From assembly GCF_003569045.1 (NCBI RefSeq), contig NZ_BFCB01000003.1:620001-684000 (forward strand): a stretch of 64,000 nucleotides of DNA, given 5' to 3'. The stretch's first letter is position 1. Every line of letters begins with the position of its first letter. This stretch comes from Aggregatilinea lenta. GTDB taxonomy: Bacteria > Chloroflexota > Anaerolineae > Aggregatilineales > Aggregatilineaceae. A model generated the notes under the pieces. That model searched no databases and had not been told where the DNA came from. It was given only the letters and a program-made list of their open reading frames with translations. The position numbers and the translations under genes are program-made. Shown one piece after another: positions 1 to 64,000 of this stretch.

Positions 1-347
1 GATGGTGACCGGGTCGTCGTTGATGCCCAGCACGCAGCCGTGCTCGCACGGGGCGGGGCACAGCCGCCCGGTGAACTCCGGGAAGTTGTTGGTGTGCTGG
101 AGGATCTCGTACGCGCCCTTCCAGTCGCCGCGCTGAATCTTGTCCTGCCATTCCGGGATCAGGCTGCCCACGGGGCACGCCGAATGGCAGAACGGCACGC
201 CGCAGTCCATGCAGCGCTCGGCCTGGTAGCGGCGCATGTCTTGCGGCAACTGCGTCTCGACCTCTTCATAGTCCTGAACGCGCTCGCGCACGGGGCGATA
301 GCGGTTCTCGATGCGCTCGATTTGAATAAATCCTCTTGGATTGGTCA

Positions 348-348
<1 letters not shown>
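1..348 (-). CDS. gltD: Glutamate synthase small subunit, 5' part (runs off left edge)
   Basis: The first 116 codons of the small subunit are present; the rest lies outside the window. The protein begins MTNPRGFIQ and shows the two N-terminal cysteine clusters that bind [4Fe-4S] in this family: [13 protein letters not shown], then [10 protein letters not shown] further on. The subunit takes electrons from NAD(P)H through FAD and passes them to the large subunit. Its ATG overlaps the TAA stop of gltB by one base (TAATG), so the two are co-transcribed and probably translationally coupled. The FAD and NAD(P)H domains cannot be seen here. Confidence 0.95.
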
Positions 349-4898
<4,550 letters not shown>

Positions 4899-5456
4899 GG
4901 TTTCGTCTCCCGATCATCTACGACCTTTTGGCCCAACGGAGCGATGGTCGACCAAAGAGGTATAAGCTGTGCGTCCTGTGCGTTGAGTGTCTACGACTGA
5001 ACCGCGCCGACCTTTGTGCGGTCGGACGGCAACATTATTCATCTTCGGATTGCGGCGGTCGTACATTCAGTGAAACGGGTTGGACCTTCTGAACCGGCAG
5101 CCGCGAGCGCGACTTCGATCCATGGACCCCTCGGTGGGAAATTCTGGAATTTTTAAATCATAGACAGGTTAGGTGCCCGTCGTCATAGTCATTTTGACTA
5201 TATCCCGTTTCCGGGCAAAAGCCATATCTCCGTTTGAGAAACCCCTCCACTCGCCTTTTTGCTGGATCTCACAAATCTGCCTTCTTCCATTGTGCAGTTT
5301 GAGCAAATCGGCCTTTTTGCCGCACTGCCACCGGTGCCACGCAGCGATATTCCGCATGATGGGGCAGATTGCGGAACTGTAATGCATCCGTAACGTGTAT
5401 GACATGCTTTGCCGCCATGATAGTCGAAGTTCGAATGCCGGTTTGAGGAGGATAGA
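4899..5456. other. Divergent intergenic region between gltB and the tandem binding-protein gene
   Basis: These 558 bases separate two divergent genes and must hold both promoters. The part around 5140-5400 is visibly richer in A and T than the flanking genes. No convincing -35/-10 pair, operator or RNA structure could be assigned. A clear ribosome binding site (GAGGAGG, 5445-5451) precedes the GTG start at 5457. Short open frames here show no recognisable product. Confidence 0.5.
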
Positions 5457-8231
5457 GTGATTCCGAGACGCAGTATTTCGAGAACCTTAGGCTTTGTCAT
5501 CGCCGCCGTGCTGGTCGTTACGGCATTGGTTCCGGCGGCTAGCCGTGCGCGCGCCGAGAGCGCGACGCTGGTCGTCAGCGTGCCGTCCTTGTGGGAAGAC
5601 ACGCTCACCGACGACGTGCTGTCGTCCTTCGAAACGCAGTACGGCGTAGACGTCGTCCTTGAATATACCGACACGGCGTTCTTCGGCGGCGGCCCGGGCG
5701 GGGGCGGCTCGGCCATTGACGACACACTCGATTCGACGGCGGAAACCGTGATGGCGGCGGACGTGCTCTACGTCAGTTCCAGCGACCTGACGCCGTTCAC
5801 CACAGCGGCAGGCTACTACCTCGACCTGTCGCCGCTGGTCAGCGCCGACCCGTCGATGGACTCGTCCGACTTCGTCCCGGCGGCGTGGCAGTCGTTCCAG
5901 TGGGATAACGGCATGTGGGCGATTCCGCTGTCGGTGGATGTCATTCTGCTGACCTACGACACGGCGGCCTTCGATGCGGCGGGCCTCGCCTATCCGACCA
6001 CCAACTGGACGATCGACGACTTTGCGAACGCCGCTCGCCAATTGACGCTGTACGATGCGGACGGCGCGGTCGATACGGTCGGCCTGTCCACGTTTTCGGG
6101 CGGGAATAACCTCAGCGTGCTGCTGCGCGCGCTGCTGGGCACGGGTGTTTATGATGCGTCGGTCATTCCTGCCTCACCGAGCTTCTCGGCTAATTCCAGC
6201 TTGCAATACATCCTCGACGTGTGGAACCAGATGGTGCAGGATGGCGTGGTTCAGGGCGGTTTTGGCGGTGGTGGTGGCGGGTTGTCCGGCTCCACCGTGG
6301 CGATGACCGTCTCTGGCATCAACGGCTATACGGAGCGCGGATTTAACCCCAACCAGGAAACCGAAGACTCGACCACGGCGGCGGTGCTGCTGCCGGGCGG
6401 TGTCGCGGGCCTGACCGTGCAGGGCTTCGCGGTCAGCGCGGGCACGCAGAACCCCGAAATCGCCTACGCGCTGGCTGCTTACCTCAGCACGCAGTCCGCG
6501 CTGGCAAGTAACCAGTTTAGCGCCTCCCCCGCGCGCTACAGCTTGATGTCCACCGATACAACCGCCCAGCAGCAGATGAACGGCGGCGATCAGGGAGGCC
6601 CCGGCGGGCAAGGTGGCGGCCCCGGTGGTGGCGGGTTCCTCGGCAGCCAGACGATCCCCGACGCAATCCAGCCCGTGGTCGATCAGGGTCTGACCTCTGC
6701 GATTCCGGCATCGGATATGCGCTACATGGACTACGTGACCTCGGCGGTAGACCAGATGAGCAGCAGCGGTCTCGACGCGGCGTCTGCGCTGCAAACCACC
6801 GAGGCGCAGGCCGTCAGCGACCTGCAAACGGCGGTCGCGCGCTACGGCACGGAATCCCTGTACGTGATCGCGCCTACGCCTGAGCCAACGCTCGCGCCCG
6901 GTAAGATCGCGCTGAACTGCGCCGTGAACACCGGCTTTGGCGGTGGTGGTCCCGGCGGTCAGGGCGACCTTGCCAATCAGGATCAGTGGGATCAACTCGT
7001 CGCCAACTTCACCGCGTCCGACCCGGATATCGGGCAGGTCAATCTGACCTCGGTCAATACCACCAATCTGACTGAATTGGCTTCCACCTACGACTGCTTC
7101 ATCCTGTCGTCCAACGCGGTGACGGGCAGCGACGTGAGCATGCTGCTCAACCTCGACCCGCTGATGGACAACGATCCCAGCTTCGACCGCAACGACGTGA
7201 TCGGCAATACGCTGGCGCAGGTCCAGCAGGACAACAAGACTTACGCGCTGCCGCTGGCGATCTCGCCCCAGCTGTTGCAGTACGATACTCAGCAGTTTGC
7301 GCTGGCGGGCGTGCCGGAGCCGACGAACGGCTGGACCATCGACGTCTTTGTGGACGCGCTGCGCACGCTCAAGCAGTACGACAACGCCCTCACGCCGTTC
7401 CAGCCGAACGATCCGAGCGGCTCGTACCTGCTGATGTTGATCGCGGCCTACGGCGGCTTGCCGGTGGACTACCGCACCGATCCGGCGACGCTGAACTTTA
7501 CCGATCAGACCACGATAGATGCGATCCAGCAGGTGCTCGACCTCGTGAACCAGGGCTACCTCGGCTACAGCTCCCTGTCCCAGACGGTGGCAACGCTGAG
7601 TTTCGACATGTCCGAAAACCCGGCCATTTCTACCACAACCCTTAACCGTTTCAATTTCGGCGGCGGTCGTGGGCCGGGCGGCCCGGAGCAGGAAACTACC
7701 GAATCGTACACCACGTACCCGCAGGGCACGCAGTACACCACGCTCTCCTACGAGATCACGACCGGCTACATCAGCGCTACGGCGCAAAACCCGGACGCGA
7801 CCTACCGCTTCTTGAGCGCGGTTTCGGGGGCGTCGGACCTGTTCTCCGGCATCCCGGCGCGCCAGTCGCTGCTGAGCAGCTATACGGGCGAGATGGATGC
7901 GGCGACGCTGACTGCGCTATACCAGCAGGTGAACACGCTGCTGAACAACGCCAACACGATCGTGTTCCCCACTTTCACCCAGGGCGGCGGCAGCGTCACC
8001 AGCATGTTCCAGTCGTACTGGCTGTTCCAGGCGTTCGACAACTACCTGGCCGGCTCAGATCTTCAATCCGAGTTGGAAAACGCCCAGATGATCACCCAGA
8101 CCTATCTGGACTGCGTGGCGAGCTACACACCCGACACCACGACGACCGAGCAGCCCGGCGGGCAGATGTTCGAGCAGATCATGACTTGCGCCTCCAGCGC
8201 CGATCCGAGCTTCACGATGGGCGGCAACTAA
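5457..8231 (+). CDS. Tandem extracellular solute-binding protein with glycine-rich inserts
   Basis: The 924-residue protein has a signal peptide (RRSIS then a hydrophobic run, probable cleavage after RARA near residue 33) and two successive domains resembling family 1 solute-binding proteins. They are joined by a Pro/Thr linker near residues 470-482. The repeat is visible directly: AIPLSVDVILLTYDTAAF (about 155) matches ALPLAISPQLLQYDTQQF (about 595), each followed by NWTID / GWTID. Ordinary binding proteins of this type have one such unit of about 400 residues. Stretches of Gly and Pro (GGGPGGGG style) occur near residues 75-85, 267-276, 376-395, 495-503 and 733-745. There is no MalF/MalG-type permease beside it; the next genes encode an FtsX/HlyD exporter. 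A sensory or substrate-capturing role for that exporter is inference. GTG start, with GAGGAGG five bases upstream. Confidence 0.75.
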   Translation: MIPRRSISRTLGFVIAAVLVVTALVPAASRARAESATLVVSVPSLWEDTLTDDVLSSFETQYGVDVVLEYTDTAFFGGGPGGGGSAIDDTLDSTAETVMAADVLYVSSSDLTPFTTAAGYYLDLSPLVSADPSMDSSDFVPAAWQSFQWDNGMWAIPLSVDVILLTYDTAAFDAAGLAYPTTNWTIDDFANAARQLTLYDADGAVDTVGLSTFSGGNNLSVLLRALLGTGVYDASVIPASPSFSANSSLQYILDVWNQMVQDGVVQGGFGGGGGGLSGSTVAMTVSGINGYTERGFNPNQETEDSTTAAVLLPGGVAGLTVQGFAVSAGTQNPEIAYALAAYLSTQSALASNQFSASPARYSLMSTDTTAQQQMNGGDQGGPGGQGGGPGGGGFLGSQTIPDAIQPVVDQGLTSAIPASDMRYMDYVTSAVDQMSSSGLDAASALQTTEAQAVSDLQTAVARYGTESLYVIAPTPEPTLAPGKIALNCAVNTGFGGGGPGGQGDLANQDQWDQLVANFTASDPDIGQVNLTSVNTTNLTELASTYDCFILSSNAVTGSDVSMLLNLDPLMDNDPSFDRNDVIGNTLAQVQQDNKTYALPLAISPQLLQYDTQQFALAGVPEPTNGWTIDVFVDALRTLKQYDNALTPFQPNDPSGSYLLMLIAAYGGLPVDYRTDPATLNFTDQTTIDAIQQVLDLVNQGYLGYSSLSQTVATLSFDMSENPAISTTTLNRFNFGGGRGPGGPEQETTESYTTYPQGTQYTTLSYEITTGYISATAQNPDATYRFLSAVSGASDLFSGIPARQSLLSSYTGEMDAATLTALYQQVNTLLNNANTIVFPTFTQGGGSVTSMFQSYWLFQAFDNYLAGSDLQSELENAQMITQTYLDCVASYTPDTTTTEQPGGQMFEQIMTCASSADPSFTMGGN

Positions 8232-8250
8232 CCCTTAGCACCCTTCCAAC

Positions 8251-8282
8251 GCGGCGGGCCGACCCGCGAGTCGGCCCGCCGC
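8251..8282 (+). terminator. Strong GC hairpin between binding-protein and permease genes
   Basis: A perfect 13-bp stem (GCGGCGGGCCGAC with its complement at 8270-8282) and a six-base loop lie 20 bases behind the stop codon and 19 bases before the next start. There is no T tract, so it is more likely an mRNA-stabilising or partial-termination element than a full terminator. Confidence 0.6.
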
Positions 8283-8301
8283 CCTGATGGATTAGGACCT
8301 T

Positions 8302-11067
8302 ATGCATCGTTACATCGATCCCGTTTTGTTCGCCGCGGAACGGCTCTGGCAGCACCGCATCCTGGTCTTCTGGACGCTGGTGGGCCTCTCGGCGGCGACG
8401 ACGCTGGCCCTGAGCCTCACCCTGTACGTCGATGCGGTGAACACAGACCTTCTGACGGATAACCTGAGCGATCCGCCCTATGCGTTCCGCTTCCGCTACC
8501 TGGGAAGCTGGGAAGGCACGATCACGCCCGATCAAGTCGATCAAGTCACGGCGGGGGTTGAAGATCGCTTCGTGGACGCGATTGCACTGCCCGTCCAGCG
8601 CGAAGTGTCCTTCATCAGCGCCGGGAACTGGAATGTCACGCGCCAGGGCGATACGCCGGTGGCGTTCGGAGCCTATACGCTCGGCACGCTCGACGGCGCC
8701 GACGACCAGATCAATATCATTTCCGGTGAATGGCCGTCCGAGCCGAAGACCGAAGGCGCGATCCCCGTGCTGGCCTCGCAGGAGCTTCTGTACCAGACCG
8801 GGTTGCAGGTGGGCGACGTGTTCACCGCAACCAAGTCCGGCGCGTCCGGCCCGGTGACGATGGAAGTGGTCGCGCTGTGGGCCCCGTACAACAGCGATGA
8901 TCCCTCGTGGATTCTGACGCCCAAGTTTTTTAACACCGTGTTTTTGATGGATCGTGACGACCTGTGGACGGCGGTGGATGGCATCGCGTCCCCGGTCGAA
9001 GAAGCCGACTGGCACATTACTTTCGACGGCAGCGCCCTGCGCACGTCCGACGTGGCGGACCTGCTGGACGGCATCGTTGAGGGCGAGCGGCGGCTGCTGG
9101 CCGTGCTGCCCGGCATCCGCATGGACCTCTCGCCCACGGATGGCCTTGAGACGTTCAGCGAGAAGGTCGATCAGCTCACGCAGCAGTTGGTCATTATCGT
9201 GCTGCCTGTCGCGGGCATGATCCTTTACTTCGTCACGATGCTGGCCGGGATGCTGGTCGGCAGCCAGCAGCAGGAAGACGTGACGCTCACCAGTCGCGGC
9301 ATGGGTCGCCGTAAGCTGCTCGGCCTGCACGCGCTGATGTGGGTCATCCTGGCCGGGATCGCGCTGGCGGTCGGCATGGCGATCTCGCCGCCGCTGGTGC
9401 AGTTGATCGGGCGCACCTCGTCGTTCCTGTCCTTCGACGCCGATACGCCGCCGCTCGACGTGGTCTTCACGCAGCAGGCGATGCTGGCGGGTGGGCTGAC
9501 AGGCGTGTTGGCGGCCAGCACCGGCCTGTACATGGCGTGGCGCACGACGGGGCAGTCGATCAACCAGTTCAAGCGCTCGCAGGCGCGCGGCAACAAGGCG
9601 TGGTGGCAGCGCGTGTACCTGGACGTGATCCTGCTCGTCCCCGCCGGATACGTGTACTACACCCTGAGTTCCAAGGGCGGCCTGACCGCCAGCGCTGAAA
9701 ATCCGTTCAGCGATCCAATGGTCTTCCTCGCGCCGACGCTGTTTTCGCTGGGCCTCACGCTGCTGTTCCTGCGCGTGTATCCCTTCCTGCTGCGCATCGG
9801 CGCGCGCGTGCTCGAACTGACCAGCAACATCGCGCTGCTGATGGCCCTGCGCGAGCTGACGCGCTCCATCGGGCGCTATCGCGGCACGCTGCTGATGACC
9901 TGTTTCACCCTGAGCCTGATCGGGTTCACCGCGTCGATGGCGAGCACGCTCGACCGCAGCCTGAAGGACGTGATCGACTATCAGGTTGGCGCGGATCGCG
10001 TGCTGGTGGTCGCCAGCGAAGCCCAGACCGAAGAGGGCGACTCGTCCGATACCGGCACGACCCTGACCGTGGTCGGTTATAACACGCTGCCCGCCAGCAA
10101 CCTGCTGCAAATCCCCGGCGTGTATGCCGAATCACGCGTGGGGCGCTTCGACGCGCAGATCGTGCTGTCCAACCAGCGCGTGACCGGTACGGTGCTCGGC
10201 ATCGACCGTGAGTCGATGGCCTCCGTCGCCTACTTCCGCGACGACTACGGCTCCATGCCGCTGGCCGATCTGCTCAACGAGCTGGCAGGCCAGCGCAACG
10301 GCATTCTGATCAATGCCGCCACGGCGAAACAGTACAACCTGACCGTGGGCCAGGAGATCACCATGCAGATCACCGCGCTCGGCGCGCAGTACAGCACCAC
10401 CGTGCCGATCATCGGCCTGATCGACTACTTCCCCACGCTCGATCCGCGCGATGGCTTTTTCGCCATCACCAACATCGACCCGATCATGGAGCTGGTAGGC
10501 ACGGAGTTGCCGCACGATGTCTGGCTGCGGCTGGAGCCGGGCGCGGACGACGCGGCAGTGCTGGCCGAGGTCAAGGAAATGGGCTACCCCGTGCTCGAAT
10601 GGCAGAACCCCGACGAGCTGATCTACGAAGCGCAGACCGATCCGACGCGGCGCGGTGTGCTCGGCTTCCTGTCGGTGGGCTTTGTCTCGGCCATTTTCCT
10701 GACCCTGGTTGGCAGCGTGATCCAGAGCACCGCCTCCTTCCGCACGCAGGCGGTCCAGTTGGGATCGCTGCGCGCGATGGGCCTGGGCGGCGGCGCGGTC
10801 GGAACCTATCTCATGTCGTCGCAGGGCCTCGCGGCGCTGGGCGGCATCGCGGGCGGGACCGGGATCGGCATGGCGAGCACGCTGCTGTTTTTGCCGCTGC
10901 TGGACTTCAGCGGCGGGCTGCCACCGTACCTCGTGCGCGTGGCATGGGATGACATCACGCTGGTGTATACGCTGTTCGCGGCGATGTTGTTGGGCGTCTC
11001 GGTGGCGACGACGGTGCTGCTCAGTCGCCAGCGCGTCTCGACCCTGGTGAAGTTAGGGGATGCATAA
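8302..11067 (+). CDS. FtsX/MacB-type ABC transporter permease
   Basis: This is a 921-residue membrane protein. One transmembrane helix near residues 20-42 is followed by a large extracytoplasmic region (about 45-290). A membrane block (about 295-320, 340-370, 395-420, 445-500) comes next, then a helix near 530-550, a second extracytoplasmic region (about 560-780), and a final FtsX-like block of three or four helices (about 785-915, with GFLSVGFVSAIFLTLVGSVI and QLGSLRAMGLG). Two extracytoplasmic domains and two FtsX blocks are the layout of duplicated FtsX-family permeases used in export or lipoprotein/peptide extrusion. It sits between the tandem binding protein and the HlyD-like adaptor, with both ATPases downstream, so it is the likely membrane core of this system. 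AGGA lies just before the ATG. Confidence 0.85.
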   Translation: MHRYIDPVLFAAERLWQHRILVFWTLVGLSAATTLALSLTLYVDAVNTDLLTDNLSDPPYAFRFRYLGSWEGTITPDQVDQVTAGVEDRFVDAIALPVQREVSFISAGNWNVTRQGDTPVAFGAYTLGTLDGADDQINIISGEWPSEPKTEGAIPVLASQELLYQTGLQVGDVFTATKSGASGPVTMEVVALWAPYNSDDPSWILTPKFFNTVFLMDRDDLWTAVDGIASPVEEADWHITFDGSALRTSDVADLLDGIVEGERRLLAVLPGIRMDLSPTDGLETFSEKVDQLTQQLVIIVLPVAGMILYFVTMLAGMLVGSQQQEDVTLTSRGMGRRKLLGLHALMWVILAGIALAVGMAISPPLVQLIGRTSSFLSFDADTPPLDVVFTQQAMLAGGLTGVLAASTGLYMAWRTTGQSINQFKRSQARGNKAWWQRVYLDVILLVPAGYVYYTLSSKGGLTASAENPFSDPMVFLAPTLFSLGLTLLFLRVYPFLLRIGARVLELTSNIALLMALRELTRSIGRYRGTLLMTCFTLSLIGFTASMASTLDRSLKDVIDYQVGADRVLVVASEAQTEEGDSSDTGTTLTVVGYNTLPASNLLQIPGVYAESRVGRFDAQIVLSNQRVTGTVLGIDRESMASVAYFRDDYGSMPLADLLNELAGQRNGILINAATAKQYNLTVGQEITMQITALGAQYSTTVPIIGLIDYFPTLDPRDGFFAITNIDPIMELVGTELPHDVWLRLEPGADDAAVLAEVKEMGYPVLEWQNPDELIYEAQTDPTRRGVLGFLSVGFVSAIFLTLVGSVIQSTASFRTQAVQLGSLRAMGLGGGAVGTYLMSSQGLAALGGIAGGTGIGMASTLLFLPLLDFSGGLPPYLVRVAWDDITLVYTLFAAMLLGVSVATTVLLSRQRVSTLVKLGDA

Positions 11068-11069
11068 CG

Positions 11070-12464
11070 ATGGTTAACAGAAACAACATGGGGGCTTCAA
11101 CGATGACTGGACGACACCTTACCGCGCTGATCGCGCTGCTGCTCACGGCGCTGCTGGCTGCCGCCTGTTCCTCGTCGGACCAGACGGGTGGTGAGGATGG
11201 CGCGGCGGCTGCGGCGGCGACCTCGACCCCGGTCCCGACGGCGGCGTTGTCGGCCCGGCCCACGTACACCGTGGAGCGCGGCACGGTCGAGGACGTGTAT
11301 ACCTTCACCGGGCGCTGGCAGCCCCGCGACCAGATGTCGCTCTCGTTCCCGACGAACGGCACGATCCGCCAGGTCAACGTGCGTGCGGGCGACGCCGTCA
11401 GTGCGGGCGATCTGCTGGCCGACTACGACACGTCCGACCTGGAAAACCAGCTTGCCAGCGCCGAGCTGAACCTGGAATCGGCGCTGTCGAACATCGACAC
11501 CAGCGCGACAGGCAGCGTCGAAAGCGTGGAGAACGCGCAGTTTTCGCTGGCAAACGCCAACCTGTCGCTGGAAAGCCAGAAGAACAACAGCCCGTGGACC
11601 AGCGTCGCCTCGGCCAAGCTCAGCCTGGAATCGGCGCAGCGCAGCCTGGAAGATGCCGAGCGCGCCTACCGCGAAGCGCTGAGTTACCCGGAAAATCCGG
11701 CTTCCACCGTGGACAACGCCTACCAGCAGGTACTCAGCGCGCAGCAGCAGTTGAAGAACGCGCAGATCAGCTACTCGTCGGCGGCGCAGAGCTACAGCAA
11801 CTACGAGATCCAGCTCCAGCAGCAGGAAAACTCGGTGCTCCAGGCCGAGCTGACGCTCCAACGTGCGATTGCCGACGCCTCGGCGGGGGTCAGCGACGAA
11901 AGCGTGCGCTCCGCCCAGTTGAACATCGACCAGATCAACGAGGATATCGCCAACGCCTCGCTGTATGCGCCGATCGACGGCGTGGTGCTTCAGGTCAACA
12001 TCGCTACAGGTGACTCGGCGACGGCCTACTCGACCGTGATCGTGATCGGCCTGCCGGAGCCGAAGGAAGTGATCGCCAGCCTGGCCCTGACCGACGCGAA
12101 TAACCTCGCCGTGGGCATGACCGGCGCGTGCCAGGTGATGAACCAGCCCGACACGGCGGTTGGCTGCGCGGTGCGGCGCATCCCGCTCAACAGCAGCGAT
12201 TCCGACCAGACGACGCGTGTCGCCGCCTCGCTGGAAGGCGTCGCGGATAACCAGTTGATCGAGGTCGATATCCCGCTCGAAGTGCGCGAGGACGTGCTTT
12301 GGCTGCCGCCGAGTGTGATCCGCACCTTCCAGAACCGGACCTTCGTCGTGCTGCAAACAGCGGATGGCCCGCAAACGGTGGACGTGGAACTTGGCCTGCA
12401 AACCGATGACCGCGTGGAGATCGTCAGCGGCGTGCAGGAAGGTGACGTGGTCGTCGCGCCGTAG
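11070..12464 (+). CDS. HlyD/MacA-like periplasmic adaptor lipoprotein
   Basis: The protein has a lipoprotein signal peptide whose lipobox ends LLAAAC (Cys33 counted from the first ATG). An Ala/Thr/Pro linker leads to a first biotinyl-lipoyl-like half (RQVNVRAGDAVSAGDLLADYD). A long coiled-coil hairpin rich in Ser, Gln, Leu and Ala follows (about 115-290), then the second lipoyl half (SLYAPIDGVVLQVNIATGDSA) and a beta-barrel with VVLQTADGPQTVDVELGLQ near the end. This is the standard order of membrane-fusion adaptors of MacAB-type exporters. It begins three bases after the permease stop. ATG at 11070 follows AGGGGA and is used here; ATG at 11103 would also leave the lipobox intact. Confidence 0.88.
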   Translation: MVNRNNMGASTMTGRHLTALIALLLTALLAAACSSSDQTGGEDGAAAAAATSTPVPTAALSARPTYTVERGTVEDVYTFTGRWQPRDQMSLSFPTNGTIRQVNVRAGDAVSAGDLLADYDTSDLENQLASAELNLESALSNIDTSATGSVESVENAQFSLANANLSLESQKNNSPWTSVASAKLSLESAQRSLEDAERAYREALSYPENPASTVDNAYQQVLSAQQQLKNAQISYSSAAQSYSNYEIQLQQQENSVLQAELTLQRAIADASAGVSDESVRSAQLNIDQINEDIANASLYAPIDGVVLQVNIATGDSATAYSTVIVIGLPEPKEVIASLALTDANNLAVGMTGACQVMNQPDTAVGCAVRRIPLNSSDSDQTTRVAASLEGVADNQLIEVDIPLEVREDVLWLPPSVIRTFQNRTFVVLQTADGPQTVDVELGLQTDDRVEIVSGVQEGDVVVAP

Positions 12465-12476
12465 GGAATGCACACC

Positions 12477-12498
12477 GGGGCGTATCGCAATACGCCCC
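12477..12498. repeat. Dispersed palindromic repeat, type A
   Basis: GGGGCGTAT and ATACGCCCC form a perfect nine-base stem around CGCA. The same core recurs at 22031-22062 and 53274-53301, always between genes. Confidence 0.75.
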
Positions 12499-12523
12499 TA
12501 CGAACCCTGGTTTCGGTTTTTCG

Positions 12524-12563
12524 CCCCTCTCCAACTTGATTGGAGAGGGGCCGGGGGTGAGGT
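12524..12563. repeat. Dispersed palindromic repeat, type D
   Basis: CCCCTCTCCAA and TTGGAGAGGGG pair perfectly over 11 bases around a five-base loop (12524-12550). They are followed by GGGGGTGAGGT, the outer arm seen in the longer copy at 56125-56195. A third copy lies at 31402-31431. Confidence 0.75.
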
Positions 12564-12587
12564 CTCGACGATGATCCACCCGCCTAG

Positions 12588-12613
12588 CAGGGGCAGTTCA
12601 CGAATTCCCCCTG
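12588..12613. repeat. Dispersed palindromic repeat, type C
   Basis: CAGGGGCAGTTCA followed by CGAATTCCCCCTG is a near-perfect palindrome. A closely related one sits at 53209-53228 (GGGCAGTTCATGAATTGCCC). Types A, D and C lie in a row in this 165-base gap inside an otherwise tight gene cluster. Confidence 0.65.
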
Positions 12614-12629
12614 CGCAGACACGAACGAT

Positions 12630-13640
12630 ATGCAGAACACATCGCAGCGAAACGGACGTAAATCGCTCATGGCGAATAATGCGAGTAACGGAACAGGACA
12701 GCCGTACATCAACTGCACCAACGTCGTCAAGGCGTACACCGTCGGCGATCACGAGATCGTGGCGCTGCGCGGGATCGACTTCACGATGGCGCCGGGCGAG
12801 ATGGTGGCGATCGTCGGGCCGAGCGGCGCGGGCAAAAGCTCGCTGCTGAACCTGCTGGGTGGGCTGGATACGCCCACGGCGGGCCGCCTGACGGTCGGGG
12901 ACATCAACCTGATCGATCTCAAGCGCCAGAAACTCGCTGAGTACCGGCTTCGGCAGGTGGGGTTCGTGTGGCAGCAGGTGGGGCGCAACCTGCTGCCGCA
13001 CCGCTCCGCCCTGCGCAACGTGATGCTGCCGATGATGCTGGCCGGGATCGGCTGGCGCGAGCGGCGCGCCCGCGCACAGGAGCTGGTGGCGGCGGTCGGC
13101 ATGGCCGAGCACGCGCACAAGCGCCCATCCCAGCTTTCGGGCGGGCAGCAGCAGCGTGTGGCGATGGCGGTCGCGCTGGCGAACCATCCCCAACTGCTGC
13201 TGGCCGACGAGCTGACCGGCGCGCTCGACCGGGTCAGCGCGATCCAGGTCATGCAGCTCATCGCGGATCTGCGCCAGCGTTACGGCCTGACGATCCTGAT
13301 GGTCACGCACGACATGGAGGTCGCCGCGTTTGCCGACCGCGTGCTGACCCTGCGCGATGGCGCGCTCGGCCAGCATATGACCGAGGCCGGGGAGGAAGCC
13401 GCGCCGTCTCTCGATGGCGAGGGCCGCATCCGGCTGCCGGTCGCCGTGCGCTCCCAACTGGACGATGCGGCGCGCATCACGGTCGAGATCCGGCCCGAAG
13501 GCGTGCTGCTCCGCCCCGAACACGAGGCCGCCGACGATACCGACGCGGTGCTGCAAGACATCCTGCCCCAGAAGGACGGCCACCGGCGCGGGCGGCGCTT
13601 CTGGCGCAATGGGCGCAGCAAAGAGGAGGTGCACCAGTGA
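12630..13640 (+). CDS. ABC transporter ATPase of the FtsX exporter, with C-terminal AbrB-like tail
   Basis: This 336-residue ATPase has a Walker A of GPSGAGKSS, Q-loop, signature LSGGQQQRVAMA, Walker B LLLADE and a switch His (VTHD). It belongs to the MacB/LolD-like group that works with FtsX permeases. The usual ADEPTGALD reads ADELTGALD here. After the ATPase core (about residue 245) there is an extra segment of about 90 residues containing GRIRLPVAVRSQL followed by ITVEIRPEGVLLRPE. This looks like the swapped-hairpin fold of AbrB/SpoVT proteins; that reading is by pattern only. ATG at 12669 (MANNAS) is an alternative start. The end overlaps the second ATPase by four bases (GTGA). Confidence 0.88.
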   Translation: MQNTSQRNGRKSLMANNASNGTGQPYINCTNVVKAYTVGDHEIVALRGIDFTMAPGEMVAIVGPSGAGKSSLLNLLGGLDTPTAGRLTVGDINLIDLKRQKLAEYRLRQVGFVWQQVGRNLLPHRSALRNVMLPMMLAGIGWRERRARAQELVAAVGMAEHAHKRPSQLSGGQQQRVAMAVALANHPQLLLADELTGALDRVSAIQVMQLIADLRQRYGLTILMVTHDMEVAAFADRVLTLRDGALGQHMTEAGEEAAPSLDGEGRIRLPVAVRSQLDDAARITVEIRPEGVLLRPEHEAADDTDAVLQDILPQKDGHRRGRRFWRNGRSKEEVHQ

Positions 13641-14356
13641 AAGACGAACTGGCGATCAAAGTGCGGGGCGTGCAGCGTCACTTTGGCGACCTGCAGGTGC
13701 TGCGCGGGGTCGATCTGGACGTGCACGTCGGGGAGCTGGTGGCGCTCTACGGCCCGTCGGGCAGCGGCAAGACGACGCTGATCAACCTGATCGGCGCGCT
13801 CGACCGGCCCGACGGCGGCAGCATCGAGGTGCTGGGCGAGGATGTGCTGCGCATGAACGATGGCCGCCGTGCCCGCCTGCGCCGCACGCAGATTGGGTTC
13901 ATATTCCAAAGCTCGTCGCTGCTGCCCACCTACTCCGCCGTGGAAAACATCGACCTGGCGCTGCGGCTGCCGCATCTGAACGTCTTCGAGCGGCGGCGGC
14001 GCACCAAAGCGGCGCTGTCGGCGGTGGGCCTCAGCGCGTGGGCGGACCACATGCCCGAAGAGATGAGCGGCGGCCAGCGCCAGCGTATTGCAATCGCGCG
14101 TGCGCTGGCGCTGCAAGCCCCCCTGATCCTGGCCGACGAGCCGACCAACGGGATCGATACGCTGACGACGCGTCGCATCCTGGCGCTGTTCCGGGGCATC
14201 GCCGAAGCCGAGAACACGACCTTCGTGATCGTGTCCCACGACCCCATGATCGTGGATGTTGTGGATACCGTGTATGACTTGCTGGACGGCAAAGTGATCC
14301 AGCGCGTGGCCGAACCGGACGGGGAACAGCCCCAGCGGGAGGAAGAACATGTCTAG
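13637..14356 (+). CDS. Second ABC transporter ATPase of the FtsX exporter
   Basis: A compact 239-residue ATPase of the LolD/MacB class: Walker A GPSGSGKTT, Q-loop FIFQSSSLLPTYSAVEN, signature MSGGQRQRIAIARAL, Walker B LILADEPTNGID and switch His in VSHDP. The GTG start sits in the stop codon of the previous ATPase (GTGA overlap), with GAGGAGGT seven bases upstream. Two different ATPases next to one double FtsX permease suggest a heterodimeric motor, since each active site would combine residues from both. Its last eight bases overlap the start of the LysM gene. Confidence 0.9.
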   Translation: MKDELAIKVRGVQRHFGDLQVLRGVDLDVHVGELVALYGPSGSGKTTLINLIGALDRPDGGSIEVLGEDVLRMNDGRRARLRRTQIGFIFQSSSLLPTYSAVENIDLALRLPHLNVFERRRRTKAALSAVGLSAWADHMPEEMSGGQRQRIAIARALALQAPLILADEPTNGIDTLTTRRILALFRGIAEAENTTFVIVSHDPMIVDVVDTVYDLLDGKVIQRVAEPDGEQPQREEEHV

Positions 14357-15377
14357 AATTGCCGGAAAACTGACGATTGGCGCGCTGCTGCTGGGCGCGT
14401 TTGGAATGGGATTGTTGTTCTCATATTACGGCATGCCCGAAGAGCAGACCTCGCTGGCGCAGTCTGATACGACCGAGACGGTCGAGGCGCCGTCCGCCAC
14501 GCCGACGGAGACGCTCGCAGCCACCGCCACGCCGGAACCGTCCGCCACACCGGCCAAAACGTTGCTGCCGCCGCCCACCTTCGAGCCGCCCACCGTCACG
14601 CCGACAGCCTCGATCGTGCCCAGCCCGACGATCGTGCCCACGACCGACGTCAACGTGTCCATTCCGGGGTTGCACGGGGCCGAGACGGCGACGCCCAGTT
14701 CGACGCCCGGCTGCGAAACGCGTGCCGACTGGAAGCTGACCTATACCGTGCAGTTCAACGACACGCTGACGTCCATCGCCAACCTGTACGGCGTCTGGCC
14801 GGAAGACATCGCGGAGGCGAACTGCCTGGACGACGTGAACGTAATCGTCGAAGGGCAGGTGCTGCACGTGCCCGGCGATTCACAGCCGGTCGTGTCCGAA
14901 ATCGAATGCGTGGACTGGGAAGCGCTGACGCCCTTCAACGGCACGCAGGGTGTGCCCGCCGACGGGTCGATCACGTTCAACTGGCGCGGGCCGCAGTCGC
15001 CGATCAGCCTGATCCGCATCTACCGGCCCGACGGCACGACGTACGAGCGCACGGTCGAGCTGCGCCAGAACGAACAGATCGAGCTGAACGAGTATCTGTC
15101 CCAGGAAGGCACGTACACGTGGTACGTCTACCCGCTGAACCAGTACTACCAGCAGGTAAGCTGCGTCGAGGGCGGTCCCTGGACGTTCTACAAGCCGCTG
15201 TCCGCGACGGCCACGCCGACGATGGAGCCGACGACCGCGCCGGTCTCCAACGTGCAGCCGACGTCCGCGCCGCAGGTGATCGTGGTGACAGCAACTCCGG
15301 CCCCGGCGACGGCAGTCCCGACTACTGTACCGGCGGAGGTGCCTGCCGCCGACAGCACGGAGCAAGCGCCAGGATAG
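14349..15377 (+). CDS. Membrane-anchored LysM-domain protein
   Basis: The 342-residue protein has one N-terminal membrane segment (about 9-27, GALLLGAFGMGLLFSYYG), then a long Thr/Pro/Ala-rich spacer (about 35-125). A LysM domain follows (about 128-176, LTYTVQFNDTLTSIANLYGV, ending VIVEGQVLHVPG). A beta-rich, Ig-like domain comes next (about 180-290, ITFNWRGPQSPISLIRIYRPDG), then a second Thr/Pro-rich tail. LysM domains bind N-acetylglucosamine glycans such as peptidoglycan, so it probably contacts the cell wall outside the membrane. It starts inside the preceding ATPase gene and is therefore part of the exporter operon. No catalytic domain is visible; a structural or wall-sensing role is inference. 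Confidence 0.8.
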   Translation: MSRIAGKLTIGALLLGAFGMGLLFSYYGMPEEQTSLAQSDTTETVEAPSATPTETLAATATPEPSATPAKTLLPPPTFEPPTVTPTASIVPSPTIVPTTDVNVSIPGLHGAETATPSSTPGCETRADWKLTYTVQFNDTLTSIANLYGVWPEDIAEANCLDDVNVIVEGQVLHVPGDSQPVVSEIECVDWEALTPFNGTQGVPADGSITFNWRGPQSPISLIRIYRPDGTTYERTVELRQNEQIELNEYLSQEGTYTWYVYPLNQYYQQVSCVEGGPWTFYKPLSATATPTMEPTTAPVSNVQPTSAPQVIVVTATPAPATAVPTTVPAEVPAADSTEQAPG

Positions 15378-15433
15378 CGGGTTAGTGCGCAACTGGCGGT
15401 AGAATCAAGGCACACGTGTGTGAGCTGGAGTAG

Positions 15434-16993
15434 ATGGTGATGGCAATCGTTTCCTTACGACGCCGGTGGCATCGGGCCAACCCCAATTCGATTGGGTGGC
15501 AGCTTCCCTTGACCTACGCAGGCATCGCGCTGCTGGCGGTGGTCGCGTTGAGCGGGCTGCTGCTGCTGACGCTGCGCAGCCATTACAGCTCGGTCGAGCG
15601 GCGCTACCTTGAAGCGACGGCTCACGAGATGTCGCGCAGCGTCGAGCGAATCTACCGCGACCGGGAGGTGCTCAACAGCGACATCTTCCAGTCCGCCGCC
15701 AACGTCTACTCGTTCCTCACGCGCGTGCGGGTCCGGTTCATGGACGCCGACGGGCAGCTTATTGCCGACTCCGGCGACACGGCGGCGGAGAACGTGCTCA
15801 GCATCGACTTCCGGGGCGGCGGCCAGCCGCAGGTAGACGCGGACGACACGGCCACATTCCTGCGCATCGAGCGTGGGGCTGGGCTGAATACCACTGTCCC
15901 GCCATCCGAAGGCGCGCAGCGCTACCCGATCGACATGCCGCCGGAGTCCATCGACCGGCTGGCGTGGGGCATCCTGGCCGACCAGAGCCGGACGAATCTG
16001 CGCGCCAGCCTGACGTTGCATAACGAAGACGGCACCGTGATCGGCTACGTCGAGCTGTCCGAAAGCCCGGCGTTCGGTGGTGAGATCATCCGCGACGTGG
16101 CGGGCAAGGCTGCCGTGGCAGGCGGGATCGCGGTGCTGCTGGCGGGCGCGGCGGGCTGGGTCGTCAGCCGCCGGATCAGCCAGCCGGTGCTGCTGCTGGC
16201 GGACACCACGCGGCACATGGCCGACGGCGACCTGTCGGCGCGCGTGGCGCTGGATCGCCGCGACGAGTTCGGGCTGCTGGCGCAGGCGTTCAACACGATG
16301 GCCGAGCGGGTCGAAACAACCGTGACGACGCTGCGGCGCTTCGTCGCGGACGCCGCACACGAGATCAGCACGCCAATCACGGCGCTGCGCACGAATCTGG
16401 AGCTGGCCGCCGAAGGCGATACGACCAACGCCCAGGCCGATATCAAGCGCGCGCTGGCCGAGCTGGACCGTCTGCAAGCGCTGGCGCAGGGCCTGCTGAC
16501 CCTGTCGCGGCTTGAATCGCGCGACACGGAGCGGGTCCGCCTGCCCGTGGATGTGGCCGAGCTGGCCCGGCAGATGATCGAACGCTGCGCCTCGCGTGCC
16601 GAGCAGAACAACGTCACGCTGGCGCTGCAGGGCGCGGGCAGCACACCGGTGATCGTACAGGCCGACGAGCACCAGATCATGCGTGTGCTGGACAACCTGC
16701 TCGACAACGCGCTGAAGTTCACGCCACCGGGCGGCACGGTGACGCTCGGCGTCGCGGCGGAGGCAGGCACGGCGGCGCTGCGCGTCAGCGACACGGGCAT
16801 CGGCATTCCCGACGAAGACCTGCCCCGGCTGTTCAGCCGTTTCCATCGCGGGCGGAATACATCGTCCTATCCCGGCAGCGGCCTGGGGCTGGTGATTACG
16901 AAAGCAATTGTGATTGAGCATGGGGGGCAGATCGCGGTGGAGTCGCATCCGGGCGGCACGCAGTTTACCGTACGGCTCCCGCGCGACGGTTAA
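15434..16993 (+). CDS. Sensor histidine kinase of the exporter cluster
   Basis: A 519-residue membrane kinase. The first transmembrane helix lies at about 22-45. An extracytoplasmic sensor domain of about 165 residues follows, then a second helix near 215-235 and a HAMP linker (RRISQPVLLLADTTRHMADGD). The phosphoacceptor is His309 in DAAHEISTPITAL. The ATP-binding domain shows the N box (DNLLDNALKF), G1 (DTGIGIPDEDL), F box and G2 (GSGLGLVITKAI). It is an orthodox OmpR-class kinase whose partner regulator starts 15 bases downstream. ATG at 15440 has better spacing from GGAG (15427-15430) than the ATG at 15434. The sensor domain resembles no family I recognise. Confidence 0.92.
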   Translation: MVMAIVSLRRRWHRANPNSIGWQLPLTYAGIALLAVVALSGLLLLTLRSHYSSVERRYLEATAHEMSRSVERIYRDREVLNSDIFQSAANVYSFLTRVRVRFMDADGQLIADSGDTAAENVLSIDFRGGGQPQVDADDTATFLRIERGAGLNTTVPPSEGAQRYPIDMPPESIDRLAWGILADQSRTNLRASLTLHNEDGTVIGYVELSESPAFGGEIIRDVAGKAAVAGGIAVLLAGAAGWVVSRRISQPVLLLADTTRHMADGDLSARVALDRRDEFGLLAQAFNTMAERVETTVTTLRRFVADAAHEISTPITALRTNLELAAEGDTTNAQADIKRALAELDRLQALAQGLLTLSRLESRDTERVRLPVDVAELARQMIERCASRAEQNNVTLALQGAGSTPVIVQADEHQIMRVLDNLLDNALKFTPPGGTVTLGVAAEAGTAALRVSDTGIGIPDEDLPRLFSRFHRGRNTSSYPGSGLGLVITKAIVIEHGGQIAVESHPGGTQFTVRLPRDG

Positions 16994-17007
16994 GAGAGGC
17001 AAAACGC

Positions 17008-17703
17008 ATGACGACCTATCACATTCTATTGATCGAGGACGATCCGGGCATCGCGGGCAGCCTGCAAACCGCCCTGATCCGCGACGGCTACCGCGTGCAC
17101 TGGAAGGATCATGGCGCGGACGGCGTCGCTTACGCACGCGAGCACAACCCGCACCTGATCATTCTGGACGTGCGCCTGCCGGACGGGTCCGGCTTCGACT
17201 TCTGCCGCCAGATGCGGCAGGCGGGCGTGCACCAGCCGGTGATTATCCTGACCGTGCACTCCGACGAGGTGGACAAGGTGCTGGGGCTGGAGATGGGCGC
17301 GGACGACTACATGACCAAGCCCTTCAGCCTGCGCGAGCTGCTGTCGCGCGTGCGGGCGCAGATCCGGCGCTCGTACGGAGAATTGGCTGCGGTGGACAGC
17401 GACATGCTCTACGCGGGCGATCTGGTCATCGACCGGCGGCGCGGCAACGTGATGCGCGGCGACAAGATCATCAACGTCACGCCGACCGAGCTGCGCCTGC
17501 TGACCTACCTGGCTCAGCATCCGAATCAGGTGCTCAGCCGGGGCCAGATCCTCGACGCGGTGTGGGGCACGGAATCGTCGCCGGACACGGAGCAGGTGGT
17601 TACGGTCAACATCCGCCGCCTGCGCGAGAAGATCGAGCTGAACCCCAGCGATCCCGATCTCGTGCTGACCGTGCCGGGTATCGGATACAAATTGATCGGG
17701 TGA
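17008..17703 (+). CDS. OmpR-family response regulator of the exporter cluster
   Basis: The 231-residue regulator has a receiver domain with acidic residues EDD near position 10, the phosphoacceptor Asp54 (LIILDVRLPDGSG), a conserved Thr (TVHSDE) and Lys in TKPFS. A winged-helix DNA-binding domain follows (about 130-228: TPTELRLLTYLAQHPNQVLSR, then VTVNIRRLREKIE). It would be phosphorylated by the kinase encoded just upstream. Its likely targets are the exporter genes in front of it, but no direct-repeat binding site was identified. AGAGAGG precedes the ATG. Confidence 0.95.
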   Translation: MTTYHILLIEDDPGIAGSLQTALIRDGYRVHWKDHGADGVAYAREHNPHLIILDVRLPDGSGFDFCRQMRQAGVHQPVIILTVHSDEVDKVLGLEMGADDYMTKPFSLRELLSRVRAQIRRSYGELAAVDSDMLYAGDLVIDRRRGNVMRGDKIINVTPTELRLLTYLAQHPNQVLSRGQILDAVWGTESSPDTEQVVTVNIRRLREKIELNPSDPDLVLTVPGIGYKLIG

Positions 17704-17707
17704 GAAC

Positions 17708-17727
17708 CGGATTAATTTGTTAATCCG
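17708..17727 (+). terminator. Possible hairpin terminator behind the response regulator
   Basis: CGGATTAA, loop TTTG, then TTAATCCG gives a perfect eight-base stem five bases behind the stop codon. There is no T tract, so termination activity is uncertain. Confidence 0.4.
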
Positions 17728-17737
17728 CATGAAACCC

Positions 17738-17767
17738 GCCCCTATGCATTGCGTTCTGTGTAGGGGC
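17738..17767. repeat. Partial type A repeat
   Basis: GCCCCTA and TAGGGGC face each other across 16 bases and are followed by GTATC, part of the type A core. It sits in the gap between the convergent response regulator and cobU genes. Confidence 0.5.
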
Positions 17768-17773
17768 GTATCT

Positions 17774-18319
17774 TTACCCTTTCAACCGCCAGGGCAGGCC
17801 CGCGACCAGCAGCAGCACCTCGTCCGCGTACTGTGCGACGCGCTGGTTGGCGCGCCCCAGGGCGTCCCGGTACAGGCGGCCCAACGTCGTCGGCGGCACG
17901 AGGCCCATGCCGACCTCGTTGCTGACCACGATCCACGCTGCGTCCGAGGCGGCATACGTGGCTAGCAGCCCGTCGATCTCGGCCAGCACGGCGGCGGTCG
18001 CGTCTTCCTGGGTATAGTCTTCGGGCAGCGTCAGCAGCGCGTTGCTGGCCAGGAGGGTCAGGCAGTCCACCACCACCGTGTCGTGGCCGTCCAGCGCCGC
18101 GCGGATCGCGTCACCCACATCCAGCGGCGCTTCGACCGTGGTCCAGCCCGCCGGACGCTCGGCCTGGTGCCGCGCGATGCGCACCCGCATCTCGTCGTCG
18201 AACGCCTGCGCCGTCGCCGCGAACAGCACGCGCTCGCCGTGCTCCTCCGCCCAGGTCTGCGCATAGGTGCTTTTGCCGCTGCGCGCGCCGCCCAGCACGA
18301 AAATCAGTTGATGAGCCAT
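17774..18319 (-). CDS. cobU: Adenosylcobinamide kinase / adenosylcobinamide-phosphate guanylyltransferase
   Basis: The 181-residue protein begins MAHQLIFVLGGARSGKST, whose P-loop (GGARSGKS, residues 10-17) is diagnostic of CobU. Further family signatures are the DCLTLLASN stretch and VSNEVGMGLVPPTTLGR near the end. CobU phosphorylates adenosylcobinamide and then adds GMP to make AdoCbi-GDP, the substrate of CobS. The start at 18319 is chosen because the homologous sequence begins there; the longer upstream frame overlaps cobS without any family similarity. The overlap with cobS is 16 bases, so the two are co-transcribed with cbiR. Confidence 0.93.
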   Translation of the reverse strand: MAHQLIFVLGGARSGKSTYAQTWAEEHGERVLFAATAQAFDDEMRVRIARHQAERPAGWTTVEAPLDVGDAIRAALDGHDTVVVDCLTLLASNALLTLPEDYTQEDATAAVLAEIDGLLATYAASDAAWIVVSNEVGMGLVPPTTLGRLYRDALGRANQRVAQYADEVLLLVAGLPWRLKG

Positions 18320-19023
18320 ACGAACACCACCAGACAGGTTAACTCGGTCAATTCGCACAGCGCGCCATACAGGTCGCCGGTCAGCCCGCCGCCCAGCCGC
18401 CTGGCGGCCCACTTGCCGATTACGATCACGACCAGCGGCGCGACGACCAGCGCGGCCAGCGCCTCAACGGAAACTGTCGCCGCGACGACGCCGAGCGCGA
18501 CCAGCGAAGTCAGGCTCGCGGCAAGGATCTGCGGGCGACCCAGGCCCTCGCGGAAGTAGCCGCCCATGCCCTGCGTCCGCGCGTAGGGGAACGCGAACGC
18601 AGCGGCGACCATCGCCCAGCGCCCGGCGACGGGTGGCACGACCAGCAGCACCGGCGTGACGTGTGGCAGCAGCGTCCCTTTGCCGAGCAGCAGCACGATC
18701 AGCCCGACTACGGCCCACGTTCCCGTGCGCGGATCTTTCATGATCTCCAGCCGCCGCGTTGGTTCGACGGCGGCGAACAGGCCGTCGCAGGCATCGCCGA
18801 AGCCATCCAGGTGCAGCCCGCCCGTGATCAATACCCACGCGGCCAGTGGTAGCCAGCCCTTCAGCGGAACCGGGGCCAGCGCCGCCGCGCCCGCCACCAC
18901 GCCGCCCACCAGCAGCCCGACCAGCGGAAAGTAGGTGAAGGCGTAGCCCGGCTTGCGGCCTTCCGGGTAGCGCACGGGCAGCGTGGTCAGCAGAGCCAGC
19001 GCCGCGCGCAGATCGGCGATCAT
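18304..19023 (-). CDS. cobS: Adenosylcobinamide-GDP ribazoletransferase (cobalamin synthase)
   Basis: The 239-residue integral membrane protein begins MIADLRAALALLTTLPV, typical of CobS. It contains the conserved GGLHLDGFGDACDGLFA (about 60) and the MKDPRTGTWAV stretch (about 88), both family hallmarks. About six membrane helices are visible. CobS joins AdoCbi-GDP to alpha-ribazole or its phosphate, the last nucleotide-loop step. The start at 19023 overlaps the stop of the preceding cbiR-like gene by four bases. The frame stays open further upstream but carries no CobS similarity there. Confidence 0.93.
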   Translation of the reverse strand: MIADLRAALALLTTLPVRYPEGRKPGYAFTYFPLVGLLVGGVVAGAAALAPVPLKGWLPLAAWVLITGGLHLDGFGDACDGLFAAVEPTRRLEIMKDPRTGTWAVVGLIVLLLGKGTLLPHVTPVLLVVPPVAGRWAMVAAAFAFPYARTQGMGGYFREGLGRPQILAASLTSLVALGVVAATVSVEALAALVVAPLVVIVIGKWAARRLGGGLTGDLYGALCELTELTCLVVFVWLIN

Positions 19024-19826
19024 GGCCGGGCCTCCTGCGCGGACCGCACGCGCGCGACCGAGGCCAGCAGCGCCGACCGGCTGGTGAAGAAGTCCTGCTC
19101 GAAGACTTCCAGCGTCAGCACGCCGTCCCAGTCCAGCAGCCGTGTCACGACCGGGTCCAGGCGGTCCGGTGGCATCACGTCGAGCGAGATGTGATCGCGC
19201 TCGGCCATGCCGTGCAGATGCACGACGCGCGCCTGCGGCAGCCAGCTTTCCATCAGCGGCAGCGGATCGCGCCCAACACGCCACAGGTGGCCGACGTCGA
19301 GCGTGCGCCGGATGGGGAACGCCTCGAAGACCGGCAGCAGCGCTTCCGGCGCGTAATTTTCCAGGTTTTCGAGCGCCAGCCGGTCCGGGCTTGCGCCCAT
19401 ATGCGTCAGCGCCTCGACGGCGCGCAGCGCCTGATTGAGCCAGCCGGGCTGATCCACGTCCCGCCCGTCGAGGTGGAATACGTAAGCGTAGGGGGCCAGC
19501 GGCGCGGTCATCTCGATCACCCGCGCGGCGACGTCCCGCGAGACCTGCCCGGCAGAGTCACCGCGCAGGTCGTGCGGCAGGTGTACGGTATAGCTCAGGT
19601 CGTGCGCCGCGCCGGTGGCCGCCAACCGTTCGACCGTGGCCGTGTCGGGCAGGTTACTCTCGCCCGTTGGCAAGTCGAACAGCACCAGCTCCATGTCGCG
19701 CGCGAGGCCGGGTAGGCGCTCGGCGTTGAAAACCAGGTCGCCGGGATAGACGTACGACGTGCTGCCCAGGCGGAACGGCAGCGCCGGGAGGTCCGGCTCC
19801 GGCGTGGGGGATGCGGACAATGTCAA
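19020..19826 (-). CDS. cbiR: CbiR-like cobamide phosphodiesterase (xylose-isomerase-like barrel)
   Basis: A 268-residue TIM-barrel protein of the AP-endonuclease-2/sugar-isomerase superfamily. It starts with FRLGSTSYVYPGDLVFNAERL and contains candidate metal ligands in the strand ends YTVHLPHDL, VFHLDGRD, LALENLENY, TLDVGHLWR, VVHLHGM and LTLEVFEQD. CbiR, described in Rhodobacter sphaeroides, belongs to this superfamily and cleaves the nucleotide loop of cobamides so that the lower ligand can be replaced. The position here, overlapping cobS and followed by cobU, fits that role well. The start is a rare TTG (19826) with AAGGAG eight bases upstream. The family assignment rests on context plus fold motifs. 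Confidence 0.75.
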   Translation of the reverse strand: MTLSASPTPEPDLPALPFRLGSTSYVYPGDLVFNAERLPGLARDMELVLFDLPTGESNLPDTATVERLAATGAAHDLSYTVHLPHDLRGDSAGQVSRDVAARVIEMTAPLAPYAYVFHLDGRDVDQPGWLNQALRAVEALTHMGASPDRLALENLENYAPEALLPVFEAFPIRRTLDVGHLWRVGRDPLPLMESWLPQARVVHLHGMAERDHISLDVMPPDRLDPVVTRLLDWDGVLTLEVFEQDFFTSRSALLASVARVRSAQEARP

Positions 19827-20048
19827 GGGGGAAGCTCCTTGCTGCGGTGATGGATGCTTGCTGACGCATTACAGTAGCGAATCCGGCCCGTTTCGGCCAC
19901 TGGTTGGTGGGCCGTGCAGTCGCAGATTACATCCGGCGGCGGAGAGATTTCATTTTTGTAATCCAAACATGCAAAACTGTTAAAACTCTCCTGCTATCGT
20001 AGGCAGTTGAGGCAGGAAAACGGAAAAAGGAAAGGGAGAGGTAATGGT

Positions 20049-21236
20049 ATGGTAAAGCGTCGTATTTTCTATGGTGCGACGACGATAGCCCTGGCTGTGG
20101 TCGTTTTGTTGTCGGTGTTCCTCGTGTCCGGCACGGGGACGTCTGTACAGGGTGCAACGCTGCTGCAGGCGACGTCCACGCCGCTGCCTGTGATGGCGAT
20201 TGACAGCGCGTCGGCCAGCTCGGTGGCCGCCGCCGCTGATACGGTCATCGAGCAGCTTTACAACGAGGTCAGCCCATCGGTCGTATCGATCAACGTGGTG
20301 GCGACCCAACAAGGCAACGGCTACTTCCCTGGCTCGACCGTCAGCGGGACCGGCTCCGGTTTCGTGGTCGATACGGAAGGCCACATCGTCACCAACAATC
20401 ACGTAGTCGAAGGCGCGACGGACATCGAAGTCAACTTCGTGGACGGCACGATCGTGCGCGGCACGGTGGTTGGGACCGATGCGAACTCGGATCTGGCTGT
20501 AATCCAGGTCGATCTGCCCGCCGACCAGCTTCACCCGGTGACGTTTGCCGATTCCGACGCGCTGACCATCGGCCAGTCGGTGCTGGCGATCGGCAGCCCG
20601 TTCGGCCAGCGCTGGACGCTGACGACCGGCATCATCAGCGGACTGGAGCGCACCATCGACGGCCTGAACAACTTCTCGATTGGCGGCGTGATCCAGACCG
20701 ACGCGGCGATCAACCCCGGTAACAGCGGCGGCCCGCTGCTGGACCTCAACGGCGCGGTGATCGGCGTGAACTCACAGATCATGAGCGAGTCGGGCAGCAA
20801 CTCCGGCGTCGGGTTCACCATCCCCAGCAACCTCGTGCAGCGCGTCGCGCAGGAACTGATCGCCAACGGCGAAGTGGAATACAGCTACCTGGGCATCGAG
20901 GGCGGCGACATCAGTCTGGCGATCATCGAAGCGCTCGATCTGCCGAGTAACCAGCAGGGCGTGGTCGTCTCCAACGTGCAGTCGGGCGGCCCGGCGGAAC
21001 AGGCGGGCCTGCGCAGCGCGACGATCCGCCAGCAGAATATGAGCAGCCAGGAGATCACGGGCGCGGACATCATCACCGCCATCGACGGCACGCCGTTGAA
21101 CGGGATGGAATCGCTGATCAGCTACTTGGCGAATCACACGTCGCCCGGCCAGAAAGTGACGCTCACCGTCCTGCGCGGTGGTCACGAGCAGAGCATCGAG
21201 GTTACGTTAGGCCAGCGTCCTTCTAGCGCAGCGTAG
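20049..21236 (+). CDS. htrA: HtrA/DegP-like serine protease with PDZ domain
   Basis: This is a 395-residue S1C-family protease. A membrane anchor or signal segment lies at about 6-30. The trypsin-like domain carries the triad His118 (VTNNHVV), Asp148 (NSDLAVIQ) and Ser226 (GNSGGPLL). One PDZ domain follows (about 280-390, with GVVVSNVQSGGPAEQAGL and DIITAIDG). Such proteins degrade misfolded envelope proteins outside the cytoplasmic membrane. The start at 20049 is preferred because AGGGAGAGG ends eight bases before it; an in-frame start at 20007 would add 14 charged residues in front of the signal. It appears to be a single-gene unit. Confidence 0.92.
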   Translation: MVKRRIFYGATTIALAVVVLLSVFLVSGTGTSVQGATLLQATSTPLPVMAIDSASASSVAAAADTVIEQLYNEVSPSVVSINVVATQQGNGYFPGSTVSGTGSGFVVDTEGHIVTNNHVVEGATDIEVNFVDGTIVRGTVVGTDANSDLAVIQVDLPADQLHPVTFADSDALTIGQSVLAIGSPFGQRWTLTTGIISGLERTIDGLNNFSIGGVIQTDAAINPGNSGGPLLDLNGAVIGVNSQIMSESGSNSGVGFTIPSNLVQRVAQELIANGEVEYSYLGIEGGDISLAIIEALDLPSNQQGVVVSNVQSGGPAEQAGLRSATIRQQNMSSQEITGADIITAIDGTPLNGMESLISYLANHTSPGQKVTLTVLRGGHEQSIEVTLGQRPSSAA

Positions 21237-21273
21237 TACGCAGACCCCACACAGGTAAGAAGTCGAGCACAAC

Positions 21274-21691
21274 ATGATCACGGTCGAGAACCTGAAAAGT
21301 CCTACGGTGCGATTCAAGCGCTCAACGACGTGAGTTTTCAAGTCGAGGCCGGTGAGATTGTCGGGATGCTCGGTCCCAACGGGGCGAGCAAATCGACGAC
21401 GATCAAAATCCTCATTGGCTACCTGCACCCGGACAGCGGCTCGGTCACGATCAACGGCCTGGACCTCCTGACTCACACTCAGGAGGTCCAGGCCCAGATC
21501 GGTTATCTGCCCGAAACCACGCCGCTCTACGGGGATCTGTCGGTGCAGTCCTACCTCAAGTTGATGGCCGATATGCGCGGCATCCCCGCCGCCGACCAGC
21601 CGCCCCTCATCTCCGAAGCGATCGTCGTCACCAGCCTGCAAAACTTCCGCGCGCGGCCCATCAGCCAGCTCAGTAAAGGGTTGCGGCAGCG
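21274..21691 (+). pseudogene. Truncated ABC ATPase (GldA/NatA type), frameshifted and cut
   Basis: The start MITVENL is followed by a frame change near 21295: the next bases, read in another frame, give the expected KSYGAIQALNDVSFQVEAGE. Two missing bases or one extra base would explain it. The Walker A motif reads GPNGASKSTT, with Ser in place of the usual second Gly. The homology continues through YLPETTPLYGDLSV to QLSKGLRQR, the signature region, and then stops abruptly. Walker B and the switch His are absent, so the product cannot be a working ATPase. It is fused to the end of a DUF4340-like gene, see the next entry. Confidence 0.8.
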
Positions 21692-22017
21692 CGATTTACG
21701 TGCGGCTGGGCGGCGAGGATCAGGTCTACCTGGAAAGCGGTTTGTCATCCAGCAGCGCGCCGTGGGATGCGGGCCACTGGGTGAACACACTCTACTTCAA
21801 CGCCACGTCCGATCAGGTGACGTCAATCAGGCTCACCAGCACAAGCGGCACGTTCGACTTCACCAAAGCGGGGGAGGGCTGAACGATGGCCGGGCTTGCG
21901 GACGGTGAATCGCTCAACCAGGACGCGTTTAGCACGCTGCTCAGCCAGACGACCGAGTCCGCCGCCGAATCGACACCCGCCGCGATGGAGCAGGTGACGG
22001 AAGCGCCCGCGTCCTGA
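21692..22017 (+). pseudogene. 3' remnant of a DUF4340-type gene with an internal stop
   Basis: In this frame the sequence reads IYVRLGGEDQVYLESG, then FTKAGEG, a TGA at 21880-21882, then TMAGLADGESLNQDAF up to a TGA at 22015. DUF4340 proteins usually carry a Trp at the position of the internal TGA (…W-x-L/M…), so a TGG to TGA change is likely. DUF4340 genes normally close an operon of GldA-type ATPase, ABC-2 permease and GldG-like auxiliary protein. Here the middle of that operon is gone, joining the ATPase 5' half directly to this tail. Confidence 0.65.
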
Positions 22018-22030
22018 TCTCCGCACAACC

Positions 22031-22062
22031 CGTAGGGGCGTATCGCGCAGTACGCCCCTACG
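22031..22062. repeat. Dispersed palindromic repeat, type A
   Basis: CGTAGGGGCGTA and TACGCCCCTACG form a perfect 12-base stem around TCGCGCAG. It is the longest perfect type A copy in the window. Confidence 0.8.
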
Positions 22063-22080
22063 TTATGAAATGCGCTCCAT

Positions 22081-22102
22081 AGGGGCGGGGCTAGCTCCGC
22101 CC
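22081..22102. repeat. Dispersed palindromic repeat, type B
   Basis: AGGGGCGGGGCTAGC with CTCCGCCC forms a near-perfect palindrome centred on GCTAGC. The sequence at 26580-26603 has the same plan (GGGCGGAGC, then GCGCCGCCC). Confidence 0.6.
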
Positions 22103-22236
22103 GGCGTTTGCTTTTTCCTGTTTCCCTCGCTATTCCCGAACGGATAGGTAAGCTCCTGTGCCTCGCCCGGTCCTTCCTTGCCACGACACAAATTTAGGTC
22201 GCCTTATTTTTACATTTTTCTAATGCATACCCCCTC

Positions 22237-22265
22237 TTGACAGCCCTTAAAACCGGTCCTATACT
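22237..22265 (+). promoter_or_regulatory. Sigma-70 type promoter of the tetR gene
   Basis: TTGACA (22237-22242) and TATACT (22260-22265) are separated by exactly 17 bases. Transcription would start near 22272-22275, right before the palindrome at 22279. Confidence 0.8.
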
Positions 22266-22278
22266 GCCCTTAGTTAAC

Positions 22279-22293
22279 GTTCACTAAGTGAAC
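22279..22293 (+). promoter_or_regulatory. Probable TetR operator
   Basis: GTTCACTAAGTGAAC is a perfect palindrome (seven-base arms around one A). It lies just downstream of the -10 box and directly before the regulator's start, so autorepression is likely. Confidence 0.75.
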
Positions 22294-22305
22294 TGCAAGG
22301 ATATG

Positions 22306-22902
22306 ATGGCTGACCGTACGAACCGCCGCGACGAGATCCTGGACTCGGCCAAGACGTTGTTCATCAATCAGGGCTACGAGACCACGTCCGTGCGCCAGAT
22401 CGCGGAGCAGGTGGGATGTACTGAAGCGGCGCTGTACTATCACTTTCCCGGCGGCAAACGTGCGCTGTTCGGGGAAGTGCTCGAAACGAATTTGCCGAGC
22501 TGGGTCAATCTGATCGCAGCATGCAGCGAGGCGGAAACGCTGGAGGCATTCATCCGGGGCGTGGGGCACCTGCTCATCACGGAAGCCAATACGGCGAAAC
22601 TCAATCATCTGCGCTGGCTGATGACTGAATATCCGACCCTCAGCGACGAGGAGAAGCAGCATGTCCACTACAAGCAGAGCCTGTTCCGTCAGGCGCTGAT
22701 CGAGCGCATCGCGCACTACGTGCCCGACCGGCACGAGGCGGAGCAGATCATGTGGACGATCATGTTCACCTTGTTCGGCTACACGGGATTGATGGTCAAT
22801 CTCGACGTGAAGTCGTCGGTGTCGTTCGACGAGGACGCCTTCATCGACAGCCTCGCCACACGCCTGGCACGCGGGGCGATGTCAGCCAAACGCGAGCCAT
22901 AA
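22306..22902 (+). CDS. TetR-family transcriptional regulator
   Basis: The protein of about 198 residues has the TetR N-terminal DNA-binding domain: RRDEILDSAKTLFINQGYETTSVRQIAEQVGCTEAALYYHFPGGK-type sequence over residues 6-50. The rest is a variable helical ligand-binding domain. ATG at 22306 is four bases behind AAGGA and is preferred; ATG at 22303 and a GTG at 22288 inside the operator are alternatives. It precedes an MFS efflux pump in the same direction. Together with the operator this suggests classic drug-inducible repression of the pump and of itself. The inducer is unknown. Confidence 0.93.
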   Translation: MADRTNRRDEILDSAKTLFINQGYETTSVRQIAEQVGCTEAALYYHFPGGKRALFGEVLETNLPSWVNLIAACSEAETLEAFIRGVGHLLITEANTAKLNHLRWLMTEYPTLSDEEKQHVHYKQSLFRQALIERIAHYVPDRHEAEQIMWTIMFTLFGYTGLMVNLDVKSSVSFDEDAFIDSLATRLARGAMSAKREP

Positions 22903-22996
22903 GGTTTTCAGGTAGCGCCCGCGACAGTCACGAACCGGCCTGCAATAGAGGTTTTCCCATTTAATTCACCTTATCAAATTACACGCTTCTTTGAGG

Positions 22997-23038
22997 CTTT
23001 AACGCAACGGACGGTCCGCACAGCCGCCCGCGTTAAAG
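22997..23038 (+). promoter_or_regulatory. Inverted repeat upstream of the MFS gene
   Basis: CTTTAACGC (22997-23005) is repeated in perfect inversion as GCGTTAAAG (23030-23038), 24 bases apart and 40 bases before the pump start. It could be a second regulator site or a stem. It does not match the tetR palindrome. Confidence 0.45.
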
Positions 23039-23077
23039 TGTTAAGCTCTCACGCTGTTTTAACCGGAGGAAATTGTC

Positions 23078-24673
23078 GTGGAACGAGCTGCACAAAACGC
23101 AAAAAATCCCTGGCGGGCGATGATCTTCATTGGCATTTCGCTGCTCGTCATCAGCCTGGATAACACGATCCTGAACGTAGCGCTGCCGTCGATCTCGATC
23201 GAATTGGGCGCAACGGCCAGTCAGCTTCAGTGGATCGTGGATGCCTACGTCCTGGTGTTTGCCGCGCTGCTGCTGACGATGGGCGCTGTCAGTGACCGTA
23301 TCGGGCGCAAGCGTGCGCTCCAGTTCGGCCTGCTGTGGTTCGGTGTCTTTTCGCTTATGGCGGCGCTGTCCGGCTCCACCACCATGCTGATCGTCACGCG
23401 CGCCCTGCTGGGCCTGGGCGGCGCGACCATCATGCCTTCGACGCTGTCGCTGATCACCTCGATGTTCGACAATCCGAAGGAGCGCGCGCAGGCGATTGCG
23501 ATCTGGGCCGCGATCTTCGGCCTGGGCGTCGGCGTGGGGCCGGTCGTGGGCGGCTGGCTGCTGGAGCACTACGAATGGAACGCGGTGTTCCTGGTGAACC
23601 TGCCGATCGTCGTGCTGGCGGTCGTGGGCGGCCAGCTCACCATTGAAGAATCGCGCGACGAGCACGCGCCCCGGCCTGATATCCCAGGGGTGGTGCTGTC
23701 CATCACCGGCCTGTTCTCGCTGGTGTACGGCATCATCGAGGCCGGTCAAAGCGGTTGGACTGAGCAGAACGTGCTGATCGCGTTTGGCGCGGCGGCGGTG
23801 CTGCTGACGATGTTTGGTATCTGGGAATACCGTAGCCCGAACGCGATGCTGCCGCTCGGTTTCTTCAGGAACATGTCCTTCACGGGCGCGAATCTGGCGC
23901 TGACACTGGTTGTCTTCGGCCTGTTCGGCTCCGTGTTCTTCTTCAGCCAGTACTTCCAGTCCGTGCAGGGCTACACCGCGCTTGAGGCCGGTCTGCGCAT
24001 GTTCCCGCAGGCGATCGTGCTGATGTTCTCGGCGGCCATGTCGGCGCGCGTCGCGCAGGTCCTGGGTACCAAGATCACCGTCGGCGTGGGCATCCTGATC
24101 GCGGCGGGCGGCTTGTTCTTCATGTCTCAAGTGCTGGATGTAGGCACGTCCTACGGGATCATCCTGCTGGGCATGATCATCCTCGGTATCGGCATGGGTA
24201 TGGCGATGAGTCCCGCGACCAACTCGATCATGGGCAGCGTGCCGGTGCGTAAGGCCGGGATCGGCTCGGCCATGAACGACACCACGCGCCAATTGGGCGG
24301 CGCGCTGGGCGTGGCCGTGCTGGGCACCATCGCCAACAATACTTACCTGACCCAGATCACGGCGTTGGAATCCAAACTGCCGCCGCAGATCCCCGGTGAC
24401 CTCTACAAGGCGGTGGAGAGCAGCATCCAGGGTGCGCACATCGCGGCGGGCATGGTGCCCGATCCGACTATCGCGCAGCTGATCGTGAACTCCGCCAACC
24501 ACGCCTTCACGGCAGGCATGAACGACGGCATGTTGATCGGCTCGGCAATCATGCTGCTCGCGTCGCTGATCGCCTTCGCTATCCTGCCGTCGGAAGTGCG
24601 CCGCTCGACCGAAGAAGAGATGTCGTTTGGTGTCCGGTCCGACGCGCTGCGTGCGCCGGTCGCGGGCGACTAG
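23078..24673 (+). CDS. MFS drug efflux transporter, DHA2 (14-helix) family
   Basis: The 531-residue membrane protein has about 14 hydrophobic helices. It opens with SLDNTILNVALPSI (helix 1), the DHA2 signature region, then QWIVDAYVLVFAALLLTMGAVSDRIGRKR, the MFS motif A between helices 2 and 3, and motif C in helix 5 (GLGVGVGPVVGGWLLE). This family exports drugs and other amphiphiles using the proton gradient. A GTG start follows GGAGGA (23065-23070) by seven bases. Its partner regulator lies immediately upstream, and a strong terminator follows. Substrates cannot be read from sequence. Confidence 0.93.
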   Translation: MERAAQNAKNPWRAMIFIGISLLVISLDNTILNVALPSISIELGATASQLQWIVDAYVLVFAALLLTMGAVSDRIGRKRALQFGLLWFGVFSLMAALSGSTTMLIVTRALLGLGGATIMPSTLSLITSMFDNPKERAQAIAIWAAIFGLGVGVGPVVGGWLLEHYEWNAVFLVNLPIVVLAVVGGQLTIEESRDEHAPRPDIPGVVLSITGLFSLVYGIIEAGQSGWTEQNVLIAFGAAAVLLTMFGIWEYRSPNAMLPLGFFRNMSFTGANLALTLVVFGLFGSVFFFSQYFQSVQGYTALEAGLRMFPQAIVLMFSAAMSARVAQVLGTKITVGVGILIAAGGLFFMSQVLDVGTSYGIILLGMIILGIGMGMAMSPATNSIMGSVPVRKAGIGSAMNDTTRQLGGALGVAVLGTIANNTYLTQITALESKLPPQIPGDLYKAVESSIQGAHIAAGMVPDPTIAQLIVNSANHAFTAGMNDGMLIGSAIMLLASLIAFAILPSEVRRSTEEEMSFGVRSDALRAPVAGD

Positions 24674-24697
24674 ACGACCATTTCGCTTACGCATACA

Positions 24698-24729
24698 ACG
24701 GGCGATCTTGACCGGGATCGCCCGTTTTT
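24698..24729 (+). terminator. Rho-independent terminator of the MFS gene
   Basis: ACGGGCGATC and GATCGCCCGT form a perfect ten-base stem around eight bases, followed by TTTT. Confidence 0.9.
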
Positions 24730-24823
24730 GTTTAGCCCAAAACACCGACCTCAAACCCCGGCAGCCGTGGTATAGTCACCCTTGTTTTGCGTTCGATTGG
24801 CACGCCACCGGAGAAATTACCCC

Positions 24824-25630
24824 ATGACTTTTACCTCCCTTTTTGCCGGCCACAAGCCCATGATCGGCATGGTGCATTTGCTGCCGCTGCCCGAAACGCC
24901 GGGTTTTGGCGGCGACGTGAACGCCATTTACCAGCAGGCGCAAGCCGATGCCGAGACGCTGATCGCGGCAGGCATCGACGCTCTGATCGTCGAAAACTTA
25001 GGCGATGAACCCTACCTGATCGGGGAGCCGACGCCCGCGCAGGTTGCGGTGATGGCCTCCGCCGCGTCCATGATCCGGCGTATGACCGCCATCCCGCTGG
25101 GTATCAACGTGCAGTTCAACGCCTACCAGGCCGAAATCGCACTGGCGTACGCCTGCCAGGCGCAGTTTGTGCGCGTCGAGGTATTCGTGGACACGGTAAT
25201 TTCGGCTCAAGGGCTGGTGATGCCGTGTTCCGCGCAGATCCAACGCGTGCGGCGGGCGCTCGGCGCGGCGGACGTGCAGCTCTGGGCGGATATCCAGACC
25301 AAGTACACGCACAACCTCAAGGATCAGCCGCTGACGGTCTCCGCGAAGGAGGCGCAGGCTGCCGGAGCCGACGCGCTGATCGTGACCGGCGCGGCGACCG
25401 GGCAGGCCACCCCGCTCGACGCCGTGACCGAAGTCAAGCGCGTGGTGATGCTGCCGGTCGTGGTGGGCAGCGGCACGACCATCGACAGCCTGCCGGACGT
25501 GCTGCGCATCGCGGACGGCGCGATCGTCGGCTCCGCGCTCAAAGTCGATGGCCGCGCGGAGAATCCCGTGTCGGCGGAACGGGCGCAGGCTTTCATGCAG
25601 GCTGCGCGCGCGCAGCGGGGCGAGGGATAA
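24824..25630 (+). CDS. BtpA/SgcQ-family TIM-barrel protein
   Basis: The 268-residue protein begins with GHKPMIGMVHLLPLPETPGF, the hallmark of the BtpA family. It continues with DALIVENLGDEPYL, INVQFNAYQAEIALAYA, QLWADIQTKYTHNL and a phosphate-binding-like end (VVVGSGTTIDSLPDVLRIADGAIVGSALK). BtpA was linked to photosystem I stability in cyanobacteria, while relatives such as SgcQ sit in sugar-metabolism clusters; the biochemical function is not settled. ATG at 24824 follows GGAG. The next gene starts four bases after its stop, so they form a pair, and a sugar-related role is more plausible here than a photosynthetic one. Confidence 0.88.
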   Translation: MTFTSLFAGHKPMIGMVHLLPLPETPGFGGDVNAIYQQAQADAETLIAAGIDALIVENLGDEPYLIGEPTPAQVAVMASAASMIRRMTAIPLGINVQFNAYQAEIALAYACQAQFVRVEVFVDTVISAQGLVMPCSAQIQRVRRALGAADVQLWADIQTKYTHNLKDQPLTVSAKEAQAAGADALIVTGAATGQATPLDAVTEVKRVVMLPVVVGSGTTIDSLPDVLRIADGAIVGSALKVDGRAENPVSAERAQAFMQAARAQRGEG

Positions 25631-25634
25631 CACA

Positions 25635-26540
25635 ATGGCGGTTCGACTGCTCGATGCGTTTGCCAGCGACTTCGCGCGGATGTCCGGCGCGGACCTCGCC
25701 GACTCGATCCGGCAGGCGGAAGGGCGTACCCTCGCCGCCGAAGTGATCCTCTCGTCCGAGCCACCCGTGGAAGGTGTGTCGCACGGCGAGATCGCGGCGG
25801 CGATGGGCGCGGACCTGATCGCGCTGGACGCCTACGATCCGTTTGCTCCGGCGATTCCCGGCTCGCCCGCGTCCGTGCTGGACGATCCGGCGCCGTTGGA
25901 AACGTACAGCCGTCTGCTCGGTCGCCCGGTGGGCATCAACCTGATCGTGGCGGATGCCGATCTGGGCAGCGGCCTCGGCGGGCGGCGCGTCAGCGAGGCG
26001 GCGGTGGAGGCCGTGGCGGCGCAGGGCGCGGACTTCGTGTTCCTCTACGTGCGCCCCAAGATGGGCGGCACGCCGGAGATGATGCAGGCCGCTGCGCGCC
26101 TGATCGCGGATCGTGCGCCGGACATGCTGCTGATCGGCGTACCGTCGTTCAGCCTGCCCGCTCCGCGTGACGCGCAGGGCGTGGCGAATTACTTGCAGCA
26201 GGCGATCGCGCTGCTCGATGCGGGCTGTGCCGGGATCGGCCTGCCCGCACCCGGCAGCAAACAGGGCTGGTTGTTCGAGCCGACCGCGCAGATCATCGAT
26301 GCGATCCACGCGCGCGAGGCGTTAGCGTGGCTGTTCGTGACCGGATCGATCGAAGGCGCGTCTGCCGATGCGATGGTGCAGATTGCGCTGGCGGCCAAGC
26401 AGCTTGGCGCGGACGCGGTCCGGCTGGACGAGGCGGGCCTGTCGGGTATGCCCTTGCCGGAAAACATCCTGGCGTTTTCGATTGCGCTGCGCGGCAAGCG
26501 CCATACCTACCGGCGCATGGCCGCGTCCATTTTGCGCTGA
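25635..26540 (+). CDS. DUF7916-like TIM-barrel protein
   Basis: This 301-residue protein starts MAVRLLDAFASDFARMSGADLADSIRQAEGRTLAAEVI. That resembles a conserved family often annotated as haloacid-dehalogenase-like or DUF7916, although no HAD motif (DxD) is present. A barrel fold is suggested by repeated strand ends (DLIALDAYDPF, VGINLIVADAD, FVFLYVRPKMGG, MLLIGVPSFSL, AWLFVTGSIEGASADAMVQIAL). It follows the BtpA-like gene by four bases; in other bacteria such pairs occur in carbohydrate loci. No catalytic residues can be named. The start at 25635 is the first ATG after the btpA stop; the open frame upstream overlaps btpA. Confidence 0.6.
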   Translation: MAVRLLDAFASDFARMSGADLADSIRQAEGRTLAAEVILSSEPPVEGVSHGEIAAAMGADLIALDAYDPFAPAIPGSPASVLDDPAPLETYSRLLGRPVGINLIVADADLGSGLGGRRVSEAAVEAVAAQGADFVFLYVRPKMGGTPEMMQAAARLIADRAPDMLLIGVPSFSLPAPRDAQGVANYLQQAIALLDAGCAGIGLPAPGSKQGWLFEPTAQIIDAIHAREALAWLFVTGSIEGASADAMVQIALAAKQLGADAVRLDEAGLSGMPLPENILAFSIALRGKRHTYRRMAASILR

Positions 26541-26579
26541 TAGGGAACGGGGACTGGGAGACAGGGAAAAGCGGAAACC

Positions 26580-26603
26580 GGGCGGAGCAAGCGCCGCCCC
26601 TAC
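26580..26603. repeat. Dispersed palindromic repeat, type B
   Basis: GGGCGGAGCAAGCGCCGCCC is a near-palindrome followed by CTAC, in the gap between the DUF7916-like gene and the propeller gene. Compare 22081-22102. The rest of the gap (26604-26798) shows no recognisable element. Confidence 0.55.
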
Positions 26604-26798
26604 GGATCGCGGATTTGTTTCCTCCAATCCCTATTCCCCCACTACAGGAGGTGCGCGAAACCCGAACTTCGGCTTAAATAGACGTGGCCGCCGCCGCATT
26701 CCTTACTTGCCCGTTTCCCGGCGACCCAACCCTAAAACGTTGGCTTTTACACTGCCCCGAAGTTAGACGGTGAAGCGATCAAACAGGTGAAGATATTA

Positions 26799-28046
26799 AT
26801 GGAGATTACCAAAAGCTTGTCAATGAAAAACATCATTCGCGTTAGCAGACTCGCGATTTTGGTACTTGTCGGAATGATACTGATTTTGTCCGCGTCTCTT
26901 TCCAGCATTTACGCCCAAGGTAACGCTAGCAATCGTGACAAACTCGCATACGTTTCAAATGACAATCATCTGATATTGTACGATCCACATGATCACAGTG
27001 AGACTATACTTCTAGAAGATGTTCGGAGTTTTCGCCTTGGGCGAGATGGTCGCATTGCGTTTACTAGATCGTATACCAATGATCCTGCTCTTTATGTTTT
27101 CGATCCCACGATGCCTGATTTAGCTCCCATCGATGTTAGTCAGAACCCTACTGTAGAAAGTTATCCTTTGGCGTGGAGTCCGGATGGACGCTATCTGGCG
27201 TTCGCTTTGTATCAGGAAAGCTCCGATTATTCCATTAGTGATCATTCTATTTATGTTTGGGACGGCGAAGCCAGCACCAATATCACACCGGATAACGGAC
27301 TGGATACTGCTAAGAGGTTTTACGTCGATTGGAGCCATGATGGACGACTTGCATTTACCGTTATATACGGCTGGTCCACCGTCGATATACCCGCCGAAAT
27401 TTACGTTTGGGACGGCAATTCAACCATGAATCTGAGCCAGAATCCGGAGGGTGAGGATTGGCGTGTGCGTTGGGGCATGAGTGGACAATTGATGTTTGCT
27501 TCGTACCGGGATGAGGGAAATGGCTTCTATGTGTGGGATGGTGTTTCATTCAAGGACGGCTCCCCCGATGTTGATTCATTTATCCGCCTTGCTCCTGAAC
27601 TGCATCCGAATTATGCAGGATGGATGGGGGATAGCATCGTTGGATTCACAGTATATCCGGAGTCTTCACCATCAGATACGAAAGAAATCGTACTATGGAA
27701 TTTAGAGAGTGAATCCGTTGTCGAACGGTTTCCAGTTTCGAGTGAAAACGCATGGAGTTGGTTGGCTGAAGGTGGAGAGGTGGTTCTGTCTTCTCATCTT
27801 GCATCAGGACTGCCCTCTTACTATCTCGATGTTGAGAGCACCGACGGTGAAATCCTGTTTAGCACGCATACCGGTGAATTTTCATGGAGTGCGGACGGCT
27901 ATCTAGCCTATTGCGAATTTGACGAAGAGTTAGGTTGGATCTTATCCGTCTGGGATGGGAATGAAACCTGGGCTGTCGCCAGGGTAAGTTACAGACCTGT
28001 ACAGTGGCAGCGCGGAGGAAGTTCCTTTTCCTGTAACAACGGGTAA
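26799..28046 (+). CDS. Secreted TolB-like beta-propeller protein, AT-rich
   Basis: The protein has about 415 residues. A signal peptide or anchor (LAILVLVGMILILSASLSSIYAQG) is followed by repeated propeller blades with the recurring pattern W-S-x-D-G-R-L/Y-A-F and V-W-D-G (LAWSPDGRYLAFAL, DWSHDGRLAFTV, IYVWDGEAST, IYVWDGNST, FSWSADGYLAY, LSVWDGNET). Such propellers bind proteins or glycans; no catalytic site is seen. The base composition is clearly lower in GC and the codon use differs from all neighbours (for example many TTT, AAT and GAT codons), suggesting recent acquisition. AGGTGA lies eight bases before ATG 26799; ATG 26823 is another possible start. Nothing links it to the genes beside it. 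Confidence 0.75.
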   Translation: MEITKSLSMKNIIRVSRLAILVLVGMILILSASLSSIYAQGNASNRDKLAYVSNDNHLILYDPHDHSETILLEDVRSFRLGRDGRIAFTRSYTNDPALYVFDPTMPDLAPIDVSQNPTVESYPLAWSPDGRYLAFALYQESSDYSISDHSIYVWDGEASTNITPDNGLDTAKRFYVDWSHDGRLAFTVIYGWSTVDIPAEIYVWDGNSTMNLSQNPEGEDWRVRWGMSGQLMFASYRDEGNGFYVWDGVSFKDGSPDVDSFIRLAPELHPNYAGWMGDSIVGFTVYPESSPSDTKEIVLWNLESESVVERFPVSSENAWSWLAEGGEVVLSSHLASGLPSYYLDVESTDGEILFSTHTGEFSWSADGYLAYCEFDEELGWILSVWDGNETWAVARVSYRPVQWQRGGSSFSCNNG

Positions 28047-28101
28047 GTGTTGTGCGGATTATTCTGAGTCCTTTCAAACGGTCTTATGGGGAAGAATCTT
28101 T

Positions 28102-29154
28102 ATGAAAGCCGGAATTCTATATAACGCCAAAACTATTTGCGTCGGTGACGCGCCTATGCCACAGGTGCGCGCCGGGGAAGTCCTCATCCAGTCCGGGTAC
28201 GCGGGCATCTGCGGCACGGACCTGCACATCTATCGCGGCGAGTTCCACGACCGGGTGAGTTATCCCGCCATCCAGGGGCACGAGTTCGGCGGCGTGGTGG
28301 TCGAGGTCGCGCCGGACGTGACCGGGATCGCGGTGGGGGATCGCGTCGCGGTCGATCCGATCCTGTCGTGCCACGCCTGCCCAGCCTGCCTGACCGGGCA
28401 CATCAACGCCTGCCGCTCGCTGAAGCTGCTGGGCGTGGACCTGGACGGCGGCTACGGGCAATTCGTCGCCGCGCCTGCCAGCCACGTCGTCCACCTGCCG
28501 GACAGCGTGCCGATGGTCCACGCGCCGATGGTCGAGATGTACGGGCTGGGGCATCACATCTTGCAGCGCGGACGCGTCCAGCCGGGCGAGACGGTCGTGC
28601 TGTTGGGCGCGGGCAAGCTCGGCCTGTCGATCCTCGACGTGCTGTGCCACACCGCCAGCCCTGGCCTGACCATCGCCGTGGATTTGCAGCCGTTCCGCCT
28701 GGACACGGCGCGCAAGCTCGGCGCGGATTACGCGATCAACCCGGCGGAAGTCGATCCGGTCGCGTTCGTGAACGAGCTGACGGACGGCGCGGGCGCGGAC
28801 TGCGTGATCGAGGCCATCGGGCATTATCACCTCGTCGAGGGGCAGGAAGCGCCGCTGGCGCAGGCCGTGAAGATGGTGCGCAACGGCGGGCGGATCGTCA
28901 CCGCCGGGCTGGGCGAACAACTCAGCGCGGTGCACTTCAAGACGCTGGTGATCAAAGAGGCGGAAATCATCGCCTCGCGCGTGACGCTGGGCGAGTTCCC
29001 GCGCGCGATCCGCATGATGGCGAAGGGTCTGCTGCACCCCGATCTGCTGATCACGCACCAGATGCCCATGCGCGACGTCACCGAGGCGTTCGCCATCGTG
29101 GATCGGGACGCAGCGGACACGATCAAGATCGTGCTCGACGTGCAGGACGCGTAG
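28102..29154 (+). CDS. Zinc-dependent alcohol/polyol dehydrogenase (MDR family)
   Basis: The 350-residue dehydrogenase has catalytic zinc ligands Cys37 (GICGTD), His60 and Glu61 (GHEFGG). The structural zinc site is Cys90, Cys93, Cys96 and Cys104. The Rossmann fold carries VVLLGAGKLGLSILDV, and DLQPFR follows the second strand; Asp there favours NAD over NADP. It resembles the sorbitol/threonine dehydrogenase branch. The oxidised substrate is unknown. It starts 55 bases after the propeller gene and is followed by the URO-D-like pair after 12 bases, so it likely belongs to the same catabolic unit as that pair. Confidence 0.92.
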   Translation: MKAGILYNAKTICVGDAPMPQVRAGEVLIQSGYAGICGTDLHIYRGEFHDRVSYPAIQGHEFGGVVVEVAPDVTGIAVGDRVAVDPILSCHACPACLTGHINACRSLKLLGVDLDGGYGQFVAAPASHVVHLPDSVPMVHAPMVEMYGLGHHILQRGRVQPGETVVLLGAGKLGLSILDVLCHTASPGLTIAVDLQPFRLDTARKLGADYAINPAEVDPVAFVNELTDGAGADCVIEAIGHYHLVEGQEAPLAQAVKMVRNGGRIVTAGLGEQLSAVHFKTLVIKEAEIIASRVTLGEFPRAIRMMAKGLLHPDLLITHQMPMRDVTEAFAIVDRDAADTIKIVLDVQDA

Positions 29155-29166
29155 GAGGCCGCCGCG

Positions 29167-30345
29167 ATGAATTCACGCGAACGTGTGCTTACCACCCTGA
29201 CCCACCAGGAGCCGGACCGCGTGCCGCTCGACCTGGGCAGCGTACAGGTGACGGGCATTCATGCGGTGGCGTACCGCGCGCTGCGCGAGGCGCTCGGCCT
29301 GCCGGCCGAAGAGATCGCTCTGTGCGACACAATCCAGCAGCTTGCGACGCCCTCCGAAGATCTGTTGGAGCGGCTCGGCGTCGATACGCGCGGGCTGTTC
29401 CCGCTGAACAGCCACAACTGGAACGTGGTCGAGGAGGAAGCGGGCGAATACTGGATGTACCACGACGAGTGGGGCATCACCCACCGCCGCCCCTACCCCG
29501 ACGGGCTGTATTACAGCATCCTCGACGTGCCGCTGCCGGGGCCGGAGGTGACCGCCGCCGACATCGAGCGGCTGCCCTGGCCGGACATGGCCGATCCGCG
29601 CCGGATCGACGGGCTGCGCGAACGCGCGGAGGCGCAGCGCGCGGCGGGCCGCGCTGTCGTGATCAAAGACCCGTTCGCGGGCATCTTCGAGATGGCGCAG
29701 CGCATCGTCGGGATGCAGGAACTGCTGATGATGATGGCGACCGATCCCGCCCCGGCGGAAGCGCTGTTCGACAAAATGCTCGAACTCAAGCTGGCGTTCT
29801 GGGAGATGGCGCTGCCGCGCCTGGGCGACGTGGTGGACGTGGTGACCTACGCTGACGACTACGGCACGCAGCAGTCGCAGCTGATCTCGCCGCGTATGTT
29901 CCGCCAGATGCTCAAGCCGCGCATTCAAATTCTGTTCTCGCGGATCAAGACGCTGGCTCCACACACGCGGCAGTTTTTCCACTCGTGCGGCAACGTGCGC
30001 CCGATCATCCCCGATTACATCGAGATCGGCGCGGAGATCCTGAACCCGATCCATGTGCGCGCGGCGGGCATGGAGCCGGTGGCGCTCAAGCGTGACTTCG
30101 GCGCCAGCGTCGTGTTTTGGGGCGGCGGGGTCGATACGCAGGAGGTGCTACCCTACGGCACGCCGGAACAGGTCAAGGACGACGTGCGCCGCAACATCGA
30201 GGCGCTGGCCCCCGGCGGCGGCTACGTCTTCACCACCGTGCACAACATCCAGGCGGACGCGCCCGCCGCGAACCTCGTCGCGCTGTACGAGGCGTTCAGC
30301 GACTACGGCGTGGTTGCGGATCTGCCGCAGGAGGTCCAGTCATGA
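29167..30345 (+). CDS. URO-D/MtaA superfamily protein (HSC metal motif)
   Basis: The 392-residue protein starts MNSRERVLTTLTHQEPDRVPLDLG, typical of the uroporphyrinogen decarboxylase / corrinoid methyltransferase superfamily outside true HemE. The C-terminal half has RQFFHSCGNVRPIIPDYIEIG; His-x-Cys here matches the first part of the zinc-binding motif of MtaA/MtbA-like methyltransferases. FWGGGVDTQEVLPYGTPEQV follows. Close relatives sit in sugar and aromatic-compound loci with unknown reactions. The ATG overlaps nothing upstream, but its end overlaps the next paralogue by four bases. A demethylase or methyl-transfer role is possible, but no corrinoid protein is encoded nearby. Confidence 0.8.
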   Translation: MNSRERVLTTLTHQEPDRVPLDLGSVQVTGIHAVAYRALREALGLPAEEIALCDTIQQLATPSEDLLERLGVDTRGLFPLNSHNWNVVEEEAGEYWMYHDEWGITHRRPYPDGLYYSILDVPLPGPEVTAADIERLPWPDMADPRRIDGLRERAEAQRAAGRAVVIKDPFAGIFEMAQRIVGMQELLMMMATDPAPAEALFDKMLELKLAFWEMALPRLGDVVDVVTYADDYGTQQSQLISPRMFRQMLKPRIQILFSRIKTLAPHTRQFFHSCGNVRPIIPDYIEIGAEILNPIHVRAAGMEPVALKRDFGASVVFWGGGVDTQEVLPYGTPEQVKDDVRRNIEALAPGGGYVFTTVHNIQADAPAANLVALYEAFSDYGVVADLPQEVQS

Positions 30346-31382
30346 CAACGGATTGGGAACGCTTCAAGATCGCCGCGCAGGGCGGCGAGCCGGATCGCGT
30401 GCCGGTCGCGCTGATCGTGGACAGCCCGTGGCTGCCCGGTTACGCGGGCATGGACACGCGCGACTTCTTCCTGTTCGACGAGCGCTGGCTCGCCGCGCAC
30501 AAGGGGCTGCTGGATCGCTTCCCCGGCGCGGTATGGCTGCCGGGCTTCTGGGTGGAGTACGGCATGGCGGGGGAGCCGTCCGCGTTTGGCGTGAAGATGC
30601 GCTTCCACGACGACAGCCCGCCGTCGATCGAGCCGATCGTGACCGACCTTGAATTTTGGGCCGCGCACATCAGCGCCGCCGATCCGCAGACGGACGGCCT
30701 GATGCCGCTGGTGCTGCGCCAGTACCGCACGCTCGACGCGCAGCTGCGCGCGGAGGGGCTGGGCGTGAAGATGGTCGCCGCGCGCGGGCCAATGGCGGTG
30801 GCGTCGTGGCTGGCGGGGATCAGCCCGCTGATGCTCGACCTGGCGATGGAGCCGGAGCGCGTCACCAAAATTCTGGAAACGGTAACCACGACGATCATCC
30901 GCTGGCTGCACGCGCAGCTCGACGCGGTACACGACCCGGAAGGCATCCTGGTGCTGGACGACATCGTGGGCATGGTCAGCGCGGCGACGTACGAAGAATG
31001 GGTGCAGCCGCACTTGCAACGGCTGTTCGGGGAGTTCGAGGGGCTGATCCGCGTGTATCACAACGATACGCCGGTCAAGCACCTGCTCGACGTGCTGCCC
31101 AACGCGGGCTTCGACGTGTTCAACTTCAGCCACGAACTGGACATCGCGCAGGTCAAGGCGCGTATGGGCGGCAGGGTTGCGCTGCTGGGCAACGTCGCGC
31201 CGCTCGATCTGGGCGTGCGCGGCACGCCGGAAGACGTGTATACGGCGGCGACAGCCTGCCTGGACGCCGCCGCGCCCGGTGGCGGGCTGATCCTGTCGTT
31301 CGGCGGCGGAATCTCGCCCGGCACGCCGCCGGAGAATATCGACGCGCTGCTGCAGGCCGCGCGCGACTGGTCGCCTGCGTAA
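30342..31382 (+). CDS. URO-D superfamily paralogue lacking the Cys ligand
   Basis: The 346-residue protein has the same superfamily opening (MTTDWERFKIAAQGGEPDRVPVAL) and the same fold features as its upstream neighbour. At the position of HSC in that protein it reads YHNDTP (His-x-Asp), so the zinc-binding Cys is absent. It also has LGNVAPLDLGVRGTPEDVYTAA, parallel to the partner's GGVDTQEVLPYGTPEQV. ATG 30342 lies within the stop of the first paralogue (ATGA) and CAGGAGG is well placed upstream. The pair may form a heteromer or act on consecutive intermediates; this is inference. Confidence 0.78.
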   Translation: MTTDWERFKIAAQGGEPDRVPVALIVDSPWLPGYAGMDTRDFFLFDERWLAAHKGLLDRFPGAVWLPGFWVEYGMAGEPSAFGVKMRFHDDSPPSIEPIVTDLEFWAAHISAADPQTDGLMPLVLRQYRTLDAQLRAEGLGVKMVAARGPMAVASWLAGISPLMLDLAMEPERVTKILETVTTTIIRWLHAQLDAVHDPEGILVLDDIVGMVSAATYEEWVQPHLQRLFGEFEGLIRVYHNDTPVKHLLDVLPNAGFDVFNFSHELDIAQVKARMGGRVALLGNVAPLDLGVRGTPEDVYTAATACLDAAAPGGGLILSFGGGISPGTPPENIDALLQAARDWSPA

Positions 31383-31401
31383 ACGCGACCTCACCCTCTG
31401 C

Positions 31402-31431
31402 CTCTTCTCCAATCCGGGTTGGAGAGGGGGT
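31402..31431. repeat. Dispersed repeat, type D (imperfect)
   Basis: CCTCTTCTCCAA and TTGGAGAGGGG pair around TCCGGG with one mismatch. ACCTCACCC lies just in front (31390-31396), matching the outer arm at 56125. Confidence 0.65.
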
Positions 31432-31526
31432 AAAAACCGCGCGATGGCAGTCAAGTGTGAGTGGGAGAAGGCGAACCGGACCGGTAAAATTGGCAGAAGC
31501 GCGGGATAGTTCGAGAAAGTGAGCCA

Positions 31527-32378
31527 ATGATGCCGGAGCAGCGTTCCCTCATCGAGCAGATCGAAAATACACCGATCATCCCGAACAGCCTCGCCGTGTG
31601 GGGCCTGGGGCAGATGGGCCTCGTCGTCAAGGGGCCGGACGCGGTGCTGGTCATCGATCCGTACCTGAGCGATCTGGTCGGAGAGCGCTATGGGGAGTGG
31701 GGCACGCGCCTGTTCCCGCCACCCGTGCTGCCGGAACAAATCACCAACGCGGATTACTTCCTGATCACGCACGAACATCTCGATCATTTCGATCCGGCCA
31801 CGCTGGGACCCGCCGCTGCCGCCTCGCCGGAGGCGCGCTTCGTGACGACCGGCTGGTGCGCAGATCTGCTGGCGGCAATCGATATTCCCGACGACCGCAT
31901 CCTGTTCCTGACAGCGTTGGAGCCGGTCACGCTGCCGGGCACGAGCGCGCGTGTTACCGTCCTGCCCTCGGCGCACTACGAGAAGGAGCACGACGAGGAA
32001 AAGGGCTACCGCTGGATCGGCTTCCTGATCGAGTGGAACGGCGTGACGTTCTACCACACGGGCGACACGATTATTTATCCCGGTTACGTCGAGATGCTCA
32101 AGGCGCTGCCCCAGGTCGATCTCGCCATGATCCCGGCGAACGGGCGCGATCACTTCCGCGAGACGGAGGGCGACCTCACCGGGAACCTGCTGCCCATCGA
32201 GGCGGCGCGGCTGACACAGGAGATGGGCTGGGGCGTGGTGATTCCCGGCCACAACGACCTGTTCGTCAGGAACGTGATCCCGATGGCCGAGCTGACAAGC
32301 GCGTTCGAGCGCGTCGATCCCCGGCAAAAGGTGAAATTCTTGCAGCCCGGCGAGCTGTATTATTACGTCAAGGCGTGA
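31527..32378 (+). CDS. UlaG-like metallo-beta-lactamase-fold hydrolase
   Basis: The 283-residue protein has the metallo-beta-lactamase motif HEHLDHF (HxHxDH), then SAHYEKEH, a FYHTGDT metal ligand Asp and a final IPGHND His. This arrangement and the opening NSLAVWGLGQMGLVVKG resemble UlaG, the L-ascorbate-6-phosphate lactonase. Other members cut other phosphorylated lactones or esters, so the substrate is open. It is the last gene of the plus-strand stretch that begins with the BtpA-like gene. ATG at 31530 is an equally possible start. Confidence 0.82.
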   Translation: MMPEQRSLIEQIENTPIIPNSLAVWGLGQMGLVVKGPDAVLVIDPYLSDLVGERYGEWGTRLFPPPVLPEQITNADYFLITHEHLDHFDPATLGPAAAASPEARFVTTGWCADLLAAIDIPDDRILFLTALEPVTLPGTSARVTVLPSAHYEKEHDEEKGYRWIGFLIEWNGVTFYHTGDTIIYPGYVEMLKALPQVDLAMIPANGRDHFRETEGDLTGNLLPIEAARLTQEMGWGVVIPGHNDLFVRNVIPMAELTSAFERVDPRQKVKFLQPGELYYYVKA

Positions 32379-32400
32379 ACGCCACAGCCGGGACCGGGAC

Positions 32401-33276
32401 TTACACCGCGCGGTAGACGACCGCGATCCACCAGCTTGCCCAGACGGCCAGCGCCTGCCAATCGGTCAGGACGGTGATGGTTGCGATCCAGGGGCCGAGC
32501 ATGGAGGACATCGCCGCATAAGGGGAAACCAGGGGCGAGCCTGCAATCAGGAAGCGCTCATCCTTCCGCTGGATGCCCAGTACGAGCAGCGCCACGCCTG
32601 CCGGAACCTGGAAGGGCCACAGGCCAAGCCATAAGTTGTGCGTCATCGCCTTGAAGGGGGCGGGTTGATCGATCAGGTCGAGCGGCCACAAGCCAAACAG
32701 CAGAATCGAGAGCAGCCCTACGACCATCGTCAGCAGCAACGCCTTGATCCATAGCGAGCGAGGAATGCCGAGGGCGATACCGATCGCTACTTGAGGCTTG
32801 GTGATCGCTGCCAGAAGCCACCATTCGGCGGGCAGCAGAATGGTGGCGACCATGAGAGCGTCGATCTGGCCGTGCATCAGGGTATAAAACGCGGCGGGGC
32901 TGAGCAGCACCAGCACCGGTTTTATCAGACCGCTGTGGCCATGTGTCCAGTGATGCAGCAGCGCGAGGCTGGCTACCATGGTGGCTGCGCTCAACACTGC
33001 GTAGCCGAGTTTTTGCGGTAGGAGCGTCAGCGGCGCAAGGATGACTGCCAGCCAGGGCGGATTGCTGTAATACGCGTGCGTGATCTTACTGCGGTACAGC
33101 GAATCTCCGGCCAGGACGCGCCGGCCCGCCCCGTAAAAAGTCTCCCAATCATCTCCACCATTCCAGGGCGCGACAAAGAATCCGAGCGTCAAAAGAACAA
33201 GTAAGAGCACCGCTGCGACTGCTTCAGGCTTGGGGTGCCTGACAGTGTCAGGCAGGCGGTCGATGATGCGCGTCAT
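32401..33276 (-). CDS. GT87-like integral membrane glycosyltransferase
   Basis: The 291-residue protein has about eight hydrophobic helices. The segment DWETFYGAGRRVLAGDSLYRS after helix 1, followed by YYSNPPWLAVILAPLTLLP, is the typical loop of the GT87 (mannosyltransferase-like, DUF2029) family, whose catalytic Asp lies here. These enzymes use polyprenyl-phosphate sugars on the outer face of the membrane. At 291 residues it is shorter than many GT87 proteins (about 400), so some C-terminal helices may be absent. A small hypothetical gene lies 18 bases upstream on the same strand. Confidence 0.75.
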   Translation of the reverse strand: MTRIIDRLPDTVRHPKPEAVAAVLLLVLLTLGFFVAPWNGGDDWETFYGAGRRVLAGDSLYRSKITHAYYSNPPWLAVILAPLTLLPQKLGYAVLSAATMVASLALLHHWTHGHSGLIKPVLVLLSPAAFYTLMHGQIDALMVATILLPAEWWLLAAITKPQVAIGIALGIPRSLWIKALLLTMVVGLLSILLFGLWPLDLIDQPAPFKAMTHNLWLGLWPFQVPAGVALLVLGIQRKDERFLIAGSPLVSPYAAMSSMLGPWIATITVLTDWQALAVWASWWIAVVYRAV

Positions 33277-33294
33277 GGCAGCCCTTCCCTCGAT

Positions 33295-33621
33295 TCACTC
33301 CGCCATTCCAGCATCAGGAAGGATCGGCGAGCGTTCGATCTTCTCCTGCTGAACGTCAACCAGCAGTAACGTCATGCCGTGCAGATCATGGCGCTCCAGG
33401 ATTTGATCGCGGTGCTCGGCAACCCAGGGGCTGAGCGGAGCCTGGGTGGGCGCAAAAGGATCGGATGGGGGCATCGGACCAAGCTGGTGGGCATGATCCG
33501 CAAAAAGAGAGTCCAGTGACTTTGGCTTTTTGTCATGAAGGAACGAAACGATTCTGTACCGGTCGAGGATTGTCACAACCTGCGATCCTGACCAACCTTG
33601 ACGTAAGATAAACGAAACCAT
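33295..33621 (-). CDS. Small hypothetical protein
   Basis: This open frame gives 108 residues from ATG 33621 (MVSFILRQGWSGSQVVTILDRYRIVSFLHDKK). No family is recognised. The sequence is mostly hydrophilic, with SFLHDKKPKSLDSLF and a C-terminal HGMTLLLVDVQQEKIE. It is supported only by its position 18 bases upstream of the GT87-like gene on the same strand and by the lack of any gene opposite it. There is no good ribosome binding site. The frame stays open further upstream, but that part overlaps the integrase gene. Confidence 0.4.
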   Translation of the reverse strand: MVSFILRQGWSGSQVVTILDRYRIVSFLHDKKPKSLDSLFADHAHQLGPMPPSDPFAPTQAPLSPWVAEHRDQILERHDLHGMTLLLVDVQQEKIERSPILPDAGMAE

Positions 33622-33683
33622 AAGCTGCGAGGTATAGTACAATAGGTTCAATGTCGGCGCTATAGACACAAAGGTCCGGTGGG

Positions 33684-34541
33684 ATGGGCGAGATGCCGGG
33701 TGAGTTTCTTGAGCAGTGGGTGGAGAGCCTCGAACGCAGCGGACGCAGTGCGCATACCGTCGCCGCGTACCGCCGCGCACTGATCCACTTCACGGACTGG
33801 AACCGGCGCGCCTACGACACGGCCTTCGACCCGGCGGCGATTATGCCGCGCGACGTGCGCGACTGGAAGGCGCACCAGCAGACGGTCGAGAAGGCCGCGC
33901 CCGCAACGATCAACCAGCGGCTGGTGGCGCTGTCACGCTTCTTCGCCTGGGCGGTGGACCACGACCTCGCGGCGGACGATCCCACGGCGGAGGTGGCCGT
34001 GCTGCGGCTTCCGGCGCGGCAGCCGAAGGGCCTGCCGGACCGGGATCTGCGGAAACTGCTGCGTGCGGCGAAGGTGAGTGGCAGCGCGCGCGACTATGCC
34101 ATCATCGAGATTCTCGCCGGGACGGGGTTGCGCGTGGGGGAATTGCTCAGCCTGCGCGTGGGCGACCTGGAACTGCACGAGCGGTCGGGCAGCGTCACGG
34201 TCCGGCAGGGCAAGGGCGGGAACTTCCGCGCGATCCCGCTGACGCTCGACGTGCGCAAGGCCCTGGAAGGCTATCTGGCCGGGTATGCCAATGCGGTTGA
34301 TCCCGACGCGCCGCTGTGGGCCGGGCTGCACGGGGAACTGAGTCACCGCAGCTCGGTGCTGCGCATCCTGGCACGTGTCGCGCAGCAGGCAGGCATTGAC
34401 GCGCCGGGGCCGCACGTGCTGCGGCATACCTTCGCCACACGCTACCTCGCCGCAAACCCCGACGATCTGCGCGGACTGGCGGCTCTGTTGGGTCACGCCA
34501 GCCTGAACACAGTCATGATCTACACCGAGCCGGGCCTCTAA
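33684..34541 (+). CDS. XerC/D-type tyrosine recombinase, C-terminally truncated
   Basis: This 285-residue protein has an N-terminal SAM-like core-binding domain (about 5-95) and a catalytic domain with all recombinase residues: Arg in GTGLRVGELLSL, Lys in GKGG, HVLRHTFATR (His-x-x-Arg), GHASLNT (His) and the nucleophile Tyr in IYTEPGL. The frame stops at TAA right after that. Reading on in frame gives RLAERMERLDSDL before a TAG at 34581, which looks like the usual end of such proteins (TEP-x-L-E/x-LAERME). A GAA to TAA change is therefore likely, removing about 14 residues of the C-terminal helix, which in Xer proteins contacts the neighbouring subunit. No att-like repeats or mobile-element genes surround it. 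Confidence 0.82.
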   Translation: MGEMPGEFLEQWVESLERSGRSAHTVAAYRRALIHFTDWNRRAYDTAFDPAAIMPRDVRDWKAHQQTVEKAAPATINQRLVALSRFFAWAVDHDLAADDPTAEVAVLRLPARQPKGLPDRDLRKLLRAAKVSGSARDYAIIEILAGTGLRVGELLSLRVGDLELHERSGSVTVRQGKGGNFRAIPLTLDVRKALEGYLAGYANAVDPDAPLWAGLHGELSHRSSVLRILARVAQQAGIDAPGPHVLRHTFATRYLAANPDDLRGLAALLGHASLNTVMIYTEPGL

Positions 34542-34584
34542 CGATTGGCCGAGCGCATGGAGCGGCTCGACAGCGATCTGTAGC

Positions 34585-35430
34585 CTACACCACCACGCGC
34601 GGATACAACCGCGCCGCGATCCAGATCAGCACTGCCGCCGCGAACACCAGCACGCCGAAGCTCAGTGCTAGATTCATCGTGCCCGGCGTGCCGAGCATCA
34701 GGCTGCGCAGAATGTTCACCTCGTACGAGAGCGGATTGATCCACGCCAGCACCTTGAGCCAGTCCGGCATCATCGAGATCGGGTAGATCGCGTTGCTGGC
34801 GAAGAACAGCGGCATGGTCATCAACTGGCCAATACCCATGAAGCGCTCGCGGGTCTTCACCAGGCAGGCGATGATCAGCGAGAAGGTCGAAAAGACTGCC
34901 GCCCCCAGGAAAACCGTGAAGATCACGCCCAGCAGCGCGAACGGATTCCAGTTGATGCCGACGCCCAGCAGCGCCGCAATCACGTAGACGATGAACGCCT
35001 GCGACAGCGCGCGCACCCCGGCGGATACCGCCTTGCCGCCGACCAGCGCCGCGCGCGGCGTGGGGCTGGCCAGGAATTTGTGCACGATCCCCAGGTCGCG
35101 CTCCCAGATGACGGCGATGCCGCTGAAGATGGCGATAAACAGCACGCTCTGCGCCAGGATGCCGGGGGCCATGAAGTCGATGTAGGGCAGGTCGCCGGTG
35201 GGGATGGCGTGCGTGCGCGTGAACACCTGCCCGAAGACCAGCAGCCACAGCGCGGGCTGCACCGCGCGCGTGAACAGCTCGGTCGGATCGTGGCGCAGCT
35301 TGCGCGCCTCCATTTCCGCGATGATCCCGGTTTTCCGTACAAAACTGAGGCCGTCGTGCAGCGCGCGACTGGTCCCCAGCGCGTTATTACCCCAGCCGCC
35401 GCGCGGTACGTCGCGCTCTCGAAGTGTCAC
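34585..35430 (-). CDS. ABC-2 type exporter permease
   Basis: The permease of about 281 residues has six predicted helices and the ABC-2 motif region WERDLGIVHKFLASPTPRAALVGGKA before the second helix pair. Near the end comes PLFFASNAIYPISMMPDWLKVLAWINPLSYEVNILRSLM-type sequence, the family signature (MPLFFASNAIYP and NPLSY). It matches the DrrB/NodJ-like group that exports drugs or lipids. GTG 35430 is chosen because GGGAGGC lies seven bases before it. This gives a 44-base overlap with the ATPase gene. The frame is open further upstream, but only as a shadow of the ATPase. Confidence 0.85.
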   Translation of the reverse strand: MTLRERDVPRGGWGNNALGTSRALHDGLSFVRKTGIIAEMEARKLRHDPTELFTRAVQPALWLLVFGQVFTRTHAIPTGDLPYIDFMAPGILAQSVLFIAIFSGIAVIWERDLGIVHKFLASPTPRAALVGGKAVSAGVRALSQAFIVYVIAALLGVGINWNPFALLGVIFTVFLGAAVFSTFSLIIACLVKTRERFMGIGQLMTMPLFFASNAIYPISMMPDWLKVLAWINPLSYEVNILRSLMLGTPGTMNLALSFGVLVFAAAVLIWIAARLYPRVVV

Positions 35431-36205
35431 GGAAACTGCCTCCCGAATGTGAATCGTGTAGGTCGCTGCCGGTGTAGTGTATGAAAACGTCGTCGAGCGT
35501 GACCTCGCCTCCGCCGATGGACGCCTTGAGCGCGGCAGGCGCGCCGGACGCCACCACGTCGCCCAGGTGCATGATCGCAACGCCGTTGCACAGGCTGTCC
35601 GCTTCTTCCATCAGGTGCGTGGTCAGGAAAATCGTCATGCCATAGTCGCCGCACAGGCGCTGGACGTGCTCCCACACGGCGCGCCGCGCCGCCGGATCGA
35701 GGCCGACCGTCGGCTCGTCTAGAAACAGCACGCGGGGCCGGTGCAGCATCGACTGGGCGATTTCCAGCCGCCGGATCATGCCGCCGCTGTAGGTGCGTAC
35801 CAGCGCGTCCGCCGACTCGGTCAGGCCCATGAACGCCAGCGCCGTGCGCACCCGCTCCTCGCGCTCGCGTCGGGGCAGGTCGTACAGCTTGGCGAAGATC
35901 AGCAGGTTCTCGTAGCCGGAGAGCATACCGTCGGCGGAGAGCATCTGCGGCACGTAGCCGATGTGCCGCCGGATCTCGGCGGCCTGCCGCACGATGCTGA
36001 ACCCGTCCACCAGCGCGTCGCCGGAGGTCGGGGGCAGCAGCGTCGTCAGCATCTTGATCGTGGTGCTCTTGCCCGCCCCGTTGGGGCCGAGCAGGCCAAA
36101 AATCTCGCCCTCATCGACGGCCAGCGAGAGCGCATTTACGGCGGTGAACTCGCCAAACTGGCGGGTCAGCGCTTCGGTTTCCAGGATAGGTGTCATACCA
36201 TTCAC
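35387..36205 (-). CDS. ABC-2 exporter ATPase (DrrA-like)
   Basis: The 272-residue ATPase has Walker A GPNGAGKST, Q-loop YVPQMLSADGMLSGYENLL, signature YSGGMIRRLEIAQSML, Walker B RVLFLDEPTVGLDP and switch His in TTHLMEEAD. Together with a C-terminal VTLDDVFIHYTG segment this marks the DrrA/daunorubicin-type group. Its GTG start overlaps the MarR stop (GTGA), so regulator, ATPase and permease form one operon. Substrates would be drugs or lipid-like molecules; this is family knowledge only. Confidence 0.93.
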   Translation of the reverse strand: MNGMTPILETEALTRQFGEFTAVNALSLAVDEGEIFGLLGPNGAGKSTTIKMLTTLLPPTSGDALVDGFSIVRQAAEIRRHIGYVPQMLSADGMLSGYENLLIFAKLYDLPRREREERVRTALAFMGLTESADALVRTYSGGMIRRLEIAQSMLHRPRVLFLDEPTVGLDPAARRAVWEHVQRLCGDYGMTIFLTTHLMEEADSLCNGVAIMHLGDVVASGAPAALKASIGGGEVTLDDVFIHYTGSDLHDSHSGGSFRDTSRARRTARRLG

Positions 36206-36678
36206 CGTGATGTTGATGATTCGGGATTGAACACAGCGCGCAGGAGGGTCAGCGCACCGGCGACGGTAGCGCGCTCGTCGGGAGAGAGCGCGGCGAGGTC
36301 CTGGGCCAATCGCGTGCGTGCCGCGTTGGCGGCGACGCTGAGCGTATCCTGCCCCTGGCCGGTCAGCGCCAGCGTCACGCGGCGGCGATCCACCGGATCG
36401 CTTTCGCGGGTGATCAGGGCGCGCGTCAGCAGCTTATCGACCAGCTTGGACGTGGATGGCAGGCTTAGACCCAGATGTTCCGCCAGGGCCGACAGGGACG
36501 TCCCTGCGTGGCGGTTGATGTACAGCAGCGCGCGGAACTGCGCCACAGACAGGTCGGGCGAGCGATGGCTGCGCATCTCGGTGCGGATGGTGCGCATCAC
36601 CAGTGGTACGACGTCCATCATCAGCGCGGCGCACGCCTCAAGCGAGGCCAGTTCAGTTTCATTTTCTAATAGTTTCAT
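36202..36678 (-). CDS. MarR-family transcriptional regulator
   Basis: The 158-residue regulator has the MarR winged helix: DLSVAQFRALLYINRHAGTSLSALAEHLGLSLPSTSKLVDKL-type sequence (about 42-84) and the wing DPVDRRRVTLALT. It is the first gene of the exporter operon and most likely represses it, with relief by the exported compound. The AT-rich stretch just upstream (36660-36690, with TATTCTAAGTATAT) may hold its operator, but no clean palindrome was found. Confidence 0.92.
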   Translation of the reverse strand: MKLLENETELASLEACAALMMDVVPLVMRTIRTEMRSHRSPDLSVAQFRALLYINRHAGTSLSALAEHLGLSLPSTSKLVDKLLTRALITRESDPVDRRRVTLALTGQGQDTLSVAANAARTRLAQDLAALSPDERATVAGALTLLRAVFNPESSTSR

Positions 36679-36813
36679 ATTCTAAGTATATGCCCTTTCC
36701 GGCAGGTTTCAACCGCCAAAATTGTGCCGCCCTGCGTCCTATGCGAGCGCACGCGAGATTGCGGGACAGTAATTCCACCAGTTAACACATAGTTTAGTTT
36801 GCGTGTTTGAAAT

Positions 36814-36831
36814 ATCACCCTACCGGGTGAT
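36814..36831 (+). promoter_or_regulatory. Palindromic site upstream of the molybdoenzyme operon
   Basis: ATCACCC, four bases, then GGGTGAT is a perfect inverted repeat 129 bases before dmsA. A possible -10 box TAGAAT lies at 36853-36858, which would put the palindrome centre near -42, as for an activator site. The bases do not match the FNR consensus. The rest of the 281-base gap (36679-36959) is AT-rich with no further element seen. Confidence 0.5.
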
Positions 36832-36959
36832 TACAGGTCAACTTAAATAAACTAGAATTGTGACATATTGAACAAAAGCGAGGGAGGTGTCTTTTTAAAT
36901 ACGAGACCCGTTTTTATTCCTCACTATGGTGTCAGGGCAAGAGAAGGAGAATCGTCAAG

Positions 36960-39560
36960 GTGAGTACGAATAGTTTCCTCGCTAAAACGATGTCCGATGT
37001 TTTGCTGAACCGCCGCAGCTTCCTCAAGTGGAGTTCGGCCCTCAGCAGCACGGCGGTTTTGAGCGGGGGACTCCACAAAATTTCTCAGGGAACGCCCATT
37101 GCGTCCGCAGCGGAAGTTGCGACGCAGCAGGGTGAATGGATTACCGCCGCATGCTGGCATAACTGCGGCGGTCAGCGCTGCGTGCTCAAGGCGCAGGTCG
37201 TGGATGGCGTCGTCAAGAAGGTGAAGACCGACGACACGCATCCTGATTCGTCCGAACAGCCCCAGATTCGCGGCTGTGCGCGTGGTCGTTCGCAGCAGCA
37301 TCAGGCCTTTGGCGCCGATCGCCTGAAGTACCCGATGAAGCGCAAGAACTGGGAGCCGGGCGGCGGCAAGAAGGAACTGCGCGGCCAGGACGAGTGGGTG
37401 CGCATTTCGTGGGACGAGGCGCTCGATTACGTCGCTGACGAGTTCAAGCGCGTCATCGACCAGTACGGCAACGAGGGCATCCTCGAAACCGGCAACACCC
37501 TGGGCAGCCTGATCACCATGCTCGGCGGCGCGGGCAAGCTCTGGGGCAGCACGTCGTGGGGTACCTGGCTCTACACCGGCCCGATCATCGGCCTGGGCGA
37601 TGGCCTGTCGCTGACCTCGCACAACGACCGCCTGGAGATGCAGAATTCCGACCTGGTTGTCATGTGGGGCGGTAACTCGGCCTGGAGCTCCCAGGGCAAC
37701 AACATGCACTACTACAACGAGGCCAAGAAGGCCGGAGTCAAGTTCATCTGCATCGACCCCTATTACAACGACACGCACATGCTGCTGGCCGACGAGTGGA
37801 TCCCGATCCGCCCGGCCACGGACCATGCGCTGGCGCTGGGCATCGCGTACACGCTGCTCGACGAGGACGATCCTGAGAACACTCCGCTGATTGACTGGGA
37901 CTTCCTGGATCGCTGCACGGTTGGCTTCGATAAGGACCACATGCCCGAAGGCGCCGACCCGAAGAAGAACTTCAAGGACTACGTGCTCGGCACGTACGAC
38001 GACACGCCCAAGACGCCGGAATGGGCGTCCGAGATTTGCGGCGTGCCGCCGTACAAGATCCGCCAGCTGGCCCGCACCATCGGTTCGACGTCCAAAGTAT
38101 CGCTGCTGACGGCCTGGGCACCGGCGCGCGTCAACAATGCCGACACCTGGCCGCAGATGTTCATGACCCTGGGTTGCATGACCGGTAACATCGGCAAGCC
38201 GGGTTGCTGCACGGGCGTGAGCTGCTGGGAGCGCACGGCAGACGGCGGTCCGTTCCTGATCAGCGCGGGCGGCAGCGGCGCGCCGCGTGCCTCCAACGAC
38301 AACGCGATCAGCGTGTCGATTAACAATAACGAAGCCTGGAGCGCCATCCTCGACGGCAAGTACGTCGCCGGTTACGACGACGTGCGCGACATCAACATCC
38401 AGATGATCGTGCACGACGCCGGTCACGCCCTGAACCAGAAGGTCGGCATGACCAAGGGTATCGAAGCGCACCGCAAGGTCGAGTTCGTGCTGTCGCTGAA
38501 CCTGTTCCTGAACACCAACAGCAAGTACGCTGACATCGTGCTGCCCGTGACCACGCAGTGGGAGCGTTACGGCTACCTCAAGGGTAACCGCGACCACCTG
38601 ATCTGGGCACGCCAGATCACCGAGCCGCTGTTCGAGGCGAAGGATGACGACTGGATCGCCCGTGAACTGGCGACCCGCCTGGACGTTGATCCCGACGTGG
38701 TCGATCCGATGCCGCTCAACCAGCAGATCTTCAACCAGCTCGCTGGCGCGAAGGTCATCAAGGACAACGGCGTGGACTTCGAGCCGCTGCTGACCATCAC
38801 CTCTGACGACATCGCTGAGATGGGCGTCGAGGGTGAGCCGCAGGAAGGCCGCATCACGCTCCAGCAGTTCAAGACGGACGGCGTCTACACCGTCGCGCGT
38901 AAGAAGGGCGACAAGCTCGGCTACATCGCGCACCAGTCGTTCCGCGACGATCCTGAGGCCAACCCACTCAAGTCGGCTACCGGCAAGCTGGAAATCTACA
39001 GCGAAGCCAATGCCGAAATGGTTAAGGGCCACGGTTTCAACGAGATCGACCCGATCCCGACCTACAACCCCGCCATCGAAGGCTACGCGGATACCTTCGA
39101 CGATTGGGACAACAAGGTCAAGGGCGACTATCCGCTCCAGATGTTCACCATCCACTACCGCCGCCGTTCGCACTCGATCTTCGACAACATCCCCTGGCTG
39201 CGTGAGGCGTTCCCGCAGGAACTCATCATGAACCCGGCGGATGCGGAGCCGCTCGGCCTGAAGCACGGCGATACGGCGCTCGTGACCAGCCGTCACGGCA
39301 AGGTGATCCGCCCGGTCTTCCTTACCGAGCGTATCATGCCCGGTGTGGTGGCGTTGGGTGAAGGTGCGTGGGCCGAAGTCGATGAGGAAAGCGGCATCGA
39401 CAAGGCAGGCGCGACCAACACGCTCAACGGCGCGTATCCCACCGGCCAGGGGCACCAGGGATGGAACTCGTTGAACGTCAAGATCGAACGGTACGGTGGC
39501 CCAGAGGCCCGCGAGCGGGACTACAAGTGGAGCCAGCGGATCCCCATTAAGGAAGCGTAA
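36960..39560 (+). CDS. dmsA: Tat-exported molybdopterin oxidoreductase, DmsA-like catalytic subunit
   Basis: The 866-residue enzyme begins with a twin-arginine signal (NRRSFLKWSS, Arg18-Arg19). A [4Fe-4S] motif Cys65-x3-Cys69-x4-Cys74 and Cys106 follows, then molybdopterin-binding segments (GNTLGSLITMLGGAGKLWGS, VMWGGNSAWSSQGNNMHYY, PVTTQWERYGYLKGNRDHL) and a C-terminal dinucleotide-binding domain. The order and the DmsB/DmsC neighbours place it in the DMSO reductase family, acting outside the cytoplasmic membrane. Substrates in this group include DMSO, TMAO, selenate and others, so the acceptor is not decided by sequence. A GTG start has AAGGAG ten bases upstream. Confidence 0.87.
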   Translation: MSTNSFLAKTMSDVLLNRRSFLKWSSALSSTAVLSGGLHKISQGTPIASAAEVATQQGEWITAACWHNCGGQRCVLKAQVVDGVVKKVKTDDTHPDSSEQPQIRGCARGRSQQHQAFGADRLKYPMKRKNWEPGGGKKELRGQDEWVRISWDEALDYVADEFKRVIDQYGNEGILETGNTLGSLITMLGGAGKLWGSTSWGTWLYTGPIIGLGDGLSLTSHNDRLEMQNSDLVVMWGGNSAWSSQGNNMHYYNEAKKAGVKFICIDPYYNDTHMLLADEWIPIRPATDHALALGIAYTLLDEDDPENTPLIDWDFLDRCTVGFDKDHMPEGADPKKNFKDYVLGTYDDTPKTPEWASEICGVPPYKIRQLARTIGSTSKVSLLTAWAPARVNNADTWPQMFMTLGCMTGNIGKPGCCTGVSCWERTADGGPFLISAGGSGAPRASNDNAISVSINNNEAWSAILDGKYVAGYDDVRDINIQMIVHDAGHALNQKVGMTKGIEAHRKVEFVLSLNLFLNTNSKYADIVLPVTTQWERYGYLKGNRDHLIWARQITEPLFEAKDDDWIARELATRLDVDPDVVDPMPLNQQIFNQLAGAKVIKDNGVDFEPLLTITSDDIAEMGVEGEPQEGRITLQQFKTDGVYTVARKKGDKLGYIAHQSFRDDPEANPLKSATGKLEIYSEANAEMVKGHGFNEIDPIPTYNPAIEGYADTFDDWDNKVKGDYPLQMFTIHYRRRSHSIFDNIPWLREAFPQELIMNPADAEPLGLKHGDTALVTSRHGKVIRPVFLTERIMPGVVALGEGAWAEVDEESGIDKAGATNTLNGAYPTGQGHQGWNSLNVKIERYGGPEARERDYKWSQRIPIKEA

Positions 39561-39565
39561 CAAAC

Positions 39566-40192
39566 ATGGCCAAGCAACTAGCCTTTCACTTTAACTCGAG
39601 CCTCTGCAACGGCTGTAAGGCATGCGTCATCGCCTGTAAGTCGAAGAATGCGCTCCCGGTGGACGTCAACTACCGCCGGGTGTACGAGTATGGCGGCGGC
39701 GGTTGGGTGGCGGACCCGATGGCTCCGGCCTTCCTGACGCCGAACAACATCTTCGTCTACTCGCTGTCTGTCGCATGCATGCACTGCGAAAATCCCGCGT
39801 GCGTCGATGTCTGCCCCGCCAAGGCCATCGAGAAGCGTGACGATGGTATTGTCGTGGTCGATTCCGACAAGTGCATCGGCTGCCACTACTGCTCGTGGGC
39901 CTGTCCGTACGGTGCGCCCCAGTTCGACCCCGAAGAAGGCACCATGCGCAAGTGCGACATGTGCGCCGACGTCGTGGACGAAGGCGGCACCCCATACTGC
40001 GTGAGCGCCTGCCCCATGCGCGCGCTGGACTTTGGCGAGCTGGAAGAGCTGCGCGCCAAGTACGGCACAGTGGCCGAAGTGGCGCCGCTGCCGCCCGCCG
40101 ACATCACCAATCCTGCCTTTGTGCTGACGCCCCATCGCCATTCCCAGCCTGTCGGCTCGAAGGTCGGGCGCGTCTATGACGATGAGGTGTAA
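39566..40192 (+). CDS. dmsB: DmsB-like four-cluster ferredoxin subunit
   Basis: The 208-residue protein has four Cys clusters for [4Fe-4S]: CNGCKACVIAC; CMHCENPACVDVCP; CIGCHYCSWACP; and CDMCADVVDE followed by YCVSACPMRAL. This is the electron-transfer subunit that links the membrane anchor to the catalytic subunit. It has no signal peptide, so it must be carried out through Tat with DmsA. It starts five bases after dmsA and its stop overlaps the start of dmsC (TAATG). Confidence 0.93.
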   Translation: MAKQLAFHFNSSLCNGCKACVIACKSKNALPVDVNYRRVYEYGGGGWVADPMAPAFLTPNNIFVYSLSVACMHCENPACVDVCPAKAIEKRDDGIVVVDSDKCIGCHYCSWACPYGAPQFDPEEGTMRKCDMCADVVDEGGTPYCVSACPMRALDFGELEELRAKYGTVAEVAPLPPADITNPAFVLTPHRHSQPVGSKVGRVYDDEV

Positions 40193-41109
40193 TGATGGAA
40201 ACGCGTGAATGGGCACTCGTCACGTACACAATCCTGTCCCAGATGGCTGTTGGCTCCTTTCTGGTGCTGGGCGCGGTGCACTTCCTGGCACAGCGCAAAG
40301 CCGGTGAAGCTGAAGCCGACCGTCTGAGCGACCGTGCGCTGCTGGCCATCGGGCCGGTGCTGGTGCTCGGCGTGCTCGCCTCGCTGCTGCACCTGGGCAA
40401 CCCGGCGAACGCATACCGCGCGATCGCGAACATCGGCTCGTCGTGGTTGAGCCGCGAGATCTTCTTCACTATGGCCTTCACGGGCGTTGGCTTCGTGTTC
40501 GCCATCATGCAGTGGCGCAAGCTCGCCACCCCGGCCATCCGCAATGCGGTTGCCGTCCTCGCGGCACTGATCGGCGTGGTCGCGGTCTACAGCATGTCGC
40601 ACATCTACATGCTGGCCAACCAGCCTACCTGGAATTCTGCCGCAACGCCGCTCTCGTTCTTCTGCACGACCCTACTGCTCGGCTCGCTGGCGATCGGCGT
40701 GGCGCTGAGCGCGAATTACACCTATCTGAAGTCCCGCAAGAGCGCTGCGCTGGACGTCCAGGCGAACCTGCTGCGCGACGCGCTGCGCTGGATCGCTGTA
40801 GCGGCGATCGTGGTGCTGGGCTTCGAGCTGGTGGTGATCTCGGCCAGCCTGATCGACTTCGGTTCCGGCGATGCGGCGGCCAGCCTGGTCAACATTGCAG
40901 AAGACTACAACACACTGTTCATCCTGCGCATCAGCCTGGTCTTCCTGGGCGCCGGGGTGTTCGCCTTCTTCCTCTATCGCACTGCGTCGGTGCTCGGCCA
41001 GGAGCGTGTGCTTTTCGCTCTGGTCTACGGCGCGTTTGCGCTGGTCCTGATCGCGGAAGTAATGGGGCGCTATCTGTTCTACGCCTCGCACATCAAGATC
41101 GGTTTCTAG
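40192..41109 (+). CDS. dmsC: DmsC-like membrane anchor subunit
   Basis: This 305-residue protein with eight or nine hydrophobic helices matches the DmsC anchor family. It starts METREWALVTYTILSQMAVGSFLVLG, has the loop LHLGNPANAYRAIANIGSSWLSREI (a family hallmark) and ends LIAEVMGRYLFYASH. It oxidises menaquinol and passes electrons to DmsB. Start codons at 40192 and 40195 are both possible; the former overlaps the dmsB stop. The operon of three genes is closed by the hairpin at 41130. Confidence 0.92.
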   Translation: MMETREWALVTYTILSQMAVGSFLVLGAVHFLAQRKAGEAEADRLSDRALLAIGPVLVLGVLASLLHLGNPANAYRAIANIGSSWLSREIFFTMAFTGVGFVFAIMQWRKLATPAIRNAVAVLAALIGVVAVYSMSHIYMLANQPTWNSAATPLSFFCTTLLLGSLAIGVALSANYTYLKSRKSAALDVQANLLRDALRWIAVAAIVVLGFELVVISASLIDFGSGDAAASLVNIAEDYNTLFILRISLVFLGAGVFAFFLYRTASVLGQERVLFALVYGAFALVLIAEVMGRYLFYASHIKIGF

Positions 41110-41129
41110 GCCGGTTCACAGCAAATGAG

Positions 41130-41164
41130 GGCAGGGGAGCTATGCAAGCTCCCCTGCCGTTTCC
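41130..41164 (+). terminator. Hairpin terminator behind dmsC
   Basis: GGCAGGGGAGCT, loop ATGCA, then AGCTCCCCTGCC forms a perfect 12-base stem followed by GTTT. It separates dmsABC from the chaperone and radical SAM genes. Confidence 0.7.
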
Positions 41165-41302
41165 ACTGTTTACATTTATCCGGCGTTCTTGTGCCTTTGT
41201 GCCCCGCCCGTCAGTTCGTTCTCACTTTATACTCAAGTTACTTAAGTTCAGGCACATCACATCCCCCAGCCGGGATTCTGTCGCTAATCAATGGAGATCG
41301 TT

Positions 41303-42028
41303 GTGATCAATTCTGCACCCCAATCCACGAGCGATGAGCGTACGGAGCAGCTTGTCGGCCAGGTATTGCTGTTCGGCCTGCTCGGAAAAATCCTGTATTC
41401 GATCCCTGCGCGTGACTGGCTCGATCCGCTGGTGACCGACAACCTGTTTGAATCGGTCCCGTTTGCCGAGTCCCAGCCGGACACGGCGGACGGACTTGAC
41501 CTGCTGGCCGCCTGGACTGACGCATGCCAGGACGGCATCGACGACCAGATGCTGATTGACCTGAAGGCTGATTACACCGCGCTGTTCGTCGGGCTGCGGG
41601 CGATGAAAGCTCCGGCTTGGGAATCGGTGTATTTCAGCGAGGAGCGCCTGCTTTTCCAGGATCGCACGGTGGACGTGCAGTCGCGCTACCAGCAGATGGG
41701 CGCGGAAGTACAGACGCCCGACCGCGAGCCGGTGGACCACATCGCGTTCGAGCTGAGCTTTGTCGGGCACTGCGCGCAACTGGCGCTGACCGCGCTGGAA
41801 GCGGACGACTCGCTCCAGTTCGACGCCGTCACTGCCGCCAAGCGTGAGTTCCTGAGCGAGCACCTGATGCAGTGGGGTCCCAAGTGGGCCGAGCTGGTCA
41901 TCAAGTACGCCCAAACTGGCTTCTACCGGGGCCTCGCGTACCTCGTACGCGGCGCGCTGGCCGAGTTGGCGCAGATCGACGCGGTGCGCGTCCCGGCCAA
42001 GATCAAGTACCTCGGCATCCCGGAATAG
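41303..42028 (+). CDS. TorD/DmsD-family molybdoenzyme chaperone
   Basis: The protein of about 241 residues belongs to the TorD family of helical chaperones that bind the Tat signal of a molybdoenzyme and help cofactor insertion. Family signs are ADYTALFVGLRAMKAPAWESVYFSEERLLFQ, the TVDVQSRYQQMG stretch and PVDHIAFELSFVGH. Its partner should be the DmsA-like protein upstream. GTG 41303 has GGAG six bases before it; ATG 41291 would add four residues but has no ribosome binding site. It lies beyond a terminator, so it may have its own promoter, and the radical SAM gene follows 26 bases later. Confidence 0.88.
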   Translation: MINSAPQSTSDERTEQLVGQVLLFGLLGKILYSIPARDWLDPLVTDNLFESVPFAESQPDTADGLDLLAAWTDACQDGIDDQMLIDLKADYTALFVGLRAMKAPAWESVYFSEERLLFQDRTVDVQSRYQQMGAEVQTPDREPVDHIAFELSFVGHCAQLALTALEADDSLQFDAVTAAKREFLSEHLMQWGPKWAELVIKYAQTGFYRGLAYLVRGALAELAQIDAVRVPAKIKYLGIPE

Positions 42029-42054
42029 GCAGGACTAGTCAAAGGACTCGAACG

Positions 42055-43377
42055 GTGATCATTGCCATCACGCCCGAAACCCGTCACCAGATCAAGAATC
42101 CCCAGCTGGCAGCCTATGCGGATATCTACTTGAGGATCTACGACAACTTCCTCAACCAGATGCGCGACAGCGGCATCGACGTCGATGATGCTGGCGCGGG
42201 CGATGTCTCCCCCGAGGTGTTCGACCGGCTTGAGCAAAAAGGGGTGATCTTCCGCAACGGAGGCCGCAGCATCTACTCCGGCGCGATCTCAGCGGCGTGC
42301 GTGGCCTGCAAAAAAGGCGTGGGCAGCGCGACGTTCTTCATCTCGCTGAAGTGCAACCGCAGTTGCTACTACTGCTTCAACCCGAATCAGGTCGATTACG
42401 AGCATCACCGGACGCACGAGCGCGACCTGATCCGCGAGCTGGACGAGATGGCGGCGACCGGGCAGCACCTGAGCTGTGTCGCGCTGACCGGCGGCGAGCC
42501 GCTGCTGCACAAGGCGCAGGCGATTCACTTCTTCGAGCACGCCGCCGATTGCTTCCCCAACGTGCACACGCGCCTCTACACCTGCGGTGACTACGTGGAC
42601 GAGGCCGTGCTGGCCGAGCTGCGCGACGCGGGCCTGCGCGAGATTCGCTTCAGCATCCGCATGCACGACACGGCGCACCTGCGCAGCCGCATTCTGGAAC
42701 GCGTCGAGCTGGCGAAGCGCTACATCCCCGACGTGATGATCGAACTGCCGATCATCCCCGGCACGCTGGACATCATGAAGGACATCCTGCGCGAGCTGGA
42801 CCGCATCGGGATCTACAGCATCAACCTGCTGGAGTTGTGCTATCCGCTGCTGAACGCCGCCGAGTTCAAGGCGCGGGGCTTCAAGGTGAAGAAGCGCCCG
42901 TTCGATACGCTGTACGACTACTGGTACGCGGGTGGCGTACCGATTGCGGGCAGCGAGGCGGAGTGCCTCGAACTGCTGGAATTTGCGCAGGACGAAGGGC
43001 TGAAGATCGGCGTGCACTACTGCTCGCTGGAAAACAAGCTCACCGGGCAGAACTACCAGCAGAACGCCAGCCATTCCTTGCCGCGCACCGCGACCCTGTC
43101 GCAGAACGACTTCCTGCTGAAATCGGCGAAGGTATTCGGCGACGACGTCGCGCCGGTGATGGATGTGTTCGAGCGCGAGCGCATCCGCGACTACGCGTTC
43201 GACCCGGATCACAACTGTCTGGAATTCAACGTCAACGCCATTCGTGTGCTGAAGAAGCTGGACATCGAGATCGGCATCTCGACCAGCACCTTCGAGGAAC
43301 GCGAGGACGGCCTGGTCATCCGCGAGCTAAAGGTGGACCTGACCACGCCGCGCCTGTTCAAGCGCGCGGACGTGTGA
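42055..43377 (+). CDS. Radical SAM protein linked to the molybdoenzyme operon
   Basis: The 440-residue protein has the radical SAM motif Cys100-x3-Cys104-x2-Cys107 (CNRSCYYC), preceded by a CxxC at Cys82 and Cys85 (ACVACKKG). ALTGGEPLLHKAQAI gives the GGE motif of the S-adenosylmethionine site. The barrel (about 92-330) is followed by a C-terminal region of about 110 residues with LEFNVNAIRVLKKL. No SPASM-type Cys cluster is visible. GTG 42055 is preceded by AAGGA at good spacing. The gene sits directly after the TorD-like chaperone; a role in maturation of the molybdoenzyme or in making a redox partner is inference. The exact radical SAM subfamily is not recognised. Confidence 0.82.
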   Translation: MIIAITPETRHQIKNPQLAAYADIYLRIYDNFLNQMRDSGIDVDDAGAGDVSPEVFDRLEQKGVIFRNGGRSIYSGAISAACVACKKGVGSATFFISLKCNRSCYYCFNPNQVDYEHHRTHERDLIRELDEMAATGQHLSCVALTGGEPLLHKAQAIHFFEHAADCFPNVHTRLYTCGDYVDEAVLAELRDAGLREIRFSIRMHDTAHLRSRILERVELAKRYIPDVMIELPIIPGTLDIMKDILRELDRIGIYSINLLELCYPLLNAAEFKARGFKVKKRPFDTLYDYWYAGGVPIAGSEAECLELLEFAQDEGLKIGVHYCSLENKLTGQNYQQNASHSLPRTATLSQNDFLLKSAKVFGDDVAPVMDVFERERIRDYAFDPDHNCLEFNVNAIRVLKKLDIEIGISTSTFEEREDGLVIRELKVDLTTPRLFKRADV

Positions 43378-43420
43378 GGCGAGGGAAAGCAGTCGTTGTC
43401 AGCGGGTAACAGTCAAAAGC

Positions 43421-43462
43421 AAAAAACGGGGCGGGGCAGGTTTTTACCCACCCCGTTTTTTT
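43421..43462. terminator. Bidirectional Rho-independent terminator
   Basis: AAAAAACGGGG and CCCCGTTTTTTT frame a loop that can itself pair CGGG with CCCA-like bases. A-tract and T-tract on the two sides let it serve both the radical SAM gene (plus) and the mutarotase gene (minus). Confidence 0.9.
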
Positions 43463-43492
43463 ATATGCTCAATGGAGCGCAGACGGGATGCG

Positions 43493-44323
43493 TCAGGACA
43501 GGGCCGTGATCGTTTGCGTGCCGTGCCACGTTTCGCCCGGCTCCAGCGCGATCGGGACGTAGATGGCAGCGGCCTCGATGCACAGGAAGTCGTGGTATGC
43601 CTCCGGCCCCAGGTCGGGCAGGGCGGCGGACAGCTCCGGCCCCGGATTCCACACGACCGCGTCGGGGAAGCCCTCGGCGACGATCTCAAGCTCGGCGTCC
43701 GTGTCGTGCAGGCGAATCGCGCCCGGCACGGCTTTGTAGATCCGGTCGATCTGGCCGTCGATGTGCAGCGTAGTGCGTGGCTGCTCGCCATCGACGCCGT
43801 GCTCGCGGTACGACAGCCCCTCCAGCCCCTCGACTCTAACGCTGCCGATCTCGCTTACGTGGAAATAAGTGTGCAGCGCGGCGGTGAACGTGAACGGCTG
43901 CGCGTCGGTGTTGGTGACGTTCAGCATCACCGACAGGCGCGGCCCGCCCACCGTTACGGTGAGGTCGAGCTGGGCGGCGTGCGGCCACACTGCGCGCGTC
44001 TCGTCGGTGCCGGTCAGTCGGAAGTGCGCCGTGGCGTCCTGCGGCGTGTTCTGCGTATCGAACAACTGCCATAGACTCGTCCGGGCGAAGCCGTGATGCG
44101 GCAGCGGCCCCAGCGCGGCGAACTGGGGAAAGACTACCGGCACCCCGCCGCGAATGGCCGCGGTGGGGTTGAAGCCGGAGCGCTCGCTGAGGTACAGACG
44201 CTCGCGGCCATCAGGCGTGCGCCACGACGTCACGTTGGCTCCGTGCAAAGTCATCTCGGCGCAGGCTTTGTCCGGCGCGCGGAGCACAACAGGATTGAAA
44301 TCGCCGGAATCGAGGGTATTCAT
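43493..44323 (-). CDS. D-hexose-6-phosphate mutarotase (YeaD-like)
   Basis: The 276-residue protein of the galactose mutarotase-like fold starts MNTLDSGDFNPVVLRAPDKACAEMTLHGANVTSW. It contains GGVPVVFPQFAALGPLPHHGFAR, the conserved phosphosugar-epimerase segment, then FTAALHTYFHVSEI with the catalytic His and a late Glu (CIEAAAIYVPIAL). These enzymes interconvert alpha and beta forms of hexose 6-phosphates. The start at 44323 is supported by GGAGACC upstream; the open frame continues further but has no similarity there. It stands alone and runs opposite to its neighbours. Confidence 0.85.
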   Translation of the reverse strand: MNTLDSGDFNPVVLRAPDKACAEMTLHGANVTSWRTPDGRERLYLSERSGFNPTAAIRGGVPVVFPQFAALGPLPHHGFARTSLWQLFDTQNTPQDATAHFRLTGTDETRAVWPHAAQLDLTVTVGGPRLSVMLNVTNTDAQPFTFTAALHTYFHVSEIGSVRVEGLEGLSYREHGVDGEQPRTTLHIDGQIDRIYKAVPGAIRLHDTDAELEIVAEGFPDAVVWNPGPELSAALPDLGPEAYHDFLCIEAAAIYVPIALEPGETWHGTQTITALS

Positions 44324-44537
44324 CAGGGTCTCCTTCGTCACAAGCAGGATAGCCCGGTGTCCGGGCCGGTGCAACCATTCTAGCGGGGGTGGCGATTCAT
44401 GAACAATATCAAAATCGCGCGGACCGGCGCGCATGCCATTCGATTCTCCTACAGCCCGTACAGCCCAGCCGGGCCGATCTGGGCAGATCGTCTTTTCCAT
44501 CTGTGCAAAATGCTTCACAACTTGGCGTGCGCTGCTC

Positions 44538-44568
44538 TTGACAGCGAGGGTATGGATCCGCTTATAAT
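44538..44568 (+). promoter_or_regulatory. Promoter of the GntR gene
   Basis: TTGACA (44538-44543) and a perfect TATAAT (44563-44568) are 19 bases apart, slightly longer than optimal. They lie in the 383-base gap between the divergent mutarotase and GntR genes; the rest of that gap shows no other element apart from the palindrome at 44576. Confidence 0.7.
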
Positions 44569-44575
44569 AAGCTTG

Positions 44576-44589
44576 GTTCTATAGAGAAC
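44576..44589 (+). promoter_or_regulatory. Possible GntR operator
   Basis: GTTCT, ATAG, AGAAC is a perfect inverted repeat just behind the -10 box, where a repressor would block transcription. Binding by the GntR protein encoded downstream is inferred from position. Confidence 0.55.
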
Positions 44590-44706
44590 TAGATATATAA
44601 AGTGACTTATGCTATTTATTGGATATTAAGCATCAATTTAAACGACCTGTTGTTGTGCACGCTGCCTGCCCCGGCAGACAGCCGTCAAATGACGAAAGAG
44701 TGTTAT

Positions 44707-45450
44707 ATGAGCGCGCGCATTCTTTCCCAGATCAAAATTGACCGGCGCAGCCCGATCCCGATCTACCAGCAGCTTCAGGAACAGTTCGAAACGCTGATCA
44801 TGGACGAAGCCTGGAACAGCGATGAGCCGCTGCCATCCGAGACGATCCTCGCCAGCGAGCTGCACATCAGCACGATGACAGTCCGGCAGGCGATGACCCG
44901 GCTGGTTAACAAGGGGCTGATCTACCGCGAACAGGGACGCGGCACGTTTGTCACCCCGCAGCCCTTCGAACACCCGCTCCAGCGCCTGGAGAGCTTCACC
45001 GAAGACATGCATGCACGCGGTCTGAAGCCGGGCGCGCGCATTCTCGACTTCAGTACCGTGCCCGCCAACGAAGCGGTGGCCTGCCTGTTGTCGATCGCGC
45101 CGGGCACGCCCGTGCTGCACCTTAAGCGGCTGCGGCTGGCGGAAGAATATCCTGTCGCGCTGCACGACGCGTATCTCATCTGCACCGACCTGAAGCGTAC
45201 CGACCTCGACCAGGCGGGGTCGCTCTACGCGACGCTGGAGATGATCGGGCACAACCTGGTCGAGGCGAAGGAAACGCTGGAGGCGACGTCGGCGGACGAA
45301 GAAACCGGCACGCTGCTCGAACTGCCCAAGGGGGAGCCGCTGCTCAAGGCGACCCGCGTAAGCTGGGATCAAAATCATACGCCCGTCGAGGCGGTTTACG
45401 CTTACTACCGGGCGAACTTCTATCGTTATACCGTGTGGCTGAGACGTTAG
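44707..45450 (+). CDS. GntR-family regulator, HutC subfamily
   Basis: The 247-residue regulator has the GntR winged helix (PIPIYQQLQEQFETLI, then LPSETILASELHISTMTVRQAMTRLVNKGLIYREQGRGTFV-type sequence, about 18-85) and a UTRA effector domain (RLESFTEDMHARGLKPGARIL onwards). HutC-type regulators sense small metabolites such as sugars or nucleosides. The ATG at 44707 gives the normal N-terminus; ATG 44689 would add six residues. It precedes the nucleoside import operon in the same direction, so it is the natural candidate to control it. Confidence 0.9.
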   Translation: MSARILSQIKIDRRSPIPIYQQLQEQFETLIMDEAWNSDEPLPSETILASELHISTMTVRQAMTRLVNKGLIYREQGRGTFVTPQPFEHPLQRLESFTEDMHARGLKPGARILDFSTVPANEAVACLLSIAPGTPVLHLKRLRLAEEYPVALHDAYLICTDLKRTDLDQAGSLYATLEMIGHNLVEAKETLEATSADEETGTLLELPKGEPLLKATRVSWDQNHTPVEAVYAYYRANFYRYTVWLRR

Positions 45451-45705
45451 GTGAAGGTCTTTGGTCTCGGCCCGCCCACCGAGCGCCGCGTGGTGCAAAA
45501 CGAACCGAGCAGGAGGTGCACACCACCAGGGCTAACCCACATTACAGCACTCCCCGTCGTTTGCGGCCCCGTCCCTTGGGAGGGGGAAAGGTCAACAGCT
45601 CGTGCGGCACGCGACGAGAGGCCGGGGTTCGACCCGGCGCTCGATTGGCAGCCGGAAACGCGCTCCATCACCGGACCAATTTCGTTTTTCGAGGAGGATG
45701 TAAGG
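45451..45705 (+). other. Structured leader in front of the nucleoside importer operon
   Basis: These 255 bases between the GntR stop and the binding-protein start are GC-rich and contain two short hairpins (centred near 45577, TCCCTTGGGA; and 45621-45638, GCCGGG and CCCGGC around GTTCGA). An open frame runs through but has no protein features. The ribosome binding site GAGGAGG lies at 45691-45697. It matches no riboswitch class I can recognise. Confidence 0.45.
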
Positions 45706-46836
45706 ATGAAGAAGTTCGCAGGATTTGTCATGGCTCTGGCGCTCGTCGTCGGGCTGTTCGGTGCGGCTGTGCCTGTTTCCCAGGCTCAGGACGCCGAATT
45801 TAACGTCGCCTTGATTATTTCTCAGGGCGGCCTTGGCGACCGTTCGTTCAACGACAGCGGCTTTGAGGGCCTGAACAAAGCTGCCGAGGATTTCGGCGTG
45901 AACGTGGTCCCGATCGAGTCGGCTGACCCCGTGGCCGAAGGCGAACAGCTGCTGCGCACCGCGGCGGAATCCGGCTTTGACCTTGTCATCACGCTGGAAT
46001 ATAGCCACGCCGAAGTGCTCGACCGCATCGCGCCGGACTACCCCGACACGATGTTCGCCATCCTCAACAACGTGGCGGAGCAGCCCAACGTCGTCTCGAT
46101 CATGTACCAGGAGCACACCGCGTCGTACATGGCCGGTGCGCTGTCCGCAATGGTCACCACCGACGACAGCATCGAGCAGACCAACGATGATGCCGTGATT
46201 GGCGCGATCGGCGGCGTGCAGTCGTCCGGCATCGACATCTTCCTGTGGGGCTACCTGCAGGGCGCGTGCTCGGTCAACCCCGACATCCAGGTGCTGTTCG
46301 GCTACTCGAACTCGTTCGGTGACCCCGACAAGGGCCGCGAAATGACCGTGGCGATGAACGAAGAAGGCGCGGACGTGGTTTTCGGCGTCGCGGGCGGGAC
46401 CGGCTCCGGTATCATCGAAGCGGCTAAGGAAGGCAACTTCTTCGCCATCGGCGTCGACAGCGACCAGGACTATCTGGCCCCCGGCAACGTGCTGACCAGC
46501 GTGCTCAAGCGTGCCGACACGGGCGTCTACGACACGATTCGACGTCTGGTTGAAGGCGAGATCGAGGGCGGCATCGTGTACTACGGCCTGCCCGACGGCG
46601 TCGGCCTGAGCGCGATGGAATACACCAGCGACATCATCCCGGCGGAATACCTGGACGAAGTCGCCGCCATCGAGCAGCAGATCGTCGATGGCGACCTGAC
46701 GGTGATCGACACTCGCCAGATCAGCGCCGACGAGATCACGATCCTGAACGAGAACCCCACCTGCGAAGGTCTGGCCGAGCTTCAGTCGGTTCTGGCCGAA
46801 GCGCCTGCCGCCGACGCGACGGCTGAAGCGAGCTAG
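45706..46836 (+). CDS. BMP-family nucleoside-binding protein of an ABC importer
   Basis: The 376-residue protein has a signal peptide (MKKFAGFVMALALVVGLFGAAVPVSQAQ). The BMP/Med family core follows: VALIISQGGLGDRSFNDSGFEGL, then DLVITLEYSHAEVLDRIAPDYP and VFGVAGGTGSGIIEAAKEGNFFAIGVDSDQ. Proteins of this family (PnrA, BmpA, NupN) bind purine and other nucleosides and feed an RbsA-like ABC importer. No lipobox Cys is seen, so it is probably released or anchored otherwise. ATG 45706 lies eight bases after GAGGAGG; the ORF extends further upstream without similarity. Confidence 0.92.
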   Translation: MKKFAGFVMALALVVGLFGAAVPVSQAQDAEFNVALIISQGGLGDRSFNDSGFEGLNKAAEDFGVNVVPIESADPVAEGEQLLRTAAESGFDLVITLEYSHAEVLDRIAPDYPDTMFAILNNVAEQPNVVSIMYQEHTASYMAGALSAMVTTDDSIEQTNDDAVIGAIGGVQSSGIDIFLWGYLQGACSVNPDIQVLFGYSNSFGDPDKGREMTVAMNEEGADVVFGVAGGTGSGIIEAAKEGNFFAIGVDSDQDYLAPGNVLTSVLKRADTGVYDTIRRLVEGEIEGGIVYYGLPDGVGLSAMEYTSDIIPAEYLDEVAAIEQQIVDGDLTVIDTRQISADEITILNENPTCEGLAELQSVLAEAPAADATAEAS

Positions 46837-46852
46837 CCCGTAACGACTCGAT

Positions 46853-46911
46853 GCACCCGTTCCTGGGCGTGTAAGGATGCCAGCGTCCAGGAGCGGGTGC
46901 GCAGCGTTTTT
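46853..46911 (+). terminator. Hairpin between binding-protein and ATPase genes
   Basis: GCACCCGTTCCTGG pairs with CCAGGAGCGGGTGC (46887-46900) with one mismatch. TTTTT follows at 46907-46911. Partial termination here would yield more binding protein than transporter. Confidence 0.65.
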
Positions 46912-46964
46912 CACACGGCACGGCCCGTTCGTGCCGGACTGTACTGACCCGACCAGAGGGTGTT

Positions 46965-48482
46965 ATGGCGTATTTATGCATGCAGGGGATCACCAAGTCA
47001 TTTCCGGGCGTCGTGGCGAACCACAACGTCACCCTGGACGTGGAGCAGGGCGAGATTCACGCGCTGGTGGGTGAAAATGGCGCGGGCAAATCGACCCTGA
47101 TGAAGATCCTGTACGGGATGGAGAAACCCGATTCGGGCCAGATTTTCCTCAACGAGCAGGCCGTCTCCATTCCCAACCCGCAGGCTGCGATCAAGCTCGG
47201 CATCGACATGGTGCACCAGCATTTTCAACTCGTGCCGTCGCTGACCGTGGCCGAAAACGTCACGCTGGGCTACGAGCCGCGCCGGGGTATGTTCGTCGAT
47301 CGCGGCACGATGGACAAGCGCGTGCGGGCGCTCTCGGAGCGCTTCGGGCTGGCCGTCGATCCGCAGTCCACCGTGCGCGACCTGTCGGTGGGCGAACAAC
47401 AGCGCGTCGAGATCCTCAAGCTGCTCTACCGCGACGCGCGCCTGCTGATCCTCGACGAGCCGTCCGCCGTGCTGACCCCGCAGGAAGTGGACGACCTGTT
47501 CAAAGTGCTGCGCCGCCTCGTGGACGAAGGCCGCACGGCGATTTTTATCACGCACAAGCTGCGCGAAGTGATGACCATTTGCCAGCGCGCGACGGTGCTG
47601 CGCCACGGCGAGCTGGTGGGCACGGTCACGGTGGCCGACACCACGCCGGAGATCATCGCGCAGATGATGGTTGGGCGCGACCTCGATACACTCCAGCGTA
47701 CGCCCGCCAAGCCGCAGAGCAGTGCCCCCCTGCTGGCCGTGCGGGATGTGCACGCGACCGACGACCGGGGCCTGCCCGCGCTGAACGGCGTCTCGTTTGC
47801 GGTCCACGCCGGGGAGATCGTCGGGCTGGCGGGCGTGGAAGGCAACGGCCAGAGCGAGCTGATCGAGGTGCTGGTCGGGCTGCGCAGCCTGAAACAGGGG
47901 TCGGTGAGCATCGAGGCGCGCGACGTCTCGCGCGCTTCCAATCGCCGCCGCCGCGAGTTGGGCATGGCGCTCATACCGGAAGACCGCTCGCACCAGGGCC
48001 TCAGCGGTGAATCGACCCTGACCGAAAACATTGTCTCGACGCGCTATCACCGCGCGCCGATGTCGCGCGGCGGCGTGTTGAGTCCCGGCGCCATGAAGCG
48101 CTTTGCGCAGGACGCCATCGAGCAGTTCGATATCCGCGTGCGCGGGCCGAACGTGACCGTCAAGACGCTTTCGGGCGGCAACGCGCAGAAGGTCGTCATC
48201 GCGCGCGAACTGGCACAGCAGCCCACAGTGCTGCTGGCGGCGCAGCCGACGCGCGGCCTGGACCTGGGCGCGATGCGCTACGTGCACAGCGAGCTGCTCC
48301 GGCTGCGCGACGCAGGCACGGCGATCCTGCTCATCTCCGCCGACCTGGACGAGCTGCTGGCGATCTCGGACCGGTTTGTGGTGATGTTCGAGGGGCAGAT
48401 CGTCGGGGAGATGGGGGCGGACGAAGCCACCCGCGAGAAGCTCGGCATTTTGATGGCAGGGCGCGCGTCGGCTCCGGCATAG
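46965..48482 (+). CDS. Double ABC ATPase of the nucleoside importer (NupO/YufO-like)
   Basis: The 505-residue protein has two ATPase domains in tandem. The first has Walker A GENGAGKST, signature LSVGEQQRVEIL and Walker B LLILDEPSAVLTP. In the second the usual Walker A is degenerate (GVEGNGQSEL), with signature LSGGNAQKVVIAREL and the modified Walker B LLAAQPTRGLD, as is normal for the BMP-linked group. This energises uptake through the two permeases downstream. The ATG at 46965 follows GAGGG. Confidence 0.94.
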   Translation: MAYLCMQGITKSFPGVVANHNVTLDVEQGEIHALVGENGAGKSTLMKILYGMEKPDSGQIFLNEQAVSIPNPQAAIKLGIDMVHQHFQLVPSLTVAENVTLGYEPRRGMFVDRGTMDKRVRALSERFGLAVDPQSTVRDLSVGEQQRVEILKLLYRDARLLILDEPSAVLTPQEVDDLFKVLRRLVDEGRTAIFITHKLREVMTICQRATVLRHGELVGTVTVADTTPEIIAQMMVGRDLDTLQRTPAKPQSSAPLLAVRDVHATDDRGLPALNGVSFAVHAGEIVGLAGVEGNGQSELIEVLVGLRSLKQGSVSIEARDVSRASNRRRRELGMALIPEDRSHQGLSGESTLTENIVSTRYHRAPMSRGGVLSPGAMKRFAQDAIEQFDIRVRGPNVTVKTLSGGNAQKVVIARELAQQPTVLLAAQPTRGLDLGAMRYVHSELLRLRDAGTAILLISADLDELLAISDRFVVMFEGQIVGEMGADEATREKLGILMAGRASAPA

Positions 48483-48557
48483 CGCGACCCGGATTATTTT
48501 GGGGCCTCCGCGCAACACGGTTGCGTGGGGTGATCCACTCGTTAAGGCCAGGGTCTT

Positions 48558-49988
48558 ATGTTCTTACCACGTACTCCGCTTCAGTATTGGGTGATCTGCC
48601 CGATCCTCGGCGGCCCAGGCCCGTGGTGGCTGGGCGCGCTGGTCTGGGCGGCTATCGGCGCAGTGATCACCGGCGGGTTGTTTTACGCGCGCCACCGCTC
48701 GACGGTGCTCGGCGTGCTGCTGGGCGCGGCTGCCGGGGCGGTAGGCGGCGCGCTGCTGTTGTCACCGCTGTGGTTCTTCCTTGTGTCGCTGCTGGACCGC
48801 CGCTGCGTGGGCTGCGGTGCGAAGGTGGCCCCCAGTGGCGGGTCGTGCACGCACTGCGGCCACGAGTTCCACGAGCCGTCCTGGGCCGAGTCGCTGGTTG
48901 GCATTGCGCACAACACGGGCCGGGTGATCGTCACCATCGAGATGGCGCTGCTCGTCGGCGGGGTGATCCTGGCGCTGTCCGGCAAGAATGCGGTCGATAC
49001 CTACCGGGTGCTGTTCGAGCAGGGTCTGGGCACGGACGTCAAGCGCGCCAACGCGCTGCTGGCCGCCACGCCGATTATCTTCACCGGCCTGGGCACGGCG
49101 CTGGCCTTCCGTATGGGCATCTTCAATCTTGGCGTGGAAGGCTCGCTGTACATGGGCGCGCTGGGCGCGGCGTGGGTCGGCTTCACGTTCGTGGACTGGC
49201 CCGGCCCGGTCATGATCGTGGTGGCGTTCGTGTTCGCCATGCTGATCGGCGGGCTGTGGTGCCTCATCCCCGGCTATCTCAAGGCGCGGCTGCGCGTGGA
49301 CGAGGTGGTCACGACGATCATGCTCAACTACGTGGCGATCGAGTTCACCAGCTACATGGTGCAGAGCGGGCCGTTCTTCGTGCCGGGCAAATCCAACGGC
49401 ATGTCGGAGAGCATCGCGGAGCAGGCGCAGCTGCCGCGCCTCGTCGCGCGCTCGCAACTCAACGCCAGCTTCATCGTGGCGCTGGTATGCGTGGTCGTGA
49501 TCATTTTCATTATGCGCCGCCTGACGCTGGGCTACGAGCTGCGCATAGTGGGCGACAACCCGCTGTTCGCGCGGTGGTCGGGCATCCCACTGGGCAAGAC
49601 GATCCTCAAGGTCATGTTCCTCAGCGGGCTGTTGGGCGGCATGGCGGGCGCGGGCCAGGTGATGGGCGTGCACTACAACTTCACGGCGCGCTTTTCACGC
49701 GGGTACGGCTTCGACGGCATGACGATGGCGCTGTTGGGGCGCAACTCACCGCTCGGCATCTTGATCGGCGCGCTGCTGTTTGGCGTGCTGCGCAGTGGCA
49801 GCACGACGGTCGAGATGTTCACCGACGTGCCGATCGACTTGGTGGACATTTTGCAGGCGCTGATCATTTTCTTCGTGGCGATTGACCTCAACGTCGATTT
49901 TCTCAGGCGGCGGCGCGCGGCTTCGCAGAGCCTGCCGCCGCAGCCCCGCGACGACGCCGGGCACAGCGCCGCTTCCGTGGCCGCGTAA
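48558..49988 (+). CDS. Nucleoside importer permease 1 with N-terminal zinc-ribbon extension
   Basis: This 476-residue permease of the BPD_transp_2 family (NupP/YufP-like) has LAATPIIFTGLGTALAFRMGIFNLGVEGSLYMGALGA, the family signature, followed by about nine helices. Its relatives have about 350 residues. The extra N-terminal 115 residues contain two helices (about 24-43 and 48-72) and then a cytoplasmic-looking zinc ribbon: Cys83-x2-Cys86 and Cys97-x2-Cys100 (CVGCGAK and CTHCGHE). The extension is in frame and well coded, so it is not an annotation artefact. Its purpose is unknown. Confidence 0.88.
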   Translation: MFLPRTPLQYWVICPILGGPGPWWLGALVWAAIGAVITGGLFYARHRSTVLGVLLGAAAGAVGGALLLSPLWFFLVSLLDRRCVGCGAKVAPSGGSCTHCGHEFHEPSWAESLVGIAHNTGRVIVTIEMALLVGGVILALSGKNAVDTYRVLFEQGLGTDVKRANALLAATPIIFTGLGTALAFRMGIFNLGVEGSLYMGALGAAWVGFTFVDWPGPVMIVVAFVFAMLIGGLWCLIPGYLKARLRVDEVVTTIMLNYVAIEFTSYMVQSGPFFVPGKSNGMSESIAEQAQLPRLVARSQLNASFIVALVCVVVIIFIMRRLTLGYELRIVGDNPLFARWSGIPLGKTILKVMFLSGLLGGMAGAGQVMGVHYNFTARFSRGYGFDGMTMALLGRNSPLGILIGALLFGVLRSGSTTVEMFTDVPIDLVDILQALIIFFVAIDLNVDFLRRRRAASQSLPPQPRDDAGHSAASVAA

Positions 49989-50003
49989 GGAGCCGGATAG
50001 ACG

Positions 50004-50903
50004 ATGGACTGGATCAATCTGGCAGCAGCCACCCTGCGTATCTCCGCGCCGCTGCTTTTGGCCGGGATGGCGGGCCTGCTGAGCTACCAAGTGGGACTGA
50101 TTAACATCGCGTTGGAAGGGCTGATGCTCGCGGGTGCGTTCGCAGGCGTGGCGCTCGGCTATGAGCTGGGATCGACGTGGCTGGGTGTGGGCGGCGCGGT
50201 GATCACCGGGGCGGCGCTGGGGGCGGCCTTCGCGTTCGCCGTGGTGACCATGCGCGCGAACCTGATCGTGGCCGGGCTGGCGCTAAACACCTTTGCAGTG
50301 GGCGGCACGGCCTACCTCATGAAGATTATCTACGACCAGTCGGGCACGTTTACGCCGGAAGGGCTGAGCAAGCTGCCTCTGGTGCACATTCCGCTGGTCG
50401 AAGATATGCCCGGATTGGGCGACATCCTCTCCGGGCACTCGCCGCTGGTCTACCTCTCGTGGGTGCTGGTCCCGCTGACCTCGATCTTCCTGTACCGGGC
50501 GGTCGTGGGTGGGCATATCCGCGCGGTGGGCGAGTTCCCCGACGCCGCCGAAACCGCCGGGATCTCGGTCAAGGCCATGCAGTACCTGGCGCTGATCCTG
50601 GGCGGCGCGCTGTGCGGGTTGGCCGGAGCGTACCTGTCGCTGGGCAATCTGGCGTTGTTCCGCGAGCGCATGACCAACGACCGGGGCTTCATCGCGCTGG
50701 CGGCGGTCTACTTCGCGGCGGCGCGCCCCAAGTGGACGGCGGTGGCATGTCTGGTCTTCGGTTTCTTCGAGGCGCTGCAAGTCCGCCTCCAACTGCGGGA
50801 CACGTTCCTGCCCAACGAGTTCCTGAACATGATGCCCTATCTCATGGTCGTCGTCGCGCTGGTCCTCATTTCCGTTCGCAAAGAATGGCGCAAGGGATGG
50901 TAA
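50004..50903 (+). CDS. Nucleoside importer permease 2 (NupQ/YufQ-like)
   Basis: The 299-residue permease of the same family has SYQVGLINIALEGLMLAGAFAGV and TMRANLIVAGLALNTFAVGGTAYLMK, the two family motifs, and about nine helices. It forms the membrane channel with the preceding permease. It begins 15 bases after that gene, with GGAG in between. The isochorismatase-like gene follows after four bases. Confidence 0.93.
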   Translation: MDWINLAAATLRISAPLLLAGMAGLLSYQVGLINIALEGLMLAGAFAGVALGYELGSTWLGVGGAVITGAALGAAFAFAVVTMRANLIVAGLALNTFAVGGTAYLMKIIYDQSGTFTPEGLSKLPLVHIPLVEDMPGLGDILSGHSPLVYLSWVLVPLTSIFLYRAVVGGHIRAVGEFPDAAETAGISVKAMQYLALILGGALCGLAGAYLSLGNLALFRERMTNDRGFIALAAVYFAAARPKWTAVACLVFGFFEALQVRLQLRDTFLPNEFLNMMPYLMVVVALVLISVRKEWRKGW

Positions 50904-50907
50904 TTTC

Positions 50908-51477
50908 ATGAGCAGTAAAGCAGTTCTGGTGATCGACGTCATCAAGGATTTCGTCGATCCTGAAGGCAAGGTTCCCCACCCGCAGGCCGCGGCTATCGTG
51001 CCGCAGATCGAGGCATTCGTCGCGGCAGCGCGCGAGGCGGGTGCGGTCATCATCTGGATCATCGACGCGCACCGGCCCGGCAAACCCGATTGGGAGCTGG
51101 CTCACGTGCGCGCGCACTGCACGGACGGCACACCGGGCGTCGAGCTGGCCGAGCCGCTGGCCGCCCTGCCGGAAGATTACGTGATCAAGAAGCGCCGCTA
51201 CAGCGCGTTCATGGGCACCGACCTGGACCTCGTGCTGCGCGACAATGGCGTGGAGACGTTGTTCATCACCGGCACCAAGACCAACGTGTGCATCCGCGCG
51301 ACGTCGCAGGACGCGTTCGAGATGAACTACCGTGTGATCGTGCCGCGCGAGTGCGTCTCGACCGACAAGGAACACCTGCACGTCGCCAACCTGGAAGACA
51401 TCGACAAGTACATGGGCCGCGTGGTGGACGTGGCGCTGGCGTTGGAACTGCTGCAAGCCGAGGATGAGGACGCATGA
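50908..51477 (+). CDS. Isochorismatase-like cysteine hydrolase
   Basis: The 189-residue hydrolase carries the triad of the family: Asp10 (VLVIDVIKDF), Lys94 (DYVIKKRRYSAF) and Cys128 (GTKTNVCIRAT). Members hydrolyse amides such as nicotinamide, biuret or carbamoyl compounds, or vinyl ethers. The gene lies between the importer permeases and a PfkB kinase, overlapping the kinase by four bases. This suggests it acts on an imported nucleobase-derived amide. True nicotinamidase metal ligands (DxHxxxH) are not all present, so a different amide is likely. Confidence 0.88.
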   Translation: MSSKAVLVIDVIKDFVDPEGKVPHPQAAAIVPQIEAFVAAAREAGAVIIWIIDAHRPGKPDWELAHVRAHCTDGTPGVELAEPLAALPEDYVIKKRRYSAFMGTDLDLVLRDNGVETLFITGTKTNVCIRATSQDAFEMNYRVIVPRECVSTDKEHLHVANLEDIDKYMGRVVDVALALELLQAEDEDA

Positions 51478-52442
51478 GGGACGTGCTGGCGACGGGCTAC
51501 CCCAGCCTGGACTATATTGCGCACGTGTCGCACCTGCCCGAAGTCGGCCAGACCGCGATCTTGCGCAGCCTGCCCGACACGCCGGAGTTCGGGGGCTGCG
51601 GGGCGAACGTCGCTGCTGGGCTGGCGACGCTCGGCTTTTCGACCGGACTGGCGATGATCCTGGGCGACGACGACCAGGGCGACGCCTACATGCGCCACCT
51701 CGCCGCCTCCGGCATCAACGCCGACAACGTGATCCGGCTGGCCGGGCAGCGCACGTCACGCAGCATGTTGTACTTCGATCCCGACCACCAGCACCAGGAC
51801 TTCTTCTACGCGGGCGCGGCGGATGCCTGGGACAATACGCTGGCGCTGGTCGATCCTGGCCGGTACCGTTACGCGCTGCTGACGGTCGGGCCGCTCGGAT
51901 ACAACCAGCAGTTCGCGCAGCAAGTTCGTGCGGCGGGGGTGCCGCTGGTGTGGGGTATGAAGCCCGACATCCACGCCTTCCCGCGCGACGTGATACGCGA
52001 GTTTGTGGCCGCCAGCGCCTACGTGGTGATGAACCACATCGAGGCGCGGTATGTGCTGGACGCGATGAGCAGCAACACGCTGGAAACGTGCCTGAGCGAC
52101 GTGACGCAGGGCATCGTGGTCACGCAGGGCGCGGCGGATACGCTGGTGATCACGCACGCGGGCCGCACGACGGTTCCGTGCGTGCGCGTGGACACGATCG
52201 TCGATCCGACCGGGGCGGGCGACGGCTTCATGGCCGGGTTCCTGGCCGGGCTGCTGCGCGGCTGCCCGCCAGAAATCGGCGCGCGGTTAGGCGCTGTGGT
52301 GGCGTCGTTCGTGCTGGAAAAGCTCGGCTGCCAGACCAACCTGCCTACCTGGGAACAGGCGATGACACGGTACGCGCAGCACTTTGGAACTTTTGACACT
52401 TCGAACAAATTCGAGACTTCAGACAGAGAGGTTGAGGCGTAG
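51474..52442 (+). CDS. PfkB-family sugar/nucleoside kinase
   Basis: The 322-residue kinase has the PfkB signatures: FGGCGANVAAGLATLG near the N-terminus (about 40) and DPTGAGDGFMAGFLAGLL near 243, whose Asp is the catalytic base and whose GAGD forms the anion hole. It is closer to ribokinase/nucleoside kinase types than to phosphofructokinase, but the substrate is not determined. Context in an operon with a nucleoside phosphorylase suggests a nucleoside or ribose. ATG overlaps the previous stop (ATGA), and the next gene starts directly after its stop. Confidence 0.9.
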   Translation: MRDVLATGYPSLDYIAHVSHLPEVGQTAILRSLPDTPEFGGCGANVAAGLATLGFSTGLAMILGDDDQGDAYMRHLAASGINADNVIRLAGQRTSRSMLYFDPDHQHQDFFYAGAADAWDNTLALVDPGRYRYALLTVGPLGYNQQFAQQVRAAGVPLVWGMKPDIHAFPRDVIREFVAASAYVVMNHIEARYVLDAMSSNTLETCLSDVTQGIVVTQGAADTLVITHAGRTTVPCVRVDTIVDPTGAGDGFMAGFLAGLLRGCPPEIGARLGAVVASFVLEKLGCQTNLPTWEQAMTRYAQHFGTFDTSNKFETSDREVEA

Positions 52443-53183
52443 ATGTCCGAACCGACCCTGTATCTTCGGCTCGTGCCGGAGGACGTGGCCCCGCTGATTT
52501 TGATCTCCGGCGACCCGGCGCGCGTGCAGCGCACGGCGGATCTGCTGGATGACGCGCGGATGATCGGCGTGAATCGTGAGTTCGCCGTGGCGACCGGCTC
52601 GCACTGCGGGACGCCGGTCACGGTGGTATCGGGCGGGATTGGCGCGCCCTCGACGGCCATCGCGCTGCACGAGCTGGCGCTCGTCGGGGCGAAGGCCGTG
52701 GTGCGGATCGGCACGATGATGGGTGTCGAGGCGCAGATGGGGCAGGTGGTGCTGTCCACGGGCGCAGCGCGCTTCGAGGGCACCTCGCCCACGTATCTGC
52801 CGCTGGCTTACCCGGCGATCCCTGACTGGGGGCTGGTGCAGGCGCTGGAACAGGCCGGGACCGCCGCCGACCTCGACGTGCGCACGGGCCTGACCGCCAC
52901 GTTCGACGCCTTTTACCCGCACATGGCCCCCGAACTGATCGGTGAGGGCGCGCTGGACGTGACCGAACTCAGGGAAGCGGGCGTGTTGAGCCTGGACATG
53001 GAAACGTCGCTGGTGTTCGTGCTGGGGCAAAAACTGCGCCTGGCCGCCGCCGCGATGTGCGCGGTGACCGTGCAGGCGCAGCCGCATTTGCACCTGGACC
53101 CGGACGTGCGCGCCGACGTGGATCGCCGCATGGTGACCGCCGCGTTGGATGGCCTCGTCGCCTGGGGTCGCGCGCATCTGTAG
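52443..53183 (+). CDS. Nucleoside phosphorylase, uridine-phosphorylase-like
   Basis: The 246-residue enzyme of the PNP/UDP phosphorylase family has ISGDPARVQRTADLLD near the N-terminus, VVSGGIGAPSTAIALHELALVGAKAVVRIGT (phosphate-binding and family motif) and DMETSLVFVLGQ near the ribose site. It splits nucleosides with phosphate to base and ribose 1-phosphate. The SGDP start and GIGAPST motif favour the uridine phosphorylase-like branch. It is the last gene of the import operon, which therefore covers uptake, phosphorolysis and kinase steps. Confidence 0.88.
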   Translation: MSEPTLYLRLVPEDVAPLILISGDPARVQRTADLLDDARMIGVNREFAVATGSHCGTPVTVVSGGIGAPSTAIALHELALVGAKAVVRIGTMMGVEAQMGQVVLSTGAARFEGTSPTYLPLAYPAIPDWGLVQALEQAGTAADLDVRTGLTATFDAFYPHMAPELIGEGALDVTELREAGVLSLDMETSLVFVLGQKLRLAAAAMCAVTVQAQPHLHLDPDVRADVDRRMVTAALDGLVAWGRAHL

Positions 53184-53208
53184 GCGGCAGACGGGATGAT
53201 GGCCGTAG

Positions 53209-53228
53209 GGGCAGTTCATGAATTGCCC
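53209..53228. repeat. Dispersed palindromic repeat, type C
   Basis: GGGCAGTTCATGAATTGCCC is a palindrome with one mismatched pair, led by GTA (CCGTAGGGGC). Compare 12588-12613. Confidence 0.65.
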
Positions 53229-53273
53229 GCACGCACGTGAAGCATACCGTTTAGACAAGCGAGCAGCGCTTTT

Positions 53274-53301
53274 GTAGGGGCGTATCGCTATACGCCCCTA
53301 C
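53274..53301. repeat. Dispersed palindromic repeat, type A
   Basis: GTAGGGGCGTAT and ATACGCCCCTAC form a perfect 12-base stem around CGCT. GGGGGCGAGGT follows at 53308, resembling the type D outer arm. Confidence 0.8.
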
Positions 53302-53359
53302 CGGGCCGGGGGCGAGGTCTGTTCCCCGCACCGGACTTTATACGTATCAAGGACTCAAG

Positions 53360-54814
53360 ATGGCTGAAACACTTCTTATCAACGGGCAATGGGTCGCCAG
53401 CGCGGACGGCGGCACGCAGGACGTGATCAATCCGGCCAATAGCAGCGTGATCCGCACGATCTCCAAGGGCACGTCGGCGGACGTGCAGGCCGCGCTCGAA
53501 GCGGCGACGGACGCCTTCCCGGTGTGGGCAGGGATGTCCGCGCGGGAGCGCGCCGCGATCATGCACCGCGCGATGGATATCTTCCGCGCGAACCTGGACG
53601 AAGCGAACCGCCTGCTCACGCAGGAGCACGGCAAGCCGCTAAACGACTCGAACAAGGAAAACAGCTACAGCGCGGACGTGATCGACTTCTACGCCGAAGA
53701 AGGCCGCCGGTTGGACGGCACGCACTTCGCCGGGGACATCGGCTCGACGCACAGCTTCGTGCTGCGCCAGCCGCTTGGCGTCGTGGGCGCGATCACGCCG
53801 TGGAACTTCCCGGTGGATCTGCTCTCGTGGAAGCTGGGACCAGGGCTGGCGGCGGGCTGCACGTTCGTGATCAAGCCGCCCAGCGAAGCGCCGCTGGCCG
53901 CGACGCTGTTCGTCAGCGCGTTTGTCGAGGCGGGTATTCCGGCGGGCGTGCTGAACATCGTCACCGGGCCGGGCCGCAGCGTCGGCGCGGAGATCGTCAC
54001 GAATCCGCTCAGCCGCAAAGTCGCGTTCACTGGCTCGACCGCGACCGGGCTGTGGATCGCGCAGCAGGCCGCGCAGCAGCTCAAGCCGGTCACGCTGGAA
54101 CTGGGCGGCAGCGCGCCGTTCGTCGTCGCGGACGATGCCGACCTGGACATGGCCGTGCCGGAAGCGCTGCGCCGCACGTTCTCGCACACCGGGCAGATCT
54201 GCATCAGCGTCAACCGCATCTTCGTGCACCGCTCGCGCTACGACGAGTTCACACGCCGCTTCGCGGACGCGGCCAGCAAGCTGCGCGTCACGGCGGACGG
54301 GGTGGCCGAGCCGGACGCCGACATGGGGCCGATGATCAATGCGTCCGCGATTGAAACGGTGGTGGGCCACGTGGCGGACGCGCTGGAACGCGGCGCGGAA
54401 GTGCTGACGGGTGGTGAAGCGCCGACCGGGTCACAGTACGCACACGGCTACTTCTACCTGCCGACCGTGCTGACCCACGTCAACCGCGATATGCGCGTCA
54501 TGCGCGAAGAGACGTTTGGCCCGCTGGCCCCCATCGCCGCCTTCGACACGCTCGAAGAGGGCGTCGAGATGGCGAACGACACGCCCTATGGCCTCGCCGC
54601 CTACGTGTATACCAACGACCTGGACAAGGCGTTTTACGCAGCGAAGCACCTGCGCGCGGGCGGCGTGGGGATCAATGTCAACGACATCACGGATATTCGT
54701 GCGCCGTTTGGCGGCATGAAACAAAGCGGCATGGGGCGTGAGCTGGGCCAGCCCGGCCTGGACGCCTACATGGAATACAAACACGTGCGCTACCGCTACC
54801 GCGATCCGCGCTAG
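53360..54814 (+). CDS. NAD(P)-dependent aldehyde dehydrogenase
   Basis: The 484-residue enzyme has all catalytic elements of the family: TPWNFPVDLL (Asn), FVIKPPSEAPL (Lys), Glu247 in ELGGSAPFV and the nucleophile Cys281 in HTGQICISV. It resembles the succinate-semialdehyde and related dehydrogenase branch; the actual aldehyde is not known. It is followed by a terminator hairpin and then a CoA-transferase gene, which may belong to the same pathway (aldehyde to acid to CoA thioester). AAGGA lies before the ATG. Confidence 0.92.
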   Translation: MAETLLINGQWVASADGGTQDVINPANSSVIRTISKGTSADVQAALEAATDAFPVWAGMSARERAAIMHRAMDIFRANLDEANRLLTQEHGKPLNDSNKENSYSADVIDFYAEEGRRLDGTHFAGDIGSTHSFVLRQPLGVVGAITPWNFPVDLLSWKLGPGLAAGCTFVIKPPSEAPLAATLFVSAFVEAGIPAGVLNIVTGPGRSVGAEIVTNPLSRKVAFTGSTATGLWIAQQAAQQLKPVTLELGGSAPFVVADDADLDMAVPEALRRTFSHTGQICISVNRIFVHRSRYDEFTRRFADAASKLRVTADGVAEPDADMGPMINASAIETVVGHVADALERGAEVLTGGEAPTGSQYAHGYFYLPTVLTHVNRDMRVMREETFGPLAPIAAFDTLEEGVEMANDTPYGLAAYVYTNDLDKAFYAAKHLRAGGVGINVNDITDIRAPFGGMKQSGMGRELGQPGLDAYMEYKHVRYRYRDPR

Positions 54815-54855
54815 CGGCACGCGCACGACTGCTCGGCGGGGTGACCAATAAATAC

Positions 54856-54884
54856 ACCGGCAAGATCCACTTGCCGGTACTTTT
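54856..54884 (+). terminator. Rho-independent terminator of the aldehyde dehydrogenase gene
   Basis: ACCGGCAAG, loop ATCCA, then CTTGCCGGT, followed by ACTTTTT. It also shows that the CoA-transferase gene cannot start at the earlier in-frame codon at 54841. Confidence 0.75.
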
Positions 54885-54903
54885 TACATGTGGGGAGAAA
54901 CTG

Positions 54904-56103
54904 ATGGGCCAACCCGTATCCGCTTCGCTGGCAGGCGTGCGCGTGCTCGATTTTTCGCGCGTGCTGGCCGGGCCATATTGCACGATGATCCTGGGTGACC
55001 TGGGCGCGGACGTGATCAAGGTCGAGCGCCCCGGCACGGGCGACGATACGCGCGCCTGGGGACCGCCCTGGTCCGGTGAGGGAGAAGCGGCACAGAGCGC
55101 CTACTTTCTGTGCGCCAACCGCAACAAGCGCAGCCTGACGTTGAATCTGAAGTCCGAGACGGGGCGCGATCTGGCGCGTCAGCTCGCCGCGCAGAGCCAC
55201 ATCGTGGTCGAAAACTTTATGCCCGGCCAGATGGCGGGCTTCGGGCTGGGATACGAGGATCTGCGCGCGCTGAACCCGGCGCTGGTTTACTGCAGCATCA
55301 CCGGGTTCGGGCAGACCGGCCCCTACCACGACCACCCCGGCTACGACTACGTGATCCAGGCCATGAGCGGGCTGATGTCCATCACCGGCGCGGCCTATGG
55401 CGATCCGGCGAAGGTCGGCGTCGCCATTTCGGACGTGCTGGCGGGACTATTCGCCGTTGCGTCAATCCTGGCCGCGCTGCGCCACGCAGAAGCGACCGGC
55501 CAGGGCCAGCACATCGACATCGCGCTGCTCGATACGCAGATTGCCGCGCTGGTCAACGTCGCCAGCAATACCCTGGTGAGCGGGAATGCGCCGCGCCGCT
55601 ATGGCAACCAGCACCCGAATATCGTGCCCTACCAGACCTTCCGCGCGGCTGACGGCGAGTTCGTGCTGGCCGTGGGCAACGACGGCCAGTTTGCGGTGCT
55701 GTGCGACATTCTGGGTCGGCCCGATCTCGCCTCCGATCCGCGTTTTGCGTCCAACCCGGCGCGCGTCCGCTACCGTGAGGACCTCGTCGACGAGCTGGCG
55801 ACGGTGTTCGCGCTGCTGCCGGTGAACACGTGGATGCGCACTCTGATCGAGGCGGGCATCCCGGCGGGACCGATCAATTCCGTTCCCGCCGCACTGGCCG
55901 ATCCGCACACGGCGGCGCGGGGCCTGATCGAACAGGTCGGGGATGCGCCCATGATCGCCTCGCCGCTCAAGCTGTCCGAGACGCCGCCCGTCACGCGGCG
56001 CGAGCCGCCGCACCTGGGCGAGCACTCCGAAGACGTGCTACGCGAGCTGTTGGGCCTGGACGCAGACGCCGTCGCCGCCTACCGCGAGGCGGGCACGATT
56101 TAG
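54904..56103 (+). CDS. CaiB/BaiF-family CoA-transferase
   Basis: The 399-residue class III CoA-transferase shows VLDFSRVLAGPYCTMILGDLGADVIKVERPGTGDDTR-type sequence at its start (the CoA-binding signature) and GYDYVIQAMSGLM around Asp148, the position of the catalytic Asp in the family. IDIALLDTQIAALVN and the late AIEAGIPAGPINS-like segment are also typical. It moves CoA between organic acids. ATG 54904 is placed seven bases after GGGGAG; the 21 codons upstream form the terminator hairpin. Which acids it uses cannot be told; alpha-methylacyl-CoA racemase activity is a family alternative. Confidence 0.9.
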   Translation: MGQPVSASLAGVRVLDFSRVLAGPYCTMILGDLGADVIKVERPGTGDDTRAWGPPWSGEGEAAQSAYFLCANRNKRSLTLNLKSETGRDLARQLAAQSHIVVENFMPGQMAGFGLGYEDLRALNPALVYCSITGFGQTGPYHDHPGYDYVIQAMSGLMSITGAAYGDPAKVGVAISDVLAGLFAVASILAALRHAEATGQGQHIDIALLDTQIAALVNVASNTLVSGNAPRRYGNQHPNIVPYQTFRAADGEFVLAVGNDGQFAVLCDILGRPDLASDPRFASNPARVRYREDLVDELATVFALLPVNTWMRTLIEAGIPAGPINSVPAALADPHTAARGLIEQVGDAPMIASPLKLSETPPVTRREPPHLGEHSEDVLRELLGLDADAVAAYREAGTI

Positions 56104-56124
56104 CGGCGCTGAATACGATAATGC

Positions 56125-56195
56125 ACCTCACCCCTGACCCCCTCTCAAATCAGATTGGAGAGGGGGAAACGAGCCTTAGTGAGTGGGGGTGAGGT
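56125..56195. repeat. Dispersed repeat, type D (full-length nested copy)
   Basis: The outer arms ACCTCACCCC (56125-56134) and GGGGTGAGGT (56186-56195) enclose an inner hairpin CCCCCTCTC / GAGAGGGGG (56138-56146 / 56158-56166). This is the most complete copy and explains the partial ones at 12524 and 31402. Confidence 0.75.
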
Positions 56196-56236
56196 TTCTT
56201 TCTACACCCTTATTCGCTCAACCTGCCAGATATCTT

Positions 56237-57226
56237 CTAATGGAACCGGCTGTCTGACTGCCACAGGTCCGGGTTGGGACCCATGCGCTGCTTGAGCGGT
56301 TCGGTCGCGGCGTCCAGTGCGGCAAGCACGTCCGCACTCAGCGTGATCTCCACTGCCTCGACCGCCTGCGCGATGTGAGTGGCCTTGCGCGCGCCGATGA
56401 TCACACCCGTCACGCCGGACTGGTGCAGCACCCACGCGGTCGCCAGCAGCGGCATCGACAGCCCGCTGTCCTGCGCGATGGTTCGCACCCGCTCGATGGC
56501 GGCGAACAGCGCGTCTTCCGCGCCCGCTTCGCCGTGCCGCGCGCCGGGACGGTTGGCGGCGAAGTGCCGTGTGCGTGCCCTGCCGCCGCTGACCTCCTCC
56601 GCTGAGCGGTACTTGCCCGTCAGCAGACCGTGCAGCAGCGGGCTGTAGGTCAGCACGCCCACGCCGCGTGCGATGCAGGCGGGCAGCACCGTGTACTCGA
56701 TGGCGCGCCACAGCAGGTTGTAGGGGATCTGGTCCGAGGCGATGGGGCCGAGCGCCAGCATTGCGTCCAGGTCGATCGGGCCGTGGTTCGACAGGCCGAT
56801 CGCGCGGATCTTGCCCTCGTCGCGCAGGCGCAGCAGCTCGCCCATCGTCTCCTCGAACGGCACGCTGTGGCTCGGCCAGTGGATCTGGTACAGGTCGATC
56901 ACGTCCGTTTGCAGGCGGCGCAGGCTGTCTTCGCACGCGGCGCGGATCGCGGCGGCGGAGACGTTGACCGAGCGCACTTTGGTGGCGATGGTGACGTCCG
57001 CGCGGCAGCCTTTGAGCGCTTCACCCAGCACGATCTCCGACCGGCCATTGCCATAGCCCTCGGCGGTATCGAAAAATGTGATGCCGTGATCGAGCGCAGC
57101 GGCAATCGTCGCGCGGGTGTCGGCTTCGTCCTGCGGTCCCCACATCTCCTCATCGCCGATCCCCCAGCATCCCATGACGATGGGAGTCACGCTCAGGCCC
57201 GAACGGCCAAGTGGTTTGTGATTCAC
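56237..57226 (-). CDS. Aldo/keto reductase
   Basis: The 329-residue reductase has the catalytic tetrad Asp53, Tyr58, Lys83 and His116 (FFDTAEGYG; TIATKV; QIHWPSH) and the family opening LGRSGLSVTPIVMGCWGIG. ATAWVLHQSGVTGVIIGARK is the NADP-binding end. It matches the YajO/Tas-like group that reduces various sugar aldehydes and other carbonyls. It lies 41 bases downstream of the LacI regulator on the same strand, so the two may be one unit. The substrate is unknown. Confidence 0.92.
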   Translation of the reverse strand: MNHKPLGRSGLSVTPIVMGCWGIGDEEMWGPQDEADTRATIAAALDHGITFFDTAEGYGNGRSEIVLGEALKGCRADVTIATKVRSVNVSAAAIRAACEDSLRRLQTDVIDLYQIHWPSHSVPFEETMGELLRLRDEGKIRAIGLSNHGPIDLDAMLALGPIASDQIPYNLLWRAIEYTVLPACIARGVGVLTYSPLLHGLLTGKYRSAEEVSGGRARTRHFAANRPGARHGEAGAEDALFAAIERVRTIAQDSGLSMPLLATAWVLHQSGVTGVIIGARKATHIAQAVEAVEITLSADVLAALDAATEPLKQRMGPNPDLWQSDSRFH

Positions 57227-57267
57227 GCTGACCCTTCCAAAAAAGTGTTCGTGCGGCGCAAAATTCC

Positions 57268-58275
57268 TTACGGCGCGCTGTCGCGCCGGATCAGAGTCTC
57301 GATGTAGATGTGCTCGCGATATTGCAGGTCGCCCGTCATGCGTTTGAACAGCAGATCGGCGGCCCGGTTGCCAATCTCGTATTTGGGCACGTGAAAGGTG
57401 GTGAGCGGCGGCGTCACCAGGCTGGCGAGCAGGATGTCGTCACCGCCGACGATGGCAAGATCACCCGGCACGTGCCGCCCGGCCTCGACGGCAGCGCGCA
57501 GGATGCCCAACGCCACGAGGTCGTTCCCGCCGACGATCGCGTCTAGCTCCGGGTGGCGCGCCAGCAGAGTTTGTGCTGCTGCATAGCCTGCCTCCCAGGT
57601 GGGCAGGCACTGCATGCACCAGTCGGGATTCGCTTCCAGGCCAAAGCTCCCTAGCTCGTCCAGAAACTGCTCGACTTCGACCGCCCACTGGCTGCGCTTC
57701 AGGCGCAGGTAGCCGATGCGCTTATGGCCCGTTTCGGCCAGGTAACGGCCAGCACGCAGCGCACGCACGCCGAGCGCGTCGCGCCCTTTCACCACGCTGG
57801 CGAGATGCTTGGGCACCTGGCGGTTGACCACGACCACCGCCTGGTGCTGCTCGATCAGGGCGTACAAATCGTCGTCGGGCAGGCGCGAGCTGCAAATGAT
57901 GATGCCGTCCACGGTGGAGTCTTCGAGCTGGCTGAGCACCGCGTGCTCGCGCGCCTGGTTTTCGTTGGTGTTGGCCAGCAGCACGCTGTAGCCGCGCTCC
58001 CAGGCCAGATCCTCGACGCCCTTCACGATTTCGGCGAAATAGGGATTGGTGATGTCCGGCGTGATGACCGCGATCATCAGGGTCTGGTTGGTAACCAGCG
58101 TCCGCGCGGCGCGGCTGGGACGGTAGTCGAGGCGGGCGATCACTGCGCGCACGTGCTCGCGCGTGGCATCACTGATGCGCCCCGTGTTGTTGATCACGCG
58201 CGACACCGTCATCGGCGAGACACCGGCCTCGCGTGCGACGTCGTGGAGGGTGACGCGGTCGCGCCGCTGGTTCAT
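57268..58275 (-). CDS. LacI-family transcriptional regulator (minus strand)
   Basis: The 335-residue regulator has an N-terminal helix-turn-helix and hinge (VTLHDVAREAGVSPMTVSRVINNTGRIS, then YRPSRAARTLV) and a periplasmic-binding-protein-like effector domain (about 60-335). It is divergent from a second LacI regulator across 309 bases containing several palindromes. Its own downstream gene is the aldo/keto reductase. The inducer is likely a sugar. Confidence 0.95.
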   Translation of the reverse strand: MNQRRDRVTLHDVAREAGVSPMTVSRVINNTGRISDATREHVRAVIARLDYRPSRAARTLVTNQTLMIAVITPDITNPYFAEIVKGVEDLAWERGYSVLLANTNENQAREHAVLSQLEDSTVDGIIICSSRLPDDDLYALIEQHQAVVVVNRQVPKHLASVVKGRDALGVRALRAGRYLAETGHKRIGYLRLKRSQWAVEVEQFLDELGSFGLEANPDWCMQCLPTWEAGYAAAQTLLARHPELDAIVGGNDLVALGILRAAVEAGRHVPGDLAIVGGDDILLASLVTPPLTTFHVPKYEIGNRAADLLFKRMTGDLQYREHIYIETLIRRDSAP

Positions 58276-58331
58276 TGCAACAGTCCAGTTGACAGGTTGA
58301 AAAAAGTTGCATACACTGATAGCAGAAATGA

Positions 58332-58343
58332 GTTAGCGCTAAC
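58332..58343. promoter_or_regulatory. LacI-type operator 1
   Basis: GTTAGCGCTAAC is a perfect 12-base palindrome with the central CG typical of LacI-family sites, 57 bases in front of the minus-strand regulator start. It lies in the 309-base gap between the divergent regulators. Confidence 0.7.
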
Positions 58344-58370
58344 ATCCCGGATTTGGATGTAAGCGTCATC

Positions 58371-58386
58371 GAGTTAACGCTAACTC
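58371..58386. promoter_or_regulatory. LacI-type operator 2
   Basis: GAGTTA, ACGC, TAACTC: six-base arms around a central CG-type core. Its inner part differs from operator 1 by one base, so the same or a related protein probably binds both. Confidence 0.65.
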
Positions 58387-58543
58387 TTACGAATATACAG
58401 GATTATTGCACGCCTTTCAAAACTTAACATCGCTCGTACATCGCCGTTCACGCTCAGTTTCGTTCACCCATAGGCTTAAAAACTCCCGCGCTGCTGTGGG
58501 AGCAGATCGTTAGGCGCTTAACACAAAGAAACCTTTAGGTCCA

Positions 58544-58567
58544 GTTAACGCTCTCGTGAGCGTTAAC
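58544..58567. promoter_or_regulatory. Long palindrome before the second LacI gene
   Basis: GTTAACGCTC and GAGCGTTAAC are perfect ten-base arms around TCGT. The end lies 17 bases before the plus-strand start. It can bind a dimeric repressor as two half sites (GTTAACGC/GCGTTAAC) and would block transcription of that gene. A weaker copy (GTTAGGCGCTTAAC) is at 58509-58522. Confidence 0.7.
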
Positions 58568-58584
58568 GAGAAAGATTTTTAACA

Positions 58585-59631
58585 ATGCCACCTCCTCAAC
58601 GGGTTACCATGGCCGATGTCGCTCGCGAAGCCGGTGTTTCGCTCATGACCGTCTCGCGCGCGGTGAACGGCAAGGACGAAATCAGCGACGAGACGCGCCA
58701 GCGCATTCAGGCGGTGATCAGCCGCCTGGGCTACCGCCCCAGCGGAATCGCCCGCAGCCTTGCCACCAATCATACATCGACCATCGGGCTGGTCGTCCTC
58801 GACAATACGAATCCCTTTTTCTCTGAGATCGCGCGCGGCGTCGAACAGGTCGCGTACGAGACCGGCTACAAGGTCTTCCTGTGCAACACGGACGAAAACA
58901 TCGAGCGTGAGGCGGAAATGCTGCACTCGCTGGAAGAAAAGCGCGTGGATGGCATCATCGTTGGCGGATCGCGCCTGGACGACGGGCCGCTCTACGCGGG
59001 CCTGCGCAGCCATCCGGCAGCGGTCCTCGTAAACCGCGTGCTGTCGTATGGCTCGTTTGGGACCGTGCTGGTCGACGATGACTATGGTACGCGGCGCGCC
59101 GTCGAGCATCTGATCGAAGCCGGTCACCGCGCGATCGGTTTTCTGGCCGGGCCGCCGCGCTCCTACAGCGGCCAGATTCGCGCCGCCGCCTATCGCACAA
59201 CGCTGAAGGCTGCCGGGCTGACCGTCCGCGCGGACTGGGAACTGGGTGGCGCGCCGACTGTCGCCGGGGGTCAAGAAACCGCGCTGCGCTTGCTGCGTGA
59301 CCACCCTGAGCTAACCGCCCTATTTTGTTACAACGACCTCAGCGCTGTGGGTGCGCTGCAAGCCTGCGCCGCGTTGGGGCGTGCCGTGCCCGATGACGTC
59401 GCCATCGTCGGTTTTGACGACATCGCGATGGCCGCAATGGTGACGCCCGCGCTGACGACGTGCCGCGTCCCGGCCTATATGATGGGGCGGCAGGCTATGG
59501 ACCTGCTGCTGGCGCATATCTGCGGGTGTTGCGACGAATGCGAAAACATTGTTTTTCAACCTGAGCTGGTGGTGCGCGCGAGTGCGCCCCGGCGCAGCCC
59601 TACGTATTCCGGTTCTCCGGTAAGCGGGTAA
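58585..59631 (+). CDS. LacI-family transcriptional regulator (plus strand)
   Basis: This 348-residue regulator has VTMADVAREAGVSLMTVSRAVNGKDEIS and YRPSGIARSLATNHTSTIGLVV at its start, then the sugar-binding domain. It has an unusual CGCCDEC cluster of cysteines near residue 314 that the minus-strand paralogue lacks. It is followed, 125 bases later, by the oligopeptide/oligosaccharide-type ABC importer, which is its probable target. Confidence 0.95.
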   Translation: MPPPQRVTMADVAREAGVSLMTVSRAVNGKDEISDETRQRIQAVISRLGYRPSGIARSLATNHTSTIGLVVLDNTNPFFSEIARGVEQVAYETGYKVFLCNTDENIEREAEMLHSLEEKRVDGIIVGGSRLDDGPLYAGLRSHPAAVLVNRVLSYGSFGTVLVDDDYGTRRAVEHLIEAGHRAIGFLAGPPRSYSGQIRAAAYRTTLKAAGLTVRADWELGGAPTVAGGQETALRLLRDHPELTALFCYNDLSAVGALQACAALGRAVPDDVAIVGFDDIAMAAMVTPALTTCRVPAYMMGRQAMDLLLAHICGCCDECENIVFQPELVVRASAPRRSPTYSGSPVSG

Positions 59632-59756
59632 CACGGGCACGCTTGTTGCGGCGAGGGGCCGCGCGAGCAGACAGAAAGGAGAGGCAGTCAACACGTCCCT
59701 AAACGCAGTATTCCGCTCAACCAAAGTCTTTGGATTTGAAAATAAAAGGAGTACTC

Positions 59757-61667
59757 ATGTTGAATAAACGCACCTTGTTAACCTTGACAACCCTGGTCCT
59801 CGTGGTGGCGCTGGCCGTCCCCGCGCTGGCTCCGGCGGTGCCGGTTGCCGCCCAGGGCGATGAGACCTACAGCGAAGCCCCGATGCTGGCCGAAAAAGTG
59901 GCCGCCGGTGAGCTGCCGCCCGTCGAAGAGCGCCTCCCCGAAAATCCGCGCGTCGTGGAGCCGCTCGATAGCGTCGGCGTCTACGGTGGCATCTGGAACC
60001 GCGCTTGGCGCGGTGTGAACGACTTCCACGCTTTTGGCCGCATCACCTACGACCCCGTGCTGCGTTGGCCGCGCGACCCGTCTGAGCCGGTGCAGCCTGG
60101 CCTGGCCGAGAGCTGGGAATTTAGCGAAGACGGTACCGCGCTGACCCTGCACTTCCGCGCGGGCCTGAAGTGGTCCGACGGCGAGCCGTTCACAGTCGAT
60201 GACGTGATCTTCTGGTGGGAAGCCATCGAGACGGACACGAACATCACGGCGGCAGTTCATGGTGAGTGGATGGTCGGCGGCGAGCCGATGCAGCTCGAAA
60301 AAGTTGACGACAACACCATCACCCTGTCGTTCGCAGGGCCGAACGGTCTGGCTGAGACGGTCGGACTGGCCTTCCACGGCAACGAATGGCCGCTGGGCTT
60401 CGAGCGGTTCGGGTTCTTTGCGCCCAAGCACTACCTGGAGCAGTTCCACCCCGAATACAGCGATACGGGCACCTACGAGCTGTTCGAAGAGAAGGCGTTC
60501 GACTACAACGTGGATCGTCCTGTGATGACAGCCTGGAAGATCACGGAATATGAGCCGGGCACCACGCTGATGATCGCCGAGCGCAACCCGTACTACTTCG
60601 CCGTTGACACTGAAGGCAACCAATTGCCCTATATCGACTACGTGTACTTCCACATGGTCGAAGACGTAGCGGGCGTGAACCTCATGGGCGTGGCCGGTGA
60701 CCTGGACATGCAGGCGCGTGCCATCGACCTGGCGCAGTACCCCGTCTACCAGGAAAACGCCGAAGCCAATGGCTACCACATGCTGATGTGGCCGCAGGCC
60801 GCCGCCTCTGCTGCGACCCTTTTCTTCAACATGAGCTACGCGGAAGATAACTACCGCAACCTGTTCCAGGACCTGCGCTTCCGTCAGGCGGCGTCGGTCG
60901 CCATCGACCGCGATGCGATCAACGAGATTGCGTTCCTCGGCCAGGGCGTGCCGCGCACCGAGACCGTCGTGCCGGACTCGCCGTACTATATCCCCGAACT
61001 CGAAGCCGAATACGCCCAGTACGATCCTGCGCTGGCGACCCAACTGCTGGACGAAACCGGCCTCGTGAAGGGCGACGATGGCTACTACCAGTTCGCGGAC
61101 GGCTCCGATCTGCTGCTGTACATCGAAACTTCCGCGACGGCGACCGGTATGGAAGACACGCTTGAGCTGATCTCCCAGTACTGGGACGAAATCGGCCTCA
61201 AGAACGAATTCACGATCGAGACGCGCGACGTCTTCTGGCCGAAGGCCGGCGCCAACGAAGTGATGATCTCCACGTGGTCGACCGACCGCGGTCTGGTGCC
61301 GATGGTTGACCCGATCTACCTGTTCCCGTTCGACGAGCGCTCGTGGATGGCCCCCGCCTACGGCATCTGGTACAAGACCGGCGGCGCGGAAGGTCTGGAG
61401 CCGACCGACGAGTTCAAGCAGGCGATGGACCTCTACGACCAGTACAAGGCCACCACCGACTCGGCGGCTCAGGTTGAGATCGGCAAGGAAATTGTGCGGC
61501 TCTCGACCGAGCAGTTCTGGACGCTGGGCACAGTCGGCATGGTTCCGAACCCCGTTGTGGTGAAAGACAACTTCATGAACGTCGAAGAACACCACACGGC
61601 GGACTGGATCATCATGACCCCCGGCACGATGGAACCGGCGACGTTCTACTTCGCGGCTGGCGAGTAG
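59757..61667 (+). CDS. Family 5 extracellular solute-binding protein of the importer
   Basis: The protein has 636 residues. Its signal peptide (MLNKRTLLTLTTLVLVVALAVPALAPAVPVAAQG) carries no lipobox Cys. The mature part shows the family 5 features LAESWEFSEDGTALTLHFRAGLKWSDGEPFTVDDVIFWWEA-type sequence (about 110-150), YNVDRPVMTAWKITEYEPGT and DLRFRQAASVAIDRDAIN. Such proteins bind peptides, nickel or, in many sugar-degrading bacteria, oligosaccharides. The LacI neighbour favours a sugar ligand; this is inference. ATG 59757 follows AAAGGAG by five bases. A strong hairpin separates it from the permease genes. Confidence 0.92.
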   Translation: MLNKRTLLTLTTLVLVVALAVPALAPAVPVAAQGDETYSEAPMLAEKVAAGELPPVEERLPENPRVVEPLDSVGVYGGIWNRAWRGVNDFHAFGRITYDPVLRWPRDPSEPVQPGLAESWEFSEDGTALTLHFRAGLKWSDGEPFTVDDVIFWWEAIETDTNITAAVHGEWMVGGEPMQLEKVDDNTITLSFAGPNGLAETVGLAFHGNEWPLGFERFGFFAPKHYLEQFHPEYSDTGTYELFEEKAFDYNVDRPVMTAWKITEYEPGTTLMIAERNPYYFAVDTEGNQLPYIDYVYFHMVEDVAGVNLMGVAGDLDMQARAIDLAQYPVYQENAEANGYHMLMWPQAAASAATLFFNMSYAEDNYRNLFQDLRFRQAASVAIDRDAINEIAFLGQGVPRTETVVPDSPYYIPELEAEYAQYDPALATQLLDETGLVKGDDGYYQFADGSDLLLYIETSATATGMEDTLELISQYWDEIGLKNEFTIETRDVFWPKAGANEVMISTWSTDRGLVPMVDPIYLFPFDERSWMAPAYGIWYKTGGAEGLEPTDEFKQAMDLYDQYKATTDSAAQVEIGKEIVRLSTEQFWTLGTVGMVPNPVVVKDNFMNVEEHHTADWIIMTPGTMEPATFYFAAGE

Positions 61668-61687
61668 GCTGTCTGGAGATGTGCGTT

Positions 61688-61714
61688 ACCGGGCGCTGCC
61701 AAGCAGCGCCCGGT
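61688..61714 (+). terminator. Strong hairpin between the binding-protein and permease genes
   Basis: ACCGGGCGCTGC, CAA, GCAGCGCCCGGT: a perfect 12-base stem 20 bases behind the stop. No T tract follows (TCTCTCC). Confidence 0.65.
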
Positions 61715-61751
61715 CTCTCCATCGCCCGACGACCAAGTAGGAGTTCATCGC

Positions 61752-62735
61752 ATGATTGCATTTATTGTGAGACGGCTGTTGGCAATGATCCCCATGCTGA
61801 TCGCCATTTCCTTCATCTCGTTTGCGATCATCCAGCTGCCGCCCGGCGACTATCTCTCGACGCTCCAGGCGGTACAGGGGACGAGCGGCGGCGGGATGTC
61901 GAACGAGCAGGCGCAATTGCTGCGCGAGCGGTATGGGCTGGATGAATCGTTTTTGACGCAGTACTGGAAGTGGGTCAAAGGTTTTCCAAAGGGCGACCTG
62001 GGCTATTCGTACGAGTGGACGAGCGGCGTGTGGCCGCTGATCAAGGATCGCATCTGGTACACCCTGCTGTTGGGGGCCTGCTCGATCCTGGTGATGGTAG
62101 TGCTGTCGGTGCCGATAGGCATCTATTCCGCCACGCACCAGTATTCAATCGGCGACACGTTGATGTCGGTTATCGCCTTCTTAGGGCTGTCCGTTCCGGG
62201 GTTTTTGCTCGCGCTGATCTGGATCTATATTGGCGGCGTGCTGCTGAACCTGGACGTGCTCGGCGCGCAGTCGAAGGAATACATCAACGTCGCGTTTAGC
62301 TGGGGCAAAGCGTGGGATTACTTCCTGCACCTGTGGCCGCCCGCGATCATCCTGGGGCTGGCGAGCACCGCGCAGCTGATGCGTATCATGCGCAACGGCA
62401 TGCTGGACGAGATGAACAAGCAGTACATCACCACCGCGCGGGCCAAAGGCCTCAAGGAGCGCAAGGTGATCAACAAGTACGCGGTGCGCTCGGCCCTCAA
62501 CCCGGTGGTCAGCGTGCTGGCGATGGAAGTGCCAAAAATCATTTCCTCCTCGATCCTGATCGGGGTGGTGATGTCTGTCCCCACGACGGGGCCGCTGTTC
62601 CTCCGATCCCTGCAAAGCCAGGATATGTACGTGGCAGGCGCGTTCCTGCTGATCATGTCGCTGATGCTTCTGATGTCGAACCTCATTGCTGACCTGCTGC
62701 TGGCCTGGCTGGATCCAAGGATTGTGTACACATGA
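61752..62735 (+). CDS. Dpp/Opp-type permease 1 (DppB-like)
   Basis: The 327-residue permease has the family opening MIAFIVRRLLAMIPMLIAISFISFAII, six helices and the cytoplasmic EAA loop ITTARAKGLKERKVINKYAVRSALNPVV that contacts the ATPase. It forms the channel with the next permease, which it overlaps by four bases (ATGA). Confidence 0.95.
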   Translation: MIAFIVRRLLAMIPMLIAISFISFAIIQLPPGDYLSTLQAVQGTSGGGMSNEQAQLLRERYGLDESFLTQYWKWVKGFPKGDLGYSYEWTSGVWPLIKDRIWYTLLLGACSILVMVVLSVPIGIYSATHQYSIGDTLMSVIAFLGLSVPGFLLALIWIYIGGVLLNLDVLGAQSKEYINVAFSWGKAWDYFLHLWPPAIILGLASTAQLMRIMRNGMLDEMNKQYITTARAKGLKERKVINKYAVRSALNPVVSVLAMEVPKIISSSILIGVVMSVPTTGPLFLRSLQSQDMYVAGAFLLIMSLMLLMSNLIADLLLAWLDPRIVYT

Positions 62736-63937
62736 TCGATGCAGCGCGTGACCTACCGGAGAACGCAATCGACAAGCAGTCGGAGATCCTGCGCGAGCGC
62801 TACCGGGATCTGGCCGAGGGCCAGGCCGCTCGTGACGCCGAGGCAGGCGTGCTGGGGCTGACCCAGGACGAGGCGCGGTTTGCGGCGTCGCAGTGGGCGC
62901 TCATCTGGCGGCGCTTCCGGCGCAACAAGGCTGCGATCGCTGGCGGCGTGATCGTCCTCATTTACTATCTGGTCGCCTTGTTTGGCAACTTCGTTGCACC
63001 GTACGCGCTGGAGACGCGCTTCACCAAGCAGCTTTACCTGCCGCCGCAGCCCATTCACCTGTTCGATGACGGCAAGCTGCATCCCTATGTGAACGGGATC
63101 GAATCTGCTTACGACGAGAATCTGCGGCGCGTCTATGAGACGACGGACGAAAAGGTTTATTTGAAGTTTTTTGCCAAAGGCGATTCGTACAGCGTATTAG
63201 GTCTGTTCGAGACTGATATTCATTTGTTCGTCGCGCCGGGCGGGCTGGTGAGCATTCTGGGCACGGATCGCCAGGGACGTGACATGTTCTCGCGTATCGT
63301 GCTTGGCAGCCAGATCTCGCTGACGGTGGGTCTGATCGGCGTGCTGCTCAGCCTGTCGTTCGGCACGGTGCTGGGCATCGTGTCCGGTTACTACGGCGGG
63401 CTGGTGGACGAGGTGATCCAGCGCCTGATCGAGCTGGTGCGCGCGTTCCCGAACATTCCGTTGTGGATGGCGCTCACGGCAGCGCTGCCGCCGGGCTGGT
63501 CGCAGATCAAAATGTACTTTGCGATCACGCTCATCCTGTCGCTGATCGGCTGGACGTGGCTGGCGCGCCAGCTACGCGGGCAGGTGCTCACGCTGCGCCA
63601 GAGCGACTACGTCGTGGCGGCCAAACTGGCCGGGGCAAGTGACTCCCGGATCATCTTCAAGCACCTGGTCCCGGCGACGTTCGGCCAGATCATCGTCGTG
63701 GCGACGCTGTCGCTGCCCGCCATGATCCTGGCGGAGACGTCGCTGAGCTTCCTCGGCCTGGGGCTGCGTCCACCCACGACGAGTTGGGGCGTGCTGCTTC
63801 AAGAATCGCAGAATCTGCAATCGCTGGCGCTGTACCCCTGGGTGTTTAGCCCGGCTGTCGTCATCGTCGTCGTCATCCTTGCCTTCAGCTTTTTGGGCGA
63901 CGGGCTGCGCGATGCCGCCGACCCGTTCACGCTATAG
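62732..63937 (+). CDS. Dpp/Opp-type permease 2 (DppC-like)
   Basis: The 401-residue permease has a long cytoplasmic N-terminus (about 65 residues), helix 1 at about 68-90, an extracytoplasmic insert of about 90 residues (PPQPIHLFDDGKLHPYVNGI onwards), and then the conserved GTDRQGRDMFSRIVLGSQISL signature and the EAA loop DYVVAAKLAGASDSRIIFKHLVPATFG. It is longer than standard DppC (about 300 residues) because of the N-terminus and insert, both known in this branch of the family. Confidence 0.94.
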   Translation: MIDAARDLPENAIDKQSEILRERYRDLAEGQAARDAEAGVLGLTQDEARFAASQWALIWRRFRRNKAAIAGGVIVLIYYLVALFGNFVAPYALETRFTKQLYLPPQPIHLFDDGKLHPYVNGIESAYDENLRRVYETTDEKVYLKFFAKGDSYSVLGLFETDIHLFVAPGGLVSILGTDRQGRDMFSRIVLGSQISLTVGLIGVLLSLSFGTVLGIVSGYYGGLVDEVIQRLIELVRAFPNIPLWMALTAALPPGWSQIKMYFAITLILSLIGWTWLARQLRGQVLTLRQSDYVVAAKLAGASDSRIIFKHLVPATFGQIIVVATLSLPAMILAETSLSFLGLGLRPPTTSWGVLLQESQNLQSLALYPWVFSPAVVIVVVILAFSFLGDGLRDAADPFTL

Positions 63938-63945
63938 GGGCCGCC

Positions 63946-64000
63946 ATGAATCCTGACCACATTCTCGAAGTTGACGATATACAAGTGACGTTCCGCACCC
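63946..64000 (+). CDS. ABC importer ATPase, 5' end only (DppD-like)
   Basis: Only 18 codons are visible (MNPDHILEVDDIQVTFRT), eight bases after the permease stop. ILEVDDIQVTF is the typical start of the first ATPase of Dpp/Opp systems. The remainder lies beyond the right edge. Confidence 0.75.
   Translation, partial: MNPDHILEVDDIQVTFRT

Follow-up and report, generated by a model that had tools for sequence, protein, structure and literature searches.

Why should a radical SAM (rSAM) gene follow the chaperone gene of a DmsABC locus? Enzymes of the DMSO reductase family are usually said to mature by synthesis of the cofactor, its insertion under the guidance of a chaperone, and export through Tat. 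In the window, which is the whole 64,000-nucleotide stretch of the Aggregatilinea lenta contig NZ_BFCB01000003.1 analysed here, dmsA, dmsB, dmsC, a TorD-family chaperone gene and a gene for a 440-residue rSAM protein lie in line at 36960–43377 (Table 1). An earlier note on this DNA had singled out 41303–43377, which is exactly torD plus the rSAM gene with dmsABC ahead of both, and had guessed at a role in making or repairing the cofactor or in modifying a redox carrier. We do not favour that guess, as covariation points to a serine of the catalytic subunit, Ser737, and no column of DmsB or DmsC behaves in this way. Judging from comparative sequence data, we lean somewhat towards the rSAM protein being a dedicated DmsA maturase that would modify Ser737, most likely, or something touching it. 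If so, maturation of these enzymes would gain a new kind of step, one carried out by a dedicated radical SAM protein and with a specific candidate residue; this could explain the failure of such enzymes in hosts that lack the rSAM protein.

Table 1 Features of the dms–torD–rSAM locus, in window coordinates.
Feature	Position	Strand	Evidence
dmsA, catalytic subunit, 866 aa, type-I DmsA	36960..39560	+	PF00384, PF01568 and PF04879 above cut-offs
Codon of Ser199, at the position of the serine that ligates Mo in DMSO reductase	37554..37556	+	Alignment to 1dms/1eu1
HYRRRSHS motif, aa 732–739, molybdopterin-dinucleotide-binding domain	39153..39176	+	PF01568 stretch 726–823
Codon of Ser737, whose identity tracks the presence of rSAM; candidate target residue	39168..39170	+	Column comparisons
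dmsB, iron-sulfur subunit	39566..40192	+	TIGR02951, 226.0 bits (cut-off 214.1)
dmsC, membrane anchor	40192..41109	+	PF04976, 123.1 bits
Hairpin of 12 perfect base pairs in the dmsC–torD gap, lacking a T-run; possible terminator	41130..41158	+	Folding
torD-family redox-enzyme chaperone, 241 aa	41303..42028	+	PF02613, 94.5 bits (cut-off 22.2); ORF list
rSAM, 440 aa, GTG start, proposed DmsA maturase	42055..43377	+	PF04055, 57.7 bits (cut-off 29.5); family alignment; AlphaFold model
Extra CVAC (Cys82, Cys85; aa 82–85)	42298..42309	+	Family alignment
Radical SAM cluster motif CNRSCYYC (Cys100, 104, 107; aa 100–107)	42352..42375	+	Family alignment
Hairpin with T-run after rSAM	43421..43461	+	−22 kcal/mol, z −4.0; terminator scan gave the stem on the minus strand

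DmsA belongs to the DMSO reductase family of Mo-bisPGD enzymes, with Molybdopterin and Molydop_binding domains and a serine at the Mo-ligand position (Ser147 in the numbering of DMSO reductase). It carries a Tat-like motif, RRSFLK, at residues 18–23, and the TAT model PF10518 gives the protein 16.5 bits, short of the cut-off of 22.7. Against TIGR02166 (DMSO/selenate reductase A subunit) it reaches 528.3 bits for a cut-off of 777.7 and, by its sequence, appears to be a type close to but distinct from the members of that family. DmsB falls within the corresponding B-subunit family and TorD within the TorD/DmsD/NarJ chaperones, the latter staying below the DmsD and TorD equivalog cut-offs (74.7 of 162 bits and 66.1 of 132 bits, respectively). 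Escherichia coli DmsABC with TorD/DmsD shares the three subunits, the Tat-type signal, the serine at the Mo-ligand position and the chaperone Pfam family; unlike the window, it has no rSAM gene annotated in the adjoining regions read, and its DmsA-type copies have Val or Thr at the position of Ser737.

The rSAM protein is a radical SAM superfamily member, with the CxxxCxxC motif, and its small family, which has no name of its own, occurs in Anaerolineae and Bacillota. As the family was searched for with six peptide patterns from the window protein, distant members may have been missed. Cys82, Cys85, Cys100, Cys104 and Cys107 are invariant in all 18 aligned members; the extra CxxC ahead of the cluster motif, to which the earlier note drew attention, is not peculiar to this gene: members of two other rSAM families carry it too, along with a later CSxxxK motif. 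The top NCBIfam match, HxsC (TIGR03977, the His-Xaa-Ser system maturase), shares the rSAM core only and scores 43.2 bits, far under its cut-off of 267.9, and MoaA (TIGR02666) scores 30.4 bits for a cut-off of 284.05. TIGR04317 (tungsten cofactor oxidoreductase rSAM maturase), whose name implies a role like the one proposed here, on an oxidoreductase with a pterin cofactor, scores 24.9 bits for a cut-off of 380. The best 25 of 33 NCBIfam matches include no model of the anaerobic sulfatase-maturating enzymes (anSME), which have a SPASM domain with two auxiliary clusters, and the two Pfam matches no SPASM model. The AlphaFold model (pLDDT 85.6) has the NifB, viperin and PFL-activase folds among its closest solved structures in Foldseek/VIA-align (Z about 15–16.6), and these share with it the common core, the C-terminal part and N-terminal helices being barely covered; that a family is missing from these lists is not evidence against it.

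Two sets of candidate relatives were set aside. Proteins 28% identical to the window's in two loci of its own order (L045, L046) form a sister family, in 20-kb stretches without a match to DmsA, DmsB, DmsC or TorD. Weak matches in four Bacillota genomes (G565, G671, G726, G824; E values 1e-12 to 1e-15) belong to another rSAM family of roughly 380 residues, and TorD was found in none of the four.

The co-occurrence with TorD and DmsA that the earlier note proposed to check is strong: TorD was found in 27 of 27 rSAM-positive genomes tested for it, and 38 of 40 have a DmsA relative (25 of 27 in the searches at E ≤ 1e-60 and 13 of 13 in those at E ≤ 1e-120). The pattern that the note named as refuting, an rSAM family widespread without DMSO-reductase enzymes, did not appear. 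The two exceptions, G519 and G533, have TorD, but their DmsA searches gave nothing at E ≤ 1e-60. TorD occurs in all six rSAM-positive genomes of Chloroflexota versus 65 of 394 others, and in all five of the Bacillota phylum versus 55 of 294 others. Among 80 TorD-positive genomes, DmsA was found in 11 of 11 with rSAM versus 9 of 69 without; these 80 were taken from 131, the 51 omitted by hand including many with lower TorD scores and none with rSAM. Within the class to which G790 belongs, 82 genomes were compared: 17 of the 19 that have type-I DmsA also have rSAM, versus 1 of the 63 that do not (P = 2e-14, kinship ignored). Ten of 54 genomes without type-I DmsA gave only weak rSAM matches (E values 4e-11 to 7e-14) and were scored as negative, and one genome present twice (G966, the same as G525) was counted once. 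Some absences may be false because the candidates scored per genome were limited to at most four in the Chloroflexota TorD survey and at most 11 or 6 in the DmsA searches.

Gene order around rSAM varies, from TorD–rSAM–DmsABC (L030) to DmsABC–rSAM–TorD (L033) and TorD–DmsABC–rSAM (L043). In two loci (L028, L029) torD and rSAM are paired with no adjoining dmsABC found, and a DmsA is encoded elsewhere in the genome (75% identical in G520 and 41% in G521, respectively). TatA-type and TatC genes adjoin rSAM in six loci (L034, L043, L057, L058, L059, L061), a polyferredoxin-like gene lies directly upstream in seven (L031, L032, L034, L057, L058, L059, L060; Pfam run on L031), and FmdE-type proteins adjoin it in two (L031, L035). 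The presence of Tat genes, polyferredoxin or FmdE at some rSAM loci would fit maturation before export.

A further tie between the rSAM gene and DmsA is one residue of the dinucleotide-binding domain, the first serine of the motif H-Y-x-R-R-S-H-S, and its covariation with rSAM in type-I DmsA is new here. In rSAM-positive genomes, 49 of 51 type-I copies have Ser737; without detected rSAM, six of eight have Ala or Thr and two have Ser, which by source amounts to Ala/Thr in four of six genomes or plasmids because the eight copies come from six sources (G1009 gives three). Counted by genome, a Ser copy is present in 36 of 38 rSAM-positive versus 1 of 12 rSAM-negative genomes. Of 169 near-invariant type-I DmsA columns the runner-up reaches only three of eight, none of 300 random draws reached six of eight, and no column covaried like Ser737 in a scan of DmsB and DmsC. 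The DmsA copies read are those for which the search returned a locus. The tree and column scan omit duplicates (L140x, L111, L199, L042x), a short row (L246, Thr) and a C-terminal fragment (L159, Ser), and the 46-row rSAM-positive set counts one gene twice (L043, the same as L156). Seven rSAM-positive type-I copies outside those 46 rows were brought in later (five Ser, two not).

The site was discovered with two rSAM-negative sequences and held in four of five found later. The two-sequence screen is weak on its own, because 4 of 153 rSAM-positive pairs used as pseudo-negatives share at least two identical deviations. Tyr733, which surfaced in the same step, was dropped as a target because all five later sequences kept Tyr.

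Covariation of this kind could also arise by co-inheritance, if rSAM had an unrelated anaerobic role and merely travelled with the dms genes while Ser737 marked lineages. One rSAM gene does stand alone (L104, in G659), and related genomes share both traits, which the Fisher P values ignore. The rearranged gene orders argue against this explanation, as do the scattering of rSAM-less rows over the DmsA tree and the independent pairs drawn from it, of which 6.3 run the same way, 0.0 the opposite way and 6.7 show no difference (median P = 0.03; the tree has two long branches). Furthermore, the nearest rSAM-positive sisters, taken as pseudo-negatives, reach at most three of eight. We regard co-inheritance alone as very unlikely.

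A second alternative is that rSAM has its target elsewhere on DmsA, on TorD or on the polyferredoxin, the covariation of Ser737 being indirect and due to some constraint of docking or activity. It draws on the two exceptions in each direction: Ser737 in G848 and on a plasmid of Citrobacter freundii (NZ_CP099223.1), with no rSAM detected in the former or on the plasmid itself, and rSAM without Ser among the DmsA copies found in G532 (Val, Ala) and G521 (Thr). It also draws on the polyferredoxin-like gene upstream of rSAM in the seven loci. Against it, Ser737 is matched by no other near-invariant column across DmsA, DmsB and DmsC, and polyferredoxins also occur at TorD loci without rSAM in the window's genome. 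We consider it improbable. Other DmsA copies vary at the site. Against action at Ser737, two type-I paralogues in rSAM-positive genomes have Ala or Gln (G530, G529), and the DmsA nearest rSAM in G772 has Val. In favour of it, G722 and G534 have Ser in the copy closest to rSAM and Thr or Val in the rest. In Sporomusa acidovorans Mol (L042), too, rSAM adjoins a DmsA with this serine.

Outside type I the signal is weaker. In type-II DmsA, 8 of 21 rSAM-positive copies have Ser at the site versus 0 of 16 rSAM-negative ones, ten proteobacterial type-II copies have none, and a type-II column scan at a strict 95% threshold gave no covarying column. A third DmsA type of roughly 690 residues, adjoining rSAM in L037–L040, has Ile or Leu (nine proteins aligned).

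The location of Ser737 within the PF01568 stretch also suits a reading closer to the earlier guess, in which rSAM alters the molybdopterin dinucleotide or mends it, and Ser737 only accommodates the changed cofactor and can drift once rSAM is lost. The rSAM gene adjoins moaA and moeA in L036, FmdE-type proteins occur at the two loci given above, and a cofactor enzyme, NifB, is among the best structural matches, level with viperin. Yet in the window's genome rSAM adjoins neither of two more DmsABC operons and none of three further TorD loci (one rSAM could act in trans), most TorD-positive genomes have no rSAM, and the signal is confined to one residue; on balance, we find this reading unlikely but a serious competitor.

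A RiPP-like peptide maturase, with rSAM acting on a small peptide used as a redox carrier or signal, is suggested by the best characterized rSAM matches, which include the peptide maturases HxsC, SkfB and SuiB, and by the 28%-identical relative, whose loci look RiPP-like from their sequence. However, a comparison of ORFs of 25–130 residues lying up to 4 kb from rSAM at 26 loci, the window included, revealed no recognizable precursor peptide, and the recurring small ORFs are TatA-type (PF02416 in all four tested), antisense partners of TatA-type or TatC genes, or a 32-residue ORF common to L059 and L060 only, just upstream of dmsA. Such a role seems to us highly improbable.

For the preferred reading, a DmsA maturase, the tracking of a single DmsA serine by rSAM suggests a chemical change of that serine or its contact before export. 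TorD would hold cytoplasmic apo- or pre-DmsA while rSAM acts on it through a [4Fe-4S]/SAM radical, perhaps assisted by an auxiliary cluster on Cys82, Cys85 and Cys323; the modified site would most likely be Ser737, in the domain that binds molybdopterin dinucleotide, and the finished DmsA would then be exported by Tat and join DmsB and DmsC. Conversion of Ser to formylglycine would have the simplest precedent, in the maturation of anaerobic sulfatases, with epimerization or a crosslink as alternatives. With confidence just short of even, we propose that rSAM turns Ser737 or a contacting group into such a product of radical chemistry (formylglycine, D-serine or a crosslink) while the precursor is bound to its chaperone, ahead of export by Tat. 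A respiratory enzyme of the Mo-bisPGD kind would then carry, close to its cofactor, a part made by radical chemistry after translation.

The proposed logic resembles that of anSME, a radical SAM enzyme with a SPASM domain that changes a serine or cysteine in the polypeptide of a second enzyme before that enzyme becomes functional. The target motif of anSME is C/S-x-P/A-x-R, unlike R-R-S-H-S in the window, and the Pfam result for rSAM holds no SPASM. Loci of quinohemoprotein amine dehydrogenase encode an rSAM protein with a proposed role in the CTQ cofactor (PMC2147049); like the window, they place rSAM with a periplasmic redox enzyme and a proposed modified residue, a likeness at the level of the locus, and they differ in partner enzyme and cofactor. 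We found no description of a radical SAM step for DmsA/TorD systems in the open-licence literature, among titles and abstract beginnings of the matches listed, which is not proof of absence, or in passages of PMC6650914, PMC4464133, PMC2147049, PMC7759655 and PMC12288474.

Separate control of torD–rSAM, as the earlier note supposed from a terminator between dmsC and torD, is plausible. The hairpin there is very stable (−28.3 kcal/mol, z −5.3) and its core has no other exact match within the window; as a terminator it is less clear, with no T-run and no entry in the output of the terminator scan. The hairpin after rSAM is likely the end of the torD–rSAM transcript, and may also serve a convergent gene because the scan put it on the minus strand. 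Only 26 bases separate torD from rSAM, and an alternative ATG start for torD lies at 41291.

The radical SAM gene stands in line with dmsABC on the same strand, 26 bases after the gene for a TorD-family chaperone, an arrangement that the earlier note had read correctly. What that note called a terminator between dmsC and torD is a strong hairpin (-28 kcal/mol) that has no T-run and that the terminator scan did not list; the radical SAM gene is followed by another hairpin, this one with a T-run. Window DmsA scores 528 bits against the NCBIfam model for DMSO/selenate A subunits, below its cut-off of 778 bits, and thus represents a near but separate type, which we name type I. By alignment, it has a serine at the position of the molybdenum ligand of DMSO reductase. 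On the minus strand, an 879-codon open frame (36924-39563) runs antisense across the whole of dmsA; it is perhaps a by-product of codon use, and we found no evidence that it is a gene.

Genes of the dmsABC, chaperone and radical SAM stretch, with the basis of each assignment
Feature	Coordinates	Strand	Basis and remarks
dmsA	36960-39560	+	Pfam; NCBIfam in part
dmsB	39566-40192	+	Pfam; NCBIfam in part
dmsC	40192-41109	+	Pfam
TorD-family chaperone gene	41303-42028	+	Pfam
radical SAM gene	42055-43377	+	GTG start, 440 aa; Pfam PF04055

The radical SAM protein (rSAM, also used here for its family) matches PF04055, but none of the 25 NCBIfam matches shown reaches its curated cut-off (HxsC scores best, 43 against 268 bits), so that the family is unnamed as far as Pfam and NCBIfam go. 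Six peptide patterns taken from the window protein, run once against 84,980 species genomes, recovered 17 long copies plus a single degraded one, from Anaerolineae/Chloroflexi and from Bacillota (Peptococcaceae, Gracilibacter, Sporomusa acidovorans); the organism's own genome has one match. The degraded copy is in Gracilibacter sp. BRH_c7a (locus L044, about 7900-8500), where genes for a DmsA/DmsB-like pair and a regulator-like gene lie a few kilobases upstream of it. Cys82, Cys85, Cys100, Cys104, Cys107, Cys262, Cys304 and Cys323 are common to 18 aligned members. The extra CxxC noticed earlier is therefore conserved, but it is not peculiar to this family: with a CSxxxK motif at Cys323 it recurs in two further, uncharacterised radical SAM families (loci L045-L046 and L105-L108), and thus marks a wider group with an unusual cysteine set. 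One of the two is a Bacillota family of about 380 aa; the other occurs in RiPP-like loci. In a structure search, the AlphaFold model of rSAM (pLDDT 85.6) matches NifB, viperin, PFL-activase and peptide maturases across the radical SAM core.

The proposed co-occurrence with TorD and DmsA is borne out. rSAM was found in 6 of 400 sampled Chloroflexota genomes, all six among the 71 with TorD (p 3e-5), and strongly in 5 of 299 genomes of the Bacillota-type phylum of genome G532, all five among the 60 with TorD (p 3e-4), although these and the following co-occurrence p-values ignore relatedness. TorD is present in all 17 genomes behind loci L027-L043, which brings the total to 27 of 27 distinct rSAM-positive genomes examined, a count that excludes 13 found later. 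Among 80 of the 131 TorD-positive genomes, DmsA (E<=1e-60) occurs in 11/11 with rSAM and 9/69 without (p 2e-8). It occurs in 14 of 16 further rSAM-positive genomes (absent from G519 and G533) and in all 13 of the later search, giving 38 of 40; some absences in these and the following counts may be false because the candidates scored per genome were limited. Within the class of G790 (82 genomes, apparently complete), type-I DmsA (E<=1e-120) is present in 19, and rSAM in 17 of these (exceptions G790 and G848) compared to 1 of the 63 others (G532; p 2e-14), with rSAM status taken from one search of 67 genomes, a second of 11 (8 of them, unlisted in its output, inferred from their genome numbers) and the family scan (G528-G531). 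Among 150 Anaerolineae genomes, eight have type-I DmsA and six of these rSAM (absent from G908 and G1009).

These partners are kept although gene order varies between loci: torD-rSAM-dmsABC (L030), dmsABC-rSAM-torD (L033), torD-dmsABC-rSAM (L043) or rSAM flanked by DmsA genes (L101, L103). At L028 and L029 a torD-rSAM pair was found without adjoining dmsABC, and DmsA proteins of 75% and 41% identity, respectively, are encoded elsewhere in those genomes. G659 is the clear exception to linkage, with rSAM alone (L104) and DmsABC-TorD elsewhere (L143). A polyferredoxin-like gene (~390 aa) lies directly upstream of rSAM at seven Anaerolineae loci (L031, L032, L034, L057-L060), FmdE-type proteins adjoin it at L031 and L035, and MoaA and MoeA at L036. 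TatA-type genes directly follow rSAM at L034, L043, L057, L058, L059 and L061 (with PF02416 in the genes tested, which came from L034, L043 and L057), accompanied by TatC (PF00902) at L057, L058, L059 and L061, which suggests an export set dedicated to the DmsA-type enzyme. Multihaem cytochromes (L031, 2067-6032) or a WD40 protein of ~1000 aa (L057, 12225-15236; L059, 16131-19193) between dmsC and torD are possible extracellular electron partners. Gene order, Tat genes and chaperone would place rSAM in DmsA maturation before export.

To seek a possible target, we compared type-I DmsA columns of rSAM-positive and rSAM-negative genomes. The first two rSAM-negative sequences (G209, G790) both departed at 2 of 150 near-invariant columns, those of Tyr733 and Ser737 (in the motif H-Y-x-R-R-S-H-S), a weak result taken alone. 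Tyr733 was dropped, being kept in 5/5 rSAM-negative sequences found afterwards. In those five, residue 737 is T, A and A in the three copies of G1009, A in G908 and S in G848, whereas all 27 new rSAM-positive copies have Ser (p 1e-4 for this later set alone); of seven more rSAM-positive type-I copies, five have Ser and the others Ala (G530) or Gln (G529). Taking all type-I copies together, 49/51 rSAM-positive and 2/8 rSAM-negative ones have Ser737, the eight representing six sources (Ser in two: G848 and a Citrobacter freundii plasmid). The column deviates in six of eight rSAM-negative rows, against three for the runner-up of 169 near-invariant columns; 300 random eight-row draws never reached six (largest 5), and the eight nearest rSAM-positive sisters, used as pseudo-negatives, reached three. 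No comparable column was found among 43 near-invariant columns of DmsB (best 3/8) or 23 of DmsC (best 1/7).

The Citrobacter plasmid (NZ_CP099223.1; L236, 11284-16834) carries a type-I torD-dmsABC operon with a 4Fe-4S protein gene, near IS26 and IS5-type elements; its DmsA has the serine within an R-S-S-H-S variant, and the plasmid itself gave no rSAM match.

That the presence of rSAM covaries with a single residue of DmsA favours a reading in which rSAM would modify Ser737, or something that Ser737 touches, prior to export. Ser737 lies within the dinucleotide-binding domain (PF01568, 726-823); possibly, rSAM modifies the molybdenum cofactor itself and Ser737 is the accommodating residue. For modification of Ser737 or its contact, the nearest known precedent is the anaerobic sulfatase-maturating enzymes, which oxidise serine. 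Radical SAM maturases and DmsABC-TorD systems are each already known; in the parts of the open-licence literature covered, we found no description of DmsABC-TorD with a dedicated radical SAM family and a candidate target residue. The logic of the sulfatase precedent recurs in quinohemoprotein amine dehydrogenase loci, where a radical SAM gene was proposed to help cofactor formation in the dehydrogenase (PMC2147049).

Counted by genome over the copies read of type I and type II, the second DmsA type, at least one Ser copy is present in 36/38 rSAM-positive and 1/12 rSAM-negative genomes (p 2e-8; exceptions G521 and G532, and G848, respectively). Within type II alone the association is weaker (Ser in 8/21 copies from rSAM-positive genomes against 0/16 others; p 0.005). 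At the 737 position, ten proteobacterial DmsA relatives from a plasmid collection, some of them chromosomal entries in it, have T, V, C or A. An rSAM search of that collection gave five records, with matches at 25-28% of the query; four are annotated HxsC. For a test of independent pairs, a DmsA tree of 96 rows was used from which the motif columns had been removed, and 13 pairs of opposite rSAM status, separated by well-supported branches, were drawn 200 times. On average Ser changed the same way as rSAM in 6.3, the opposite way in 0.0 and not at all in 6.7; the median p was 0.03 (range 0.008-0.06), and the tree carries a warning of two long branches, L118 and L236. Exceptions at Ser737 run in both directions. 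Among genomes with several DmsA copies, G722 and G534 have Ser in the one closest to rSAM and T or V in the remainder, rSAM lies between an S and a V copy in G548, and the nearest copy has V in G772. Outside the window, the organism's own genome holds two more DmsABC operons (L141, C3:682000-701900; L142, C3:802000-821900), both type II with Ser at the 737 position and no adjoining torD or rSAM, and three other TorD loci (L048-L050) with polyferredoxin or FmdE-type genes and without rSAM.
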